DNA of 64,000 nucleotides, taken from positions 259,005 through 323,004 of the forward strand of contig CAJJBE010000005.1 in NCBI GenBank assembly GCA_905182335.1, written 5' to 3'. Shown here one piece after another: positions 1 through 64,000 of this stretch. Positions within the stretch are counted from its first letter, which is position 1. Every line of letters starts with the position of its first letter. The DNA comes from Flavobacteriales bacterium UBA4466. Its GTDB lineage: Bacteria > Bacteroidota > Bacteroidia > Flavobacteriales_D > Crocinitomicaceae. The translations under genes and the position numbers were made by a program. The notes under the pieces were generated by a model. It saw only the letters and a list, made by a program, of their open reading frames with translations. It did no database searches and was not told the origin of the DNA.

Positions 1-424
1 AAATGTTTCCATTTGGATCTTCACAGAAAAATGAAAGTTCACCATTTGGTGCTTTTGAAAGCTCACCAATAATCTTTGCACCATTTTCTTTAAAGTAGGT
101 GTATGATTTAGCTACATCTCGAGATTTAACACGACAAGAGTATAAGCCATAATCACCAAGTTTAATCTCGAATTTTGATTTCCCCGTACTCCTAGATGTA
201 TATTGCCAAATCTCGAATCCACCGCCACCTTGCATGCTTAATGCAAGAGATGCAGTTCTTTTATGAACTTTTCCGCCTGTGTACTTTGTCATTAAAGGTG
301 CTTCTGCAGCATCTTCAAATACGCGTACGTCAACTCCGAAAAATTTACGGTACCATTTCCAAATTTCTTGAACATCAGGAACTCCAATCCCCATTTGTTG
401 TATGCCACAGATTATTTTTTCCAT
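1..424 (-). CDS. VOC-family (glyoxalase/dioxygenase fold) protein, 3' end cut by window
   Basis: The reverse strand is open from an ATG at 424 to the window edge, giving 141 residues without a stop. The protein begins MEKIICGIQQMGIGVPDVQE and has the paired beta-alpha-beta-beta-beta layout of vicinal-oxygen-chelate proteins, with a late CEDPNGN motif typical of the second half-module. Such proteins bind a metal and act as lyases, dioxygenases or antibiotic-binding proteins; the substrate cannot be told here. A TATATTTG box lies just upstream at 443-450, so the gene probably has its own promoter although it follows the patatin gene on the same strand. The C-terminus lies outside the window. 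Confidence 0.75.
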   Translation of the reverse strand, partial: MEKIICGIQQMGIGVPDVQEIWKWYRKFFGVDVRVFEDAAEAPLMTKYTGGKVHKRTASLALSMQGGGGFEIWQYTSRSTGKSKFEIKLGDYGLYSCRVKSRDVAKSYTYFKENGAKIIGELSKAPNGELSFFCEDPNGNI

Positions 425-442
425 TTTGAATATTTTGATGGG

Positions 443-450
443 CAAATATA
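443..450 (-). promoter_or_regulatory. Putative -7 promoter box (TATATTTG) for the VOC gene
   Basis: Read on the reverse strand this is an exact match to the Bacteroidota -7 consensus TAnnTTTG, placed so that transcription would begin about 12 bases before the ATG at 424. No TTG -33 element is visible at the usual distance, so the call rests on the box and its position. Confidence 0.4.
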
Positions 451-459
451 ATACTTTCC

Positions 460-2742
460 TTACCTGATTGCTCTATCGTTAAACAGAATATATCCTAAAC
501 TGAATTGAAAAGCAAGAGGGTTGTCTTGTTCAGGAAAATAATTAAACGTAATTCTAATAGGTCCTATGAAACTATTGTAAACAATAGATGAAGAGGCCAT
601 ATAAGTTCGTCCTTCGAATAACTCAGATAGACTTAGTGAGCCATTATTGTTTTTTATTTGCCTAAAGGGTTGATATATATATGCGTCTAAACGAACATCA
701 AATTTTTTATATACTGTAAAAACCGTGTTTAATCCTACGGCTGCAAATTGAGGTGCGCGATATTCTTCCATGAAATAAGTACGGGTATCGGGCACTAAAC
801 TAAACTCTGTAGTGGTAAGTAAGGAGGCTGTATAATTCGCAAATAAAGGGTGTGTGTTGTATGCTATTTGGCCATGTATACCGAGGTGAAATATAGGCTT
901 TTCAATAACGAACGATTGAAATTCTAATCCTAGACTCAGCCAGTTATGATTTTCTTTTATTTCAAATTCTTCTTTGCTAGTTGATCCAGGAATACTGTGC
1001 TCAAGGGCATTAATATATTTAGCATAGGCTTTGAAGTAATGACCGCTAGATGCAAATTGTTTTCGGTTTAAAGAATTTTGAGTAACATTCCAACTTGCAG
1101 AACCACCTCTAAAAATAGTTATGTCAGCAGTGTCTTTATTTGTGAATTTTTTATTCTGATAATATTGATCTTCTAAAGTAAACCACCTTCCGTCAAGTGT
1201 GCTTTTTATGTTATTGCTAAATGGTATGTTAAATTGAAGCCCAGCATATCTTTCTTCTTGGACTAGAAATGACGGAATAGCATCTTCAAAAAATGTAGCA
1301 AAGCTTCTAAAATAATCCCAACGATTGAGAACAAAATAAGCAGAAGTTGAAAATGGATAAACACCCGGTAACTCTATCGTGAACTTTGCTTTTCCAGAAC
1401 CATAAAACTTTCCAAAGTAAGATGAAAGCTCTGTTTTTGTGGCGACTTTACCAATAGATTGATATGACAACCCTATATACCCAGTGTTTACTGCTCTCGA
1501 AGAGAAGTGCCCTCCAACCTCAAGCCTAATTTCTTTTGCTTTAGTTATGTATAAGTTGAGATCATATGTGCTATCTTTTTTTAATTCTAGCGTAGGAAAT
1601 AGAAAATCAATTTGAGGAGCAGCGTTAAGTCTGAAATAACGTTTTTCTAAAAGATTTAAATTCAGGACTTCTGATTTGTTCTTACGAATCATTGATTTTG
1701 ATAGATAGCTTAATCTTTTATTAGAATTATGAATTGAAACAGATGATATTTCAAGAGGCGCATCATTTTCATGAAACGCAAGTCTTTTCATAGCTAGTTC
1801 TGAAGGGGTAACACGTCGATCAATATGAGCTTTTATAGAGTCAATATGAGCAACTGTTGTCATGTATCCATCATTAATAGCTTGTTCTGCACTAGCAAAG
1901 TCAAATGTAGAAACATCCGTGTTAGGCTCAATCATATACCCATCGTTATTAGGTAGTTCATAATTGGATAAGGAGACTAGCATGTTTGTCAATTGAGACA
2001 TGATGTCATCTTCATGAGGTGCTGTTGTGTTGCTTTCAACATTACTTCCTATTATATAGTCTGGGTTAAATGCTTCGTGTAATACGTCAGCAGGAAAATT
2101 GTTATATAGTCCTCCATCGAAAAGAAGAATGTCATCAATACGAATAGGGTATAAGAAAAAAGGATAAGTTATGGATGCCCTAATAGCTTCATTTAATTTT
2201 CCATCCTTAAAAACAATGCTTTCTTTTTTCGCTATGTCTGAAGCGACACAACGAAAAGGAATAAAAAGACTATCAAAATTGTTAGAGTTGGAAGCAGATA
2301 TTGTTCCTAATAAACGCATCATTTCAAAATCAAGTAAAGCCGATGATGTGAAATTGGTAGGAATTGATTTTTGCAGAGTACTATCTTTTGAAAAGGACAT
2401 TCCAATCATATTAGCATTAGCATCTTGCTCCCGAAGAAGAAAGGTTTGATTTGGATTCAGTTTTCCTAAAGCAACCAGTTGAAACTGATCGCTCAAGACA
2501 TAAGCTTCAATTTGTTCGGGTGAATATCCTGCAGCGTACATACCACCAACCAGTGCTCCGGCCGAAGTGCCAGCTATATAATCAATAGGTATTCCATTCT
2601 CTTCTAACGCTTTTAATACTCCGATATGAGCTAATCCTTTCGCACCACCCCCACTTAACACCACTCCAATTTTTTGTTGTGCGATGATATGGTTAGATAG
2701 AATTAAACTAAAAGAGACGAGAAATAGCCTTATTGCTTTCAA
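460..2742 (-). CDS. Patatin-like phospholipase with C-terminal outer-membrane barrel
   Basis: Predicted outer-membrane or surface lipase. After a signal peptide ending near IIAQ comes a patatin domain with the oxyanion motif GGGAKG, the nucleophile elbow GTSAG (Ser about 60) and the catalytic Asp in FDGG (about 209), counted from the chosen start. The second half (after about residue 400) is rich in alternating beta strands and ends in an aromatic-rich C-terminus, as in the BamA/surface-antigen-like barrels of the PlpD type; family knowledge suggests the barrel anchors or exports the patatin part. The open frame reaches a GTG at 2781, but a TAttTTTG box lies within its first codons (2759-2766) and the signal peptide follows the TTG at 2742, so I chose 2742. 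The start remains uncertain; the function class is firm. Confidence 0.87.
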   Translation of the reverse strand: MKAIRLFLVSFSLILSNHIIAQQKIGVVLSGGGAKGLAHIGVLKALEENGIPIDYIAGTSAGALVGGMYAAGYSPEQIEAYVLSDQFQLVALGKLNPNQTFLLREQDANANMIGMSFSKDSTLQKSIPTNFTSSALLDFEMMRLLGTISASNSNNFDSLFIPFRCVASDIAKKESIVFKDGKLNEAIRASITYPFFLYPIRIDDILLFDGGLYNNFPADVLHEAFNPDYIIGSNVESNTTAPHEDDIMSQLTNMLVSLSNYELPNNDGYMIEPNTDVSTFDFASAEQAINDGYMTTVAHIDSIKAHIDRRVTPSELAMKRLAFHENDAPLEISSVSIHNSNKRLSYLSKSMIRKNKSEVLNLNLLEKRYFRLNAAPQIDFLFPTLELKKDSTYDLNLYITKAKEIRLEVGGHFSSRAVNTGYIGLSYQSIGKVATKTELSSYFGKFYGSGKAKFTIELPGVYPFSTSAYFVLNRWDYFRSFATFFEDAIPSFLVQEERYAGLQFNIPFSNNIKSTLDGRWFTLEDQYYQNKKFTNKDTADITIFRGGSASWNVTQNSLNRKQFASSGHYFKAYAKYINALEHSIPGSTSKEEFEIKENHNWLSLGLEFQSFVIEKPIFHLGIHGQIAYNTHPLFANYTASLLTTTEFSLVPDTRTYFMEEYRAPQFAAVGLNTVFTVYKKFDVRLDAYIYQPFRQIKNNNGSLSLSELFEGRTYMASSSIVYNSFIGPIRITFNYFPEQDNPLAFQFSLGYILFNDRAIR

Positions 2743-2758
2743 ATTTTGTTCTTTTGTA

Positions 2759-2766
2759 CAAAAATA
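2759..2766 (-). promoter_or_regulatory. Putative -7 promoter box (TATTTTTG) for the patatin gene
   Basis: An exact TAnnTTTG match on the reverse strand. Transcription from it would start near 2752, downstream of the GTG that opens the longest frame but upstream of the TTG at 2742. This is the main reason to move the patatin start. No clear TTG -33 element is present. Confidence 0.4.
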
Positions 2767-2796
2767 AGAGATAATTTCCACCTTAAAGCATAAAAC

Positions 2797-3981
2797 GTGA
2801 AAGATATAGAGGACAATAAAGTATTAACGATCACATTAAAAACCATTTTTGGTTTGGAGGAAGTGCTCGGAGAAGAGTTGGTAGAATTAGGCTATACGAA
2901 TTATAAAGTGTTAAATCGAGCGGTTCAACTTGAAGGTACGTGGAAAGATGTTTACTACTTGAATTTACATTTACGTTGTGCAATTTCAGTCTTAGTTCAA
3001 ATTGCTTCGTTTAGAATTCGATCTGAAGACGACTTGTACAATAAAGCGATGAAAATTGATTGGACCGGTTATTTTGATTTAGATAAAACGTTTGCTGTGA
3101 AAGGAGCTGTCTTTTCAGATCTGTTTTCACATACTCAATATCCATTCTTAGTTGTTAAAGATGCTATTGCTGATACATTTAGAGATCGCTATGAAGAACG
3201 TCCAAATGTGAATATTAAATCACCTCAGGTTTTATTTGATGTTTATATTAATAAAAATGACGTAACGGTTTCAATGAACACGAGCGGAGCACCATTATTT
3301 CAAAGAGGATATCGTGATGAAATTGGTGAGGCTCCATTGAATGAGGTTGTAGCAGCTGGGTTGATACGTATGTCTGGTTGGGATAGAAAGTCTCCATTGA
3401 TAGATGTTTTCTGTGGGTCTGGGACTATTTTAATTGAAGCAGCCTTGTTGGCTTCAGGAATTCCTTCTGTAATTGAAAGGCAACATTTTGCTTTCAAAAA
3501 TTTCGCCAATTACAAAGCTGAATTATGGGAAGAAATTCTTGGTAATGCAACGAAGCATGTGAAAGAGCTGCCTTGTGAAATATCTGGTTCAGATATGAGT
3601 GCTGAAATGGTAACAAAGGCAAGAAGAAACTTAGGACGACTATCTGTTGGGCGTTTTGTTAAAACGAGTGTTGCTTCATTTGATGAGGTAAAGCAACCTG
3701 CGGAATCTGGAGTCATGATTTCAAATCCTCCATACGGTGAGCGAATGGGTGAGGAGATTGATGAAATGTATGAGCAACTCGGCGATTGGATGAAAACTGA
3801 GCTGAAAGGGTTTAATTGTTGGGTGCTTTCGTCTAATATGGAAGCATATAAGAATTTAGGGTTACGACCTGATCGAAAAATAAAACTCTTCAATGGAGAT
3901 TTGGAATGTTCGTTCAGAAAGTATTCTATTTATGCTGGTTCAAAGAAGGCTAAGTTTCAAAATCGAGAAGATGAAAGATAA
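2797..3981 (+). CDS. THUMP-domain class I SAM-dependent RNA methyltransferase (RlmL/YpsC-like)
   Basis: Probable 23S rRNA guanine-N2 methyltransferase of the RlmL N-terminal/YpsC family. The N-terminal third matches a ferredoxin-like plus THUMP RNA-binding module. The C-terminal part has a Rossmann methyltransferase with DVFCGSGTILIEAA as the SAM-binding motif I and the catalytic SNPPYGERM motif IV near residue 310, typical of base-amino methyltransferases. Length (394 aa) fits the single-methyltransferase family rather than the double-domain E. coli RlmKL. It starts with GTG at 2797, only a few bases from the divergent patatin frame; no ATG is available upstream. Its last codons and stop lie inside a long hairpin shared with gltA. 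Confidence 0.9.
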   Translation: MKDIEDNKVLTITLKTIFGLEEVLGEELVELGYTNYKVLNRAVQLEGTWKDVYYLNLHLRCAISVLVQIASFRIRSEDDLYNKAMKIDWTGYFDLDKTFAVKGAVFSDLFSHTQYPFLVVKDAIADTFRDRYEERPNVNIKSPQVLFDVYINKNDVTVSMNTSGAPLFQRGYRDEIGEAPLNEVVAAGLIRMSGWDRKSPLIDVFCGSGTILIEAALLASGIPSVIERQHFAFKNFANYKAELWEEILGNATKHVKELPCEISGSDMSAEMVTKARRNLGRLSVGRFVKTSVASFDEVKQPAESGVMISNPPYGERMGEEIDEMYEQLGDWMKTELKGFNCWVLSSNMEAYKNLGLRPDRKIKLFNGDLECSFRKYSIYAGSKKAKFQNREDER

Positions 3982-4038
3982 AGTATAGAACAAAAAAGGA
4001 GCTTAACAAGCTCCTTTTTTGTTCTATACTTTATCTTT
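3974..4038. terminator. Bidirectional terminator: perfect 31-bp inverted repeat across two gene ends
   Basis: Positions 3974-4004 and 4008-4038 are exact reverse complements with a 3-base loop (AAC). The inner GGAGCTT/AAGCTCC stem is flanked by an A-run and a T-run, so it can act as an intrinsic terminator in both directions. The stop codons of the methyltransferase gene (3979-3981) and of gltA (4031-4033) both fall inside the arms. Confidence 0.85.
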
Positions 4039-5320
4039 TTTCAACTGGAACATAATCACGATGATTTTCACCAGTATAAATCTGGCGAGGTCTTCCAATT
4101 GGCTCCTTGTTTTCAATCATTTCTCCCCATTGCGCAATCCATCCTGGTAGACGTCCTATAGCAAACATTACTGTAAACATCTCTGTTGGAATACCAATTG
4201 CTTTATATATGATGCCTGAGTAGAAATCAACATTTGGATATAAATTTCTTGCTTTGAAGTACTCATCTTCTAAAGCTACCTTTTCTAATTTCTTGGCAAT
4301 TTCCAATAATGGATCATTGACTCCTAGCTTAACTAAAACTTCATCACAAGCTTTCTTAATTATTGTTGCTCTAGGATCAAAGTTTTTATAAACTCTATGA
4401 CCGAATCCCATTAAACGGAAAGAGTCATTTTTATCTTTTGCTTTTGCTACCCATTTGTCAACATTACCACCGTCATTTGAAATTTTCTCTAACATTTCAA
4501 TTACTGCCTGATTTGCTCCACCATGAAGAGGACCCCATAATGCAGAAATACCAGCAGAAACAGAAGCATATAGATTAGCATGAGATGAACCAACAATTCT
4601 GACAGTAGAGGTAGAACAGTTTTGTTCGTGTTCAGCATGTAATATTAATAATTTATTAAGCGCAGAGACTACTACTGAATCTATTTCGTAATTAGATGTA
4701 GGCATAGCAAACATCATGTGAAGAAAGTTTTCGCAGTAATCAAAGTTGTTGTTAGGATACATGAAAGGATGACGTCTTGCATTCTTATATGACCATGCTG
4801 CTAGTGTAGGTAGCTTAGCGATTAATCTATGAATCGTTAAATCTTTTGCTTCTGGCGCTCTATCTTCATTTAATGATTCAGGATAGAATGTAGAGAGAGA
4901 ACAAATCATAGATGCTAAAACTCCCATAGGGTGAGCTTTAGCTGGATAAGCTTCAAAGAACTGTTTCATGTCTTCATGAACCAATGTATGGTTTGTTATG
5001 CTTTCCTTAAATTGATCTAATTCAACTTTAGTAGGTAAATTACCGTAAATAATTAAAAATGAAACTTCTAAAAAACTTGCATTGTCAGCTAGTTGATCTA
5101 TAGGATAGCCTCTGTAGCGCAGTATTCCATTTTCCCCATCAAGATAAGTAATGGCACTTTTAGTACTACCAGTGTTCTTAAATCCTGGATCTAAAGTAAT
5201 ATATCCTCCAGTTGCAGCACGAAGTGAGCTGATATCAATTCCTTTCTCGTTTTCTGTTCCTTCTATAACAGGTAATTCATACAATTTCCCGTTTAATTCT
5301 AATTTAGCAATTTCACCCAT
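4031..5320 (-). CDS. gltA: Citrate synthase (type II)
   Basis: Condenses acetyl-CoA and oxaloacetate to citrate, the entry step of the TCA cycle, in the cytoplasm. The 429-aa length and the N-terminal beta domain are those of the hexameric Gram-negative type. Visible signatures are GPLHGGANQAV (catalytic His), MGFGHRVYKNFDPRA (second catalytic His and Arg) and NVDFYSG (catalytic Asp, about residue 366). It starts at an ATG at 5318-5320. It is convergent with the RNA methyltransferase gene and stands alone with about 110 bp to the upstream peptidase gene. Assignment is very secure. Confidence 0.97.
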   Translation of the reverse strand: MGEIAKLELNGKLYELPVIEGTENEKGIDISSLRAATGGYITLDPGFKNTGSTKSAITYLDGENGILRYRGYPIDQLADNASFLEVSFLIIYGNLPTKVELDQFKESITNHTLVHEDMKQFFEAYPAKAHPMGVLASMICSLSTFYPESLNEDRAPEAKDLTIHRLIAKLPTLAAWSYKNARRHPFMYPNNNFDYCENFLHMMFAMPTSNYEIDSVVVSALNKLLILHAEHEQNCSTSTVRIVGSSHANLYASVSAGISALWGPLHGGANQAVIEMLEKISNDGGNVDKWVAKAKDKNDSFRLMGFGHRVYKNFDPRATIIKKACDEVLVKLGVNDPLLEIAKKLEKVALEDEYFKARNLYPNVDFYSGIIYKAIGIPTEMFTVMFAIGRLPGWIAQWGEMIENKEPIGRPRQIYTGENHRDYVPVEKR

Positions 5321-5429
5321 TTGTTTCCCTAGTCTATAATAATATTCATACTTAACCGGCTAAGATAAGAGAACAAATGATATCTACGATATGTCTTTGG
5401 AGTTTATTTTAATTCGTAGGATGTTTTTT

Positions 5430-7604
5430 TTATAAGTTTTTTAATGTGTACTCAAATATCATATTGAAGAGGTGATTTCTCGTGTTTCCGCCATAAATGC
5501 CATGATTTTTGTTTGGATAAATAAATAAATCGAACTGTTTGTCTGCCGCGACCATTGCGCTAATCATTTCCATTGTATTTTGATAATGTACATTGTCATC
5601 CCCTGACCCATGAATTAATAAATAGTTCCCTTTTAATTTGTCTACAAAATTAATTGGCGAATTTGAGTCGTACCCATATTCGTTTTCTTGCGGTGTTCTC
5701 ATAAAACGTTCTGTGTAAATATTGTCGTAATACCTCCAATTGGTAACAGGAGCAACAGCAATCCCCATTTTAAATATGTCTGCACCTTTCGTCATCGCTA
5801 GTGAGGTCATAAATCCACCATAACTCCATCCCATAATCCCAATTCTTGAAGCGTCAACATAGTTGTATCCTTGCAGCTCTTTTGCAACAGCAATAAAATC
5901 TTCTGTTTCTAGCTTTCCTAGTTGTAAATATGTTGACTTCTTAAATTCCTCCCCTCTATACATTGTTCCTCTTGGATCTACAGAAACTACTATATATCCA
6001 TTTTCTACGAGTAGTTGGTGATACATATAATTAACACTTCCCCATGAATCTGAAACCATATTAGACCCAGGGCCTCCATAGATATTAATATAAACTGGGT
6101 ATTTCTTTGAAGGGTCAAAGTTAGCTGGCTTAATAACCCATCCATTCAAATCTTGCTCAGCTCCTTTAAACTTGACAAACGACTTTTTGCTCAGGTTGTA
6201 TTTTGAGAGTCTTTTATTTAAAGCGCTGTTATTTTCTAAATTAGTAAGCTCCTTTCCTTTGTTATTACATAGTGTGAAAACTGGAGGGGTATTCGCATTT
6301 GAATATGTTTTAATGAAATAGCTCATCCCATTCGAAAATTCTGCGTCATTTGAACCCGTTTCTAAGCTAATTGGAGTTTTTTTCTTTCCAGTGACATCTA
6401 TTTTGTAAATCCCTTTATGTATTGCACCTGCTTCTGCTGAGGTGTAGTATATTGTTGTGTTTTTGTCATCAACGCCTAAAAATTCAATAACATCCCAGTC
6501 TCCTGTTGTAATTTGAGTTGTTGAACCATCAAAATAAAGATTGTAGATGTGATTATGGCCATCTATTTCACTTGTTCTTAAAATAGACTCCCCATCATTT
6601 AATATCAAAAGGTTATCATCTACGTCAACATAGGTGTCTGAATTTTCTTCGAAAAACATGTTAGCTTTAATCTCTGCTGAATTCATTGATACTAAATAGT
6701 ACTTCAGATTATTTTGGTGTCTATTTAATGTTTGAATAATTAATTTATTTTCTGAACCAGACCATTTTAATCGAGGTATGTATTCGTATTCTCCCAGATT
6801 TATCGGTGCTGTTGAGTTTTTGTCTAGATTATACATGACGGCTGTCACTTTAGAATTATCTTCTCCAGCTTTAGGGTATTTAAAGGTGTATAGTTCAGGG
6901 TAAAGTTCATTGTAAGAAGTCATTGTGAATTCTTTTACATCTGATTCGTCAAATTTTAAGAATGCGATATTTTTACTGTCAGGTGACCAATCATATCCTT
7001 TTGTGAGTGAAAATTCCTCTTCATAAACCCAGTCAGTTGTTCCGTTGATGATTTTGTTTTTTTTTCCATCTTGGGTAACCTGTGTTATTTTAGAGGTTGA
7101 AATGTCTTTTAAGAAAAGATTGTTTTCATAGATGTAAGAAACTTTTTTGCCATCAGGTGAATATTCAGCCAATGTTTGCGGTGAATGCTGGTCGTCTAAT
7201 GATTGTAGTTGACCTGTTTTAAGGTCTAATAAATAATAAACGGCTGAGTAGCTTCTTCTATAAATACTCTTAGTTTCGGTTGTTATTAGTGCTTTTGTTT
7301 CATCTAGGTTGAAAAAATAGTCATCCATTTCTAATGTTTCATCTTTAAATTGTAACATTTCTGGTGATACAATGACCTCTCCTTTTCCTTCATAGTTTGA
7401 GAAGGCATGTTTAGTTATTGATATTCCTTGTGCCTTACGCTTTGTTTTGCTAAAATAATTCCCATCATTCATTGACCTGAATCCATCAACAGAAGCCCCG
7501 AAGAATTCGTAGTTTTTCCATATTTTTTCTACACTTAATTTTTGAGCATAAATTAATGAGCTGACAAGTAATGTGACTAATAATATTGAGATATTCTTGA
7601 ACAT
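5430..7604 (-). CDS. S9 family prolyl dipeptidyl peptidase (DPP IV-like)
   Basis: A secreted or periplasmic exopeptidase expected to remove Xaa-Pro dipeptides. A signal peptide (ISILLVTLLVSSLIYAQ) precedes an N-terminal beta-propeller of the DPP IV type (about 35-490) and a C-terminal alpha/beta hydrolase. Catalytic residues are visible: Ser in GWSYGG (about 598), Asp in HGSGDDNVH (about 670) and His in NKNHGIYGG (about 702). The Glu-containing WVYEEEFSL segment (about residue 190) corresponds to the double-Glu motif that binds the substrate N-terminus in DPP IV. Length 724 aa fits Bacteroidota homologues. No operon partner is evident. Confidence 0.93.
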   Translation of the reverse strand: MFKNISILLVTLLVSSLIYAQKLSVEKIWKNYEFFGASVDGFRSMNDGNYFSKTKRKAQGISITKHAFSNYEGKGEVIVSPEMLQFKDETLEMDDYFFNLDETKALITTETKSIYRRSYSAVYYLLDLKTGQLQSLDDQHSPQTLAEYSPDGKKVSYIYENNLFLKDISTSKITQVTQDGKKNKIINGTTDWVYEEEFSLTKGYDWSPDSKNIAFLKFDESDVKEFTMTSYNELYPELYTFKYPKAGEDNSKVTAVMYNLDKNSTAPINLGEYEYIPRLKWSGSENKLIIQTLNRHQNNLKYYLVSMNSAEIKANMFFEENSDTYVDVDDNLLILNDGESILRTSEIDGHNHIYNLYFDGSTTQITTGDWDVIEFLGVDDKNTTIYYTSAEAGAIHKGIYKIDVTGKKKTPISLETGSNDAEFSNGMSYFIKTYSNANTPPVFTLCNNKGKELTNLENNSALNKRLSKYNLSKKSFVKFKGAEQDLNGWVIKPANFDPSKKYPVYINIYGGPGSNMVSDSWGSVNYMYHQLLVENGYIVVSVDPRGTMYRGEEFKKSTYLQLGKLETEDFIAVAKELQGYNYVDASRIGIMGWSYGGFMTSLAMTKGADIFKMGIAVAPVTNWRYYDNIYTERFMRTPQENEYGYDSNSPINFVDKLKGNYLLIHGSGDDNVHYQNTMEMISAMVAADKQFDLFIYPNKNHGIYGGNTRNHLFNMIFEYTLKNL

Positions 7605-7958
7605 TTTCTTCTTGTTATTTGTTAATTGTGAGCCTAAAATAACTAAATGTTTAGAGATTTACATTCGTTGAATGGTTAAAAAGATTAATGGTTTGTTGAT
7701 AAAATAGTGATGTAACTTAACTTAAAATACCTTATTTTTGATGCATACATTTGATATGTTAACCTTGATGCTAATTTTTGCTGAAACCATATCAAAGATA
7801 AAAAACAGTACCAAGAATGATTTAAGATGTGCCACAAATTACTTATTCTACTAAGTTTCTTGCAAAGACCCATGAAACTTTATGTGTCTAATTTTATGTA
7901 CACATCGTCATCCCTACCTAAGCAATATCTTTACCAAATAAATAAAAAATAAATTCTT
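7605..7958. other. Divergent intergenic region of 354 bp, no gene seen
   Basis: The region separates the divergent DPP IV gene and the nuclease/nucleotidase operon. I see no plausible protein; the short reverse frame at 7685-7873 has no family likeness. Two exact TAnnTTTG boxes on the plus strand (TATTTTTG 7733-7740 and TACATTTG 7746-7753) could drive the operon with a leader of about 200 bases, but no TTG -33 element sits at the expected distance. Confidence 0.35.
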
Positions 7959-8933
7959 ATGAAAAGAACATTACTTGTATTAAGTACAATTCTGAGTTCA
8001 ATGACATTCGCCCAACTAATCGATTGTAATGAGCTCTTTATTTCTGAATATGCAGAAGGCTGGAGCAACAATAAAGCGTTAGAAATTTATAATCCAACAA
8101 GCACATCAATTGACTTGAGTCAATATATGGTGATTAGATATTCTAATGGTGCAACTACTGCAACAGCTGCTAATGCAGTACAGTTGACTGGTTTATTAGC
8201 TGCTCATGATGTTCATGTAGCTGTATTAGAACAATTAGATCCAAATGGAATAGACCAAGATACTCCGATTTGGGATTCTTTACAGGTAAGGGCTGATGCT
8301 TTTTATTGTCCTGATTATTATACTTCAAATGCATTTTACTTTAATGGAAATGATGCTGTTGTATTAGCGAAGGGAACAACTTCAAATATTACTGGAGCAA
8401 CCTTAATTGATGTGTTTGGGAAGATAGGAGAAGATCCAGAAATTCCTGGTTTTGGTGGATGGACATCAGAATTCCCATACATAGGCTCAGGTCTTGTAGT
8501 AACTGAAGATCATTCAATGATTCGAAAAGCATATATAGTAAAAGGAGAAACAAATCCAACAATTTCTTATTTTGATCCATTAGCAGAGTACGATTCAATA
8601 CCCCCTGTTATTGATATTGGTGGGCAATTATATGGTAATTGGGCTTCTCTAGGTTCACATGATTGCGATTGTAATCCACTATCAGTAGAAGAGGCTTCTA
8701 AATCTTCAGTTTCTATTTTTCCTAACCCATCAAACGGTGAGTTTTATATAAATGGTGCTTCAGATTATGCAACGATATTAGTTGTAAATTCATTAGGACA
8801 AAAAATTGAGTCTATCACAAACAATTCAAGTGCTTTAGTTTCTTTTGATTTAAAAGAAACTAGAGGCGTATTTTTTGTAAAACTTACAGGAAATGAAGGT
8901 AATAGCATTATTAAACGTGTAATCATTAAATAA
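7959..8933 (+). CDS. Lamin-tail-domain (LTD) secreted protein with T9SS type A sorting domain
   Basis: An extracellular or surface protein of 324 aa. A signal peptide (MKRTLLVLSTILSSMTFAQ) precedes an LTD-like domain (about 20-225) recognisable from LFISEYAEGWSNNKALEIYN, the usual LTD opening with the conserved ISEY and ALEIYN blocks. The last 75 residues form a T9SS type A sorting domain (IFPNPSNGEFYING to IIKRVIIK). LTD domains often accompany secreted bacterial nucleases and phosphatases, which fits the genes downstream. No catalytic domain is visible, so it may be an adhesive or accessory factor. It is the first gene of a same-strand run ending at 15671. Confidence 0.85.
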   Translation: MKRTLLVLSTILSSMTFAQLIDCNELFISEYAEGWSNNKALEIYNPTSTSIDLSQYMVIRYSNGATTATAANAVQLTGLLAAHDVHVAVLEQLDPNGIDQDTPIWDSLQVRADAFYCPDYYTSNAFYFNGNDAVVLAKGTTSNITGATLIDVFGKIGEDPEIPGFGGWTSEFPYIGSGLVVTEDHSMIRKAYIVKGETNPTISYFDPLAEYDSIPPVIDIGGQLYGNWASLGSHDCDCNPLSVEEASKSSVSIFPNPSNGEFYINGASDYATILVVNSLGQKIESITNNSSALVSFDLKETRGVFFVKLTGNEGNSIIKRVIIK

Positions 8934-8972
8934 TTTAGATTCTTTTTTCTAAAAGAAGTTGAGTTTTTTCGT

Positions 8973-11732
8973 ATGAGACTAATTTTATGTACTCTAATTT
9001 TAATGACTTCATGGAATGCTATGAGTCAAACTGCAACTGTAACGGGTACAGTAATTGATAATGGTGCTAAGCAACCCGTTGTTGGTGCTAAAATCATCTT
9101 TTCTGATAAGCATAAAGCATATTCAGATTATGATGGTAACTATAGTATTAATGCTGTTCCTTTTGGATTATATAATGTTGTAATTACAATGTTATCTTTT
9201 GATACCCTTAGAGTAAACGTAGTTATAGATAGTGAAAACTTTGACATGTCTATTATATTAGGTGGGAGTCAGGAAATTGAAGAGGTAAATGTTATTGGAA
9301 ATTTAGCGCAGGACAGAAAAACCCCTGTTGCAGTTTCTACCATCGGTACTCGGGAAATTAATGAAGAGTTAGGATCTCAAGACTTACCAATGATTTTAAA
9401 TTCTAAGCCTGGTGTTCATGCGACACAACAAGGTGGTGGAGATGGAGATGCACGAATTACTATTCGTGGTTTTGATCAGCGTAATGTAGGTGTAATGATT
9501 GATGGGGTTCCTGTTAATGATATGGAAAATGGTGCTGTATATTGGTCTAATTGGTTTGGTTTAGACGCAATAACACAACAGATACAGGTACAAAGAGGCC
9601 TTGGTGCAACTAAGTTAGCTATGCCTTCTGTTGGAGGTACGATGAATATTCTTACTCAAAATACGGGGGGTAAGCGAGAGGTTAAAGTGAGACAAGAATA
9701 TGGTTCAGGAAATTTTCTTAGAACATCCTTGTCTTATAAGTCAGGAACACTTAAGAATGGTTGGGGGGTTTTATTTTCAGGTTCATACAAGCAAGGGAAT
9801 GGATGGGTAGATGGATTAAATACACAAGGTGCATTCTATTATTTAAAGATTCAAAAGAAAATTAAGAGCCATGTTATTTCTTTAAGTGGGTTTGGCGCAC
9901 CTCAACAACATGGGCAAAGGTCTTATAATCAACGAATAGAATATTGGGATTCGTCATATGCTTCAAAATTAGGGGTAACTAATTTTGATACTACAAATGT
10001 AAACAATGGCCCAAGGTATAATCAACACTGGGGCTATTATACTGATAGTACAAATGGTAATCAATCATTACTTAATGAGCGCCGAAATTACTACCACAAG
10101 CCACAAGTTACATTAAAAGATTTTTGGATTATCAATGATAACCTATCATGGTCTAATATGGCTTATGTTTCAATTGGTCGTGGCGGAGGGCAGCGTTATT
10201 TTGGATCTTCTTCAACAATTATTCGTGATGAGAACAACCAAATTGCTTGGAATGAAATTGAATATAATAATCAATGGCAAACTTTTTTTGGAACAACAAC
10301 TTCAACTGCAGAAAGTAAATACGATGATAATTTATTAAAATCTTCTCAAATTTTATCTGCTTCTGTCAATAATCATATGTGGATTGGAGCTTTGTCTCAA
10401 TTTGATTATAAAATAGATGAAAAATGGAATATTGCTGGAGGTCTAGATTATCGCTATTATAAGGGGACACATTATACTGAGATTAAAAACTTATTAGGGG
10501 GAGATTATTTTATTAATTCTGCAGATCAAAATGCAATAGAAATTAAAAAAGTAGTTGGGGATAAAATTGCTAATCAACCTTATCAAAATGATCGTGCTGG
10601 TTTTGTTCAATGGATTGGAGCTTTTGGTCAGGCCGAATATTCTTTCGGAAGATGGACAGCTTTTTTTAATCTTTCCGGTGTTTCTAATGGCTATAAAGGT
10701 GAAGATTATTTTAGAAAGAAAACAATGCAAGTTGGTGACTCTATTATTGAGATTGGAACCCACATCTTAAGCCAAGATGGTAGATTAAACTATGTTTCAG
10801 ACACAGTGACCTTGGGTGGTGTGAATTATACAGCATCTTCAGATGGCCTAGAAACTTCAAGTACCGATTGGAAATGCTTATTTGGGGGGACAATTAAAGC
10901 AGGTGCTAACTTTAATTTTACTGAACGGTCTAACATTTTTATGAACTTAGGATACCTAAGTAGAACTCCACAGTATAGCAATGTGGTTGACAATAATACA
11001 AACGAATTCTTTGAAGAGATTTTAAATGAAAATATATATGCTTTTGAACTTGGCTATGGTTTCAGAAGTAAAAGAGTCAGTGTAAATGTAAATGGGTATT
11101 ATACACATTGGCAAAACAAACCCTTTCCATATGGAGTCAGTATACCTGACCCTCAAGATCCTACGGAGTTCATAAGAGCGAATGTAAATGGTATGGATGC
11201 ACTTCATTTGGGAACTGAAATTGATGCCTCCTTTAGATTAAATAAAAAATGGACTATTGAAGGGATGGCTAGCTACGGAGATTGGACTTGGCGGTCTTCA
11301 GAGATAGTTGATGTATTAGGTACTGAATTTGAATTTGATGCAAAAGGTGTTCATGTTGGCGACGCTGCCCAATCAACTTACGCAGCAAGTTTAAGATATG
11401 CTTTTATTAAAAATGGATACTTTAAAATTAAATATACTTATTTCGATAGATATTTCAGTGACTTTGATCCTTTTAGCTTAACAGGCGCCAATGGGGGAAC
11501 AGAATCATGGGAAATCCCTTCCTACGGATTAATGAGTATTCATGCCGGCTATCGTTTTAGATTTGAAAAAAGCAGTTTAAATTTAAGAGCGAACGTCTTT
11601 AATGCATTAAATACATTATACATTTCTGATGCTAGAACAAACCAATTTGGATCAGATTTTAGTGCAAATTCAGCAGGAGTATTCGTTGGTCAAGGTTTAC
11701 GTTTTAATATTTCACTAGGGTTTCAATTTTAA
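8973..11732 (+). CDS. TonB-dependent receptor with carboxypeptidase-like regulatory domain
   Basis: An outer-membrane active-transport receptor of 919 aa. The order is signal peptide (to about 18), a CarboxypepD-reg-like beta-sandwich (ATVTGTVIDNGAKQPVVGAK, about 20-95), a plug domain with TRGFDQRN-type and MIDGVPVNDMENG motifs (about 110-230) and a long 22-strand barrel ending in the aromatic FNISLGFQF. No SusD partner follows. Its position between two T9SS proteins, 40 bp after the LTD gene and about 50 bp before a secreted nuclease, suggests import of a product of nucleic-acid degradation; that substrate is inference only. Confidence 0.92.
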   Translation: MRLILCTLILMTSWNAMSQTATVTGTVIDNGAKQPVVGAKIIFSDKHKAYSDYDGNYSINAVPFGLYNVVITMLSFDTLRVNVVIDSENFDMSIILGGSQEIEEVNVIGNLAQDRKTPVAVSTIGTREINEELGSQDLPMILNSKPGVHATQQGGGDGDARITIRGFDQRNVGVMIDGVPVNDMENGAVYWSNWFGLDAITQQIQVQRGLGATKLAMPSVGGTMNILTQNTGGKREVKVRQEYGSGNFLRTSLSYKSGTLKNGWGVLFSGSYKQGNGWVDGLNTQGAFYYLKIQKKIKSHVISLSGFGAPQQHGQRSYNQRIEYWDSSYASKLGVTNFDTTNVNNGPRYNQHWGYYTDSTNGNQSLLNERRNYYHKPQVTLKDFWIINDNLSWSNMAYVSIGRGGGQRYFGSSSTIIRDENNQIAWNEIEYNNQWQTFFGTTTSTAESKYDDNLLKSSQILSASVNNHMWIGALSQFDYKIDEKWNIAGGLDYRYYKGTHYTEIKNLLGGDYFINSADQNAIEIKKVVGDKIANQPYQNDRAGFVQWIGAFGQAEYSFGRWTAFFNLSGVSNGYKGEDYFRKKTMQVGDSIIEIGTHILSQDGRLNYVSDTVTLGGVNYTASSDGLETSSTDWKCLFGGTIKAGANFNFTERSNIFMNLGYLSRTPQYSNVVDNNTNEFFEEILNENIYAFELGYGFRSKRVSVNVNGYYTHWQNKPFPYGVSIPDPQDPTEFIRANVNGMDALHLGTEIDASFRLNKKWTIEGMASYGDWTWRSSEIVDVLGTEFEFDAKGVHVGDAAQSTYAASLRYAFIKNGYFKIKYTYFDRYFSDFDPFSLTGANGGTESWEIPSYGLMSIHAGYRFRFEKSSLNLRANVFNALNTLYISDARTNQFGSDFSANSAGVFVGQGLRFNISLGFQF

Positions 11733-11785
11733 TAATTAATTACTTTGGCTAACTTGCTTTAAAGGTTAAATAAAAAACAAACAAA

Positions 11786-14059
11786 ATGAAAAAAGTAATA
11801 TTAATATTCTCTGCAATAACGTTGTCTTTATTGACCTCAGCCCAAACAGATATCGCAAATGCTCGTACTTTTGGAGCCGGTCAAACAGTAACAGTAACAG
11901 GTGTTACAACTAACGGGTCTGAATTAGGGAGTATCCGTTATATACAAGATGCAACTGCTGGTATTGCTGGTTATGGAGGGCCAATTACAGGAGCCAATAG
12001 ATATGACTCTATAACGGTTACAGGTCCATTAATTGAGTTTTCTGGATTATTAGAGATATCTATAGTGACAAGTATGACAAATCATGGTCCTGCAGTTATT
12101 CAACCAATACCATTACAAATTCCTTTTTCGTCAGCAAACGAAGATATGGAGTCCCAATTAGTTGAATTCCAAAATGTGACATTTGTTAATCCAACAACTT
12201 TTGCTTCGGTAAATAGTACAGTTGAGGTCACAGATGGGGTCACAAACTTTGATGTTAGAATCAATGGCTCAACAAATATTGCTGGAACAGCAATGCCTAC
12301 AGGACCTATTACTATAACCGGCTTAGTTGGTCAATTTAACGCTAATTATCAAATCGTCCCTAGAGATTTAAATGACATAATTCCTTACGTAGCTCCCGCA
12401 TTTGAAATTAATATTTTAGTTGAAGGCACTACTATTTTAACAAACGGAAATTACTTTGTGGGAAATTCATCAGCCGTTAATCTAACAATTCAAAATCTTG
12501 GTTCGACAGATTTGAATATTTTAGGATATACAATGACTGGAGTGGATGCTACTGATTTCACATCTACGATTTCTTCAGGAACTATTGCTGGTTCTTCAGA
12601 TCAAGCATATACAATTAATTATACTCCTTCTGGAAATGGTTCGCACTTTGCAACAATTGAAATAGGATCTAATGATACGGATGAAGATCCCTATATAATT
12701 AATTTAGAGGGTGTGGGTACTGATAATTTGGCAACTGAACCGACAATAAATCCTTCAGGGTTAACATTTCCTTTATTAGAGGCTTATACATTAGGCGGGC
12801 AATATACTGCTGGAGTAGGTGCTTCAAAATATCTCGTTCTTTGGAAAAATGGCTCTGCTATTACAACTGCTCCATCGGATGGATTTTCATATATGAGAGG
12901 AGATGTTATTGGTGATTCGAAAGTTGCTTACGTTGGAGCTGGAACTTCTTTTACTCCAAGAGGAATTATCGCAAATCAAGATTACTACTTTTCAGTTTAT
13001 GCATTTAATGGTGCGGGTGGGTTTGAAAATTATTTAACAGCTTCTCCGGCTACTGGAAATACAACATCTTTAGGTGAGGATATCGGTTCTTATTATAGTG
13101 GAATTTCAATAGCATCACCAACCTTAGTTTCTGACTTGAATGCATTGATTAACCCACATACAATGATAACATACTTCATTTATAAGCAAACAATGATGAG
13201 TGAATTTGAGATCAAAGATACGGTAGGCGGTCAGTCTTACGTTACTTGTGCTTTGTCTGGAGAAAGAATGATTTTTGATGACCCGTTTGACTGGGCAGCA
13301 AATGGTTATAGCAGGGAGCATACATTTGCACATTCTTGGATGACATCATGGCCGGCGAATAATCCAGAACAACCAGAGTATAATGATCAACACAATTTAT
13401 ATCCTGCTAATCTAGCTCAAGCGAATACACCTCGAAGTAACCTTCCTCTAGGTGATATTGATGGAAATATTATTTTCACATACTTAGGAGGAAGTGTTGG
13501 ATTTATGGGGTCTCAAATGGTTTACGAGCCAAGAGATATTCATAAAGGAAACGCAGCACGTTCAATTATGTACATGGCTATTGCATATGGATTCAATTTA
13601 AATGGCGATTTAAATTCTGATAAACAAGAGCAAACGATTTTAAAAGATTGGCATTTCAATGACTTACCGGATAATTATGAAATCGCTCGTCATGAGTATA
13701 TTAATGATCTACAAGGCAATCGTAATCCATTCATTGATTCCGTGGATTATGCATGTTTCATTGATTTTGATGATAATTCATTTGTAGTGAATGGATGTCA
13801 ACTTTCAATTGAAGAGCAAGTTGAAAACAACTTGGTTATTTTTCCTGTTCCTTCAAATGATAAAGTGTTTGTTCAGGTGAATGATACTGAAATTACAGCG
13901 TATACCGTAGTTGATGCTCAAGGTAGACAAGTACTTTCAGTTTCTGGAATCAATGCTCCGTTAGTTGAGCTGAGTGCCTCTAGCTTAGGTATAGGAACAT
14001 ACTTAATTACTGTAACTACTCCATATGGAAGTACACAGCGTAAATTGATTATTCAGTAA
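11786..14059 (+). CDS. Secreted endonuclease I (EndA/NucM family) with T9SS type A sorting domain
   Basis: Predicted extracellular DNase/RNase of 757 aa. A signal peptide is followed by an OB-fold-like region (about 20-200), a choice-of-anchor-D/Hydin-type beta-sandwich (about 205-315), a fibronectin-like segment, and an endonuclease I domain (about 430-660). The nuclease signature is clear: REHTFAHSWM near residue 511 supplies the catalytic His of the beta-beta-metal fold, and DQHNLYPANLAQAN carries the metal-site Asn and neighbours. The last 75 residues are a T9SS type A signal (IFPVPSNDKVFVQ to RKLIIQ). Its stop overlaps the next start (TAATG), so it is probably co-translated with the 5'-nucleotidase genes. 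Confidence 0.88.
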   Translation: MKKVILIFSAITLSLLTSAQTDIANARTFGAGQTVTVTGVTTNGSELGSIRYIQDATAGIAGYGGPITGANRYDSITVTGPLIEFSGLLEISIVTSMTNHGPAVIQPIPLQIPFSSANEDMESQLVEFQNVTFVNPTTFASVNSTVEVTDGVTNFDVRINGSTNIAGTAMPTGPITITGLVGQFNANYQIVPRDLNDIIPYVAPAFEINILVEGTTILTNGNYFVGNSSAVNLTIQNLGSTDLNILGYTMTGVDATDFTSTISSGTIAGSSDQAYTINYTPSGNGSHFATIEIGSNDTDEDPYIINLEGVGTDNLATEPTINPSGLTFPLLEAYTLGGQYTAGVGASKYLVLWKNGSAITTAPSDGFSYMRGDVIGDSKVAYVGAGTSFTPRGIIANQDYYFSVYAFNGAGGFENYLTASPATGNTTSLGEDIGSYYSGISIASPTLVSDLNALINPHTMITYFIYKQTMMSEFEIKDTVGGQSYVTCALSGERMIFDDPFDWAANGYSREHTFAHSWMTSWPANNPEQPEYNDQHNLYPANLAQANTPRSNLPLGDIDGNIIFTYLGGSVGFMGSQMVYEPRDIHKGNAARSIMYMAIAYGFNLNGDLNSDKQEQTILKDWHFNDLPDNYEIARHEYINDLQGNRNPFIDSVDYACFIDFDDNSFVVNGCQLSIEEQVENNLVIFPVPSNDKVFVQVNDTEITAYTVVDAQGRQVLSVSGINAPLVELSASSLGIGTYLITVTTPYGSTQRKLIIQ

Positions 14060-14766
14060 TGCTTATGCATAGAACAGTTTTAATCATTGGAGCAGGCCTA
14101 ACAGCCTGCTCTTCTGTTAATATACTTTCAGTAAAATCAGAGTCTATTTCGGTAACTGATGAATTTCAAAAAGTCAGTGTAGTAGACTCTATTGTTTACC
14201 CATATAGAATTGCCCTTGAAGAAGAAATGTTCGAAGTGATTGCGACGACTGAGAACAATTTTACAAAATCGAGACCGAATGGTTCATTAAACAATTGGGC
14301 TGCGGATGCAATTTTAAATTCTGTAGATAAAACCACATTTGGTTTAACGCCATACTTTTGTCTACTCAATCTTGGTGGATTGAGAAGTCCATTAAATAAA
14401 GGGAATATAGTTCTTGGGGATGTTTATAAGTTGATGCCATTTGACAACGAAATTGTTGTTGTGGAATTACCGTTTTCATCGTTAGATAAAATTGCTCAAT
14501 ATTTAACCTCAAGTGGAGGTGAGCCAATCTCAAATGCCGTATTAGATTTAAATCATATTGATTTAAAAAGAGCAGTAGATGATTATAGTTCGTTTTATGT
14601 GGTTACCTCAGACTACCTTATGAATGGAGGTGATAATATGGGTTTCTTTCAAGAGAATGTAGGTGTTATCTACACCAATATTTTAATGCGCGATGCAATG
14701 ATTTCGGAAGCGAAAAAGCAAGGAGTACTCGTTTTTAATAACGAAAAACGAATTATTTTAGAGTAA
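14059..14766 (+). CDS. 5'-nucleotidase C-terminal domain lipoprotein
   Basis: A 235-aa protein equal to the substrate-binding half of UshA-type 5'-nucleotidases. The N-terminus has a short hydrophobic segment and a lipobox-like GLTAC, so it is likely a lipoprotein. The C-terminal-domain signatures are NGSLNNWAADAI, LLNLGGLRSPLNKG (the Asn and Arg that contact the base and sugar in UshA) and GDVYKLMPFDNE. It has no metallophosphatase half of its own; that is encoded by the next gene. Both junctions overlap (14059 with the nuclease stop, 14766 with the next ATG), suggesting coupled translation and a two-chain enzyme. Pairing is inferred from context. Confidence 0.85.
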   Translation: MLMHRTVLIIGAGLTACSSVNILSVKSESISVTDEFQKVSVVDSIVYPYRIALEEEMFEVIATTENNFTKSRPNGSLNNWAADAILNSVDKTTFGLTPYFCLLNLGGLRSPLNKGNIVLGDVYKLMPFDNEIVVVELPFSSLDKIAQYLTSSGGEPISNAVLDLNHIDLKRAVDDYSSFYVVTSDYLMNGGDNMGFFQENVGVIYTNILMRDAMISEAKKQGVLVFNNEKRIILE

Positions 14767-15671
14767 TGAAAAGAATAGATTTCATACGCAATTCTGTTTT
14801 AATTTCTAGTGGGGTACTAGTTGCTCCAAGTTTGATTGCTCAAGGAGAAAGAGTGAACCTTAAGAATCGATTAACCATTCTGCATACAAATGATACGCAC
14901 TCTAACATAGATCCTTTTCCGGAAAATCATCACAAGTATCCAGGTAAAGGTGGTGTTGCACGTCGATATGAGTTAATACAGCAGGTTAGGGCAGAAGAAG
15001 AAAATGTTTTATTACTAGATGCAGGAGATATTTTTCAAGGCACACCTTACTTCAATAAATATGGAGGTATTCTTGAGATGAAGTTGATGACTGCATTAGG
15101 TTATGATGCTGCAACGATGGGTAATCATGATTTCGATGGTGGAATGGAGGGGTTCGTAAAAGCACGAATGTCAGCTGACTTCCCCTTTTTATGCTCAAAC
15201 TATGAGTTTAAACACACACCGATAGACGGGTATACAGGGGATTACACAATCATCAAAAAAGGAAATATTAAAGTTGGTGTTTTTGGTGTTGGCATAGAAT
15301 TAAAAGGATTAGTACCTGACAATAAGTTTGGGGAATCTGTTTATTTAGACCCTATCGAGATTGCAAATGATAAAGCACTAGAATTAAGAAATCAAGGGTG
15401 TGATTTAGTGATTTGTTTGTCTCACTTAGGATATGAATATCATAAAGACAAGGTTTCAGATCGCATCTTAGCAAGAAAAACAAAGAATATTCATCTAATC
15501 ATAGGTGGACATACGCATACATTTCTTGATAAGCCAACTGAAGAGAAAAATTTGGACGACCAAACGGTTCTGATTAACCAGGTTGGTTGGGCAGGAATTA
15601 ATGTAGGTCGTGTTGATTTTAATTTTGAAAAAAACGTATTTGTAAAAAATGATGTTTTGATTGTAGAGTAG
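14766..15671 (+). CDS. 5'-nucleotidase N-terminal metallophosphatase chain
   Basis: A 301-aa exported calcineurin-like phosphoesterase equal to the catalytic half of UshA. All dimetal motifs are present: LHTNDTHSN (DxH), LDAGDIFQGTPYF (GDxxQG), MGNHDFDGG (GNHD) and GGHTHTFLDKP (GHxH). The N-terminus MKRIDFIRNSVLISSG resembles a Tat signal but has KR instead of RR, so the export route is unclear. Together with the preceding lipoprotein it would hydrolyse 5'-nucleotides to nucleosides and phosphate. It ends the operon, followed by a terminator at 15697-15730. Confidence 0.9.
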   Translation: MKRIDFIRNSVLISSGVLVAPSLIAQGERVNLKNRLTILHTNDTHSNIDPFPENHHKYPGKGGVARRYELIQQVRAEEENVLLLDAGDIFQGTPYFNKYGGILEMKLMTALGYDAATMGNHDFDGGMEGFVKARMSADFPFLCSNYEFKHTPIDGYTGDYTIIKKGNIKVGVFGVGIELKGLVPDNKFGESVYLDPIEIANDKALELRNQGCDLVICLSHLGYEYHKDKVSDRILARKTKNIHLIIGGHTHTFLDKPTEEKNLDDQTVLINQVGWAGINVGRVDFNFEKNVFVKNDVLIVE

Positions 15672-15696
15672 CTCGTTAAAAACAATATCACATAAA

Positions 15697-15730
15697 AAAC
15701 GTCGACTATTTCTAGCCGACGTTTCTTTTT
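15697..15730. terminator. Bidirectional intrinsic terminator between the nucleotidase operon and lpdA
   Basis: AAACGTCG pairs with CGACGTTT, with an inner CTA/TAG extension around a TTTC loop. T-rich tracts flank the stem on both sides, so it can stop both converging transcripts. Confidence 0.75.
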
Positions 15731-15745
15731 TAGTATGGTATATTA

Positions 15746-17137
15746 CTACAAGTGAATCACTTCATCGTAAGCATCAGCAGCAGCTTCCATAACCGCTTCA
15801 GACATTGTAGGGTGAGGGTGAACTGTTTTTATAAGTTCGTGCCCAGTAACCTCAAGTTTTCTTAATGCAACTAATTCTGCTACCATTTCAGTAACGTTAG
15901 CACCAATCATGTGACCTCCTAGGAGTTCACCGTATTTTGCATCAAAAATTAATTTGACAAATCCATCTTTTGTTCCAGCTGCACTTGCTTTACCTGATGC
16001 AGAGAATGGAAATTTACCAACCTTCAATTGATATCCAGCTTCTTTTGCAGCTGTTTCAGTCATACCCACAGATGCAATCTCAGGAGATGTATAAGTACAA
16101 CCTGGTATGTTTCCGTAGTCTAAGGTGTCAGGATTGTATCCAGCAATTTTCTCAACACAGATAATTCCTTCAGCTGAAGCAACATGTGCCAATGCAGCAC
16201 TTGGAATAATATCTCCAATTGCATAATATCCTGGAATATTTGTTTGGTAAAAATCATTTACTAAAATACGACCTCTATCTGTAACAATTCCTAAATCTTC
16301 TAATCCGAGATTTTCAATATTGGCTTCAATACCAACAGCTGAAAGAACAATGTCACATTCTATTTTCTCTTCTCCTTTTGAAGTTTTAACAGTAACAACA
16401 CATCCTTTCCCTGAAGTCTCTACGGATTCTACGGAAGAGTTTGTTTTTATCTTAATGCCTGATTTTTTGAATGATTTTTCCAATTGCTTAGAAACATCAA
16501 TATCTTCAATCGGAACAATCGTTGGTAAATATTCAACAACTGTAACCTCAGTACCTATTGCATTGTAAAAGTATGCAAACTCAACACCAATAGCCCCAGA
16601 ACCAACTACAACAAGTTTCTTAGGCTGTTTTTTTAAAGTCATAGCCTCTCTATAGCCAATAATTTTTTCTCCGTCTTGTTTAAGATTAGGAAGTTGACGA
16701 GACCTTGCACCAGTAGCAATAATAACAGCTTTATTCGCAGCGTACTCTGTCATTTTACCTTTATCATCTGTGACAGCAACTTTTTTACCAGTTTTAATAA
16801 CACCTGTTCCAGAAAGAACATCAATCTTATTTTTCTTCATTAAGAACTGTATACCATTACTCATTCCATCGGCAACACCTCGACTTCGATCAACCATTGC
16901 TCCGAAATCTGCACTTGCTTCTTTAACATTAATACCATAATCACTTGCGTGAGATAGGTACTCAAAAACGTTCGCGCTTTTCAATAGAGCTTTTGTTGGG
17001 ATACAACCCCAGTTTAAACAGATTCCACCAAGTTCTTCTCGCTCAACTATGGCAGTTTTCATTCCTAATTGTGAAGCTCTAATAGCAGTGACGTATCCGC
17101 CAGGCCCACTTCCAATAACAATAATATCGTAACTCAT
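15746..17137 (-). CDS. lpdA: Dihydrolipoyl dehydrogenase (E3)
   Basis: The FAD-dependent E3 subunit that reoxidises lipoamide in 2-oxoacid dehydrogenase and glycine-cleavage complexes. Signatures are the FAD Rossmann motif (IIVIGSGPGGY), the redox disulfide in GGICLNWGCIPTK, a second dinucleotide motif for NAD (VVVGSGAIGVEFA) and the catalytic His-Glu pair in HPHPTMSEAVMEA at the C-terminus. The frame can be opened at a TTG (17146), but the ATG at 17137 gives the canonical MSYDIIVIG start. It stands alone; a candidate E1 partner (fused alpha-beta) is at 43856-45856. Confidence 0.96.
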   Translation of the reverse strand: MSYDIIVIGSGPGGYVTAIRASQLGMKTAIVEREELGGICLNWGCIPTKALLKSANVFEYLSHASDYGINVKEASADFGAMVDRSRGVADGMSNGIQFLMKKNKIDVLSGTGVIKTGKKVAVTDDKGKMTEYAANKAVIIATGARSRQLPNLKQDGEKIIGYREAMTLKKQPKKLVVVGSGAIGVEFAYFYNAIGTEVTVVEYLPTIVPIEDIDVSKQLEKSFKKSGIKIKTNSSVESVETSGKGCVVTVKTSKGEEKIECDIVLSAVGIEANIENLGLEDLGIVTDRGRILVNDFYQTNIPGYYAIGDIIPSAALAHVASAEGIICVEKIAGYNPDTLDYGNIPGCTYTSPEIASVGMTETAAKEAGYQLKVGKFPFSASGKASAAGTKDGFVKLIFDAKYGELLGGHMIGANVTEMVAELVALRKLEVTGHELIKTVHPHPTMSEAVMEAAADAYDEVIHL

Positions 17138-17267
17138 AATATTCAATAATTGATAACTGCGAAGATAATTAATTATTCGAAAGATACACGATTTAGTGCG
17201 TGAAGGCGTACCTGATTTTAATTAGTAACAAATTGTTTAAAAACTTTAATAAAAGAACACACTCTGA

Positions 17268-17299
17268 TTGTGTCTAGTGCATTATTATCTGTAATTTTG
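17268..17299 (+). promoter_or_regulatory. Bacteroidota-type promoter of purL (TTG, 21 bp, TAATTTTG)
   Basis: An exact -7 box TAATTTTG (17292-17299) has a TTG -33 element at 17268-17270 with a 21-bp spacer, within the range known for Bacteroidota primary sigma. Transcription would begin near 17306, so the GTG at 17270 that opens the longest frame cannot be the start; the ATG at 17318 can. Confidence 0.6.
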
Positions 17300-17317
17300 C
17301 AATATCATTATAAGTTT

Positions 17318-19558
17318 ATGGAAAGCACAATACCTCAAGAAGCAACATTAGATCAGGCCGTAGAATTAGGTTTACGCCCTGAAGAATTTGAAATGATTAA
17401 AGGGATCTTAGGAAGAACTCCAAACTTCACTGAAACGGCCGTTTATTCAGTAATGTGGTCGGAGCACTGTTCTTATAAAAACTCAATACATTGGTTAAAA
17501 CAATTACCAAAAGATGGGCCTAAAATGCTTGTTAAAGCAGGTGAAGAGAACGCTGGCCTAGTTGATTTAGGTGATGGAATTGGTTGTGTATTTAAAATCG
17601 AATCTCACAATCACCCAAGTGCATTAGAACCTTATCAAGGTGCAGCAACCGGTGTTGGAGGAATCAATCGTGATATTTTCACGATGGGCGCTCGGCCAAT
17701 TGCACAAATGAATTCGCTGCGTTTTGGTAATATTGAAAGAGATAGAACTAAGTGGTTGGTAAAAGGTGTTGTTAAAGGTATTGGTGATTATGGAAATGCT
17801 TTTGGTATTCCTATCGTTGGAGGAGAAGTATTCTTCGATGATTCATATAACACAAACCCATTGGTAAATGCATTTTCCGCAGGCATCATGGATCCTACTA
17901 AAGTTATTTCAGCGACATCTGCTGGCCCAGGCAACCCTGTTTTTATCGTTGGTTCTTCAACTGGTAAAGATGGAATTGCTGGTGCTGCATTTGCCTCTAA
18001 AGATATTACTGAAGAGTCTGCAGATGATTTACCATCGGTTCAGGTTGGTGACCCATTTATGGAGAAGTTATTATTGGAAGCAACGATGGAGCTTGCAGAT
18101 ACTGATGCCATTGTTGGGATGCAAGACATGGGGGCCGCTGGTATTACATGTTCTTCTTGCGAAATGAGTGCTGCAGGTGATAGTGTTGGTATGGATATCA
18201 ACCTTGATTTAGTGCCTACACGTCAAGAAAATATGCTTCCTTATGAGATTTTACTTTCTGAGTCTCAAGAGAGAATGTTAGTTGTAGTTCAAAAAGGACA
18301 AGAAAAGGTAGTGAAAGATATTTTTGATAAATGGGATTTACATGCCGAGGAAATTGGTATTGTTACCGAAGGTGGGCGTGTTCGATACATGATGGGAGGC
18401 GAGGTTGTAGGTGATGTACCTGCTGAGTCTCTTGTACTTGGTGGTGGAGCCCCAGTGTATGAAAGAGAGTATACAGAGCCAGCTTATTACCAAGAGTATA
18501 AAAAATTCAATATTGATGATGTTACTCAACCAGAAGATTTAAAGGAAGTTGCATTCAAATTGTTGCAACATCCAAATATCGCTTCTAAAAAATGGGTTAC
18601 TGAGCAGTATGATTCAATGGTAGGTACTAGGACAATGACGACAAATCGTCCATCTGATGCTGGTATCACAAATATTAAAGGAACAAATAGAGCTTTAGCG
18701 ATGACCGTTGATTGTAATTCACGTTATGTGAATGCTGATCCTGAAATCGGAACTATGATTGCTGTGTCTGAAGCTGCTAGAAATATAACATGTGCGGGGG
18801 GTAATCCAAGTGCAATTACAAACTGCCTTAACTTTGGTAATCCATACAACCCAGAATCATTTTGGCAATTTGTTGGTGCGATTAAAGGAATGTCGGCAGC
18901 GTGTTTGAAATTTGAAACACCTGTAACTGGTGGGAATGTTTCTTTCTACAATCAATCAGTAATTAATGGGGTAGAGGTTCCTGTTTTTCCAACTCCTACA
19001 ATCGGAATGATTGGTATTGTTGAAGACAAGACTAAAATAATGACCTTAGATTTTAAAGATAAAGGAGATTTAATATTCATTATTGGAGATTCTCATAATG
19101 ATATTTCTTCATCTGAATACTTAGTATCTTACCACGGTGTTAAAGCATCTCCTGCTCCTTACTTTAACTTAGAAGAGGAGTTTACAATGCAACAGACGGT
19201 TAAAGGATTAATAGCTGATCAATTAATTAATGCTGCACATGACATATCTGATGGAGGACTTTTTATAACGTTAACAGAAATGGCAATCCCTAGAGATTTA
19301 GGTTTCGATATCGTAACTGACTCTGAAGTTAGAGAAGATGCATTCTTATTTGGTGAAGGACAAGGTAGAGTAGTTGTAACTGTAAATGAAGATCAAGAAG
19401 ATGAGTTCTTAGAGAGAATGATGGCTTCCGGAACACAGTTTACATTATTAGGACATGTAACAAAAGGTAAGATGATGGTAGACGATGAGCACTTTGGTTT
19501 CATAGCCGAAGCAAAAAGCTTATTTAACAGCGCACTTGCGAAGCACTTTGAAAATTAG
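17318..19558 (+). CDS. purL: Phosphoribosylformylglycinamidine synthase subunit PurL
   Basis: Catalyses the fourth step of purine synthesis, ATP-dependent amidation of FGAR to FGAM. From the ATG at 17318 it is 746 aa, the size of the small PurL found with separate PurQ and PurS. Signatures include VMWSEHCSYKNS near the N-terminus, FKIESHNHPSALEPYQGAATGVGG (ATP/metal site), GMQDMGAAGITCSS and AHDISDGGLF in the duplicated AIRS-like halves. No purQ or purS lies in the window. The start was chosen because a good promoter overlaps the alternative upstream GTG and because MESTIPQEATLDQAVELGL resembles family N-termini. Confidence 0.95.
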   Translation: MESTIPQEATLDQAVELGLRPEEFEMIKGILGRTPNFTETAVYSVMWSEHCSYKNSIHWLKQLPKDGPKMLVKAGEENAGLVDLGDGIGCVFKIESHNHPSALEPYQGAATGVGGINRDIFTMGARPIAQMNSLRFGNIERDRTKWLVKGVVKGIGDYGNAFGIPIVGGEVFFDDSYNTNPLVNAFSAGIMDPTKVISATSAGPGNPVFIVGSSTGKDGIAGAAFASKDITEESADDLPSVQVGDPFMEKLLLEATMELADTDAIVGMQDMGAAGITCSSCEMSAAGDSVGMDINLDLVPTRQENMLPYEILLSESQERMLVVVQKGQEKVVKDIFDKWDLHAEEIGIVTEGGRVRYMMGGEVVGDVPAESLVLGGGAPVYEREYTEPAYYQEYKKFNIDDVTQPEDLKEVAFKLLQHPNIASKKWVTEQYDSMVGTRTMTTNRPSDAGITNIKGTNRALAMTVDCNSRYVNADPEIGTMIAVSEAARNITCAGGNPSAITNCLNFGNPYNPESFWQFVGAIKGMSAACLKFETPVTGGNVSFYNQSVINGVEVPVFPTPTIGMIGIVEDKTKIMTLDFKDKGDLIFIIGDSHNDISSSEYLVSYHGVKASPAPYFNLEEEFTMQQTVKGLIADQLINAAHDISDGGLFITLTEMAIPRDLGFDIVTDSEVREDAFLFGEGQGRVVVTVNEDQEDEFLERMMASGTQFTLLGHVTKGKMMVDDEHFGFIAEAKSLFNSALAKHFEN

Positions 19559-19583
19559 TAAATTCGAAGTCTAACAATCACGA

Positions 19584-20243
19584 ATGGAATATAATACAGC
19601 AAGACCCAAAATGCTTCTTCCAGAATATGGAAGGAATGTTCAGAACATGATTTCTCATGCAATGGAGATCGAAGATCGCGAAGAGAGAAATCGTGCTACT
19701 CAAGCTATTATTGAAGTAATGGGGCAATTGAACCCACATCTTCGTGACGTAGATGACTATAGACATAAGCTATGGACGCATTTATTCATAATGTCTGACT
19801 TTAAATTAGATGTAGATTCCCCATATGAAATACCAGAAAGAGAGAGTCTTGAAGAGAAGCCAGCGACAATGGGATATCCGAAAAGTAAAATTCGCTATGG
19901 ACATTTTGGTCAGTATACAGAGAGGATTTTACGAGATTCAAAGAATGTTACAGATAAAAAAGAAACAGATTATCTATCTTCAGTAATGGGTAATTTTATG
20001 AAAAAACAGTTTTTAAAGCATAATAATACTGCTGTTGAAAACACAGTGATTGCAGAGAAATTGGATGAGCTTTCTGAAGGTAAGTTGAGTTTGGAAAATC
20101 CTGAAGAAGACTTGACAAGTACAAATCAATTATTAAAAACATTAGGGCTTCAAAACACGACTAATACTAACAATAATAATAGAAAGTCAAACAACAACAA
20201 TAATCAGAAGAAACAGTTTAAGAAGAAACAGTATAAAAAATAA
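19584..20243 (+). CDS. DUF4290-domain protein with Asn/Lys-rich tail
   Basis: A 219-aa cytoplasmic protein that I recognise as the Bacteroidota-specific DUF4290 family; no function is established. The conserved part (about 1-165) starts with LLPEYGRNVQNMISHA and holds YRHKLWTHLFIMSDF and PKSKIRYGHFGQ blocks. The tail from about residue 190 is low complexity: Asn runs followed by a strongly basic QKKQFKKKQYKK end, which could bind RNA or nucleic acid (inference). It sits 25 bp after purL and 3 bp before murA, so it is likely in the same transcript. No signal peptide or membrane segment is seen. Confidence 0.85.
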   Translation: MEYNTARPKMLLPEYGRNVQNMISHAMEIEDREERNRATQAIIEVMGQLNPHLRDVDDYRHKLWTHLFIMSDFKLDVDSPYEIPERESLEEKPATMGYPKSKIRYGHFGQYTERILRDSKNVTDKKETDYLSSVMGNFMKKQFLKHNNTAVENTVIAEKLDELSEGKLSLENPEEDLTSTNQLLKTLGLQNTTNTNNNNRKSNNNNNQKKQFKKKQYKK

Positions 20244-20246
20244 TTG

Positions 20247-21554
20247 ATGGCTTCATTTGAAATTCATGGCGGAAAGCCACTTAATGGTGAGTTAATTCCG
20301 CAAGGTGCAAAAAATGAGGCTTTACAAGTCTTGTGTGCCCCTCTTTTAACTCCTGAAAAAGTAACAATCTCTAATGTTCCAGATATCGTAGATGTAAATA
20401 AACTAATTGGTTTATTGCAAGCAATGGGAGTGAATATTGAAAAAGTTGAGAAAGGGATATATATTTTCCAAGCAAAAGACATTGATCTAGATTATTTGCA
20501 AACAGAAGATTTTAAATTCAGAGCAGGGTCTTTAAGAGGTTCGGTTATGATTGTTGGCCCTCTGTTAGCTCGTTTTGGTGTTGGTTATTTACCAAAACCA
20601 GGTGGTGATAAAATTGGACGCAGAAGATTAGATACCCACTTTACTGGTATGATTAGTCTCGGTGCCAAGTTTAACTACGATGCTGGAGAGCATTTCTATG
20701 CTGTTGAAGGTAAGAATCTGAAAGGTGCTTATATTCATATGGATGAGGCTTCAGTAACAGGTACTGCAAATATTGTTATGACAGCTGTTATGGCTAAAGG
20801 TGAGACAACAATTTACAACGCGGCTTGTGAGCCATATTTGCAACAATTGTGTAAAATGTTGAACTCGATGGGCGCCAAAATCTCAGGTATTAGTTCAAAT
20901 ATGTTGACTGTAAAAGGGGTTAAGGAATTAGGTGGTTGCTACCACCGTATACTTCCTGATATGATTGAAATAGGCTCGTTTATTGGGCTAGCAGCAATGA
21001 CGCAGTCGGAAATTACAATTAAAGATGTTAGCTGGGAAAATCTAGGTATTATACCAACAATCTTTAGAAGACTTGGGATTAAATTAGAGCGGAAAGGAGA
21101 TGACATTTATGTTCCTGCTCAAGAAAGTTATGAAATTGAAACATTTATCGATGGGTCAATTATGACAATTTCTGATGCGCCGTGGCCAGGTTTTACACCA
21201 GATTTATTATCAATAATATTGGTTGTTGCCTCCCAGGCAAAAGGATCAGTGTTGATTCACCAGAAAATGTTCGAATCACGTTTGTTCTTTGTTGATAAAT
21301 TAATCGATATGGGAGCTCAAATTATTCTTTGTGACCCACACAGAGCGACAGTTATTGGATTGGATCGTAAGTATGACTTAAGAGGGATTCAAATGACCTC
21401 TCCAGACATTAGAGCTGGGGTTTCTTTATTAATAGCAGCCCTTTCTGCCAAAGGAAAGAGTACAATTCACAATATTGAACAGATTGATAGAGGGTATCAA
21501 GATATTGACATTCGTCTTAATAATCTTGGGGCAGATATTAGAAGAATAGGCTAA
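20247..21554 (+). CDS. murA: UDP-N-acetylglucosamine 1-carboxyvinyltransferase with Cys-to-Asp active site
   Basis: Transfers enolpyruvate from PEP to UDP-GlcNAc, the first committed step of peptidoglycan synthesis. Family signatures include GAKNEALQVLCAPLL near the N-terminus and EASVTGTANIVMTA. The active-site loop reads KPGGDKIGRRRLDTH, so Asp121 replaces the Cys of E. coli MurA (Cys115 in PGGC). Such a Cys-to-Asp variant remains active but is not alkylated by fosfomycin in other bacteria. The ATG at 20247 is preferred over the adjacent TTG at 20244. The stop overlaps the next start (ATGA arrangement near 21554), suggesting an operon with the thioredoxin gene. Confidence 0.95.
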   Translation: MASFEIHGGKPLNGELIPQGAKNEALQVLCAPLLTPEKVTISNVPDIVDVNKLIGLLQAMGVNIEKVEKGIYIFQAKDIDLDYLQTEDFKFRAGSLRGSVMIVGPLLARFGVGYLPKPGGDKIGRRRLDTHFTGMISLGAKFNYDAGEHFYAVEGKNLKGAYIHMDEASVTGTANIVMTAVMAKGETTIYNAACEPYLQQLCKMLNSMGAKISGISSNMLTVKGVKELGGCYHRILPDMIEIGSFIGLAAMTQSEITIKDVSWENLGIIPTIFRRLGIKLERKGDDIYVPAQESYEIETFIDGSIMTISDAPWPGFTPDLLSIILVVASQAKGSVLIHQKMFESRLFFVDKLIDMGAQIILCDPHRATVIGLDRKYDLRGIQMTSPDIRAGVSLLIAALSAKGKSTIHNIEQIDRGYQDIDIRLNNLGADIRRIG

Positions 21555-22054
21555 TGAAATTTGTATTTATTTTTACGGCAATTACTCTATTAGGCTTCGT
21601 TAGCTCGAATGATCTACAAAGAGGAAAACAGGCACCTGAAATTGAATTGAAATCTCCGAAAGGAAAAACAATTAAACTTTCAGATTTGAAAGGTAAATTT
21701 GTGCTTGTTGATTTTTGGGCTTCATGGTGTGGGCCTTGTCGTAAAGAAAACCCAAATATTGTTGAGGTGTATAATAAGTATAAAAAAGCTAAATTTACTT
21801 CAGGTAAAGGTTTTGAAGTCTTAAGTGTTTCACTTGATAGACTAAAAGAACCTTGGATTAAAGCGATAAAAACAGATGGTTTAATCTGGAAAAACCATGT
21901 GTGGGATAATGAAGGAGTCGCTTCAAAAAAATATCAAGTTTCTTCTATTCCAACTGCTTTCTTAATTGATGGTAATGGGAAAATTGTTGCATCTGGTTCT
22001 GAATTAAGAGGATTAGGTATCCATATCGAATTGGACAAATTACTGGCAGAGTAG
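21554..22054 (+). CDS. TlpA-like thioredoxin-family protein
   Basis: A 166-aa periplasmic thiol-disulfide oxidoreductase of the TlpA/ResA/AhpC-TSA type. The N-terminus has a short hydrophobic export segment (VFIFTAITLLGFVSS). The domain opens with GKQAPEIELKSPKGK and has the redox motif WASWCGPCRKEN (Cys near residues 57 and 60), and the cis-Pro segment SSIPTAFLIDGNGKI. It probably reduces extracytoplasmic protein disulfides or supports cytochrome maturation, but no client gene is adjacent. It overlaps the murA stop, so it is the last member of the purL-DUF4290-murA run. Confidence 0.9.
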   Translation: MKFVFIFTAITLLGFVSSNDLQRGKQAPEIELKSPKGKTIKLSDLKGKFVLVDFWASWCGPCRKENPNIVEVYNKYKKAKFTSGKGFEVLSVSLDRLKEPWIKAIKTDGLIWKNHVWDNEGVASKKYQVSSIPTAFLIDGNGKIVASGSELRGLGIHIELDKLLAE

Positions 22055-22117
22055 ACATTCTTTCCGTCTGTTTCTCTGCAATTCTGACAACTTTACACCT
22101 ACGAAATCTTATTTTAT

Positions 22118-22128
22118 GACAGTCTGTC
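22118..22128. promoter_or_regulatory. Palindrome GACAG-T-CTGTC upstream of grpE, candidate operator
   Basis: A perfect 5-1-5 inverted repeat about 24 bp upstream of a sigma-54-like promoter. A related half-site (CTGACAA) lies at 22084-22090. Position and symmetry fit a heat-shock regulator site, but no known CIRCE sequence is present and the binding factor is unknown. Confidence 0.35.
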
Positions 22129-22141
22129 CTATTTATTCAAA

Positions 22142-22156
22142 TGGCAGAATCTTTGT
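22142..22156 (+). promoter_or_regulatory. Sigma-54-like -24/-12 promoter of grpE-dnaJ
   Basis: TGGCAGAATCTTTGT matches the TGGCAC-N5-TTGC pattern with correct GG to G spacing, deviating at the last base of each block. Transcription would begin near 22167, 19 bases before the grpE ATG. The overlapping AATCTTTG is one base off TAnnTTTG, so a primary-sigma promoter is the alternative. Confidence 0.35.
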
Positions 22157-22185
22157 GTAGATGGTTTTAACAAAATTATAGTATA

Positions 22186-22740
22186 ATGTCTGAAGAAGAA
22201 AAGCAAACAGTAGAAGATCAAAATACAGAAGATCAAAACGTAGCGGAAAATAATACCATAAATGAAGAGGGGAATATTGAAGCTGAAGTGAAGATTGAGC
22301 TTACTGCAGAAGAGCGCTATGTCGAATTGAACGATAAGTATATCAGAATTCATGCAGAATTTGATAATTATAGAAAACGTACGAATAAAGAAAAGATTGA
22401 TATCATAGGGAATGCAAATGCAGGGATATTGAAAGATATGCTTCCAGTAATGGATGATTTTGATCGTGCAATTAAAAATAATTTAACTTCTGAAGATATT
22501 GACGGAGTGAAAGAGGGTTTCAATCTTATTTACAATAAATTCAAAACGGTACTAGAAGGTAAAGGTCTTAAGCCAATGAACTCGAATGGAGAAGTTTTTG
22601 ATGTTGAAATCCATGAAGCAATTGCTAATGTCCCTGCTCCGACAAAAAAGCAAAAAGGAAAAGTGATTGATGCTGTTGAAAAAGGGTACTACCTTAACGA
22701 TAAGGTGATTCGTTTTGCGAAAGTTGTTGTAGGTCAATAA
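22186..22740 (+). CDS. grpE: Nucleotide exchange factor GrpE
   Basis: Drives ADP release from DnaK during chaperone cycling. The 184-aa protein has a very acidic, low-complexity N-terminus (to about 45), a long coiled coil containing the family block HAEFDNYRKRTNKEK, and a C-terminal beta domain with EVHEA-like FDVEIHEAIANVP and the closing KGYYLNDKVIRFAKVVVGQ signature. It is followed 12 bp later by dnaJ; dnaK is not in the window. The upstream region carries the unusual promoter and palindrome described separately. Confidence 0.96.
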   Translation: MSEEEKQTVEDQNTEDQNVAENNTINEEGNIEAEVKIELTAEERYVELNDKYIRIHAEFDNYRKRTNKEKIDIIGNANAGILKDMLPVMDDFDRAIKNNLTSEDIDGVKEGFNLIYNKFKTVLEGKGLKPMNSNGEVFDVEIHEAIANVPAPTKKQKGKVIDAVEKGYYLNDKVIRFAKVVVGQ

Positions 22741-22752
22741 AGATTAGCTATT

Positions 22753-23874
22753 ATGAGCGATAAAAGAGATTATTACGAAGTATTGGGTGTTTCAAAAAAT
22801 GCTACTGCTGCTGAAATTAAAAAAGCATACCGTAAACTTGCATTGAAGTATCACCCAGATAAAAATGAAGGGGACACTGCTGCTGAAGATAAGTTTAAAG
22901 AAGCTGCAGAATCATATGAAATACTAAGTAGTGCTGAGAAAAAATCGCGCTACGATCAATACGGACACGCAGGAATGGGTGGTTCCGGTGGTTCCGGTGG
23001 AGGCATGAATATGGACGACATCTTCTCTCAATTCGGTGACGTATTTGGTGGTGCATTCGGAGGTGGAGGTAGTTTTGGCGGAAGTCGAGGCGGTGGTAGA
23101 TCAAGAGTAGTTCGTGGTACAAACCTTCGTGTGAAAATGAAATTAACACTTCAGGAAATTGCTGAAGGTGTAAATAAAAAAATAAAGGTTAATAAATTGA
23201 TGAATGCTGATGGTGTGACATTTAAGGAGTGTCAAACTTGTGGTGGTTCTGGTAGAGTTACGCGAGTGGCTCAAACGTTCCTTGGTGCAATGCAAACACA
23301 GTCATCTTGTGAAGCATGTCATGGTGCTGGAAAAATGATTGATAAAAAACCTGCAGGTGCCGATGCTAATGGTCTAGAACGTAAAGAAGAGGTTATCGAA
23401 ATTGATATTCCTGCTGGCGTTATGGATGGAATGCAATTAAGTGTTTCTGGCAAAGGAAATGCTGGGCCTTTTAATGGTGTAGCAGGAGATTTAATCGTTG
23501 TTGTAGAAGAGGTCACTGATGAGGACTTACGTAGAGATGGAGATCACATTCATTATGATGCTTACGTAAACTTTGTAGATGCAGTTTTAGGTGCTTCTAT
23601 CGAAATCCCAACAGTTTCAGGGAAAGCTAAAATTAAAGTAGATCCAGGAACCCAAAGTGGAAAGATACTTCGTTTAAAAGGCAAGGGACTACCTATTTTA
23701 CAGGGATATGGTAGCGGAGATTTATTCGTTCATATTAATGTTTGGACACCGAAAAAAGTTTCGAAAGAAGAACACGAAATACTTGAGAAATTAAAAGAAA
23801 GTGAAAACTTTATTCCAAGCCCTGATCGCAATGAAAAAGGGTTTTTCCAACGAATGAAAGATATGTTTCAATAG
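22753..23874 (+). CDS. dnaJ: Chaperone DnaJ with reduced zinc-binding region
   Basis: Hsp40 co-chaperone that stimulates DnaK ATPase. The J domain (1-70) has the essential HPD in YHPDKNEG, followed by a G/F-rich linker (about 75-115). The zinc region has only two CxxCxGxG motifs, CQTCGGSG (about 159) and CEACHGAG (about 186), instead of the four in E. coli DnaJ, so it can build just one zinc centre. C-terminal client-binding domains are complete and end at residue 373. It is in operon with grpE and only 3 bp from the CPBP gene. The reduced zinc module is, to my knowledge, seen in other Flavobacteriia. Confidence 0.96.
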
Positions 23875-23877
23875 CGG

Positions 23878-24762
23878 ATGTTTTTTCTAAAACAAGGGTC
23901 AGGAGCAGGCGAAAAGTTAGGGATGTATTTCACTACTGTTGGAATTGCTTTTTTATCTCTTGTTATTGGTCAATTATTCACCGAAATATTTGCTGTTAAA
24001 ACTTTGGGGTATTCATTAACGAAAATCCCAGAATCAGCAGACTTAAACCTAACTTTATCCTTATTACTTATCCCATTTTCATTTGTGCTTACAGGGATTT
24101 TGTTGAGTGTGAAGTTTATTCATAAAAGACCGGTTTTATCTGTATTCACCTCACGTAAATCCTTCGATTGGAAAAGGTTTGGCTTCTCTTTTCTTGTTTG
24201 GGGAGTAGTTATGTTTGCATTTATGATTGTGAGTATGAATACTGGCGCTCCAATTGAATGGAACCTAAATTTTACAACATTTATTCCACTATTATTTATT
24301 TCTCTATTTTTAATTCCAATACAAACGACTGCTGAAGAACTTCTATTTAGAGGCTATTTGTTTCAGGGATTCGGTTTCTTCTTTAAGAAAGGTTGGATAG
24401 CAATACTTTTGACAGGAACTTTATTTGGACTACTTCATTTAGCTAACCCAGAGGTTGCTAAACTCGGAAATATCCTATTACTATTTTATATAGGTACTGG
24501 AGTTTTTATGGCAATTATATCCCATATGGATGATGGCATAGAATTAAGCATGGGGTATCATACCATTAATAATATTTTCGCGTCATTAATTTTAACTAAT
24601 GATTGGCAAGCATTTCAGACGGAGGCAATGTATATTGATCATTCAGAACCAATGTTAGGTGCAGAATCCTTTCTTACAATTCTTGTGCTACAACCATTAC
24701 TAATTTTACTTTTTTCAAAAGTTTACCGCTGGAAGCACTGGAAAGAAAAGTTTTTAGAATAA
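23878..24762 (+). CDS. CPBP-family intramembrane glutamic protease
   Basis: An integral membrane protein of 294 aa with about seven hydrophobic segments. The Abi/CPBP motifs are present: motif 1 AEELLFRGYLFQ (EExxxR, about residue 151), motif 2 FGLLHLANPE (FxxxH) and a later HTINNIFAS. The family includes CaaX-type proteases and bacteriocin self-immunity proteins; the substrate is unknown here. It begins 3 bp after dnaJ, so it is likely transcribed with grpE-dnaJ, which could hint at a stress or envelope role. Confidence 0.9.
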   Translation: MFFLKQGSGAGEKLGMYFTTVGIAFLSLVIGQLFTEIFAVKTLGYSLTKIPESADLNLTLSLLLIPFSFVLTGILLSVKFIHKRPVLSVFTSRKSFDWKRFGFSFLVWGVVMFAFMIVSMNTGAPIEWNLNFTTFIPLLFISLFLIPIQTTAEELLFRGYLFQGFGFFFKKGWIAILLTGTLFGLLHLANPEVAKLGNILLLFYIGTGVFMAIISHMDDGIELSMGYHTINNIFASLILTNDWQAFQTEAMYIDHSEPMLGAESFLTILVLQPLLILLFSKVYRWKHWKEKFLE

Positions 24763-24849
24763 TATTTATCTAACTTTAGGTAAGAAAATATTTTCTCGTC
24801 ATCTAGGTATGACATTATTATTTGTTTTACAGCTCAAAATTATAACATC

Positions 24850-25182
24850 ATGAAAACATATTACAATCCAGAGGACTTAAAGAAATTCGGAAAGGTTTCA
24901 GAATGGCAACCTGAATTAGGGAAGAAATTCTTCGATTACTATGGAACTGTTTTTGAAGATGGTACTTTAACAAAAAGAGAGAAAACACTAATTGCATTGG
25001 CAGTTTCTCATGCAGTTCAATGTCCATATTGTATCGATTCTTATACAGAAGAATCAATGGAACAAGGGTTTGATGAAGAACAGATGATGGAAGCGGTTCA
25101 TGTTGCTTCAGCAATTAAAGGTGGTGCAACTTTAGTTCATGGTGTGCAAATGATGAACAAATACAAAGATCTCTCAATGTAA
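24850..25182 (+). CDS. AhpD-like peroxidase-family protein of the arsenosugar cluster
   Basis: A 110-aa carboxymuconolactone-decarboxylase/AhpD-fold protein with the redox pair Cys58-x-x-Cys61 (HAVQCPYCIDSYTEE) and a downstream His in the usual helix. It matches the small arsenosugar biosynthesis-associated peroxidase-like family that travels with arsS and arsM. A thiol-redox role, for example reduction of arsenic species or of a protein disulfide, is inference. Its stop overlaps the arsS start (TAATG), so it is the first gene of a three-gene operon. A 5-6-5 inverted repeat (GTCAT/ATGAC, 24798-24813) lies upstream; it does not resemble a known ArsR site. Confidence 0.85.
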   Translation: MKTYYNPEDLKKFGKVSEWQPELGKKFFDYYGTVFEDGTLTKREKTLIALAVSHAVQCPYCIDSYTEESMEQGFDEEQMMEAVHVASAIKGGATLVHGVQMMNKYKDLSM

Positions 25183-26234
25183 TGGGAGTACTTACTCATA
25201 AATCTCTATCAGCACAAAGTCATGCTTTATCTGAAACTGATAAGCAGTTGACACTCCTTAAGGAAGCGAATATAATGTGTTTTGAGGATAAATTAAGGGA
25301 AGCAGATTTATTTCCTTTAACAGTAATTGGTATTGATGTTTTTCAAATCAATGTAGGAAAAATGTGTAATCAGGTGTGTAAACACTGTCATGTGGATGCT
25401 GGACCTGATCGTAAAGAGATTATGACGCGTGAGACTATGCAGCTTTGCTTAGATGCAATTGACAAAACTACATGTTCTACGGTTGATCTTACTGGCGGTG
25501 CCCCTGAAATGAATCCAAATTTTAGATGGTTTGTCGAGCAATTATCAGCTAAAGGAAAGAAGGTTTTAGTACGCTGTAATTTAACGATAATCGTTGCGAA
25601 TAAGAAATATAATTATCTTCCAGAATTCTTTAAAAAACACAATATAGAAGTTGTGTCTTCTCTTCCTTATTTCAATTCAAAAAAAACGGATGCTCAACGT
25701 GGTGATGGTGTTTTCGATAAGAGCATTGAGGCATTAAGAATGTTAAATGCAGTTGGATATGGGATTGAAGGGTCTGGATTAATATTAAATTTGGTTTACA
25801 ATCCTTCAGGTGCATTTTTACCACCTGATCAAGGAGAGCTCGAGACAGAGTTCAAAAATAAACTAAAGATAAAATTCGATATTTCTTTTAATAGTTTATT
25901 CGCAATTACGAACTTACCTATTTCGAGATATCTCCAGTATTTGTTAGCAAGTGACAATTATCAGGGTTATATGGAGAAATTGGTGGACGCATACAATCCT
26001 ATTGCAGTTTCTTCAGTGATGTGTAGGAATACAATATCAATTGGGTGGGACGGATATATTTTTGATTGTGATTTCAATCAAATGCTTGATTTAAAAGTTG
26101 CCGCTGAAGGGCAACACTTGTCAGAATTCAATATTGAAAGGTTATTAAATAGAAATATAATTGTGAATCAACATTGTTATGGGTGTACTGCAGGTGCAGG
26201 ATCTAGTTGTGGTGGTGAGGTCGTAAAAAATTAA
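25182..26234 (+). CDS. arsS: Radical SAM protein ArsS (arsenosugar biosynthesis)
   Basis: A 350-aa radical SAM enzyme with the [4Fe-4S] motif Cys62-x3-Cys66-x2-Cys69 (GKMCNQVCKHCHVDAGPD), the DLTGGAPEMNP segment that contacts SAM, and a C-terminal Cys-rich block (QHCYGCTAGAGSSCGGE) suitable for an auxiliary cluster. ArsS proteins are linked to transfer of a deoxyadenosyl or ribosyl moiety to methylated arsenic on the way to arsenosugars. Its stop overlap with the AhpD-like gene and the 3-bp gap to arsM make an operon nearly certain. The exact reaction is known only by family context. Confidence 0.92.
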   Translation: MGVLTHKSLSAQSHALSETDKQLTLLKEANIMCFEDKLREADLFPLTVIGIDVFQINVGKMCNQVCKHCHVDAGPDRKEIMTRETMQLCLDAIDKTTCSTVDLTGGAPEMNPNFRWFVEQLSAKGKKVLVRCNLTIIVANKKYNYLPEFFKKHNIEVVSSLPYFNSKKTDAQRGDGVFDKSIEALRMLNAVGYGIEGSGLILNLVYNPSGAFLPPDQGELETEFKNKLKIKFDISFNSLFAITNLPISRYLQYLLASDNYQGYMEKLVDAYNPIAVSSVMCRNTISIGWDGYIFDCDFNQMLDLKVAAEGQHLSEFNIERLLNRNIIVNQHCYGCTAGAGSSCGGEVVKN

Positions 26235-26237
26235 AAT

Positions 26238-27209
26238 ATGAAATCATATTTAGATACTACAGCAGATGTATATAGAGAAGCAGCCTTAACACCTGATGTT
26301 GGGCTCTGTTGTACTACAACTCCAGTATGGGTATTACCAGGATTGGACATGCCAAGTATAATGTTAGAAATGAACTACGGTTGTGGATCAACAGTGAATC
26401 CACGCGATTTAGTAAATGATCCATCTATTCTTTACGTGGGTGTAGGTGGTGGAATGGAAGTGTTCCAGTTTTCTTATTTCAGCCGTAAAAAACAGGGTGT
26501 CATCGGAGTTGATGTTGTAGATGAAATGATCGATGCTTGTAAAGCTAATCTTGAGGAAGCGGAGAAAACAAATCCTTGGTTTAAGTCTGATTTTGTAGAT
26601 TTAAGAAAAGGAGATGCTTTGAACTTACCTGTTGATAATAACTCAATTGATGTTGCTGCCCAAAATTGCTTATTTAATATTTTCGATAAAGAAGATTTAA
26701 AAAAAGCGATTAATGAAATGTACCGAGTACTAAAACCAAATGGTCGTTTGGTACTTTCTGACCCTGTTACTGAAAATCCAATACCAGAATCATTAAAGAA
26801 TGATGAGAGGTTGCGAGCATTATGCTTAAGTGGTTCTTTACCGTTAAATGAATATATTGAGATGTTAACTGATGCAGGATTTGGAACAATAGAAATTAGA
26901 GCAAAACGTCCTTATAGAGTTTTAGATCCTAAGCATTACAATACGAAGAAGTTAATCTACCTTGAAAGTGTTGAGGTTTGTGCCATAAAAGATCCTATGC
27001 CAGCAGATGGCCCTTGTGTTTTTACGGGTAAAACGGGAATATTTTTTGGTGATGATGATTTGTTCGATGATGGAGAAGGGCATATATTACTGCAGAATTC
27101 ACCCTTAGCTATTTGTGATAAAACAGCAGGTGCGCTGTCTAAGTTAAGTAGAGATGATATTTATATTTCTGATTCAACATTTTTCTATGATGGCGGAGGA
27201 TGCTGCTAA
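26238..27209 (+). CDS. arsM: Arsenite S-adenosylmethionine methyltransferase of the arsenosugar type
   Basis: A 323-aa class I SAM methyltransferase related to ArsM. It has a Cys pair near the N-terminus (GLCCTTTPVW), the LEMNYGCGSTVNP block, the SAM motif LYVGVGGGMEVFQFS, and a MYRVLKPNGRLVLSDPV motif shared with ArsM. The C-terminus ends in GGGCC, another Cys pair that could bind arsenic. The family converts arsenite to methylated species, which here would feed ArsS rather than simple volatilisation. No ArsR, arsenite pump or arsenate reductase is visible nearby. It faces the convergent flavoprotein gene with 22 bp between stops. Confidence 0.9.
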   Translation: MKSYLDTTADVYREAALTPDVGLCCTTTPVWVLPGLDMPSIMLEMNYGCGSTVNPRDLVNDPSILYVGVGGGMEVFQFSYFSRKKQGVIGVDVVDEMIDACKANLEEAEKTNPWFKSDFVDLRKGDALNLPVDNNSIDVAAQNCLFNIFDKEDLKKAINEMYRVLKPNGRLVLSDPVTENPIPESLKNDERLRALCLSGSLPLNEYIEMLTDAGFGTIEIRAKRPYRVLDPKHYNTKKLIYLESVEVCAIKDPMPADGPCVFTGKTGIFFGDDDLFDDGEGHILLQNSPLAICDKTAGALSKLSRDDIYISDSTFFYDGGGCC

Positions 27210-27231
27210 TCAATAATTCAGATACAAAAAA

Positions 27232-28446
27232 TCATTTTAATTTTCCAGCAATAAATGCTGTAGTCCAAGCAGCTTGAAAGTTATATCCCCCAGTAATACC
27301 ATCGATATCCAGAAGCTCTCCCGCAAAATAAATATTTGGACAAATATTGCTCTGCATTGTTTTGAAGTTAATATTGTCCAGTGATATTCCACCGCATGTA
27401 ACAAACTCTTCTTTAAATGTAGTCTTTCCCTTTACTTCGTAAACATCATTGGTAAGAATATTCATTAATTTATTTATCCCTTTTTTTCCTATTTGGGACC
27501 AGGTAATTTCTTTTGTGAACTCACATTTTTCTATTAAGTAAATCCATAGTCTTTCTTTTAGAGCATAAGGGCGATAATTCGAGAGTTTTTTATTTGCGTG
27601 CTCTTCACAAATGTTTCGAAGTTCATCTGCAACCAATTCACTATTTTGAATATGTACCCAATTCACTTGAAGATTAAATCCATATTTTTTTTCGCTTAAG
27701 GTTCTTGCGCCAAAAGCAGATAGCTTTAATATTGCGGGGCCACTCATTCCCCAGTGGGTAATTAACAAAGGGCCAGAAGATTTTAATTGTGTTCCTTGAA
27801 TGTTTACGCTTACATCTTCTATAACGATTCCCATCAATTCTTTTACAGGCTCATTCGGCATATTAAACGTGAATAATGATGGAACCGGTTCTTCAATCTG
27901 ATGCCCCATGTTTTCTAGCCATTCTAGGCCTGATCGTTTTGGTGAACCGCCAGTTGCAATAATTATTTTATCTACAATTTCTGATTCTGTTGACGAGTTA
28001 ATGAAGTCCATTTTCCATTGCTGATTCTTTGGAAGAAGTGTTTTTACTCCACAACCAATTTCAATATTTATTCCCAAACGTTTTGTTTCTAAAAAAAAAC
28101 AATCGATTATACTTTGTGAATCTTGCGAAACAGGAAACACACAATTGTCGTCTTGAATGACTAAAGGAATACCTCTAGATTCAAACCATTCCATCGTATG
28201 TAAAGTATTGAACTTGCCAAATGCTTTCCTCAGTTTTTTCCCACCTCTAGGGTAAGCAAGAGCTAATTCTTTTATGTCTGTGCAACCATTGGTAACATTG
28301 CAGCGACCACCTCCTGAAATTTTCACTTTAGAAAGTAATTTTTGTGATTTTTCATAGATTGTAACCTTAGCATCTGGGAAATTTTCCTTAGCTGCAATGG
28401 CCGCAAAGAATCCGGCCGCACCACCACCTATAATCGCTACATTCAT
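27232..28446 (-). CDS. NAD(P)/FAD-dependent oxidoreductase, HI0933/YhiN (BaiN-like) family
   Basis: A 404-aa cytoplasmic flavoprotein. It has an N-terminal FAD-binding Rossmann motif (VAIIGGGAAGFFAAI), the family block SGGGRCNVTN, the IATGGSPKRSG segment and the C-terminal CGGISLDNINFKTM and GELLDIDGITGGYNFQAAW signatures. Members of this family are annotated as BaiN-like or as HI0933-type proteins; the physiological substrate is generally unknown. It is monocistronic, with a TAACTTTG box at 28479-28486 giving a leader of roughly 25 bases. Confidence 0.92.
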   Translation of the reverse strand: MNVAIIGGGAAGFFAAIAAKENFPDAKVTIYEKSQKLLSKVKISGGGRCNVTNGCTDIKELALAYPRGGKKLRKAFGKFNTLHTMEWFESRGIPLVIQDDNCVFPVSQDSQSIIDCFFLETKRLGINIEIGCGVKTLLPKNQQWKMDFINSSTESEIVDKIIIATGGSPKRSGLEWLENMGHQIEEPVPSLFTFNMPNEPVKELMGIVIEDVSVNIQGTQLKSSGPLLITHWGMSGPAILKLSAFGARTLSEKKYGFNLQVNWVHIQNSELVADELRNICEEHANKKLSNYRPYALKERLWIYLIEKCEFTKEITWSQIGKKGINKLMNILTNDVYEVKGKTTFKEEFVTCGGISLDNINFKTMQSNICPNIYFAGELLDIDGITGGYNFQAAWTTAFIAGKLK

Positions 28447-28478
28447 GTTATTTGAATTAAATTATTCATAACTATATG

Positions 28479-28486
28479 CAAAGTTA
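28479..28486 (-). promoter_or_regulatory. Putative -7 promoter box (TAACTTTG) of the flavoprotein gene
   Basis: Exact TAnnTTTG match on the reverse strand, 33 bp upstream of the ATG. A TTTC triplet at the -33 position is a partial match to TTTG. Confidence 0.45.
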
Positions 28487-28607
28487 TAATTCACTCGTGA
28501 AATGAATGGAATATCGATGTCAATTTTTTTGATAAATTTTAATTTGTTTACGAGTAGTATATCTTTCATAGGGTCATTTTAAATAGAGCAACTCAAAATC
28601 TTTAAGT

Positions 28608-28615
28608 TACATTTG
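28608..28615 (+). promoter_or_regulatory. Putative -7 promoter box (TACATTTG) of the DEAD-box helicase gene
   Basis: Exact TAnnTTTG match; transcription would begin near 28622, about 20 bases before the TTG start codon. No -33 TTG is apparent. Confidence 0.45.
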
Positions 28616-28640
28616 CATTTGAATTTAAAAAGTTTGTGTT

Positions 28641-29762
28641 TTGAAGAGTTTTGAAGAATTAGGTGTACAGAATGGCTTTATTAAAGGTTTGGCTGAATTG
28701 GGGATTATCGAACCGACTGACATCCAAGAACGAGTTATTCCAGTTTTATTGGAAGGTGCTACACATTTAATAGGTCAAGCTCAAACAGGAACAGGAAAAA
28801 CAGCGGCCTTTGGGTTACCACTATTACAGCAAATAGACCCAAATCTAAATGAGATTCAAGGGTTAATCCTTTGTCCAACACGCGAGTTAGGACAACAGGT
28901 TGCAAAGCAACTATTTAAGTTTACTAAATTCTCTGAAAAGATTTTTGTTGAAGCAGTTTATGGCGGTGAACATATTGATCGTCAAATATCAAATTTGCAA
29001 AGAACAACACATATTGTAGTTGCAACACCAGGTCGTTTAATTGATTTAGTAAAAAGAAAAGCTGTTGATTTACGAAATGTAAAAACAGTTATTCTTGATG
29101 AGGCTGATGAGATGTTGAGTATGGGGTTCAAGAAAGAGTTGGATGAAATTATGTCTTTCGTTTCAAAGGTTGAAAGTAAGTGGTTGTTTTCAGCTACAAT
29201 GCCATCCGGAATTCAAGATATTATCAAAAAGCACATGTCGGCGGACTCCATCAGAATAGAGGTTAATACAAAAGATGTTGTAAATAAAAAAATTACACAT
29301 CAATATATTGTGTGTGAGGATAATGAAAAGCTACATGTTTTATTGCAATTCCTTAAATCAGAACATAAAAATAGAGGTGTTATTTTCTGTAGAACAAAGG
29401 TGATGGCTCAAAAATTAGCAAAACAGTTGATTGCCAAAAATGTAGCTACTGATGCTCTTCATGGAGATTTACTTCAAAAAGAACGTGATAAAGTAATGCG
29501 TGCATTCAAAAACGAATCTCTTCAAATTTTGGTGGCTACAGATGTTGCTGCAAGAGGAATTGATATTGCAGGGCTATCATATGTTGCACATTACCAGCTT
29601 CCTGAAAGTGATGAATATTATACACATCGATCAGGAAGAACAGCGCGTGCAGGGAAAGAAGGGGTTTCTTTCTGTTTGGTTAATACCAAAGAAGTGAAAG
29701 TTCTACGTAACTATGAAAGAACATTAGGAATAGGTTTTAAGCAACTTCGCGAAACTAAATAA
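28641..29762 (+). CDS. DEAD-box RNA helicase (core only)
   Basis: ATP-dependent RNA helicase of 373 aa. All core motifs are visible: the Q motif (GIIEPTDIQERVIP), motif I AQTGTGKT, Ia PTRELGQQ, Ib TPGRL, motif II DEAD, motif III SAT, motif V ATDVAARGID and motif VI HRSGRTARAG. There is no basic or RNA-binding C-terminal extension, unlike CsdA, DbpA or RhlE, so the target RNA cannot be guessed. The start codon appears to be TTG at 28641, because MKSFEELGVQNGF fits family N-termini and no ATG is near. Its stop abuts the photolyase stop directly. Confidence 0.95.
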   Translation: MKSFEELGVQNGFIKGLAELGIIEPTDIQERVIPVLLEGATHLIGQAQTGTGKTAAFGLPLLQQIDPNLNEIQGLILCPTRELGQQVAKQLFKFTKFSEKIFVEAVYGGEHIDRQISNLQRTTHIVVATPGRLIDLVKRKAVDLRNVKTVILDEADEMLSMGFKKELDEIMSFVSKVESKWLFSATMPSGIQDIIKKHMSADSIRIEVNTKDVVNKKITHQYIVCEDNEKLHVLLQFLKSEHKNRGVIFCRTKVMAQKLAKQLIAKNVATDALHGDLLQKERDKVMRAFKNESLQILVATDVAARGIDIAGLSYVAHYQLPESDEYYTHRSGRTARAGKEGVSFCLVNTKEVKVLRNYERTLGIGFKQLRETK

Positions 29763-31043
29763 TTATTCTAAGCCTTTCTTGTAAGTTGATAAGGCACGTT
29801 CTCTAGCAAATTTATGGTCAACCATAGGTTGTGGGTAAGTCAGCTCCTGCAAATCTTCAACCCATGAGTTAATGTATATGTGGTTTTTATCGAATTTTTT
29901 TAGTTGTTCAATCGGATTGAATATTCTGAAATAAGGTGCAGAATCACATCCTGTTCCTGATGCCCATTGCCAATTTCCATTGTTAGCGGATAAATCGTAG
30001 TCGAGTAGTTTTTGAGCAAAATATGCTTCTCCCCATTTCCAATCAATAAGTAAGTGTTTACAGAGAAAGCCTGCAACTACCATTCGAACTCGATTATGCA
30101 TATATCCAGTCCGGTTTAATTGACGCATACCAGAGTCAACGATAGGGTAACCAGTTTTCCCTTCACACCACAGCTTAAAATCAGCTTCGTTATTTCTCCA
30201 TTGAATTCCATCATACTTCGATTTAAAATTTGAATGAACCACTTTTGGAAAATGAAATAAGATTTGCATGAAGAATTCACGCCAAATTAGTTCACTTAAG
30301 AATGTCGCATTATTTGTTTTATTCAATACGATTGCTTCACGTACTGAAACAGTTCCAAAACGCAAATGTGGGCTCAAGTAACTAGTTCCATCTATTTCTG
30401 GAAAGTTTCGAATGTTCTCGTATTCCGATATTTTATTGAAAGTGTATGGTTGAACTTTTATCTTAGATGGAATAAACCCAATTTCTTCTAATGTTGGAAA
30501 AGAAGATTCTAATGGTTTAAATTCATTAAATTTAAGCACTGTTTCAGGACTGTAATCACCATTGTAAAAGACACTAAGCCACTTGTTTTTGAATGGCGTA
30601 AATACTGTATATGGTAAGCCATCAGCTTTAATAATTTCATTTTCTTCAAAAATGACTTGATCTTTATGTTGATGTAATTTAATTCTATACTTCTCAAGTA
30701 ATAGCTCAACTTCCAAATCTCGTTGTATCGCGTAAGGTTCGTAATCTTTATTGATGTAGACATCAGAGATAGAATGTTTTTCGATAATTTTACGCCAAAC
30801 ATCTATTGGGTTTCCATGATAGCATTGAATAGCACTTCCATGTTTTTTTAGTTTATCATTAATTTGAGTCAAAGTCTCATGGATAAAACCAAGACGAGCA
30901 TCATCTTTTTCTAGATCATCTAAAATATTGGCGTCAAAAATAAAGACAGGGATTACTTTTTTTCCAGATTCAAGTGCAGCGTTGAGTGCAGTGTTGTCTA
31001 GTAGTCTTAAATCTCTTCGGAACCAAAAAATAGATGTTTGCAT
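29763..31043 (-). CDS. phrB: Deoxyribodipyrimidine photo-lyase (CPD photolyase/cryptochrome family)
   Basis: Blue-light DNA repair flavoprotein of 426 aa that splits cyclobutane pyrimidine dimers. The N-terminal antenna domain starts FWFRRDLRLLDNTALNAAL; the C-terminal FAD domain has TSYLSPHLRFGTVS, LIWREFFMQIL, GYPIVDSGMRQLNRTGYMHNR and ANNGNWQWASGTGCD, all diagnostic for class I photolyases. The asparagine-containing DYDLSANNGNWQW motif supports a photolyase rather than a plant-type cryptochrome. It starts with ATG at 31043 and is convergent with the helicase gene, with no base between the two stop codons. Confidence 0.94.
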   Translation of the reverse strand: MQTSIFWFRRDLRLLDNTALNAALESGKKVIPVFIFDANILDDLEKDDARLGFIHETLTQINDKLKKHGSAIQCYHGNPIDVWRKIIEKHSISDVYINKDYEPYAIQRDLEVELLLEKYRIKLHQHKDQVIFEENEIIKADGLPYTVFTPFKNKWLSVFYNGDYSPETVLKFNEFKPLESSFPTLEEIGFIPSKIKVQPYTFNKISEYENIRNFPEIDGTSYLSPHLRFGTVSVREAIVLNKTNNATFLSELIWREFFMQILFHFPKVVHSNFKSKYDGIQWRNNEADFKLWCEGKTGYPIVDSGMRQLNRTGYMHNRVRMVVAGFLCKHLLIDWKWGEAYFAQKLLDYDLSANNGNWQWASGTGCDSAPYFRIFNPIEQLKKFDKNHIYINSWVEDLQELTYPQPMVDHKFARERALSTYKKGLE

Positions 31044-31205
31044 AACATAAAAATAAGAACTCTTTTCATCAAATGTTAGAATAAAGTAAATTCTTTGAAT
31101 CCTTTTTTATGATGTCATCATCGATTAATTAGGAAGGATTATTTGATGTGCGCACCAAAGTAAAATCGGGATTTTTTTGTGCTTTACTTTTTGCGCTTAA
31201 ATCCT

Positions 31206-31213
31206 TATTTTTG
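31206..31213 (+). promoter_or_regulatory. Putative -7 promoter box (TATTTTTG) of icmF
   Basis: Exact TAnnTTTG match, giving a leader of about 27 bases. TTG triplets upstream (31177, 31191) are not at the standard distance. No cobalamin-riboswitch features were seen. Confidence 0.4.
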
Positions 31214-31246
31214 CAATGCTTGATAAAAGCACAAAGAATTTGATTT

Positions 31247-34200
31247 ATGGATAAAATAGAAACGTATAAGCCAAAAAATAAAGTAAGGATAGTTACGGCT
31301 GCTGCCTTATTTGATGGTCACGATGCTGCTATAAACATCATGAGAAGAATTATCCAAACTACTGGCGTAGAAGTGATTCATTTAGGGCATGATCGTAGTG
31401 TTGATGAGGTTGTCAACTGTGCTATTCAGGAAGATGCGAATGCTATCGCAATCACTTCGTACCAAGGGGGGCACAATGAGTACTTCAAATATATGTACGA
31501 TTTATTGAAAGAGCGTGGTGCTGAACACATCAAAATTTTCGGAGGTGGAGGTGGAGTTATTCTTCCCAGTGAGATTAAAGATCTTATAGATTACGGTATT
31601 ACTCGTATCTATTCTCCAGATGATGGTCGTAAAATGGGATTGCAGGGAATGATTAATGACCTTGTAGAGCAATCTGATTACGCGATAGGTGATACATTAA
31701 ATGTTGACATTGTAAGCTTAGCGAAAAAAGAAATTGGAGCAATAGCACGTGTTATTTCTTCAGCAGAGAACTTCCCTGAAGTGGCAAAGGCGGCTTTAAA
31801 TAAAATAATAGAAAAAAATAAAACATCAAACACACCGGTGTTAGGGATTACAGGTACTGGTGGCTCTGGTAAATCTTCGTTAGTTGATGAGTTAGTTAGA
31901 CGGTTTTTAATTGACTTCCCTGAAAAAACGATTGGGCTTATTTCAGTCGACCCATCCAAAAGAAAAACGGGTGGTGCACTTTTAGGGGATAGAATTAGAA
32001 TGAATGCAATTAATAATAGTCGTGTTTATATGCGTTCATTGGCAACACGTCAGTCTAATCTAGCGCTATCAAAATATGTAAATGAAGCGGTTGAGGTATT
32101 AAAGGCTGCAGAATTTGACATCATCATTTTAGAAACTTCAGGCATTGGTCAATCTGATACGGAGATAATAGAGCATTCGGATACATCTTTATATGTAATG
32201 ACCCCAGAGTTTGGAGCTGCAACACAGTTAGAGAAAATTGATATGTTAGATTTCGCTGATTTAGTAGCGATCAACAAATTCGATAAAAGAGGTTCTCTAG
32301 ACGCATTGAGAGATGTGAAAAAACAATACATGCGTAATAACAACTTGTGGGATACGCATCAAGATGATCTACCTGTATTCGGAACAATTGCCTCTCAATT
32401 CAACGACCCAGGAATGAATACGCTTTACAAAGCGATTATTGATAAGGTAGTTGAGAAAACTGGAGCTGATTTGAAATCAAACTTTGAAATTTCGAAAGAA
32501 ATGAGCGAGAAGATTTTTGTCATTCCACCAAATAGAACAAGGTACTTATCTGAAATTTCAGAAAGCAATAGAGCATACGATTCAAGAGCAGAGGCTCAAC
32601 AAGATGTTGCTCAAAAATTATATGGTATTTTTAAAACAATTGAAACGATTGTTGACCAAGAACTTTTATTAGATAAAACTGGAATTGATTCAGAATCCCT
32701 TTCAATTGTGAAATCAGAAGACCAAGCTTTCTTAAAGCTACTCAATGGTCAGTTTGACCGTGTTAAAATGGACTTAGATCCATATAACTGGGAAGTAATT
32801 ACTGGTTGGTCAGAGAAAGTGAATAAATACAAAACCCCAATTTATTCATTTAAAGTAAGAGACAAAGAGATTAGTATAAAAACGCATTCAGAGTCCTTGT
32901 CACACACTCAAATTCCAAAGGTGTCTTTACCTAAGTATTCTGCTTGGGGAGATGTTTTAAAATGGTGCTTACAAGAGAATGTACCGGGAGAATTCCCTTA
33001 TGCTTCAGGGCTTTACCCATTTAAACGCACAGGAGAAGATCCATCTAGAATGTTTGCCGGAGAAGGAGGTCCAGAGCGTACTAATAAACGTTTTCACTAT
33101 GTGAGTGTGGGAATGCCAGCAGCACGTTTATCAACGGCATTTGATTCTGTAACTCTTTATGGAAACGATCCAGGTTTACGACCAGACATTTATGGTAAGA
33201 TTGGTAATGCCGGTGTTTCTATATGCTGTTTAGATGATGCTAAGAAGTTATACTCAGGTTTTGATTTAGCAGATCCAAAAACATCCGTTTCAATGACTAT
33301 TAATGGTCCAGCACCTATGTTATTAGGTTTTTTTATGAATGCTGCTATTGATCAACAATGTGAGAAATACATTAAAGAAAATGGATTAGAAGTTGAGGTA
33401 ACAGCTAAAATAGAAGCTATTTACAAAACGAAAGGAGTTGCGAGACCAAAATACCAAGGAGATTTACCTGAAGGAAATAATGGTTTAGGTTTGTTTTTAT
33501 TGGGTATAACTGGTGATCAAGTAATCCCTGCCGATGTTTATACTGAGATTAAAGCATACACACTAAGCTCTGTTCGTGGAACAGTTCAAGCAGATATTTT
33601 AAAAGAAGATCAAGCCCAAAATACGTGTATTTTCTCTACAGAATTTGCCTTGCGTTTAATGGGAGATGTTCAAGAATACTTTATTGAAAAGAACGTACGT
33701 AACTTTTACTCAGTATCTATTTCTGGCTATCATATTGCTGAAGCGGGAGCAAATCCTGTTACACAATTAGCATTGACGTTGGCAAATGGTTTTACCTATG
33801 TTGAGTATTATTTAAGTCGTGGAATGGATATCAATAAATTCGGACCAAATCTGTCGTTTTTCTTTTCAAATGGTATTGATGCTGAGTATGCAGTTATAGG
33901 ACGTGTTGCTCGTAAGATATGGGCGAAAGCAATGAAGGATAAGTATGGAGCTAATTCAAGAGCTCAAATGTTGAAATATCATATTCAAACTTCGGGACGT
34001 TCATTGCACGCACAAGAAATTGATTTCAATGATATTCGTACAACCTTACAAGCTTTATATGCGATTTACGACAATTGTAACTCGTTACATACAAATGCAT
34101 ACGATGAAGCTATTACAACTCCAACAGAGGCTTCTGTGCGTAGAGCAATGGCAATTCAATTGATTATTAATAAAGAACTTGGATTGACTTCTAATGAGAA

Positions 34201-34669
34201 CCCGATTCAAGGATCCTTTATTATTGAAGAATTAACCGATCTAGTTGAAGAAGCTGTATTGCTAGAATTTGATCGTATTACTGAAAGAGGTGGTGTTTTA
34301 GGTGCAATGGAAACAATGTATCAACGTTCTAAAATTCAAGAAGAGTCACTTTATTATGAAACCTTAAAGCATAATGGTGATTTTCCCATTATTGGTGTGA
34401 ATACGTTTCTAAGTAAAGATGGTTCTCCAACGGTTACTCCAGATGAGGTGATTCGTGCAACTGAAGAAGAAAAGAAATATCAGATTGAAATGCTAGGAGA
34501 GCTCCATAAGATGCATAATACAAAGAAGATGATGAAAAACCTTCAAAATGCTGCAGTTAATAATGAAAATATCTTTGACAAACTGATGGAAGTATGTAAA
34601 GTAGCTTCTTTAGGTGAAGTTACCTCTGCATTATTTGAAGTTGGTGGTCAATATAGAAGAAATATGTAA
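31247..34669 (+). CDS. icmF: Fused isobutyryl-CoA mutase IcmF (B12 domain, G-protein chaperone, mutase)
   Basis: A 1140-aa adenosylcobalamin enzyme that interconverts isobutyryl-CoA and n-butyryl-CoA. Order: B12-binding domain (about 10-145; [10 protein letters not shown] carries the cobalt-ligand His), MeaI-type GTPase (about 195-460; Walker [18 protein letters not shown]) and the mutase barrel (about 560-1140). In the mutase, [13 protein letters not shown] has Phe603 where methylmalonyl-CoA mutase has the Tyr of RQYAG, and [11 protein letters not shown] has Gln791 where it has the Arg of VRNTY. That Phe/Gln pair is the known isobutyryl-CoA signature. An extra segment (about 735-785) separates the two. 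It is monocistronic here. Confidence 0.94.
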
Positions 34670-34733
34670 TAGTTTTAGTATATTATTTATGTTGTTCTTA
34701 TGACAATTTAATGCAGGTTTTAACTTCAATCTC

Positions 34734-37004
34734 ATGAAGGGGTTCTTATTTTTAATTACATGTGCCATTGCTTTAAGTAATTTAGCTCAACAGCTATGTC
34801 CAATAATACCAACACCTTCGATTTATGAGGTAAATAAAGGAGAGTTATACATTGTAGATAAGTTGTTCCTAGACTACTCTTTTATCCCTCAGAATATTTC
34901 TGAATTCTTAAGAAATGAATTGAATATACAATTCAATATCGCTTTAGAGCAGGAAAAAGATGATCCTAAAATTATTTTTTCGAGAATATCTAATGTTCCT
35001 AAGACCTACTATTCGATTACTATTAATGATAATATTGAGATTCAGTATAATTCAGACGCAAGTTGCTTTTATGCCGTTAATTCTTTACTTCAGCTTATAA
35101 ATGGAGAGCAGGGAAAATGGAATATAAAGAAATCTAAAGTGATTGATTCACCTAAGTTTGAGTGGCGCGGGTTACACCTCGATGTCAGCCGGCACTTCTT
35201 TTCAGTAGATGAGGTCAAGAAGTTCATCGATATTATGGCAATGTACAAATTCAATACCTTTCATTGGCACTTAACAGACGACCAAGGTTGGAGAATTGAA
35301 ATTAAGCAATATCCGAAACTAACTGAAATTGGGGCTTATCGAGATAGTACAGTCTATGGGCATTACAGTCGATCACCAAGGTCTTATACAGTCGAAAATT
35401 ATGGGGGGTTTTATACGCAAGAAGAAATTAAAGATGTCGTTACTTATGCACAATCTAAATATGTTACCATCGTACCTGAAATTGAAATGCCCGGGCATAG
35501 TAGGGCTGCATTATCTGCTTATCCAGAGCTGTCCTGTGATGGAGTAATAAAGTCTGTTCCTGGCTTATGGGGTGTTTTTGATGATATTTATTGTTCAAAG
35601 GAAGAGTCAATCATTTTTATGCAAAATGTACTGGAGGAGGTTATTGAGTTATTCCCTTCTGAATACATTCATATTGGGGGGGATGAAGCTCCAAAAATAA
35701 GATGGAAATCTTGTTCTAATTGTCAACAAGTGATTAAATCGAAAGGATTAAAAGATGAATATGAACTTCAGAGTTATTTCATAAAACGTATGGATCGGTT
35801 TTTAACTGAAAAAGGAAAAAAGCTAATAGGTTGGGATGAAATCCTGGAGGGTGGCCTTTCACCTAATGCTGCAGTAATGTCTTGGCGAGGTGATAAAGGA
35901 GGGAAAGAAGCGGCATCTCAAGGTCATTATGTTGTCATGTCTCCAAATACACATTGTTATTTTGATTACTATCAAAGTAGTCACCCAGATGAACCTCTTG
36001 CAATTGGTGGTTATTTACCTTTAAAGAAAGTTTACGACTTTAATCCAATTCCAGAAGGGATGAACGATTTTGATGCCGATTATATTCTTGGAGGACAAGC
36101 AAATTTATGGTCTGAGTATATGCCAACAATGTCGCAAGTTGAGTATATGACCTATCCACGTGCACTAGCACTAATTCAAAGTTTATGGTGCTTTTCAAAA
36201 CCAAGTTATGATGATTTTTTATCTGTTTATCTCGCGAAGCACCAAGATTATTTAAATAATCATAAGGTAAATTACGCTAATTCTATTCACTTTCCTCAAT
36301 TAAATATAACAAGAAAAGAAGGTGGCATTAACCTTAATTTTACTGGGGCATATCAAGAATCAAAATTTGATGTTTTATTAGAGTGGTCAAACAATAATCT
36401 TAACCATTCTCTTAACTACCCAAATCTAGGATCACAAGATTCTATTTTTATTCCAAAAGCAAATAATTCCAAACGATCATATTTAAAGGTTAAGGTAAAT
36501 TCTATGTCTAATTCTGTGGAGGCGAATTATAATTTTGTGGTCACAGATGAGCTAGGTGCGAAAGTAGAATTAGTGACTCCGGCTCATCCAAAATATAATA
36601 ACAATGGAAGCTTAAATTTAGTTGATGGAGTATGTGGCAGAAGACCTTGGAAGGGTAGTGAGTGGCTCGGATTTAATACCAATCGTGTAGAATTCATCAT
36701 CGACTTAGAAGAAAAGAAGAAGGTAAGCGGTTTAGGAATTGGATTTTTAGAAGACAATGGCTCTTGGATATACTTACCTGAAAAAATACAAGTATTTAAG
36801 TCTAAGGATAAAGCCACTTGGAAAAGTACGAGTAAAGTTGACTTAAAAGATTGTGAAACACCTTTCTATAATCACGAATTCCACTTTAAAGGAAAATCAC
36901 GTTATCTTAAAATTGTAGTTTATGCAATAGACTTAATTCCAGAAGGGAAAGATGGAGTCGGACATGTGCCATGGACCTTTATTGATGAAATTGAAATATT
37001 TTGA
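34734..37004 (+). CDS. Beta-N-acetylhexosaminidase, GH20
   Basis: Secreted or periplasmic glycosidase of 756 aa releasing terminal GlcNAc/GalNAc from chitooligosaccharides or glycans. Signal peptide to about 19, a GH20b small domain (about 22-130), then the GH20 barrel (about 135-490) with EWRGLHLDVSRHFF, FHWHLTDDQGWRIEIK and the catalytic Asp-Glu pair in HIGGDEAPKIRW (about 315). A C-terminal discoidin-like carbohydrate-binding region (about 610-756) contains GSEWLGFNTNRVEF. No T9SS signal is present. Its stop overlaps the cutC start region (TGATG), suggesting an operon. Confidence 0.93.
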   Translation: MKGFLFLITCAIALSNLAQQLCPIIPTPSIYEVNKGELYIVDKLFLDYSFIPQNISEFLRNELNIQFNIALEQEKDDPKIIFSRISNVPKTYYSITINDNIEIQYNSDASCFYAVNSLLQLINGEQGKWNIKKSKVIDSPKFEWRGLHLDVSRHFFSVDEVKKFIDIMAMYKFNTFHWHLTDDQGWRIEIKQYPKLTEIGAYRDSTVYGHYSRSPRSYTVENYGGFYTQEEIKDVVTYAQSKYVTIVPEIEMPGHSRAALSAYPELSCDGVIKSVPGLWGVFDDIYCSKEESIIFMQNVLEEVIELFPSEYIHIGGDEAPKIRWKSCSNCQQVIKSKGLKDEYELQSYFIKRMDRFLTEKGKKLIGWDEILEGGLSPNAAVMSWRGDKGGKEAASQGHYVVMSPNTHCYFDYYQSSHPDEPLAIGGYLPLKKVYDFNPIPEGMNDFDADYILGGQANLWSEYMPTMSQVEYMTYPRALALIQSLWCFSKPSYDDFLSVYLAKHQDYLNNHKVNYANSIHFPQLNITRKEGGINLNFTGAYQESKFDVLLEWSNNNLNHSLNYPNLGSQDSIFIPKANNSKRSYLKVKVNSMSNSVEANYNFVVTDELGAKVELVTPAHPKYNNNGSLNLVDGVCGRRPWKGSEWLGFNTNRVEFIIDLEEKKKVSGLGIGFLEDNGSWIYLPEKIQVFKSKDKATWKSTSKVDLKDCETPFYNHEFHFKGKSRYLKIVVYAIDLIPEGKDGVGHVPWTFIDEIEIF

Positions 37005-37705
37005 TGCTTATGAAACTAGAACTGTGCGCAGCTTCAATTGAGGCAATTAAAATCGCAAAAGAGTTAAATTTTGATAGAATAGAATTGTGCCAAAACTTAG
37101 AGCAAGGTGGTATAACGCCATCACTAGGGTTGATTGATTATGCTTTGGCATATGGAGTAGAGACGCATGTACTTATTCGACCTAGGGTAGGGGGGTTTAT
37201 TTACAATTGCGACGAAATAGAAATAATCATTAGAGATATTCTTGTATGTAGTGAACTTGGAGTACACGGAGTTGTAATTGGAGCCCTTGATGAATTCGGT
37301 GAAATCCATAAAGGAGTAGTTACATTAATGTTAGAAAAGGCAAAAGGTATGGAGGTTACCTTTCACCGTGCTTTTGATGATACAGTGAATTATAAAAGGT
37401 CGATAGACATCCTTATTGAATTAGGTGTAAAACGTTTGCTTTCTTCGGGATTGGGTTCAAATGTAGAGCTAGGAATGAATAACCTTAAGGGAATGGTGGA
37501 CTATGCTGAAGGTAGAATTGAAATTATGACAGGAGGAGGAGTTAACTTGAGTAATATTTCGAAAATTGCTAAGGAGGTTAAGCCGGATGCTATTCATTTT
37601 TCGGGAACACAAAAGTTTGTTCTCGATAAAAATTCAATGTTCTCAGAGACGATATTAAAACTCAATAAGGAAAAGGTAAAAAAACTGCAAAAAGCAGTAA
37701 TTTAG
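37004..37705 (+). CDS. cutC: CutC-family TIM-barrel protein
   Basis: A cytoplasmic (beta/alpha)8 protein of about 233 aa, named for a copper phenotype in E. coli, but whose biochemical role is unsettled. Signatures are LELCAASIEAIKIA, RIELCQNLEQGGITPS, HVLIRPRVGGF, GVVIGALDEFGEIH, VTFHRAFD and the closing IHFSGTQ. The ATG at 37004 overlaps the GH20 stop; a second ATG at 37010 gives MKLELCAAS and is equally good. Co-transcription with GH20 recalls other bacteria where CutC sits beside sugar-degradation genes. Its stop overlaps by four bases the stop of the convergent nucleoside phosphorylase gene. Confidence 0.9.
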   Translation: MLMKLELCAASIEAIKIAKELNFDRIELCQNLEQGGITPSLGLIDYALAYGVETHVLIRPRVGGFIYNCDEIEIIIRDILVCSELGVHGVVIGALDEFGEIHKGVVTLMLEKAKGMEVTFHRAFDDTVNYKRSIDILIELGVKRLLSSGLGSNVELGMNNLKGMVDYAEGRIEIMTGGGVNLSNISKIAKEVKPDAIHFSGTQKFVLDKNSMFSETILKLNKEKVKKLQKAVI

Positions 37706-38565
37706 ATACGTCCTAATACGTATTTGATAAGTTTAATCATTTCATCATTATATCCTGCTGAAAACTCTTCTTTAGGACGATTAGCAATACCAAGACAGAT
37801 TGTAGCACAATTATGTCCTAATGCTTTTCCTACTGCGAATAAAGCAGAGCTTTCCATTTCAAAATTGACAATTCTATGATGACCAGACCTAAAAGCTGTC
37901 AATTGTTCGTTGATTTTAGAAACTTTATTTTTTAATCTTAATTGCCTTCCTTGGGGACCATAAAATCCACTTGAGGTTACTGTAATTCCATTAATTGTCT
38001 GATCAGAGCTCATTTTGTCTTTGAGTATTTGTGAAGTCTTAGCTAAGTAAGGTTTTATTAATTTGGGTAGATCAACCTGAAATAAGATATCGTTTTTTAA
38101 TCGTTCTTCTTCTTCCGTAAATGTGATGTCATAAAAATGAGCAATATTATCTAAGCCAAATGCGTATGTAGAAAGTATATATGAATGTATAGGGACTTCT
38201 GGCTGTAAAATACCACAAGTTCCAATTCGTATTATATCTAATGCTGTGAAATCTTGTTTATCTGTTCGATTTTTTAAGTTAATATTAACCAATGCATCCA
38301 ATTCACTAATTGTAATGTCAATATTATCTGTTCCAATTCCTGTAGATAATACTGAAATACGCTTCCCTTGATAGATTCCAGTTTTACAGACAAATTCGCG
38401 GTGTTGAGAGGAATGCTCTATAGAGTCGAATAGAGAGGCTGCTAGATGTACACGATTTTGATCACCAACAAGTATAATCTTATTAGCAATATTTTCAGGA
38501 GAAAAGCCTAAGTGGTAAACATTACCATTCTTATCAAGGACTAATTCTGTAGGCGGATATTGCAT
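37702..38565 (-). CDS. Nucleoside phosphorylase (uridine phosphorylase-like)
   Basis: A 287-aa member of the PNP/UDP phosphorylase superfamily, expected to split nucleosides with phosphate in salvage. Visible motifs include KIILVGDQNRVHLAA (phosphate-binding region), STGIGTDNIDI, IRIGTCGILQPEVPI and NFEMESSALFAVGKALGH, the last carrying the Met-Glu that binds the ribose. The long insertion in the middle fits Bacteroidota homologues; base specificity is not readable. It could salvage nucleosides produced by the extracellular locus at 8-15.7 kb, though the two are unlinked. Convergent, overlapping stop with cutC. Confidence 0.9.
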   Translation of the reverse strand: MQYPPTELVLDKNGNVYHLGFSPENIANKIILVGDQNRVHLAASLFDSIEHSSQHREFVCKTGIYQGKRISVLSTGIGTDNIDITISELDALVNINLKNRTDKQDFTALDIIRIGTCGILQPEVPIHSYILSTYAFGLDNIAHFYDITFTEEEERLKNDILFQVDLPKLIKPYLAKTSQILKDKMSSDQTINGITVTSSGFYGPQGRQLRLKNKVSKINEQLTAFRSGHHRIVNFEMESSALFAVGKALGHNCATICLGIANRPKEEFSAGYNDEMIKLIKYVLGRI

Positions 38566-38611
38566 GTATTTTATTTTTACTTATGTAAAAATAACCTTTT
38601 GCATTAGAACA

Positions 38612-38642
38612 GAAAAAAAGCGGCACCAAAAGATGACGCTTT
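38612..38642 (-). terminator. Probable intrinsic terminator of the DUF4197 gene
   Basis: On the reverse strand AAAGCG pairs with CGCTTT across a 14-base loop and is followed by seven T residues. The stem is short, so confidence is moderate. Confidence 0.5.
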
Positions 38643-38663
38643 ATATATTTCTTTGACTGATGA

Positions 38664-39416
38664 CTATTTCCCGATACTTCCAAATACTTTTTGAAGTATA
38701 TCCGTAACTCTAGCTATAGGGTCTTTCCTGATCTTGTTTTCTTCTTGTTCTACCATATAGAATAATCCAATAATTGCACGTTCTGTAACATATTGAGTCA
38801 AATCTGGATTTAATTTTTCACCTCCTGTAAAAGTCATTGCTGAGTTATATTTAGTGATGATTGGATTCCAGTACTTTGTTAGTTGTACTTTAGAAATTGC
38901 AGCATCAACCTTAGGAGAGAATGTGTTAACTAAAGCTTCAGTCGTATTGTCCTTTAAAAATTTAGTAGCAGCTCCATTGCCACCATTAAGAATAGAGAAG
39001 CCATCTTTGATACTCATGTTAAGGATAGCATTCTTGAAAATGGGTAAGGCTTCTTTACTTGCTTCTTCTGCAGCTCTATTTAGTGTAGTTTCAAACTGTT
39101 CAATCTTACCATCTAACCCCCAATTTAGTGCTTTTTGCTTCACTTTAAGCGCCTCTTCTGGAAACGGCAATACTATTGCGCTATTTTTCAAGAAGCCATC
39201 TGTTACAGAGGTTAAATTAACGGAGTTTGTAATTCCTATACTCAAAGCTTCTTTCAATCCTGAGATAACTTCACCGTTAGATAATACTTGAGTATTAGAA
39301 GTGCTTACTGCTGACGGATCAATATCTGATATTATATCCGCTGCACCTTGAAGAACTCCACAGGATATAAGTGTAAAGGCTGTAGCAATTATAAATGGAA
39401 TAAATATTTTTTTCAT
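38664..39416 (-). CDS. DUF4197-domain lipoprotein
   Basis: A 250-aa exported protein. The N-terminus MKKIFIPFIIATAFTLISCG has a clear lipobox (LISC), so it is anchored in a membrane, probably the outer one. The rest matches the widespread DUF4197 family: a conserved GLKEALSIGITNSVNLTS opening, AAEEASKEALPIFKNAI, MSIKDGFSILNGG and ALVNTFSPKVDAAI helices and the closing RDP-like KDPIARVTDILQKVFG. The function is not known. It follows the large T9SS type B gene on the same strand with a 60-bp gap that contains a weak hairpin (39449-39465). Confidence 0.88.
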   Translation of the reverse strand: MKKIFIPFIIATAFTLISCGVLQGAADIISDIDPSAVSTSNTQVLSNGEVISGLKEALSIGITNSVNLTSVTDGFLKNSAIVLPFPEEALKVKQKALNWGLDGKIEQFETTLNRAAEEASKEALPIFKNAILNMSIKDGFSILNGGNGAATKFLKDNTTEALVNTFSPKVDAAISKVQLTKYWNPIITKYNSAMTFTGGEKLNPDLTQYVTERAIIGLFYMVEQEENKIRKDPIARVTDILQKVFGSIGK

Positions 39417-39476
39417 TTTAGGCTATTTAGTTCAAGCTTAATAAGTATTTATCTTTTTAAGATAAGTTTAAGTGTG

Positions 39477-42128
39477 TTATTTTATAATAGAAACAGAGCC
39501 TGTAAATACTTTTTTATCATCATTGTACGGACTTTTCACTTTCGCTACCCATGCATATGCTCCGGCTTGAATAATCTTTCCGTTGAAAGTACCATCCCAA
39601 CCCATAGAAGGATCATGATTCTCCCATATAACTTGTCCCCAACGATTAAATATAGTTAATTCAAATCCGTAGACATCAATTCCTGAAATCTCGGGTTTCC
39701 AATATTGATTAAATTCATCACCATCAGGGGTAAATGTATTTGGCGCAAAAAATAAGATATCTTCTACAACATTCATAAGGTAAGTAATTGAATCTATACA
39801 TCCTTGATTAGTGGTAACAATTAAAGTAACCGGATAAGTGCCAGACTCCTCCGGAAATACAAATACTGGTTCAGAAGAACTGCTATTCATAGGGTCAGAG
39901 TATATACTTGTCCATTGCCAATCAACAACATCTACAGAAGATTTATCCTGCATATAAATAGTTGTTTCATATATTGTTGCTGGATTATCAGAGAAATTAA
40001 AGTCTGCAGTTGGAGAAGGTTTTACTTCAATGAAATTTTCCAAAGTATCAGAGTATACACATCCAAAAATAGAAGTGGTACTAATAGTAATTGTATGAAA
40101 TCCTATTTGGTCATAAAAATGAGAAGTAGGGTCGCTTCCGTTTACAATAGCATTGTCGAAATTTCCAAATTCCCAAAAGGTTGATGCAATTTCAGCGGAA
40201 TTTGTTGAAGTATTATAGAAATAGAATGTATCAGGAACACATTTTTCATACTCATCTGCAGTTGCACTTGGATCAATAGGTGTTGGCAAATTGATCATTG
40301 TACATTGCTGATCTGTAGGGGACCCACATAATTCTGATAATTCTACACAGAATTCTGTTTGGGTGAATTCTGGATCAACCGTGATTTGATCTCCTGTACC
40401 AATTTGGCTTCCATTTTCGAACCAAGTAAATATATATGTAGATGAACCTCCACTACCATTAACAGATAGCAAGATGTCGTCTTCAGGGCATATTTGTGTT
40501 TCTGGGGTAAGAAAGTCTATTGATAAAGATGGCGGTTCACTAAGGACCCCATTAATGGTAATAGTACATCCATTTGAATCAGTCACAGTTACTGTATGTG
40601 TACCAAAATAAAGATCATTAGCCATATTAGACGTAGATGATGAATTATTCCAAGAATAATTATAAGGAGCAGTTCCTTGTGTCACTATTATTTCAATCAT
40701 TCCATCATTTGCACTGTTACAACTAACATCCGATTGAGAAGAAATGACTCCAGCCAAAGCCGCAACTTCACTTACGGTTACATTAATTACATCAAAACAT
40801 CCAATATCAGAAGTGATTACACAACTATAATTCCCAGCTAAAAGTCCTGTTGCTGTTTGTGTAGTCTGCATCACTGGATCATCCCATTGATAGGTGACAT
40901 TCCCTAAAACAGGAAGCATCTCGGCAAATGCTGTTCCATTATTACCACCTTGGCAAGACACCTCAGCTGTGCTTCCTTGAAACTGAGCTGGTGTATCAAA
41001 AACTGTTATGTTCGCTGATCCAAAGCAACCATTAGAATCAGTTATAGTCACTTGATAATTTCCAGCAGAAACGCCATTAACTGTTTGAGTTGTTACTCCT
41101 AACGTTGGCCAATCAAAAATGTACGGAGCTGTTCCAGTTATTGGTGATGCGGTTACTGAGCCATTTCCGGAAGAGCAAATTTCATCAACGGCACTTGCTG
41201 AAACTGATGCGCTGGTAATTGAGACCCATGATGTGTCAGAAATTCCAACAGCACCACTTCCACATGTCGAGCCTTGTAAAAAGTATCCTATTGGTCCAGG
41301 TACTGTTGGTGTAACAGAAAGTATCCCTGCGTTATAAGGAAATGATTGCCCTAATGTATTCCCCCATTCAATTACTGATTGTGGTGTAAATCGATACCCT
41401 TCATTATTTGTAACCCATTGAGTATTGTTTCTTCCTGGTACTGTAATTGCATCTATTCCTCCTGGACCATGAAGTCCATGCACTGCGTTTCCTGAGTTCC
41501 ATCCAGTACAAAGTGGTTTATTTGAAATGTGTGTTTCAACTAAATTGGTTGTTTCATATAAAATAATTTGACTTGAATATAAGTCAGCTGTACAACTAAA
41601 CATAGGTACATTACTCCAGGTAACAGTTAACCTTCTAAAAGGGGCCATACCATAAACTTGATAGTTTACACTACCACCTGAAGCTGGATTAATATCTTGC
41701 CATGGACCCATTACTGCATTTTGTGGAACAAGTCCTGTGTTTGGAATTGGAGTTGTTACCCACGTACCAGAGCCAGCAGCTGTGAATGTTATAAAATTAT
41801 TTGCACCTATGATGAACTGTGAATATGTTGTTCCGTAGAAGCAAAAATCAAACCCAATATTAATCATACCGGATTGACCATCATCACTTAGAGAAATAGT
41901 AGTTCCACCAATAAAAGAATCTGGGTTGTAAGGTATTATTCCTGTAGTATATGGATCTGGATTACCAATAGCACCAATATTTGCACAATCTTCGATTGTA
42001 ACTGTATTTCCAAAGCAAACAGCCGCATCTGTACCAACGCAAATATTACCTGGAGCTTGTGCGAAAACGAAACTTGGAACGATAGCTAAAAAGATAGCCA
42101 AAATTTGATATGTCTTATGATTTTTCAT
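39477..42128 (-). CDS. SprB-repeat, PKD-containing surface protein with T9SS type B sorting domain
   Basis: A large exported adhesin-like protein of 883 aa. The signal peptide MKNHKTYQILAIFLAIVPSFVFAQ begins at 42128; the frame is open further to 42305, but that extension has no export signal. A beta-rich N-terminal domain (about 20-305) is followed by at least three SprB-type repeats of about 80 residues, each ending VTITDSNGCF, VTVTDSNGCT or similar, then PKD-like domains, and a C-terminal gliding-motility-associated (type B) sorting domain with NTFTPDGDEFNQYW and FNRWGQVIWEN. It is likely surface displayed and may help adhesion or gliding. The partner PorP/SprF gene usual beside type B proteins is not seen. 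Confidence 0.88.
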   Translation of the reverse strand: MKNHKTYQILAIFLAIVPSFVFAQAPGNICVGTDAAVCFGNTVTIEDCANIGAIGNPDPYTTGIIPYNPDSFIGGTTISLSDDGQSGMINIGFDFCFYGTTYSQFIIGANNFITFTAAGSGTWVTTPIPNTGLVPQNAVMGPWQDINPASGGSVNYQVYGMAPFRRLTVTWSNVPMFSCTADLYSSQIILYETTNLVETHISNKPLCTGWNSGNAVHGLHGPGGIDAITVPGRNNTQWVTNNEGYRFTPQSVIEWGNTLGQSFPYNAGILSVTPTVPGPIGYFLQGSTCGSGAVGISDTSWVSITSASVSASAVDEICSSGNGSVTASPITGTAPYIFDWPTLGVTTQTVNGVSAGNYQVTITDSNGCFGSANITVFDTPAQFQGSTAEVSCQGGNNGTAFAEMLPVLGNVTYQWDDPVMQTTQTATGLLAGNYSCVITSDIGCFDVINVTVSEVAALAGVISSQSDVSCNSANDGMIEIIVTQGTAPYNYSWNNSSSTSNMANDLYFGTHTVTVTDSNGCTITINGVLSEPPSLSIDFLTPETQICPEDDILLSVNGSGGSSTYIFTWFENGSQIGTGDQITVDPEFTQTEFCVELSELCGSPTDQQCTMINLPTPIDPSATADEYEKCVPDTFYFYNTSTNSAEIASTFWEFGNFDNAIVNGSDPTSHFYDQIGFHTITISTTSIFGCVYSDTLENFIEVKPSPTADFNFSDNPATIYETTIYMQDKSSVDVVDWQWTSIYSDPMNSSSSEPVFVFPEESGTYPVTLIVTTNQGCIDSITYLMNVVEDILFFAPNTFTPDGDEFNQYWKPEISGIDVYGFELTIFNRWGQVIWENHDPSMGWDGTFNGKIIQAGAYAWVAKVKSPYNDDKKVFTGSVSIIK

Positions 42129-42345
42129 TAGTGAATTAGTTGTATTATATATGCTAGACGCAGTAGTTTTTATATTAGTTGCCGCTCTACGATAAAAGAG
42201 GGTCTTTTTTGAAAAAAAGAGGCTTATATTTAGCGAATTTACCATTGTAATATTAGATAAAAAATATGGTTTGACCCTATTAATGTGTGTTTTGTAAGAA
42301 TTCAATGATATTCCATTTAATATGAAATTAAGTTCAAAAAATATT

Positions 42346-42353
42346 TACTTTTG
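42346..42353 (+). promoter_or_regulatory. Putative -7 promoter box (TACTTTTG) of gdhA
   Basis: Exact TAnnTTTG match, about 30 bp before the ATG. No convincing -33 TTG is seen. Confidence 0.45.
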
Positions 42354-42382
42354 TATAATTAGAAATAAACCTTATTTAAAAG

Positions 42383-43738
42383 ATGTCGAATAAATATCAA
42401 GTTGAGATTGATGCTTTCATGGATAAAGTGAAAGCAACGAATGGGCACGAAACTGAATTTTTACAAGCTGTTCTTGAAGTAGCAGAGGCTGTAATTCCAG
42501 TAATTGAACAGAATCCTAGATATAAGGAGGCGAAAATACTTGAGCGTATGGTTGAGCCAGAGCGAACCTTAATGTTCAGAGTTCCTTGGATTGACGACAA
42601 TGGCGGAGTACATGTGAATAGAGGTTACAGAGTTGAATTTAACTCAGCTATTGGACCATATAAAGGTGGATTAAGGTTTCATCCTTCTGTTAACTTATCA
42701 ATTCTTAAGTTTTTAGGCTTTGAGCAAGTTTTTAAAAACTCTTTAACAACATTGCCTATGGGTGGTGGTAAAGGTGGTTCTGACTTTAATCCTAAAGGTA
42801 AATCTGATAATGAGGTAATGAAGTTTTGTCAATCATTCATGACTGAACTTTTCCGTCATATAGGAGCTAATACAGATGTTCCTGCTGGAGACATTGGCGT
42901 TGGTGGTCGTGAGATTGGTTACATGTTTGGACAATACAAAAGAATTCGTAATGAATTCGTTGGTGTTTTAACCGGTAAAGGATTGAATTGGGGTGGATCT
43001 TTAATTCGCACCGAAGCAACTGGCTATGGAACGGTTTATTTTGCAAAAGAAATGTTAGCTACCAAGAGTGATTCATTTAAAGGGAAGGAAGTTGTTATTT
43101 CTGGATCTGGAAATGTTGCACAGTATGCTTTAGAGAAGGTATTGCATTTAGGAGGTAAAGTTTTAACTGTTTCAGATTCTTCCGGATATGTTTATTCGTC
43201 TGAGGGTTTCAATTCGGAGCATTTAGCTTTTTTAATGGAGTTAAAAAATATAAGAAGAGGTCGGGTCAAAGAAATTGCTGATAAATATGATAGTTTCAAA
43301 TTTGTAGAAGGCAAACGTCCTTGGGAAATAAAAGCTGATGTTGCACTTCCATGTGCTACTCAAAATGAGTTGAATGGTGAAGAAGCTGCTATGCTTATTT
43401 CAAATGGTGTTGTGTGTGTTGCAGAAGGCGCTAACATGCCAACTACTCCAGAGGCAATTGAAGCATTTCAAGAGGCAGGTGTTCTTTTCTCTCCAGGAAA
43501 AGCGTCAAATGCAGGTGGTGTAGCTACTTCAGGTTTAGAAATGTCTCAAAATTCAATGAGATATAACTGGACGAGAGAAGAGGTGGATGAAAAATTACAT
43601 AGTATCATGGTCTCTATTCATGAAGCTTGTGTGAAATATGGTGAAAATGAGGATGGCTCAGTAGATTACGTGAGAGGAGCAAATATTGCTGGTTTCGTAA
43701 AAGTTGCTGATTCTATGATCGATCAAGGTATCGTTTAA
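42383..43738 (+). CDS. gdhA: NADP-type glutamate dehydrogenase
   Basis: Catalyses reductive amination of 2-oxoglutarate to glutamate, the cytoplasmic ammonium assimilation step. At 451 aa it is of the hexameric small type. Signatures are RVPWIDDNGGVHVNRGYRVEF, GPYKGGLRFHPSVN, the active-site Lys loop PMGGGKGGSDFNPKGK, DVPAGDIGVGGREIG and VVISGSGNVAQYA for nucleotide binding. NADP preference follows from family resemblance to gdhA of enterics. It is monocistronic, with a promoter box upstream and a strong terminator at 43757-43792. Confidence 0.96.
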   Translation: MSNKYQVEIDAFMDKVKATNGHETEFLQAVLEVAEAVIPVIEQNPRYKEAKILERMVEPERTLMFRVPWIDDNGGVHVNRGYRVEFNSAIGPYKGGLRFHPSVNLSILKFLGFEQVFKNSLTTLPMGGGKGGSDFNPKGKSDNEVMKFCQSFMTELFRHIGANTDVPAGDIGVGGREIGYMFGQYKRIRNEFVGVLTGKGLNWGGSLIRTEATGYGTVYFAKEMLATKSDSFKGKEVVISGSGNVAQYALEKVLHLGGKVLTVSDSSGYVYSSEGFNSEHLAFLMELKNIRRGRVKEIADKYDSFKFVEGKRPWEIKADVALPCATQNELNGEEAAMLISNGVVCVAEGANMPTTPEAIEAFQEAGVLFSPGKASNAGGVATSGLEMSQNSMRYNWTREEVDEKLHSIMVSIHEACVKYGENEDGSVDYVRGANIAGFVKVADSMIDQGIV

Positions 43739-43756
43739 TTTCAATTAATACATTTT

Positions 43757-43792
43757 AAAAGGTCATCATTATAATAATGGTGACCTTTTTTT
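43757..43792 (+). terminator. Intrinsic terminator of gdhA
   Basis: AAAAGGTCA pairs with TGACCTTTT, extended by one G-T pair and CATTA/TAATG around a TAA loop, followed by a T run. Confidence 0.85.
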
Positions 43793-43827
43793 ATGCGAAA
43801 TATTTAACATGAATGAACGCATTTTAT

Positions 43828-43835
43828 TAGATTTG
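43828..43835 (+). promoter_or_regulatory. Putative -7 promoter box (TAGATTTG) of the E1 gene
   Basis: Exact TAnnTTTG match, 20 bp before the ATG at 43856, just after the gdhA terminator. No -33 TTG is apparent. Confidence 0.4.
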
Positions 43836-43855
43836 TTTAATAGATTATTTGAACT

Positions 43856-45856
43856 ATGACTGTCGCAGACAAAAGAACAATTGAGTACAATCGAACAGGC
43901 TTTGATGATACAGAGTTATTAGACATATATAAAAAGACTCTTCGCCCAAGATTTATTGAAGAAAAAATGATGATTTTACTTCGTCAAGGTAAAATATCAA
44001 AATGGTTCTCTGGATGGGGTCAAGAAGCAATTTCTGTGGGGTCTGCTTATGCTATGAATAGTGATGAGTATATTTTTCCGATGCACAGGAACTTAGGTGT
44101 GTTTACCACTCGCGAGATTCCTTTGAATAGACTTTTTGCTCAATTTCAAGGGAAAATGTCCGGTTTTACGAAAGGTAGAGATCGTTCATTTCATTTTGGA
44201 ACGCAAGAGTATAATATTGTTGGGATGATTTCTCATTTAGGTCCGCAATTAGCTTTGGCTGGTGGAGTAGGATTAGCTTCTAAAATTAGAGATGAAAAAA
44301 AAGCAACAATTGTATTTACAGGAGATGGTGGAGCAAGTGAAGGTGATTTTCATGAAGCGCTAAATGTTGCTTCTGTTTGGGATTTGCCCGTGATTTTCGC
44401 GATTGAAAATAATTGTTGGGGATTATCTACTCCTTCTGCAGAGCAGTTCAAATGTGATCAGTTTATTGATAAGGGTATTGGGTATGGAATGAAAGCTGTT
44501 CAGGTGAATGGAAATAATATACTAGAAGTGATTTCAACAGTTAGAGCCTTGGCTGAAGAAATGCGAAAAGATCCTAAGCCTGTACTGCTAGAATTTATGA
44601 CTTTCAGAATGAGGGGGCATGAAGAGGCTTCAGGAACAAAGTATTACCCAGAAGGAATCCAGGATGAGTGGGAAGAATATGATCCACTTAAAAACTATGC
44701 AGAATATTTGAAATTGCAAGGAATTCTCACGGATGAAGTAGAAGAAGTTTATCGACAAGGTATAAAGAAAGAAATTCAAGACGGATTAGATATTGCTTAT
44801 ACTGAGGATGATATTATTCCAAATCCATTGGAAGAAGTCAAAGATTTATTTGCAGAACACAACCAAGTAGTTGAAGTGGCAAGTGGTGCTAAGTCGGAAC
44901 GTAGATTTATTGATGCAATTCAAGATGGTTTACGCCAATCAATGGAGAGATATGATAACCTTATTATTATGGGGCAAGATGTCGCGGAATATGGTGGTGT
45001 ATTTAAGGCTACAGAAGGATTTGTTGAGCAATTTGGAAAAGAACGAGTAAGAAATACACCAATTTGTGAATCAGCTATTGTTGGTGTGGGCTTAGGACTT
45101 TCTATTGCTGGAATGAAAGCAGTGGTTGAAATGCAATTTGCTGATTTTGTGACTTGTGGATTTAATCAGATTATTAATAACCTAGCGAAAATACATTGGC
45201 GCTGGGGACAAAATGCAGATGTAGTTGTTCGTATGCCAACAGGAGCAGGAGCAGCGGCAGGCCCATTTCATTCTCAAAGTAATGAAGCTTGGTTTTTTCA
45301 TACACCAGGATTAAAAATTGTATACCCTTCAAGTTCATTCGAAGCGAAAGGCTTATTAGCTGCGGCTATTGAAGACCCAAATCCAGTCTTGGTGTTTGAA
45401 CATAAATTCTTATATAGAAGTATTCGTGAAGATATCCCAGATGATTATTACACGGTAGAAATTGGTAAAGCAAATAGAGTTTCAGAAGGAGATGATTTAA
45501 CGATTATTACCTACGGAATAGGTGTCCACTGGGCAAGAGATTATGCGGAGAAGCATTCAGACTTAAGTATAGAGATTATAGATCTAAGAACGCTATTACC
45601 ACTTGATACTGAAGCGATATATACAGCTGTCCGAAAAACAGGACGCGCTGTGGTGTTGCACGAAGATTGTATGACAGGTGGTATTGGAGGTGAAATTGTA
45701 GCTCTTATTTCTGAGAACTGCTTTCAGTATTTAGATGCTCCAGTTAAACGTGTGGCTTCGATGGATACACCTGTACCATTTGTTACTCAACTGGAACAGC
45801 AGTTTTTACCAAAAGATAGATTGGATGAAGTGATTGGCGAAGTCATGAAGTTCTAA
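43856..45856 (+). CDS. 2-oxoacid dehydrogenase E1, alpha and beta chains fused (branched-chain type)
   Basis: Thiamine-diphosphate enzyme of 666 aa that decarboxylates a 2-oxoacid, probably branched-chain, and passes the acyl group to lipoyl-E2. Residues about 10-330 are the alpha part with the ThDP motif GDGGASEGDFHEALN to ENNCWG and the phosphorylation-loop-like RMRGHEEASGTKYY; residues about 345-666 are the beta part with GQDVAEYGGVFKATEG, PICESAIVGVGLG and the MPTGAGAAAGPFHSQS block. In most bacteria these are two genes (bkdA1/bkdA2); the fusion is common in Bacteroidota. E2 is not in the window; E3 (lpdA) is about 27 kb away. Convergent with the LolA-like gene. Confidence 0.92.
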   Translation: MTVADKRTIEYNRTGFDDTELLDIYKKTLRPRFIEEKMMILLRQGKISKWFSGWGQEAISVGSAYAMNSDEYIFPMHRNLGVFTTREIPLNRLFAQFQGKMSGFTKGRDRSFHFGTQEYNIVGMISHLGPQLALAGGVGLASKIRDEKKATIVFTGDGGASEGDFHEALNVASVWDLPVIFAIENNCWGLSTPSAEQFKCDQFIDKGIGYGMKAVQVNGNNILEVISTVRALAEEMRKDPKPVLLEFMTFRMRGHEEASGTKYYPEGIQDEWEEYDPLKNYAEYLKLQGILTDEVEEVYRQGIKKEIQDGLDIAYTEDDIIPNPLEEVKDLFAEHNQVVEVASGAKSERRFIDAIQDGLRQSMERYDNLIIMGQDVAEYGGVFKATEGFVEQFGKERVRNTPICESAIVGVGLGLSIAGMKAVVEMQFADFVTCGFNQIINNLAKIHWRWGQNADVVVRMPTGAGAAAGPFHSQSNEAWFFHTPGLKIVYPSSSFEAKGLLAAAIEDPNPVLVFEHKFLYRSIREDIPDDYYTVEIGKANRVSEGDDLTIITYGIGVHWARDYAEKHSDLSIEIIDLRTLLPLDTEAIYTAVRKTGRAVVLHEDCMTGGIGGEIVALISENCFQYLDAPVKRVASMDTPVPFVTQLEQQFLPKDRLDEVIGEVMKF

Positions 45857-45881
45857 ATAGTTATTATTTATTAACTATTTA
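45854..45881. terminator. Hairpin across the convergent E1 and LolA-like gene ends
   Basis: TAAATAGTTA (45854-45863) is the exact reverse complement of TAACTATTTA (45872-45881). The TAA of the E1 gene is the first triplet and the stop of the LolA-like gene is the last, so both stop codons pair at the base of the stem. It is AT-only except one pair per arm, so termination strength is doubtful. Confidence 0.5.
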
Positions 45882-46520
45882 ATCTCTAATTACATTGTAG
45901 CCAGGATATTTCTTCGAATCAAAAACAAATTTTAAATCATCTACTGCCGCTTCTGAAGTGAATTTTGTGAGATTATACGTCATTGTGGTTCCGTCCTTCG
46001 TCTTTATCGTTACTTTCTTTAATTCGTTCTCTTTTTTAGATATATAAAGAATGATTGTATGATAATCTACACTGCTCGGATTATTAGGATATAAGTAAAT
46101 TACATGTATTGCCTCATTGTTTAGTATAATTTCTTTATTGTATTTGTTTTTAAATCCAGACTCCCAAATCGTCATTAGTTTGCGAGGGTTTATTGATTCT
46201 TCATCTTCCTCATCAGCATCAGATTCGTAAACAGATTTTTCTTCTTTAACAATAGTCCATGTCTTTAAGCCATTTGAAATAATAGTATTATCTCCGAAAG
46301 AAGCATAATATTTATTTGATTTCACCCAACCCTTTCCTGTTTCACTTTTGTTTGTTCCAGTTGATGTATTTTTGATATTAGCACTAAATTCTATGTAAAA
46401 GGAACTTTGGGTTTTCATTTTAGAAGAGAGTATGTCAAGTATACCTTGAGATTTATCATCTTGTCCAAATGAAATGAGTGAAAGCGATATAAATGTTAAG
46501 AGTGTAATTAATAGCTTCAT
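45879..46520 (-). CDS. LolA-like outer-membrane lipoprotein carrier family protein
   Basis: A 213-aa exported protein with signal peptide MKLLITLLTFISLSLISFGQ. The following region has the LolA/LolB half-barrel pattern: SQGILDILSSKMKTQSSFYIEF at the start, then alternating strands with GKGWVKSNKYYASFGDNTIISNGLKTWTI and the late TKDGTTMTYNLTKF. The family carries lipoproteins across the periplasm or acts as a general lipid carrier; Bacteroidota often have several paralogues, so whether this is the true LolA is open. Its stop lies in the hairpin shared with the E1 gene. Confidence 0.8.
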   Translation of the reverse strand: MKLLITLLTFISLSLISFGQDDKSQGILDILSSKMKTQSSFYIEFSANIKNTSTGTNKSETGKGWVKSNKYYASFGDNTIISNGLKTWTIVKEEKSVYESDADEEDEESINPRKLMTIWESGFKNKYNKEIILNNEAIHVIYLYPNNPSSVDYHTIILYISKKENELKKVTIKTKDGTTMTYNLTKFTSEAAVDDLKFVFDSKKYPGYNVIRD

Positions 46521-46579
46521 GTTATTTTGTTTACAATGTAAATATCTAAAACTGTGCCAAAAAGACCTTATGATTAGTA

Positions 46580-47197
46580 TTAAGTTAAGTCAATTAATGT
46601 CTGAATGTTAATATCGTGAGGGCCAATATAAGTACTTATTTTAAATCCAAGCGATTTGTAGTCCTCTATTAACTTGTCTCGTTGCTTTGCATCAAAGAAT
46701 TCATCTTCGGTTCCAATGACAAAATAATTATTAGTGTCTTCAGCTAATAGTTCTTTCGCATTTGTTACTTCTGATGGGAAGTCACTACCCCAAACCATCA
46801 GGGAGTCGAAAAGAACTTTATTGGTCAATCTCCATCGTGCTGCAGTAGAACCTCCTTGTGAAAAGCCAAGAAGAAGCCGTTTTTTTATAGGATACTTTTT
46901 ACAGATTTTCTTATCTAAAGCAGTTAACCAATCCATATTGTCTGCAATGTCAATTTCTCTTGCTTCTCTTGTCATCCATGATGCTCCAACTCGTCCAGAA
47001 TTTCCTTTACGATAAAAGCGGTGCATTCCTTCGGGCGCTACAATTAGAAGGTCTTGATTTAAGCCTTTAAATTTTTCGATAAAGAATTTAGCGAGCTGTC
47101 CGTATCCATGTAAAACATAGAATACCGTAGTGGCATCAGAGACGTCATTTAATATTTCGTAGCGAAAGGTTTTTTTTAAAGATAGTGTATGCTCCAT
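46580..47197 (-). CDS. Small alpha/beta hydrolase (carboxylesterase/phospholipase-like)
   Basis: A 205-aa cytoplasmic serine hydrolase. The fold markers are YVLHGYGQ (oxyanion HG), APEGMHRFY, the nucleophile elbow GFSQGG (Ser about 115), the acid in GTEDEFFD (about 158) and the late His in IGPHDIN (about 194). It resembles the YpfH/phospholipase-carboxylesterase group; the natural substrate is not clear. It is divergent from the TonB receptor gene at 47258 with about 60 bp between starts, which may reflect shared control. Confidence 0.85.
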   Translation of the reverse strand: MEHTLSLKKTFRYEILNDVSDATTVFYVLHGYGQLAKFFIEKFKGLNQDLLIVAPEGMHRFYRKGNSGRVGASWMTREAREIDIADNMDWLTALDKKICKKYPIKKRLLLGFSQGGSTAARWRLTNKVLFDSLMVWGSDFPSEVTNAKELLAEDTNNYFVIGTEDEFFDAKQRDKLIEDYKSLGFKISTYIGPHDINIQTLIDLT

Positions 47198-47245
47198 GTT
47201 ACTGTCAAAGATATAAGTAAATCGAGTATTTTTAGGGAGAATTAC

Positions 47246-47253
47246 TATTTTTG
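47246..47253 (+). promoter_or_regulatory. Putative -7 promoter box (TATTTTTG) of the TonB receptor gene
   Basis: Exact TAnnTTTG match only 4 bp before the ATG at 47258. If used, the transcript would have almost no leader. No -33 TTG is seen, so the box may be fortuitous. Confidence 0.3.
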
Positions 47254-47257
47254 TTTC

Positions 47258-49684
47258 ATGAAAATAATCTCCAGCTTATTTGCCTTCACAGCTGTTTTAC
47301 TTGCTACCTTCATTTCTCTTTCGCAAGAGATAACGGTGTTGGGTGAGATAACTCAAGAGCATATCCCTGGAGCAAAAGTGTATTCGATTAACCCTAAAGT
47401 ACAAGTTTTAGCTAATGGGAATGGAAGGTTTCGTTTAGAATCATTTGTTGGTTGCGATTCAATATATGTTTCTTATAAGAGTTATGAAACTCATGGGATT
47501 ATGGTTTCGGAGTTGAAAGGCTTGACATGGATCGAGTTGTCTGATAATTCACTTTCTGTATCCGAAATGATTGTTACCGCAAATCGTTGGGAACAAGATA
47601 AAGTTAAAGTACCAAATAGAATTGCCAAATTGAACATGAAGGATGTTGAATTGCTAGGTCCTCAGACAACGGCAGATTTATTAGAAACTAGTGGGTATGT
47701 GTTTATTCAAAAGAGTCAACTTGCTGGAGGTTCTCCACAATTACGTGGTTTCGGAACTAATCGTGTCATGATTACTGCAGATGGCGTTAGAATGAATAAT
47801 GCTATCTTCAGATCGGGGAACCTTCAAAATGTAATTTCTTTAGATCCTAACTCATTAGAGTCGGTGGAGGTTTTATTCGGTCCTGGTGCCGTAATGTATG
47901 GTAGTGACGCTATCGGTGGGGTCATGGATTTTAGATCGAAACAAGCAAGGTTATCCATAGATACGATAAGTTCATTTGTTAAAACTAATTTGTTTACACG
48001 CTATTCAACAGCAAGTAACGAATCAACAACCCATTTGGACTTTAATTATGGTAAAAATAAATGGGCGTTTATGACAACGGCTACTTTTTCAAAATTTGGA
48101 GATCTTAAAGCAGGAACCTATGGGGATAGTACTTTTTTAAGACCATCGTATCAAGCAACCATTCATGGAATTGACTCTACGGTAATTAATAAAGATGATA
48201 AATTGCAAATAGGCTCTGGTTATTGGCAGGTAAATACAATTCAAAAGATACTTTTTAAACCGAATGATCGATGGTCTTTTGATTATGGTTTTCTTTTTTC
48301 GACAACATCTGATGCGCCACGATATGATCGTTTAACATCTGATGCGAATGATGATGGACAATTAGATAATGTAGAATGGTATTATGGTCCCCAACAATGG
48401 ATGATGAATAGGCTAACAGTAATTAATACTCCTGCTAATAATGTGCTGTATGATCAAATGAGATTAACAACTGCTCATCAATCGTATAAAGAAAGTCGCC
48501 ATGAACGAAAAATGGGAGCAGATGAGAGAATAAATAAATATGAACGTGTAGATGCACTTTCTTTAAATATTGATTTCGATAAAGAATTAAATTCTAGATC
48601 AAATTTGTTCTATGGAATCGAAGGTGTATTTAATTTAGTTGGTTCTAATGCCGATAAAACATCAATTACTGATGGGATTAGTGATTCAATAAATTCTAGA
48701 TATCCAAATGGCTCTCAATGGCAAACATATGGAGCATATACAAATTTTAAATATATGATTAACGAGAGATGGGTTTTCAATACAGGAATACGCTATACCG
48801 TATACGGCATTAAAGCGAAATTTGATACGACTCTATTTGCTTTCCCTGTAAATGAAGCTAATAATTCGAATGGGGCGTTAAACGGTAGTATTGGATTGGT
48901 GTATAATCCAAATAGTAGATCACAAATTTATATTAATGTATCTTCTGGGTTTAGAGCTCCAAATATTGATGATATTGGAAAAGTGTTTGATTCTGAGCCC
49001 GGAAGTGTGGTTGTACCAAATATAAATTTGAAACCGGAATATGCATATAGTACTGAAATAGGGTTTATTAAAGCAATAAAGAACCGATTTAAATTAGACG
49101 GCGCTGTATATTATACATACCTAAAAGATGCTTTAGCGAGAACACTATTCGAGTTTAATGGCCAGGATAGTATTCTGTATAATGGGGTTTTAAGTCAAGT
49201 TCAGGCAATTCAAAATATTTCAAATGCATATGTTTATGGTTTGCAAGGTGGAGTTGAGATAAACTTCGGTAAGGGGCTTAGTTTAAAAAGTATGATTTCG
49301 TATCAAAAAGGGTTTGAATATAATGTAGATAGTGAGTCATATTTCCCGAAGTCACACATAACCCCAACTTATGGACGAACCTCTTTTAGTTATAAGAGAC
49401 GCCATTTAAGAATGGAAGTATATGCAGTATATCATGGAAGAATGAACCATGATGACTTACCGTTAATTGAAAGAAATAATCAATCGTATGCGCTTGATGA
49501 TGAAGGTAACCCTTACACACCAAATTGGTATACTTTAAATATTAAAGCAACGTATTTCTTCAATAAACACTTATCTCTAAATGGAGGAGTAGAAAACATA
49601 ACAGATCAGCTGTATCGCACTTTTGGATCTGGAATATCAGCTTCGGGTAGAAGTTTTAGTCTTTCTCTGAAAGCGACATTCTAA
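47258..49684 (+). CDS. TonB-dependent receptor, heme/hemoglobin-receptor-like
   Basis: Outer-membrane active transporter of 808 aa. The ATG at 47258 opens a signal peptide (MKIISSLFAFTAVLLATFISLSQ); the longer frame from 47189 has no export signal at its start. A short beta-sandwich follows (about 25-100), then a plug with SQLAGGSPQLRGFGTNRVMI, DGVRMNNAIFRSGNLQNV and FGPGAVMYGSDAIGGVM, blocks typical of hemoglobin/heme TonB receptors, and a barrel ending in GRSFSLSLKATF. The ligand remains inference; hemE lies 1.6 kb downstream but separately. No HmuY-type lipoprotein is adjacent. Confidence 0.9.
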   Translation: MKIISSLFAFTAVLLATFISLSQEITVLGEITQEHIPGAKVYSINPKVQVLANGNGRFRLESFVGCDSIYVSYKSYETHGIMVSELKGLTWIELSDNSLSVSEMIVTANRWEQDKVKVPNRIAKLNMKDVELLGPQTTADLLETSGYVFIQKSQLAGGSPQLRGFGTNRVMITADGVRMNNAIFRSGNLQNVISLDPNSLESVEVLFGPGAVMYGSDAIGGVMDFRSKQARLSIDTISSFVKTNLFTRYSTASNESTTHLDFNYGKNKWAFMTTATFSKFGDLKAGTYGDSTFLRPSYQATIHGIDSTVINKDDKLQIGSGYWQVNTIQKILFKPNDRWSFDYGFLFSTTSDAPRYDRLTSDANDDGQLDNVEWYYGPQQWMMNRLTVINTPANNVLYDQMRLTTAHQSYKESRHERKMGADERINKYERVDALSLNIDFDKELNSRSNLFYGIEGVFNLVGSNADKTSITDGISDSINSRYPNGSQWQTYGAYTNFKYMINERWVFNTGIRYTVYGIKAKFDTTLFAFPVNEANNSNGALNGSIGLVYNPNSRSQIYINVSSGFRAPNIDDIGKVFDSEPGSVVVPNINLKPEYAYSTEIGFIKAIKNRFKLDGAVYYTYLKDALARTLFEFNGQDSILYNGVLSQVQAIQNISNAYVYGLQGGVEINFGKGLSLKSMISYQKGFEYNVDSESYFPKSHITPTYGRTSFSYKRRHLRMEVYAVYHGRMNHDDLPLIERNNQSYALDDEGNPYTPNWYTLNIKATYFFNKHLSLNGGVENITDQLYRTFGSGISASGRSFSLSLKATF

Positions 49685-49685
49685 A

Positions 49686-50453
49686 TTATTTCTGCGTGAA
49701 ATACTTATTCTTATAATCGTTAAAGAACCATAATCGCTCTAGTTTTTTTATTGAATAAATGTTAGGGTTTATTCCATAAACATCATTTGGACTTTTAATT
49801 TTGACAGCTTCAATTACTGCTTTATAAACAAGAATATCTTTTGAAAGTGAATAACTTCCAGGACCGTATTCGATGTGGTATCCTATACTTTCTTTTGTTC
49901 CCAAACCATCAAAAATTAATGTTTCAAAAGTTTGCATTGGAATTTTATCAACGACACTAAAATAGCGTCTGAATTTTGAATTTCTAATTCTGAAATCTAC
50001 AATAATATCCTTGTATGACTCTGTTTTTATATTTTCAAAAGAAACTTCTAATTTACCATGTGGACTAGATGGTACAGGTATAGATTGTGTGATTTTCTTT
50101 GATGTACCATCCATGTAGAAAATGAAATTGTATTTCCCTATGTATCCCATTGCAGCACGCTGCGCAGTATTTCCTTTTTCAATGGCTTTATTTAAAGCAA
50201 AATCTAATCTATTAACAGTTACTATATAATCTAGACTGTCGTCACCGTTTAGTTCTTCCGAATATATTTTGTATGTATATTTTTCGGTTGCTGGAATAGT
50301 TAAACTTCCTTCAATATGTCTAACAATCATTTCTTCAACTGTTTGAGATTTTTTCACTTCTGATAATGGTTTGTCTAAAGTTTTATTTTGGACATGATCT
50401 TCTGCGCAAGAAAATAGACAAAGAAATAGTAATGATAAATAGAGATACTTCAT
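49686..50453 (-). CDS. Hypothetical lipoprotein
   Basis: I do not recognise the family. From the ATG at 50453 the protein is 255 aa and begins MKYLYLSLLFLCLFSCAEDH, a clear lipobox (LFSC). The longer frame from 50543 adds a polar 30-residue stretch that would bury the signal. The mature part is mixed alpha/beta, with ELNGDDSLDYIVTVNRLDF resembling an EF-hand-like or FG-GAP-type calcium loop, and no cysteines after the lipobox. It is divergent from ung and convergent with the TonB receptor gene with one base between stops. Confidence 0.75.
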   Translation of the reverse strand: MKYLYLSLLFLCLFSCAEDHVQNKTLDKPLSEVKKSQTVEEMIVRHIEGSLTIPATEKYTYKIYSEELNGDDSLDYIVTVNRLDFALNKAIEKGNTAQRAAMGYIGKYNFIFYMDGTSKKITQSIPVPSSPHGKLEVSFENIKTESYKDIIVDFRIRNSKFRRYFSVVDKIPMQTFETLIFDGLGTKESIGYHIEYGPGSYSLSKDILVYKAVIEAVKIKSPNDVYGINPNIYSIKKLERLWFFNDYKNKYFTQK

Positions 50454-50501
50454 AAATACAAAGTTAATAGTTCTCTTGTAAATTTCTTGTAAATTCGTTG
50501 T

Positions 50502-51173
50502 ATGGATATTTCTATTGAGCCAACTTGGGGGGAACAGCTTCAAAGTGAATTGATAAAACCTTATTTTAAAGAATTAGTTGAATTTCTAAAAAAGGAGCAT
50601 GCTGAGACCCATTGTATTGTTTTTCCTAAAAAAGAATTAACTTTTAGAGCATTTGAAGCGTGTCCATTTGATAAAGTAAAAGTTGTGATTTTAGGTCAAG
50701 ACCCATACCCTACAAAGGGTCATGCAAATGGTTTATGTTTTTCTGTAAATGATGGGATAAGCCCCTTACCTAAGAGCTTAAAAAATATATTTAAGGAATT
50801 AGCAAGTGATTTAGGTAAACCAGAAAGGATTTTAGGTGATTTAAAGGATTGGGCTGGGCAAGGTGTATTATTATTGAATAGCGTATTAACAGTTAGAGAG
50901 GGAGAAGCTGATGGTCACTCTAAAAAAGGATGGGAGGCTTTTACAGATAAGGTTATTTCATTGTTAAATCAAAAAGAAGGAATTGTATATATTCTTTGGG
51001 GAAGTAAAGCCCAGGAAAAAGCAAGTCATATTAATCGATTCCGAAATTGTATTATAGAGAGTTCACACCCCTCACCTTTATCTTCATATCGAGGTTTTTT
51101 TGGTTCTAAACCATTTTCTAAAACAAATGATTACATCTCGCAAAGAGGAGGGGATCTGATTGTTTGGTGTTAA
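50502..51173 (+). CDS. ung: Uracil-DNA glycosylase (family 1)
   Basis: Base-excision repair enzyme removing uracil from DNA, 223 aa. Motif A GQDPYP holds the catalytic Asp67; the following HANGLCFSV binds uracil; motif B is ESSHPSPLSSYRGFFGSKPF with the catalytic His near 190. The ATG at 50502 is only 49 bp from the divergent lipoprotein start. Length and order fit E. coli Ung. A direct repeat CTTGTAAATT is present just upstream (about 50475-50495) and may be part of a shared control region. Confidence 0.96.
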   Translation: MDISIEPTWGEQLQSELIKPYFKELVEFLKKEHAETHCIVFPKKELTFRAFEACPFDKVKVVILGQDPYPTKGHANGLCFSVNDGISPLPKSLKNIFKELASDLGKPERILGDLKDWAGQGVLLLNSVLTVREGEADGHSKKGWEAFTDKVISLLNQKEGIVYILWGSKAQEKASHINRFRNCIIESSHPSPLSSYRGFFGSKPFSKTNDYISQRGGDLIVWC

Positions 51174-51254
51174 AGACAATTTCTATTTATTACTGAACGT
51201 AATTCACTTAGTGATTCTTCTGATTTACTTTAGCTTTTTAGTAACTTAGCGACG

Positions 51255-52292
51255 ATGAAATTTGAAAATGACTTAGTTCTTAGGGCAGCTCGTGGAGAGG
51301 ATATTGAGAGATATCCCGTATGGCTAATGAGACAGGCAGGAAGGATTCTTCCTGAATATAGAGCAGTTAGAGGTAAACTAAGTGGGTTTAAAGAGCTAGT
51401 AGAAACACCAGAGCGTGCTGCTGAAGTTACAATTCAACCGGTTGAATTACTTGGTGTTGATGCGGCAATCATATTTTCTGATATTCTTGTTGTTCCTGAA
51501 GCAATGGGGCTCGAGTATCAAATGATTGAGAAAAAAGGACCTTGGTTTGAAAAAACCATTCGTTCAATTGATGAATTGATTTATGCACAAACAGATTTTG
51601 ATATCGAAGATCGATTGGGATATGTTACTGAAGCTATTTCAATCACCAATAAAGAATTGAACGGACGTGTTCCATTGATAGGTTTTGCTGGTGCTCCTTG
51701 GACAGTATTCTGTTATATGACAGAAGGTCAAGGGTCAAAAACATTTTCTGAATCACGTAAATTATTATATACAAATCCAACTTTGGCACATGAGTTGCTT
51801 AATCGTATTACGGAAGTGACAATTAAGTATTTGAAAGCACAAATTAAAGCAGGTGCACATATGGTGCAAGTGTTTGATTCTTGGGCGGGTATTCTTGGAA
51901 AGGGACAATATGCTGAATTTGGATTGAGATACATAGATAAAATTGCAACAGCAATAACTGAGGTTCCTTTAACTATATTTGCTAAAGGGGCTTACAACTC
52001 AGTCAATGAAATTGCAGCAATGAATTGTAAGACAATTGGTGTTGACTGGAACATGAGCATGGATGAAATCCGAAATTCAGTCGGCGAATCAAGGACATTA
52101 CAAGGTAATTTAGACCCATGTGTCTTATATTCATCACATTCTGAAGTGGAGCGACTAACAAATAATATGCTAGATTCTTTTAAAAGTAAAAGGCATATTG
52201 TTAATTTAGGACATGGTGTTTATCCAGATGTGGATTCAGAGAAGGTTAAAACATTTATTAAAACAGTAAAAAATTATGAAATTAACTACTAG
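51255..52292 (+). CDS. hemE: Uroporphyrinogen decarboxylase
   Basis: Decarboxylates uroporphyrinogen III to coproporphyrinogen III in heme synthesis. The 345-aa protein has the family signatures YPVWLMRQAGRILPEYRAVRG near the N-terminus (substrate-binding Arg), IIFSDILVVPEAMG with the catalytic Asp, GFAGAPWTVFCYMTEGQGS and the late NLGHGVYPDVD. Other heme genes are not in the window. The last 17 bp overlap, in another frame, the start of the OmpA-family gene. Confidence 0.96.
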   Translation: MKFENDLVLRAARGEDIERYPVWLMRQAGRILPEYRAVRGKLSGFKELVETPERAAEVTIQPVELLGVDAAIIFSDILVVPEAMGLEYQMIEKKGPWFEKTIRSIDELIYAQTDFDIEDRLGYVTEAISITNKELNGRVPLIGFAGAPWTVFCYMTEGQGSKTFSESRKLLYTNPTLAHELLNRITEVTIKYLKAQIKAGAHMVQVFDSWAGILGKGQYAEFGLRYIDKIATAITEVPLTIFAKGAYNSVNEIAAMNCKTIGVDWNMSMDEIRNSVGESRTLQGNLDPCVLYSSHSEVERLTNNMLDSFKSKRHIVNLGHGVYPDVDSEKVKTFIKTVKNYEINY

Positions 52293-53466
52293 TACGATTA
52301 AATTAATATCAACAATCACGTTCACTGTGTTGTCTGTGATTTCTTTTGGTCAAGATCAAGATAATTTAGTAACAAACCCTAGTTTCGAATCAGTTCGAAA
52401 GAGTCCGAAAAGATTAGGTTCAATTGAAAACGCAACAGGTTGGAGTTCTCCTACTGCTGTTAAAGCTGATTTATTTACTGATGGTAAAGAACCAAAGATA
52501 GCAACTCCAGTAAATGTTTATGGCAAGGAAGATCCGAGACAAGGTGAAAACTATGTTGGGATTACAGCATACAGTAAGGATAAAAAAATAAATCGTTCTT
52601 ATGTGATGTCCAGATTAGATGCGCCACTAAAAAAAGGAATGAGATATTGTGTGAAATTCAATGTTTCATTGGCCGAAGCTTCTAAATATGCTGTAAATAA
52701 TATTGGTGCAAAGTTGAGTAAGAAACCTTTTGAAAACGATGAAAAAGTTTCACTTTTTACAGATCCTACATTATTACATTTTGATAACTATCAAAAAATA
52801 ATGACTGCACGTTATAACTGGACAGAGATTTGTGGAGTTGTTCAAGCTGAAGGGGGTGAAAAATATATTACACTTGGAAACTTTCTTTCTAAAGATAAAA
52901 CAAAGATTGTTAGAATGAAACCTGATCCTAAGTTAAAAGTTCCAGTGTTTGCATTTGCGTATTATTACCTCGATGATGTTTCTGTGAAATTATTGAATAA
53001 AGAGGAGTCTTGTGATTGCCAAGCTGATCAGGGCGGTAATGAATACTCAACAACTATTTATCAAAAAGCAGTTAACCTTGATGAGGATGTTACAGCTGAA
53101 GATAAAATTGAAGCTCAAGAAACATTTTTTGCTTTTGGTAAATCTAAATTAACATCAGACGGAAAATCATCTTTAAACATGATTGCTGGAGTACTGGAAG
53201 AAAACCCAAGCTTTAAACTTCAAATCAATGGCCATAATAATATAATGGAAGATAATGTTGGTGCTGAGAATGATTATTATGCTGATATGGATAACAAACG
53301 TATACGTGTTGTAATGAAATACCTAATGGAAAAAGGAATTCAAGAAGGTAGATTAATTGCTGCTCAGAAAGGATCTAGTGAACCAAACAAAGAAACCCAA
53401 GAAGAAGATAGTGATGATTTAAAAATGGCGAAAAATCGTCATATAACATTCGTTATTAGACAATAA
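52276..53466 (+). CDS. OmpA-family outer-membrane protein with N-terminal beta domain
   Basis: An exported 396-aa protein with signal peptide MKLTTSTIKLISTITFTVLSVISFGQ. Residues about 30-240 form a carbohydrate-binding-module-like domain opening NLVTNPSFESVRKSP with GENYVGITAYS; residues about 275-396 form an OmpA C-terminal domain (FFAFGKSKLTSDGKSSLN, LQINGHNN, NKRIRVVMKYLMEKGI) expected to bind peptidoglycan. This fold order recurs in Bacteroidota. The start overlaps hemE by 17 bp; it is kept because the signal peptide requires it. A strong terminator follows. Confidence 0.88.
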   Translation: MKLTTSTIKLISTITFTVLSVISFGQDQDNLVTNPSFESVRKSPKRLGSIENATGWSSPTAVKADLFTDGKEPKIATPVNVYGKEDPRQGENYVGITAYSKDKKINRSYVMSRLDAPLKKGMRYCVKFNVSLAEASKYAVNNIGAKLSKKPFENDEKVSLFTDPTLLHFDNYQKIMTARYNWTEICGVVQAEGGEKYITLGNFLSKDKTKIVRMKPDPKLKVPVFAFAYYYLDDVSVKLLNKEESCDCQADQGGNEYSTTIYQKAVNLDEDVTAEDKIEAQETFFAFGKSKLTSDGKSSLNMIAGVLEENPSFKLQINGHNNIMEDNVGAENDYYADMDNKRIRVVMKYLMEKGIQEGRLIAAQKGSSEPNKETQEEDSDDLKMAKNRHITFVIRQ

Positions 53467-53485
53467 GTTCTTTTTGTGAAACATT

Positions 53486-53516
53486 AAAAGCCGCTCAGTA
53501 ATGAGCGGCTTTTTTC
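53486..53516 (+). terminator. Intrinsic terminator of the hemE-ompA unit
   Basis: AAAAGCCGCTCA pairs perfectly with TGAGCGGCTTTT over a GTAA (GNRA-type) tetraloop, followed by a T run. Confidence 0.9.
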
Positions 53517-53526
53517 GTCCTTATTT

Positions 53527-54414
53527 ATGGTGATTATTGATACACATTTCGTGATTGAATTACAGGGAGACATCCGCTTCGTGGATTATGCTATTGGTAT
53601 ATTTCCTCAACTCCAAACCAAAAATTCCATTAAGAAGTCAATTAAGCGAAAGGAGTTGTTCTTGAATGATAACTTAGCTGTTCAAGGGGCGTGGATGAAA
53701 GAAAACGATAAGGTAGTATTGGTTGATCCTGGTCATCGATTACCAAAGCCATACGCTTGTGATATCGCTGTCATTTATGAAGATGATTATTTGGTTATTG
53801 TTAATAAGCCACCTGGTTTAACGGTGAGTGGGAACAGATATGAAACGTTAGAGAATGCGCTCGTTGATAAAGTGAAATTATCAACACAGCCTGATGCATG
53901 GAAATGGGTGAAACCTGTTCATAGATTAGATTCTGCAACATCTGGTTTAGTATTATTTTCCAAAACGGCAAATGTACATATTCAATTGGCTAAATTATTT
54001 GAAGGAAAACAGATTAAAAAGACCTATATAGCTTTGTTAACAGGCCATCAGTCGGAAGATATAATTATAGATTCACCTATAAATAATCAAGAAGCTATTT
54101 CAGAACTAAAAGTGATTGAGGTTATTGAATCACTCAGGAATGAGTTTCTAACCCTAGTTAAGTTTATGCCTAAAACAGGACGTACTCATCAATTAAGAAT
54201 TCATTCAAAGTCAATTGGTCATCCAATTGTTGGAGATAAAGCATATGGAGAAGAAGGAAACACCTTGTTGAAAAAAGGAATGTTCTTATCAGCGATTGAA
54301 TTGGAGTTCGTTCATCCCATTACATACAAAGAAATAAGAGTCTCCCTTGATATGCCGTATAAGTTTAAAACGCTGTTAGATCGAGAGACTCGTCGTTGGA
54401 ATAAGTACAATTAG
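53527..54414 (+). CDS. RluA-family pseudouridine synthase
   Basis: RNA-modifying enzyme of 295 aa that converts uridine to pseudouridine in rRNA or tRNA. A small S4-like N-terminal region (about 18-75) precedes the catalytic domain with IVNKPPGLTVSG, the catalytic Asp in HRLDSATSGLVLFSKT (about 137), KTYIALLTGH and the closing GRTHQLRIHSKSIGHPIVGD. The subtype (RluC/D/TruC) cannot be settled. The gene starts 10 bp after the preceding terminator and is convergent with hutD, with a hairpin between them. Confidence 0.92.
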   Translation: MVIIDTHFVIELQGDIRFVDYAIGIFPQLQTKNSIKKSIKRKELFLNDNLAVQGAWMKENDKVVLVDPGHRLPKPYACDIAVIYEDDYLVIVNKPPGLTVSGNRYETLENALVDKVKLSTQPDAWKWVKPVHRLDSATSGLVLFSKTANVHIQLAKLFEGKQIKKTYIALLTGHQSEDIIIDSPINNQEAISELKVIEVIESLRNEFLTLVKFMPKTGRTHQLRIHSKSIGHPIVGDKAYGEEGNTLLKKGMFLSAIELEFVHPITYKEIRVSLDMPYKFKTLLDRETRRWNKYN

Positions 54415-54415
54415 C

Positions 54416-54437
54416 TTCGCTAAATAGATTTAGCGAA
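54416..54437. terminator. Hairpin between the convergent RluA and hutD gene ends
   Basis: TTCGCTAAAT (54416-54425) and ATTTAGCGAA (54428-54437) are exact reverse complements with an AG centre. The hutD stop codon (54430-54432) lies in the right arm. No long T run follows in either direction, so it may act as a terminator or as a 3'-end stabiliser. Confidence 0.55.
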
Positions 54438-54984
54438 ACTCTACAACTACAATTAACGAATCCTCCATGACGTCAATATTGATGTAATTAAAATCTACAA
54501 TTAAGATGGAATCACCATTTGTCATTGTTTTATCTCCTAGTAGAACCTTTCCAGTACGGATGTGGATGAACGTATTTTTCTCAATACTATTTATTGAAAA
54601 GGATTGCCTTTTCCTCAACTGATAACCATTCAATATTCCTGAGCATTCGCCTTTGGTCATCAAGTTAAAATCAGTGACTTTACCCCAGCTTTTTGTTTTC
54701 CAATCTCCTGAAAAATTATCTTTTTCAAGTGGATTTAATATTGATTCATGATGTCCTTCATGTTTCAGGCGTAATTGTCCATTCAGTACCATTAATGTAC
54801 GGCTTACTCCAGGTAGTGAAGTAAATGTTGACGATTCTACCTCAACTGTTGCAATACTTAATCGTAAGGAATAGTTGCCTAACTTAAAATCAGAGCCTTC
54901 TGGGTAAATGAAAAGTTCAGAGCTCGTTCCTCCTGACCAATCTATTGTTTTTATTGAACTCGAAGAAAAAAAAACATAGTGCAT
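54430..54984 (-). CDS. hutD: HutD-family protein (Ves-like cupin)
   Basis: A 184-aa cytoplasmic double-cupin protein of the HutD/Ves family. It opens with the family block IKTIDWSGGTSSELFIYP and has the LRLSIATVEVESSTFTSLPGVSRTLMVLNG segment, both conserved in HutD. Its biochemical role is unknown; in other bacteria it is associated with control or capping of histidine utilisation. It is the last gene of the hutG-hutF-hutD run, with 1 bp to the hutF stop. Confidence 0.85.
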   Translation of the reverse strand: MHYVFFSSSSIKTIDWSGGTSSELFIYPEGSDFKLGNYSLRLSIATVEVESSTFTSLPGVSRTLMVLNGQLRLKHEGHHESILNPLEKDNFSGDWKTKSWGKVTDFNLMTKGECSGILNGYQLRKRQSFSINSIEKNTFIHIRTGKVLLGDKTMTNGDSILIVDFNYINIDVMEDSLIVVVEFR

Positions 54985-54985
54985 A

Positions 54986-56362
54986 TTAACGATTCTTTAA
55001 TTCATTTAGTGTTTTTATAAAGTTCAACTTTATTTCTTCTCCCCGGGTATGCCTACCATTAAAAGAAAGTAGTTTCCCATTTACAATTGTTCCAAGCTGA
55101 TGAGCTGAATCTGCTGTGTAAATAATAGTTGACGCTTTATTTTTATCAGATGCCGTCGCTATTAATGGAGAGTTAGCATCAATAATTGAAGCATTAAAGA
55201 AATCGCCAATCTTGAAATAATCTACTGAGAAATTATTCATAGCTTTTCTTCCAGATTTTAAACTCATGTCAATGGCGAACCTTCCGCTATCTCCATCTGT
55301 TTTAGCAAAAGTATCTCTATTATGTGTGATTAAGCGTTGACCATAATCTAATAAGCGAAGTTCTTCAAGTGGGTTAATTCCGATATGACTGTCAGTTCCA
55401 ATACTCCAGTTCCCTCCCGCTTTTTGAAAGTCAACCAATGGGAAGATACCATCACCTAAATTGCCCTCCGTTGTTGGACATAAAACTACATTTGCACCAC
55501 ATTGAGCAATCCCCTTTGTTTCTGAGTGTGTCAAGTGCGTTGCATGAACAAGGTGATAACGATCATTTAGAGAAACATTGTCCAATAACCATTCAACAGG
55601 GCGTTTACCCAGGTAAGCGAGGCTATCTTCAATTTCTTTCAATTGTTCTGATATGTGAATATGAAAAGGAATATCCTGTGGTCCTGATTTAGCTATTTCT
55701 GAGATATCTAAAGGGTCTACACCGCGCATGGAGTGAATACCAATACCAATATTTGCCCCAGAATAGTACTTACAAGCTTGGGCACTGGATTCCAATAATT
55801 TTAAATAAGCATCAATGGTAGGAGAGATGAACCTTTTTTGACCTTCAGCGGGCTCCTTTCCAAATCCTCCTTTTTGATAAAAAATAGGAATTAACGTAAT
55901 GTTTATCCCTGTGTTCTTTGCTGCAGCAATCATGCGACTACCCATTTCAGATAAGTTGTCATATTGATCGCCATTTTTATCGTGATGAACATAGTGGAAC
56001 TCAGCAACGTTTGTATAGCCATGACGGATCATTTCACTGTAAAGCATTGTTGCAATTGATTCCATTTGATCAGGATTCACATTCAATGCTAATTTATACA
56101 TCGCATCTCTCCACGACCAAAAATTATCTGAAGTATGTGATACATCATAAACTTCGGCTAAACCTGCCATTGCATATTGAAAGGCATGAGAATGAGCATT
56201 CTGAAAACCTGGGATAGCAAACCCATTTATTTTCGTTGCGATTGCTTGACTCTTATCTGTTTGAGATATTGAACTAATTTCACCTAATTTATCAGTAGAA
56301 ATAGTCACATCGTTATGCCAACCGTCGTTTTGTAAAATCCCTTTGAACTTGTAGTGATTCAT
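54986..56362 (-). CDS. hutF: Formimidoylglutamate deiminase
   Basis: Amidohydrolase of 458 aa that converts N-formimino-L-glutamate to N-formyl-L-glutamate and ammonia in the five-step histidine pathway. Metal ligands are visible in FQNAHSHAFQYAMAGL (HxH), HIHISEQ, a later LVHATHL, and the Asp in GTDSHIGINPLEELRLLDYGQ. The HISEQ and NPLEELR blocks distinguish HutF from guanine deaminases. It follows hutG with 11 bp between and abuts hutD. The upper-pathway genes hutH, hutU and hutI are not in the window. Confidence 0.93.
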   Translation of the reverse strand: MNHYKFKGILQNDGWHNDVTISTDKLGEISSISQTDKSQAIATKINGFAIPGFQNAHSHAFQYAMAGLAEVYDVSHTSDNFWSWRDAMYKLALNVNPDQMESIATMLYSEMIRHGYTNVAEFHYVHHDKNGDQYDNLSEMGSRMIAAAKNTGINITLIPIFYQKGGFGKEPAEGQKRFISPTIDAYLKLLESSAQACKYYSGANIGIGIHSMRGVDPLDISEIAKSGPQDIPFHIHISEQLKEIEDSLAYLGKRPVEWLLDNVSLNDRYHLVHATHLTHSETKGIAQCGANVVLCPTTEGNLGDGIFPLVDFQKAGGNWSIGTDSHIGINPLEELRLLDYGQRLITHNRDTFAKTDGDSGRFAIDMSLKSGRKAMNNFSVDYFKIGDFFNASIIDANSPLIATASDKNKASTIIYTADSAHQLGTIVNGKLLSFNGRHTRGEEIKLNFIKTLNELKNR

Positions 56363-56373
56363 GATTGATTCAA

Positions 56374-57183
56374 TTAAAGTGATTCCAATGTTTTGATTAA
56401 ATCATTGAATGTTCGTTTTAATACTGATCGAACAGCATTTGCTCTATCCTCATTAAATTCAGTTTCTGCATCATTCATGTATAATATTTTATTCATCTCT
56501 AGCTGTAGCGCATGAATATCATTTTTTGGTTTCCCGAAGTATCTGGTAATATGTCCACCTTTAAATGGTGTGTTATGATTGAGTCCATACTTATCTGAAT
56601 TCAATCCTTCTAATGCTGAATGAATTATACGTTTATTCGCTGTTGTTTCATCGTTATTACCTAAAATCATATCAGGAAAGACTTCCTTATGAATTGTAGG
56701 AACGAAATGTCGAATAGAGTGGGCGTCCCATAATAAGGCTTTTCCAAATTCTATTTTACGTTCATCTAAAAGGGATTGAACTTGTGAATAATAGGGCCAG
56801 TAATATTTTTCAAGTCTACGTTCTACTTCATTTTTATTTGGGATTTTGCTTTCTGATATGTAAATATCTTTTCCGAAAAAGTTGGTTGTAGTTGTCAGAC
56901 CTGTAATGATTCTACCATCGTTGTATAGAGGTTCACTTTCAGGATTACGGTTTAAATCAATAACCCATCGACTGTACTTTGCATAGATAATTGTAATTCC
57001 CATTTCTGAAGCAAAATTGTACAGTTCATGGACAAACCAATCAGTATCGTCAGGTGAAGCCATCATTTCTGGAACATAGTCGTTAGCTAATTCTTTAGGA
57101 AAATCAGTGCCGCAATGTGGAATACTTAAAATGAATGGTACTTTCTTACCCTTAGGTTCAATAACATGATATGGCTTACTCAT
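56374..57183 (-). CDS. hutG: N-formylglutamate deformylase/amidohydrolase
   Basis: Hydrolyses N-formyl-L-glutamate to glutamate and formate, the last step of the HutF route. The 269-aa product has the FGase signatures PFILSIPHCGTDFPKEL, VIDLNRNPESEPLYNDGRI, LLWDAHSIR and NHPFKGG-like NTPFKGGHITRYFGKP. The frame is open to 57216, but a TATTTTTG promoter box lies in that extension (57198-57205), and the ATG at 57183 gives the expected MSKPYHVIEP start. It heads the hutG-F-D operon. Confidence 0.92.
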   Translation of the reverse strand: MSKPYHVIEPKGKKVPFILSIPHCGTDFPKELANDYVPEMMASPDDTDWFVHELYNFASEMGITIIYAKYSRWVIDLNRNPESEPLYNDGRIITGLTTTTNFFGKDIYISESKIPNKNEVERRLEKYYWPYYSQVQSLLDERKIEFGKALLWDAHSIRHFVPTIHKEVFPDMILGNNDETTANKRIIHSALEGLNSDKYGLNHNTPFKGGHITRYFGKPKNDIHALQLEMNKILYMNDAETEFNEDRANAVRSVLKRTFNDLIKTLESL

Positions 57184-57197
57184 AATATGGGTTTTAA

Positions 57198-57205
57198 CAA
57201 AAATA
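57198..57205 (-). promoter_or_regulatory. Putative -7 promoter box (TATTTTTG) of the hutGFD operon
   Basis: Exact TAnnTTTG match on the reverse strand. Transcription would begin near 57191, leaving a leader of about eight bases before the ATG at 57183 and excluding the longer frame. Confidence 0.45.
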
Positions 57206-57302
57206 CAAGAAACCATGGAACTTCATCCTGCGTTTGAATATAAGATATAATATCCATTAGAAACCTCGGTGTAGTTCCTGATTATTGCTTTATCTTTATC
57301 CT

Positions 57303-58532
57303 GTGAAATTGAATCAATCACTTTTAATTATTGGAAAAGTTTGGCCAGAGCCAGCCTCTTCTGCTGCAGGTATTAGAATAATGCAACTAATTGATTTTTA
57401 TCAATCTAAGGAGTGTCATATTACGTTTGCTTCTACTGCAAAAGAAAGTGAATTTCAAATCGATTTGAAGGCCTTAGGCATTATTACAAAATTCATAGAA
57501 TTGAATTCGATTTCATTTGATGAGTTTGTGTGTAATTTAAATCCAGACATTGTACTTTTTGATCGATTCATGACTGAAGAGCAATTTGGTTGGCGAGTAA
57601 CCGAACAATGTCCAAATGCTTTCCGTATTCTAAATACAGAAGACCTTCATTTCTTAAGACGTGCGAGACAGTTAAGTATTAAAACGACGGGTAATTTAAA
57701 GAATATTGAATTACGTACAGACGATACAGTGCGAGAAATAGCTTCAATTTATAGAAGTGATCTAACCTTATTGGTTTCTGATGTTGAGATGGATATCCTG
57801 AACTCGGAGTTTCAAGTGCCAAAATCAATTCTATTTCATTTACCCGTTTTTTCTAAAAAGAATCTAGGATCAATACCTTCTTTTGATTCAAGGGAAGGGT
57901 TTATGTTTATCGGTAATTTTTATCATGAACCAAACTGGGATGCACTTCGTTTTTTAAAAGAATCAATTTGGCCAAAGATTAGGACAAAGTTACCTGAAGC
58001 AGTGTTGAATGTTTACGGTGCATATCCATCTCAAAAGGTATTGGATTTTCATAATCCTAGTCAAGGGTTCTTAATTCATGGAAGAGTCGATGATGCAATG
58101 AATGTTACGCTTAAATCAAAAGTTAGTTTAGCTCCACTAAGGTTTGGTGCTGGGATAAAGGGTAAATTATTAGAAGCTATGGCTGCAGGAACCCCATCAG
58201 TGACTACATTAATTGGTATAGAAGGCATGGCTGATGCGCAAAATTGGTGTGGTATAGTCACAGATAGTGTTGACGAGTTTGTAAATGGTGCTGTTTCTTT
58301 GTGTACGGATGAGATACTTTGGAATCAAGCTCAGCTAAAAGGATTTGAAATTCTCTTGAGTCGATTTGAACCGGAAATTCACCTTTCAAATTTTGAAAGC
58401 CGTTTAACATCGACTCAAGAGAATATTAAAGCGTATAGAAAGGAGCATTTTATTCAACAATTAGTCCAACATCAAACCCTCATGAGTAATCGTTTTTTGT
58501 CTAAATGGATTGAGGAAAAGAATAAGTCTTAG
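57303..58532 (+). CDS. Glycosyltransferase (GT4-like)
   Basis: A cytoplasmic, probably NDP-sugar-dependent GT-B enzyme of about 409 aa. It opens with NQSLLIIGKVWPEPASSAAGIRI, the N-terminal strand and loop of a GT4 fold; the C-terminal Rossmann half has GFMFIGNFYHEPNWDALRFL, VYGAYPS and SLAPLRFGAGIKGKLLEAMAAGTPSVTT, the last being the conserved acid-containing donor site. The best start is the GTG at 57303; the TTG at 57285 is possible. The acceptor is unknown, and no polysaccharide cluster surrounds it. It is divergent from hutG and convergent with the FKBP gene. Confidence 0.85.
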   Translation: MKLNQSLLIIGKVWPEPASSAAGIRIMQLIDFYQSKECHITFASTAKESEFQIDLKALGIITKFIELNSISFDEFVCNLNPDIVLFDRFMTEEQFGWRVTEQCPNAFRILNTEDLHFLRRARQLSIKTTGNLKNIELRTDDTVREIASIYRSDLTLLVSDVEMDILNSEFQVPKSILFHLPVFSKKNLGSIPSFDSREGFMFIGNFYHEPNWDALRFLKESIWPKIRTKLPEAVLNVYGAYPSQKVLDFHNPSQGFLIHGRVDDAMNVTLKSKVSLAPLRFGAGIKGKLLEAMAAGTPSVTTLIGIEGMADAQNWCGIVTDSVDEFVNGAVSLCTDEILWNQAQLKGFEILLSRFEPEIHLSNFESRLTSTQENIKAYRKEHFIQQLVQHQTLMSNRFLSKWIEEKNKS

Positions 58533-58552
58533 ACTGAATGTATATACTTAAA

Positions 58553-58999
58553 TTATAGAACATCTAAAAGAGCCACGTCAAAGATTAAAACAGAATTTGC
58601 TGGAATACCACCGGTAGCTTGACTTCCATATCCAAGTGCAGATGGTACAAGTAAAGTCCCGCTACCTCCTTCTTTAAAGTAAGGAATACCTTCGGTCCAC
58701 CCTGGGATTACACCACCTAAATTAAATGTAATTCCAGTTGAATTACTTTCATCGAAAATAGTACTATTTGTAAAATAACCTTTGTAATCAACTGTAACAG
58801 TTGAGCTAGAGTTACAACTTGCTCCTGTTCCTGGTTCTGTGATTACAAAATACAATCCAGAACCTGTCGCTGTTGCATTTAAATTATGGTCTGAAATATA
58901 TTGTGTTATAACCTCTTCATCTTGCTGAGCTTGTTTTTCAGCTTTGTTACATGAAGTCAGTAATAATCCAAAGATGAGAAGTGAGAGTATTTTTTTCAT
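58553..58999 (-). CDS. FKBP-type peptidyl-prolyl isomerase lipoprotein
   Basis: A 148-aa exported folding catalyst. The N-terminus MKKILSLLIFGLLLTSCNK has a lipobox (LTSC). The FKBP domain (about 45-148) has VTVDYKGYFTNSTIFDES, FNLGGVIPGWTEGIPYFKEGGSGTLLVPSALGYGSQATGGIPANSVLIFDV, the complete prolyl-isomerase core with the VIPGW and YG signatures. Lipoproteins of this type likely help outer-membrane or periplasmic protein folding. The IS6 element starts 83 bp upstream of its start, so its native upstream control region may have been displaced. Confidence 0.92.
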   Translation of the reverse strand: MKKILSLLIFGLLLTSCNKAEKQAQQDEEVITQYISDHNLNATATGSGLYFVITEPGTGASCNSSSTVTVDYKGYFTNSTIFDESNSTGITFNLGGVIPGWTEGIPYFKEGGSGTLLVPSALGYGSQATGGIPANSVLIFDVALLDVL

Positions 59000-59081
59000 A
59001 GTATAAAAGTGGTGTAAAAGGTTTTAAAAAGCAAAAACTGTTAGGTCTATTAAAAAAAAAAGTTCGAAAAGAAGATATTGA

Positions 59082-59098
59082 GGTTCTGTCGCATTAAT
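59082..59098 (+). repeat. Left terminal inverted repeat of the IS6 element
   Basis: GGTTCTGTCGCATTAAT, identical to the reverse complement of 59852-59868. Confidence 0.92.
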
Positions 59099-59146
59099 TC
59101 TATTCAAAGTTAAGATACTTATCTTGGCAATCACAATTCTAAAGAT

Positions 59147-59815
59147 ATGTTCAAACATCACCGTTTTCCAAAATCGATCATTTTACAAGCCGTTTATTTC
59201 AAATTGAGATTTACCTTGAGCTACAGAGATGTGGAAGAGTTGTTACAAATCAGGTGTGTTGAAGTTGATCATTCTACAATTCAGAGATGGGTGTTTAAGT
59301 TTAGTCCAGAGGTTGAAAAGAATATGAACAAAAGAAAACGGCAGGTGGGTTCAAGTTGGCGAATGGATGAAACCTATATTAAAGTGGGTGGTAAGGACCG
59401 CTATCTTTATCGAGCCGTAGATAAGTTTGGAAATACAGTAGACTTCTTGCTAACCAAACGTAGAATGAAGGGCTCAGCGCAAAAGTTTCTAAACAAAGCT
59501 ATAGGTAATAATAGTAAACCAAGAGTAATTAATATCGATAAGAGTGGTGCGAACAAATCAGGAATCCGTTCAATTAATCGTGAGCTGTTGACCGTGAAAA
59601 AAATCAAAATCCGACAATGTAAATACTTAAACAATATAGTAGAACAAGACCACCGAAATATAAAGAGGCGGATATCGATAGATACAGGCTTCAAGGAGTT
59701 TGAGTCAGCACAACGCACCTTGGCAGGTATCGAAGTTGTCAACATTATTGGGAAGGGTCAAATCGCTGATTCGAGAAAAACAACGTTCAAGATTTTTTGT
59801 TCTTTAGCAGCATAA
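59147..59815 (+). CDS. IS6-family DDE transposase
   Basis: A 222-aa transposase that moves the element by a replicative cointegrate route in this family. It has an N-terminal helix-turn-helix (SYRDVEELLQIRCVEVDHSTIQRWV spans it), the first catalytic Asp74 in WRMDETYIKV, the second Asp131 in VINIDKSG and Glu166 in NNIVEQDHR, with the 34-residue D-to-E spacing expected for IS6. The KRR following the Glu provides the usual basic residue. The reading frame is intact, so the element is probably active or recently active. Confidence 0.94.
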   Translation: MFKHHRFPKSIILQAVYFKLRFTLSYRDVEELLQIRCVEVDHSTIQRWVFKFSPEVEKNMNKRKRQVGSSWRMDETYIKVGGKDRYLYRAVDKFGNTVDFLLTKRRMKGSAQKFLNKAIGNNSKPRVINIDKSGANKSGIRSINRELLTVKKIKIRQCKYLNNIVEQDHRNIKRRISIDTGFKEFESAQRTLAGIEVVNIIGKGQIADSRKTTFKIFCSLAA

Positions 59816-59851
59816 TTCATCCCGAATCACTAAATTTCAGAATCAGATGTG

Positions 59852-59868
59852 ATTAATGCGACAGAACC
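59852..59868 (-). repeat. Right terminal inverted repeat of the IS6 element
   Basis: Reverse complement of the left repeat. It contains an ATG (59856) that runs in frame into the next gene. Confidence 0.92.
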
Positions 59869-59882
59869 TAAAGCGTAAATAT

Positions 59883-60374
59883 ATGATTGAATCGTTATTG
59901 GAATATATTAAAGCGAATAACCTCATCTGTGATATTGAAGATGTTTTAGATGTGTTAAATTATGAACCAGATGATGAGGAAAAAGAAATTGATTTAGATG
60001 TACTAATCAAAATTGCTGTTCAATCAGCTTATGAAAATGACACATTAGAAGGTTTCTTTTTAGAACATTGGGAAGAATTCCAAGAAGGAAAATGGTTGGT
60101 CGATGCAAAACTGAAAGGAGGTGGATACACAACAACTTTTGATTTATGTAGAATAAATTCGCTAAACAGTTACTATTATAAAGTTTTTGGAGTAGGTATT
60201 GACGCAGAGTGTTGGGATACAAGCGGTTTTTATGAAATAACAGATTGTGAAGAAGACGCACGTGTAATTGAAACGTTTAAAGATAGAGCGCTAGAGATCT
60301 ATGGAGGTGATTTGAATGCTGAAGAGATTAATAATAGTGGCTTTGTAATAAATTTCACTTTCAATGAAGACTAA
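59883..60374 (+). CDS. Hypothetical acidic protein, possibly 5'-affected by the IS
   Basis: I do not recognise this family. From the ATG at 59883 it is 163 aa and strongly acidic (EPDDEEKEIDLDV, EDARVIETF), with no signal peptide, membrane helix or cysteine motif. Predicted strands around GGGYTTTFDLCRINSLNSYYYKVFG suggest a small alpha/beta domain. The same frame is open upstream into the IS6 right end, with an ATG at 59856 inside the inverted repeat, so the IS could supply a start or could have removed an original N-terminus. It begins 14 bp after the element. Acidic small proteins are common among immunity or anti-restriction factors, but nothing here supports such a role directly. Confidence 0.65.
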   Translation: MIESLLEYIKANNLICDIEDVLDVLNYEPDDEEKEIDLDVLIKIAVQSAYENDTLEGFFLEHWEEFQEGKWLVDAKLKGGGYTTTFDLCRINSLNSYYYKVFGVGIDAECWDTSGFYEITDCEEDARVIETFKDRALEIYGGDLNAEEINNSGFVINFTFNED

Positions 60375-60428
60375 GAATAAATATTCCTTTGAATTGTAAG
60401 TATTCAAAGGGTTTTATGAAAAAAAAAT

Positions 60429-60977
60429 ATGAAAAACGAAATCATTATACTTGATATAGAAACTACAGGTTTAGACCCTAATCAAGATTTTATTCTTGAA
60501 CTTGGAATGGTAGAGCTCAATCTAGATAATGGCGGGATTACAGAGCTGTTTAATCAAGTTTTTAAGGACCCTTACTTAACTGCAAGACATCATAAATCTT
60601 GGATTTTTGAAAATGGGTTTATGGATATAGAAGAGATTAGAACCGCTTTCCCATTGTCTGAGTACTTTGATGAGATTCAATCCATAATGAATCCTTATAA
60701 GGGTAGAATAACAGCATGGAATAGAGATTTTGATAGTAAGTTCTTAATAAAGAGTGGTTTTGACTTAGGGGCTGATATTTTATGCCCAATGAAACAAAGT
60801 GTTGATTTCTTTAAGATTGAAGGTAATTATGGATATAAATGGGCAAAAGCCCAGGAAGCTTGGGATATATTATTTCCAGAAACACCTAAAATAGAAAAGC
60901 ACAGAGGTCTTGATGATTCTAAAATGGAAGCTGCTATAATTTATGAGTTATATAAAAGAGGGGTGATACAGTTTTGA
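60429..60977 (+). CDS. DEDDh-family 3'-5' exonuclease
   Basis: A 182-aa stand-alone exonuclease of the DnaQ/RNase T superfamily. ExoI motif is ILDIETTGLDP (Asp9, Glu11), ExoII is AWNRDFDSKFL (Asp near 98) and ExoIII is KHRGLDDSKMEA, where the His and Asp complete the DEDDh site. Substrate (DNA proofreading, RNA trimming or oligonucleotide clearance) cannot be told. It lies 55 bp after the acidic unknown gene and 30 bp before the scramblase-like gene on the same strand; this small run follows the IS and may be accessory. Confidence 0.88.
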   Translation: MKNEIIILDIETTGLDPNQDFILELGMVELNLDNGGITELFNQVFKDPYLTARHHKSWIFENGFMDIEEIRTAFPLSEYFDEIQSIMNPYKGRITAWNRDFDSKFLIKSGFDLGADILCPMKQSVDFFKIEGNYGYKWAKAQEAWDILFPETPKIEKHRGLDDSKMEAAIIYELYKRGVIQF

Positions 60978-61007
60978 CTAAAAAATAAATAATTAAAAAA
61001 TATAATC

Positions 61008-61595
61008 ATGAACTCAATTTTAAATCGAAATTTATTTTTTGTAAAGGAACACGTTGGAATGTTCAAGGCTGCAAATAATTACGACATCTATAATCCAGAC
61101 GATCAAGAAATGATAATGAGCTGTCGTGAAGAAAAACTTGGTTTTTTTACTAAGCTATTAAGGTTTACAGATTATAAAAGGATGACTCCCTTCAATGTGG
61201 AAATAAAAACTCATTCTGGAGAAAAAGTATTAACTGTAAAAAGAGGTATATCCATCATTCTTTCCACAGTTGATGTTTTGGATGAAAACGATAACCTAGT
61301 TGGGAAATTCAAACAGAAATTCTTTTCTATAGGAGGTAAATTTAATGTTCTTGATGCTAATGAAAATCTTCTGTGTAAACTTCAGGGTAAGTGGACAAGT
61401 TGGGATTTCAAATTTGTAAAAGAAAACAATGAGTATGGTCATGTAAGTAAAAAATGGGCTGGATTAGGCAAAGAAATGTTTACCAGTGCCGACAATTATA
61501 TGCTCGAAATTAACGATACGGTTCCAAAAGATGATCCTCTGAGAATTTTAATTCTTGCGGCAGTAGTCTGTATCGACATGGTATTGAAGGAATAA
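61008..61595 (+). CDS. LURP-one/phospholipid-scramblase-related protein
   Basis: A 195-aa protein of the Tubby-like/LURP-one/scramblase superfamily. The pattern is a repeated beta-strand module: NSILNRNLFFVKEH, MFKAANNYDIYNP, a middle LTVKRGISIILSTVDVLDENDNLVGKFKQK and KFNVLDANENLLCKLQGKW, then a closing hydrophobic helix (LRILILAAVVCIDMVLKE), which in scramblases is the buried C-terminal helix. The biochemical function in bacteria is unknown. The final helix is followed directly by the stop, with no basic tail. Confidence 0.8.
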   Translation: MNSILNRNLFFVKEHVGMFKAANNYDIYNPDDQEMIMSCREEKLGFFTKLLRFTDYKRMTPFNVEIKTHSGEKVLTVKRGISIILSTVDVLDENDNLVGKFKQKFFSIGGKFNVLDANENLLCKLQGKWTSWDFKFVKENNEYGHVSKKWAGLGKEMFTSADNYMLEINDTVPKDDPLRILILAAVVCIDMVLKE

Positions 61596-61617
61596 CTAGT
61601 TATAAAAAAAAAACTAA

Positions 61618-61758
61618 ACGGCAAAGTATATAGAGGCTATATGCAGGGCAGTTGATGAGTTTCCAGAAGGGAAAGGGAAGGTTCTGATGATTGCCGACAA
61701 TTGGGAAGACCCTTGTGATATGTACCTATTGAAATATACACTAATTTCATTCACTTAA
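61618..61758 (+). pseudogene. Coding remnant without start codon
   Basis: A 46-codon open stretch beginning just after a stop (61615-61617) reads like protein: AKYIEAICRAVDEFPEGKGK, then VLMIADNWEDPCDMYLL, to a TAA at 61756-61758. It has no usable start at its beginning and a more balanced base composition than the surrounding AT-rich DNA. I do not recognise the family. It may be the tail of a gene removed by a past deletion. Confidence 0.35.
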
Positions 61759-61878
61759 AAAAGAGCAAATTTTGTATTTTTGTAATTTACGATGTTAATA
61801 ATATAGGACTATATCATTAATAAGTAGAAAAAACGTTTTGGAAAACTGACAACACTTCTGCCACAGTTACAAAAAACA
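61759..61878. other. Intergenic stretch with a plus-strand promoter-like box
   Basis: An exact TAnnTTTG box (TATTTTTG, 61775-61782) points rightward although no plus-strand gene follows before the tRNA terminator. A transcript from it would be about 120 bases to the hairpin at 61879-61913. I see no other structure and no protein. Confidence 0.25.
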
Positions 61879-61913
61879 AAACCCCTAAGACATTTGATAC
61901 ATCTTAGGGGTTT
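61879..61913 (-). terminator. Intrinsic terminator of tRNA-Asp
   Basis: AAACCCCTAAGA pairs perfectly with TCTTAGGGGTTT over an 11-base loop. On the reverse strand the stem is followed by TTTTGTTTTTTG, so it terminates the tRNA transcript. Confidence 0.85.
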
Positions 61914-61956
61914 CTAGTCTCACAGCCATATGAGCTTACGTTTTTCTCTTGCGAGA

Positions 61957-62033
61957 TGGCGGTCTGGACGGGACTCGAACCCGCGACCCTCGCCGTGACA
62001 GGGCGATATTCTAACCAACTGAACTACCAAACC
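61957..62033 (-). tRNA. tRNA-Asp (anticodon GTC)
   Basis: Reverse strand, 77 nt including an encoded CCA. The acceptor stem GGTTTGG/CCAGACC, D arm (GTTCAGTTGGTTAGAAT), anticodon stem TCGCC/GGCGA with loop CTGTCAC (anticodon GTC) and T arm with GGTTCGAGTCC all fold in the canonical cloverleaf. A terminator follows at 61879-61913 and a promoter box precedes at 62108-62115. Confidence 0.97.
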
Positions 62034-62107
62034 AATTTTCCGAGTTTTTCAACTATTGACATCAGTCAACTTTGGAAATTGTGTACACTTTTCGTTTAAA
62101 GCGTGGG

Positions 62108-62115
62108 CAAATGTA
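62108..62115 (-). promoter_or_regulatory. Putative -7 promoter box (TACATTTG) of tRNA-Asp
   Basis: Exact TAnnTTTG match on the reverse strand, about 75 bp upstream of the mature tRNA 5' end, implying a processed leader. No -33 TTG is clear. Confidence 0.4.
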
Positions 62116-62186
62116 ATATATTTTTTCTGAATGAGGTGTGAATGATTAGAAAATATATGGATTTCTTTCTAATTAAAAATAAGCTA

Positions 62187-62221
62187 TAAAAAAGAGGGCT
62201 GAATTTATGAACCCTCTTTTT
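62187..62221 (-). terminator. Intrinsic terminator of the right-end TonB receptor gene
   Basis: AAAAAGAGGG pairs with CCCTCTTTTT around a 13-base loop; on the reverse strand the stem is followed by a T run. Confidence 0.8.
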
Positions 62222-62229
62222 AATTTATC

Positions 62230-64000
62230 CTAAAATTTAAGCAATACCCTTACTAAAAAGTTTCTTCCTGCTTGAGGATAATAAAAGTTCTCTACTGTTC
62301 TTTTTCCATCAGAAATATAGCCCCAAGTATATCCATTATTCTCATACATTGTATTATAAATGTTATTTACTAATAGCCCAACTGTCATTTCCTTAAACAA
62401 GGCATCTTTGATAGTATAGTTAACTTGAAGATTAACCGTTGTATATTCATCTAAACTGCGTGTTTCTGTTGATGTATTATCCATAAATTGATCACCAACA
62501 TGTTTAGTTAATAGATTGATGTTTAATCCTTTTATTGGCTCATATCTTATGCCTGCAGAGGCTATAATATCAGGGGAGAAGGCTAAATCAGAATTTGTAT
62601 GCACTATTAGGGATTGTCCACCAACATCATAGTTATCTACATATTCATTAAACTGCTTAATTTTATTATCACTTAGCGTTAGATTACCCGTAATACTTAG
62701 TCTTTTTGTTAACGAGTATCCTGCTTCCAATTCAATTCCTGCTCGATGACTTACATCTACGTTTGTTCTTGTAGAACCTCCAACATCATTGATTTGTCCT
62801 GTAAGTACTAGCTGATTATTGTAATGCATTAAGTAGGCATTTGCATTTACCATCAACTTACTACCTCTAAAGCGATATCCAAGCTCAAGGTTCGTCAGTT
62901 TTTCAACCTTTGGCTGGTTTTCAGGAGTACTTTCTCTAAAATCTCTTCTAACAGGCTCTCTATTAGCAATAGCTAAAGATATATAAGCATTATTACGTTT
63001 ATTGAAATCATACATAAACCCGGCTTTTGGATTGATGAAATTAAAGGATATTGTTTGATCAACTGCTTGAATAGAACCATTTACATCATCAATTCCTACA
63101 AATGAATAATTTATATGTCGGTACTGAACATCTCCATAAATGGTAAGTTCTCCCGTTTTATAACTTCCTTTTAAATAAGAATGAGCTTCAACTTTTTTAG
63201 CATCATTATCATAATATCGGTCTCTAATATCGCTATCGGAAGAAAACTCTGCCCAAATAACTTCTCCGTAATGTCCTCCATTATATTGATTAACACCACC
63301 TCCAAAAACTAAATTAAGTGGACCTTTGTCATATGAAAGTGAAAAAATACCACCATAAAAGTGATTGTCTAACCATCTTCTTCTAATCAAATCTGTTGAT
63401 GTTACTGTATCGGCAGAAAAAATAATAGGAGAAAATCCATAATCAACAAGATCTTGGTCCGTTTTATACTGCTCATAGTATCCTTTCCCTCTTGTATAGT
63501 GAAGCGCACTGGTAAATTTAAGTTTTTGATTAAACGAGTGGTTGAAGTGCAATTGATAATGGTCTTGCTGATAGTTATCTACTTCATTTTCATAAGTGTA
63601 GTAGTTGTATGTTCTACCTGAAGTTAATAGGTTATCTCTATCACTTCCGAAAAAATAATTTCGATCTGCATACGCTAAAATTCCTTGCTCATAATTTCCA
63701 TTTATTACTGATTCAGGAGTACCATACCATGCTTGGTATGTTTTTTCTTTTCCGCTAAAAACCGTAGCACGAAGGAGTGATTTTTTATTATGCCATGATC
63801 CTGATAGATAATATGATTGTAGATTTGATTCAGCTCTGTCAATATATCCATCTGAGCTAATACGAGAAAGTCGTGTGTCTAAGGTAAACTTCCCATTAAT
63901 TAATCCGGTTCCCGCTTTGACTGTATTTTTCCATGTGTTAAATGAGCCATATGAATTGTCTAAAACACCATACGCTTTTCTGTTTATTGAATTCGTTTTA
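62230..64000 (-). CDS. TonB-dependent receptor, 5' end beyond the window
   Basis: The reverse strand is open from the stop at 62230 to the window edge (about 590 residues) with no internal stop, so the apparent start at 63552 (a TTG) is only an internal codon. The visible part is the barrel of an outer-membrane receptor: alternating aromatic strands (FNTWKNTVKAGTGLINGKF, LNINLLTKHVGDQFMDNTS), RLSRISSDGYIDR near the start typical of the barrel after the plug, and the terminal NFYYPQAGRNFLVRVLLKF. The RISSDGYIDR segment and the QAGRNFLVR end are familiar in siderophore-type or metabolite-type receptors, but the ligand is not readable. Plug and signal peptide lie outside. Confidence 0.9.
   Translation of the reverse strand, partial: KTNSINRKAYGVLDNSYGSFNTWKNTVKAGTGLINGKFTLDTRLSRISSDGYIDRAESNLQSYYLSGSWHNKKSLLRATVFSGKEKTYQAWYGTPESVINGNYEQGILAYADRNYFFGSDRDNLLTSGRTYNYYTYENEVDNYQQDHYQLHFNHSFNQKLKFTSALHYTRGKGYYEQYKTDQDLVDYGFSPIIFSADTVTSTDLIRRRWLDNHFYGGIFSLSYDKGPLNLVFGGGVNQYNGGHYGEVIWAEFSSDSDIRDRYYDNDAKKVEAHSYLKGSYKTGELTIYGDVQYRHINYSFVGIDDVNGSIQAVDQTISFNFINPKAGFMYDFNKRNNAYISLAIANREPVRRDFRESTPENQPKVEKLTNLELGYRFRGSKLMVNANAYLMHYNNQLVLTGQINDVGGSTRTNVDVSHRAGIELEAGYSLTKRLSITGNLTLSDNKIKQFNEYVDNYDVGGQSLIVHTNSDLAFSPDIIASAGIRYEPIKGLNINLLTKHVGDQFMDNTSTETRSLDEYTTVNLQVNYTIKDALFKEMTVGLLVNNIYNTMYENNGYTWGYISDGKRTVENFYYPQAGRNFLVRVLLKF

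Follow-up and report, generated by a model that had tools for sequence, protein, structure and literature searches.

Described systems for the use of extracellular DNA

Extracellular DNA (eDNA) is a large pool of phosphorus and nitrogen. In Bacillus subtilis, YhcR joins OB, nuclease, and 5'-nucleotidase domains, and the nuclease domain of YhcR/YfkN differs from that of the locus we describe here. As we propose for our locus, extracellular nucleases reclaim phosphate from eDNA in this system, a process reported from Bacillus biofilms (PMC11458576), but the host has a single membrane and no outer-membrane import step. ExeM of Shewanella and its relatives combine a lamin tail domain (LTD), OB-like regions, and a nuclease domain for extracellular DNA, and the activity of ExeM depends on the LTD and two OB-like regions (PMC6085458). 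The DNA-degradation loci of Candidatus Izemoplasmatales encode transporters and related enzymes alongside secreted nucleases, of which one contains a lamin tail domain (PMC8289736); these transporters differ from ours, with no TonB receptor, a term that does not occur in that paper.

In Flavobacterium, the PusCD system places a TonB-dependent receptor (TBDT) next to phosphodiesterases but includes a SusD-like lipoprotein, and the LTD and Endonuclease I (EndoI) nucleases EndA1 and EndA2 respond to Pi depletion but are listed as orphan genes, with no adjoining TBDT (PMC8115612). The LTD and EndoI nucleases Fjoh_4721 and Fjoh_4723 of Flavobacterium johnsoniae are likewise listed as responsive to Pi depletion (PMC8115612). 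Finally, in Riemerella anatipestifer, a CarboxypepD_reg receptor (RA0C_RS04915, TBDT-like) is followed by a DUF5689 surface protein (RA0C_RS04920); genetics back DNA as the cargo, and most Flavobacteriaceae have the two genes side by side (PMC8459023). We found no description of the gene order LTD–receptor–nuclease–nucleotidase in the open-licence literature, which omits most subscription papers.

A five-gene locus with a TonB-dependent receptor

The window (the whole stretch of 64,000 nucleotides analyzed) contains five ORFs on the + strand at 7959–15671, at the coordinates and on the strand of the original prediction, whose domain assignments for all five genes were borne out by Pfam matches over the curated cut-offs. 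The features are as follows:

7959..8933, + strand: gene 1, LTD protein, 324 aa, with signal peptide, lamin tail domain (24–140), and T9SS type A sorting tail (253–323); Pfam LTD and Por_Secre_tail
8973..11732, + strand: gene 2, TonB-dependent receptor, 919 aa, with CarboxypepD_reg domain, Plug, and beta barrel, and no SusD partner; Pfam Plug and CarbopepD_reg_2
11786..14059, + strand: gene 3, predicted secreted nuclease, 757 aa, with DUF5689, Ig-like (HYDIN/choice-of-anchor D), Endonuclease I, and T9SS tail; Pfam DUF5689, HYDIN-type Ig, Endonuclease_1, and Por_Secre_tail
11846..12409, + strand: DUF5689 region of gene 3, predicted tandem OB fold; model pLDDT 91.2, Foldseek matches to HIN domains
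13301..13741, + strand: putative Endonuclease I catalytic domain of gene 3, residues 506–652; Pfam 1.2e-21, PDB 1oup 1.3e-9
14059..14766, + strand: gene 4, 5'-nucleotidase C-terminal (substrate-binding) half as a lipoprotein, 235 aa, lipobox LTAC; Pfam 5_nucleotid_C
14766..15671, + strand: gene 5, UshA/CD73-type metallophosphatase half, 301 aa; Pfam Metallophos
15697..15731, usable on both strands: terminator hairpin with T run, the hairpin itself at 15697–15724

The genes are as tightly packed as predicted: Gaps of 39 bases (genes 1–2) and 53 bases (genes 2–3) are followed by two 1-base stop/start overlaps (TAATG) that join genes 3–4 and genes 4–5. Across loci, the 3–4 junction overlaps in 37 of 61 nuclease-to-lipoprotein pairs and the 4–5 junction in 43 of 66 lipoprotein-to-phosphatase pairs, a recurrence that suggests co-translation. 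The closing terminator was confirmed by the folding energy of its hairpin on the + strand (−11.2 kcal/mol, z −4.5) and by the T run; a simple terminator scanner did not list the hairpin. It is also usable on the − strand (−19.7 kcal/mol), so that it can serve the convergent dihydrolipoamide dehydrogenase-like gene, which may share the terminator. A promoter scan was discarded, having returned fewer sites (30) than shuffled sequence (mean 37.9). The neighbors outside the five genes encode a DPP IV-like peptidase, a citrate synthase, and the dihydrolipoamide dehydrogenase-like protein.

Although it resembles nutrient-utilization loci, this locus differs by sequence from SusCD systems and from the Riemerella pair, and probably from PusCD systems as well. 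In SusCD systems, a SusD-like lipoprotein pairs with the receptor; SusD families had no Pfam match in the five locus proteins or the three flanking proteins scanned, as expected from the predicted receptor lacking SusD. Compared with ExeM, the window splits LTD and DUF5689 over two predicted T9SS-exported proteins and ties them to a TonB receptor, and it carries Endonuclease I (PLD elsewhere), with no EEP domain found in the locus proteins.

Conservation in Crocinitomicaceae and beyond

The nearest named relatives are mostly labeled Crocinitomicaceae, Fluviicola, or Brumimicrobium, and we accordingly assign the window to Crocinitomicaceae. In a sample of 120 genomes from the order, a strong receptor match was present in 25 of 31 Crocinitomicaceae genomes and missing in six (G019, G026, G033, G100, G103, and G118). 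A receptor found elsewhere without conserved nuclease and nucleotidase genes would have spoken against the original prediction; in all 25 family carriers, EndoI and 5_nucleotid_C were found on the same contig, a few kb from the receptor (hand-matched).

We then compared named genomes, taken as the best 80 of 246 relatives, using LTD, EndoI, and PLD profiles that were derived from the set's own members and are hence biased toward it. LTD lies directly upstream of the receptor in 72 of the 73 loci whose flank was long enough (L130, with a broken receptor frame, was scored as a miss), and EndoI or PLD lies downstream in 59 of 61 usable loci by ORF/HMM, the missed nucleases of L069 and L081 being recovered by tblastn. 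Both nucleotidase halves are present in 49 of these 61 loci; the 12 without the full pair are mostly distant. L095, L104, and L106 do not have the pair at the locus, even though they are family-like (∼52% receptor identity), and L074 has the lipoprotein half with no phosphatase half. Named strains of Brumimicrobium oceani, B. glaciale, B. aurantiacum, and B. mesophilum carry all five genes, as do L041, L042, and L123, with receptors merely ∼40% identical to that of the window. Because the five-gene order recurs in dozens of genomes, we do not ascribe it to chance. The order sample and the named set share some loci (e.g., L036/L103 and L039/L075), and their counts are not additive; the counts exclude loci with less than ∼1.1–1.2 kb upstream, as well as those whose downstream flank was under 3 kb (class loci) or 6.5 kb (all other loci).

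At the class level, 40 loci were selected from the stronger hits. LTD was upstream in 37 out of 37 with enough flank, and the 34 with 3 kb downstream had EndoI (28), PLD (three), or neither (three; L208, L221, and L238). Among 20 weaker homologs, the fetched stretch contained neither LTD nor a nuclease in 16 cases; L177 and L178 had both, and L173 and L174 had LTD alone. The receptor was found at E ≤ 1e-100 in six genomes of a 118-genome phylum sample and is therefore not universal. Outside Crocinitomicaceae, the nucleotidase pair is missing at the locus with few exceptions; in one genome from outside the family (G278, locus L239), a divergent pair adjoins LTD. Judged by these gene orders, the widely conserved unit is LTD–receptor–putative surface nuclease, to which the nucleotidase pair was added mostly in Crocinitomicaceae. 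The predicted five-gene unit thus holds as a common arrangement in the family, but the wider core is smaller (LTD in 37/37 and EndoI or PLD in 31/34 class loci).

Predicted surface proteins and an exchangeable nuclease domain

The type A sorting domain TIGR04183 (NCBIfam) scored above cut-off in genes 1 and 3, and the T9SS component SprA_N is present in the window genome; by these tests, both products are predicted T9SS cargo. Residues 20–157 of the LTD protein match the LTD end of the ExeM model with 64.9 of 1300 bits, far under the cut-off (NCBIfam).

Gene 3 qualifies as a putative Endonuclease I by its Endonuclease_1 Pfam score (77.9 bits against a cut-off of 25) and by the Arg-Glu-His motif, kept at R510 (108 of 108 aligned sequences), E511 (106 of 108), and H512 (108 of 108). 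The predicted activity is not certain, because two further metal ligands, which we take to be a Glu and an Asn in Endonuclease I, align with Gln545 and Asp559 in variable columns. In nine loci, the third gene has a pair of PLDc domains, with two HKD motifs, in place of EndoI; six of these PLD forms were scanned, and DUF5689 exceeded the Pfam cut-off in five and a T9SS tail was found in all six. The predicted nuclease domain is exchangeable, being either EndoI or PLD. In L195 (Flavobacteriaceae), LTD, DUF5689, Exo_endo_phos, and a T9SS tail are fused in one protein.

The DUF5689 region was modeled from 12 sequences, with a pLDDT of 91.2 for the best model and 58–83 for the other four. Foldseek returned 22 PDB matches at E ≤ 0.001, of which ten are titled HIN domains, along with YgiW and Teb1; the rest are presumably HIN proteins. 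Matches to HIN domains had E values of 7e-5 and weaker and TM-scores of 0.33–0.40 for OB pairs, and the match to the single OB of YgiW had a TM-score of 0.68 by target. DUF5689 therefore models as a tandem OB fold, akin to DNA-binding HIN domains at low TM-score; the low OB scores (0.3–0.4) and the single strong model among five count against this assignment. The DUF5689 search also matched in the B. subtilis control genome.

The receptor and the putative split nucleotidase

The receptor model (pLDDT 77, pTM 0.75) has a conventional TBDT fold, nearest to PqqU, FecA, and FhuA structures, and this predicted fold says nothing about nucleic-acid cargo. The receptor is not positively charged (−0.98 per 100 aa in the window; clade A mean −0.01, not above clade B), and charge, carrying no signal, was dropped as a sign of polyanion cargo. 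In a receptor tree built by a quick method, clade A, most of which is LTD-linked, stands apart from clade B and from clade C, the latter with good support. The closer Flavobacteriaceae homologs make up clade B; we considered and rejected their orthology, as neither LTD nor nuclease lies close by.

The two halves of the putative nucleotidase retain their expected residues. In the phosphatase half, the metal-site residues D43, H45, D88, N120, H121, H220, H249, and H251 are the same in all 65 sequences aligned, two of which (L169 and L239) come from loci without the five-gene order. In the lipoprotein half, the lipobox Cys17 and the substrate-binding residues R109, F128, N130, and D192, placed against solved nucleotidases, are present in 57 of 57 sequences. 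UshA/CD73 metal residues and C-terminal substrate-binding motifs are thus both recognizable. UshA/CD73 enzymes hold both domains in one polypeptide, and here they are encoded by two overlapping genes; the split is not special, because elsewhere, too, the C-terminal half is often encoded by a short open frame. The phosphatase family has a Tat-like RR signal, whose second Arg is kept in 62 of 65 sequences and is Ile in the window (KRIDF). The lipobox and the Tat-like signal point to nucleotidase halves that are probably periplasmic and would act after import rather than outside. The extracellular breakdown of the original prediction accordingly fits the predicted surface nuclease with its T9SS tail but probably not the nucleotidase halves.

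Proposed role and alternative explanations

We consider it fairly likely that the locus serves to obtain phosphate and nucleosides by scavenging nucleic acids and that import is the task of the receptor. After T9SS export, the LTD protein and the tandem OB fold of DUF5689 would keep extracellular DNA or RNA bound at the cell surface, where the Endonuclease I domain would cut it. The TonB-dependent receptor would bring oligonucleotides or nucleotides into the periplasm, and a two-piece UshA-type enzyme, reassembled from its lipoprotein and metallophosphatase halves, would strip phosphate there; phosphate and nucleosides would pass the inner membrane via other transporters. A step from oligonucleotides to mononucleotides is needed before a 5'-nucleotidase can act, and the locus holds no exonuclease for it.

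In favor of scavenging we count the conserved order, the exchange of EndoI and PLD, the nucleotidase link in L239, the junction overlaps, the kept catalytic residues, the tandem OB model of DUF5689, and the lack of ComEC and DprA matches in the window genome, along with the published findings above on ExeM, on Fjoh_4721 and Fjoh_4723, and on Bacillus biofilms. Against it stand the three class loci without a downstream nuclease (L208, L221, and L238), two with LTD and no nuclease (L173 and L174), the L176 receptor, which falls inside clade A with neither neighbor, the patchy presence of DUF5689, the two unconserved metal ligands of Endonuclease I, the receptor charge, and the likeness of the receptor model to conventional small-cargo TBDTs. 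The nucleic-acid utilization originally proposed is partly supported, with a wider core that lacks the nucleotidase pair, a nuclease domain that is exchangeable, and import of nucleic-acid pieces as a putative step. More tentatively, and with slightly less than even confidence, we suggest that clade A may be a receptor lineage dedicated to oligonucleotides for nutrition, accompanied by surface LTD/OB proteins and interchangeable nucleases. It would be kin to the Flavobacteriaceae DNA-uptake pair by architecture and not by receptor descent, with DUF5689 as a HIN-like tandem OB nucleic-acid-binding module in both.

The nuclease might instead serve biofilm dispersal or DNA defense and the receptor carry a metal, a vitamin, or another phosphorylated compound; in that case, shared regulation alone (e.g., phosphate limitation) would hold the genes together. 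The generic fold and unremarkable charge of the receptor are consistent with this, as are several F. johnsoniae TBDTs that are induced by Pi depletion with no link to nucleases (PMC8115612). We regard it as unlikely, given the tight LTD–receptor–nuclease order in many families, in which the nuclease domain is swapped, and given that the 16 related receptors without LTD likewise lack a nuclease in the fetched stretch.

A further alternative, on which the original prediction was silent, is that the receptor and its DUF5689/LTD partner carry DNA over the outer membrane for recombination, as has been proposed for the Riemerella pair in natural transformation: Markerless deletion of either gene abolishes transformation, and both are essential (PMC8459023). 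Mutants in tonB also transform less well, one such effect having been put down to iron (PMC8383284). A DUF5689 protein lies directly downstream of the TBDT in the window and is present at the locus in seven out of 11 genomes searched, and so is not universal; of the other genomes with the locus, the 10 that were searched have both ComEC and DprA. Flavobacteriaceae TBDT–DUF5689 pairs stood in for the Riemerella receptor in our clade comparison, a published comEC primer having given no match in 299 Flavobacteriaceae genomes in which we looked for the Riemerella pair. All 10 fetched loci have DUF5689 after the TBDT, the receptor of one locus being divided between two ORFs, and LTD occurs in three of the 10 partners as well. 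But these stand-in receptors form one separate clade (support 100, quick tree method) and score merely 45–91 bits against the window receptor, and the 10 partners scanned have no nuclease domain and no nucleotidase pair was seen beside them. Moreover, ComEC and DprA had no match in the window genome, a 91.9% complete assembly, whereas all 10 comparison genomes have both, and a fused surface nuclease with a nucleotidase pair suits digestion better than intact DNA. Because of the separate receptor clade and the lack of ComEC and DprA matches in this 91.9% complete assembly, transformation is unlikely in the window genome, and as the function of the locus we hold it to be quite improbable; nutrition is likelier.

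The PLDc_2 family takes in nucleases as well as lipases, and UshA-type enzymes, judging from model names, also act on UDP-sugars and other phosphates. That the PLD forms are phospholipases, and the shared substrate of a general organic-phosphorus locus a phosphodiester such as a lipid headgroup rather than nucleic acid, is nonetheless very improbable, as the majority of forms carry Endonuclease I and LTD and OB-like domains accompany nucleases in ExeM (PMC6085458) and in the fused L195 protein.

Implications

We conclude that this locus of marine and freshwater Bacteroidota probably combines nucleic-acid cutting at the surface, TonB-powered import, and phosphate removal. Bacteroidota have been named as likely DNA degraders, with the passage of the products across the outer membrane left unexplained there (PMC8289736). 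The locus offers a candidate receptor for this passage, in carriers that include cultured Brumimicrobium (L060, L067, L115, and L124). For DUF5689, which Riemerella requires for transformation but whose function is not known, it also suggests a fold and a role. If our scavenging reading is true, the locus would represent an unusual route for feeding on DNA.

Variation among related loci

Several of the related loci from other genomes carry additional small genes between the receptor and the nuclease (L122, at 11769-13399, and L211, L214, L218, L219, L233 and L237); both small genes of L122, and one of L173, had no Pfam match. Upstream of the Flavobacteriaceae receptors of clade B, the receptor-tree group set apart from the mostly LTD-linked clade A, lies a gene of 523-547 aa (L160, L161, L162 and L164), which, judging from its start, we take to resemble glucose-6-phosphate isomerase. 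Two receptor genes are each split into two ORFs (L130:2741-5574 and L182:3618-6373), owing to sequencing error or decay. One Flavobacteriaceae locus encodes an ExeM-like protein:

L195:4314-8417, minus strand, 1367-aa protein with LTD, DUF5689, Exo_endo_phos, SprB repeat and T9SS tail

Features of the window's genome

The signal of the window metallophosphatase reads MKRIDF (14766-14800), where RR stands in 62 of the 65 relatives in the alignment; export of this protein by the Tat route may be weaker or changed. Outside the window, the genome has a second, stand-alone Endonuclease I gene (G000:C2:18756-19418), which scores 129 bits in Pfam, above the locus copy (77.9 bits).

A search of the whole genome returned no match to ComEC or DprA, natural-transformation proteins both present in all 10 compared genomes; competence has possibly been lost in this bacterium.
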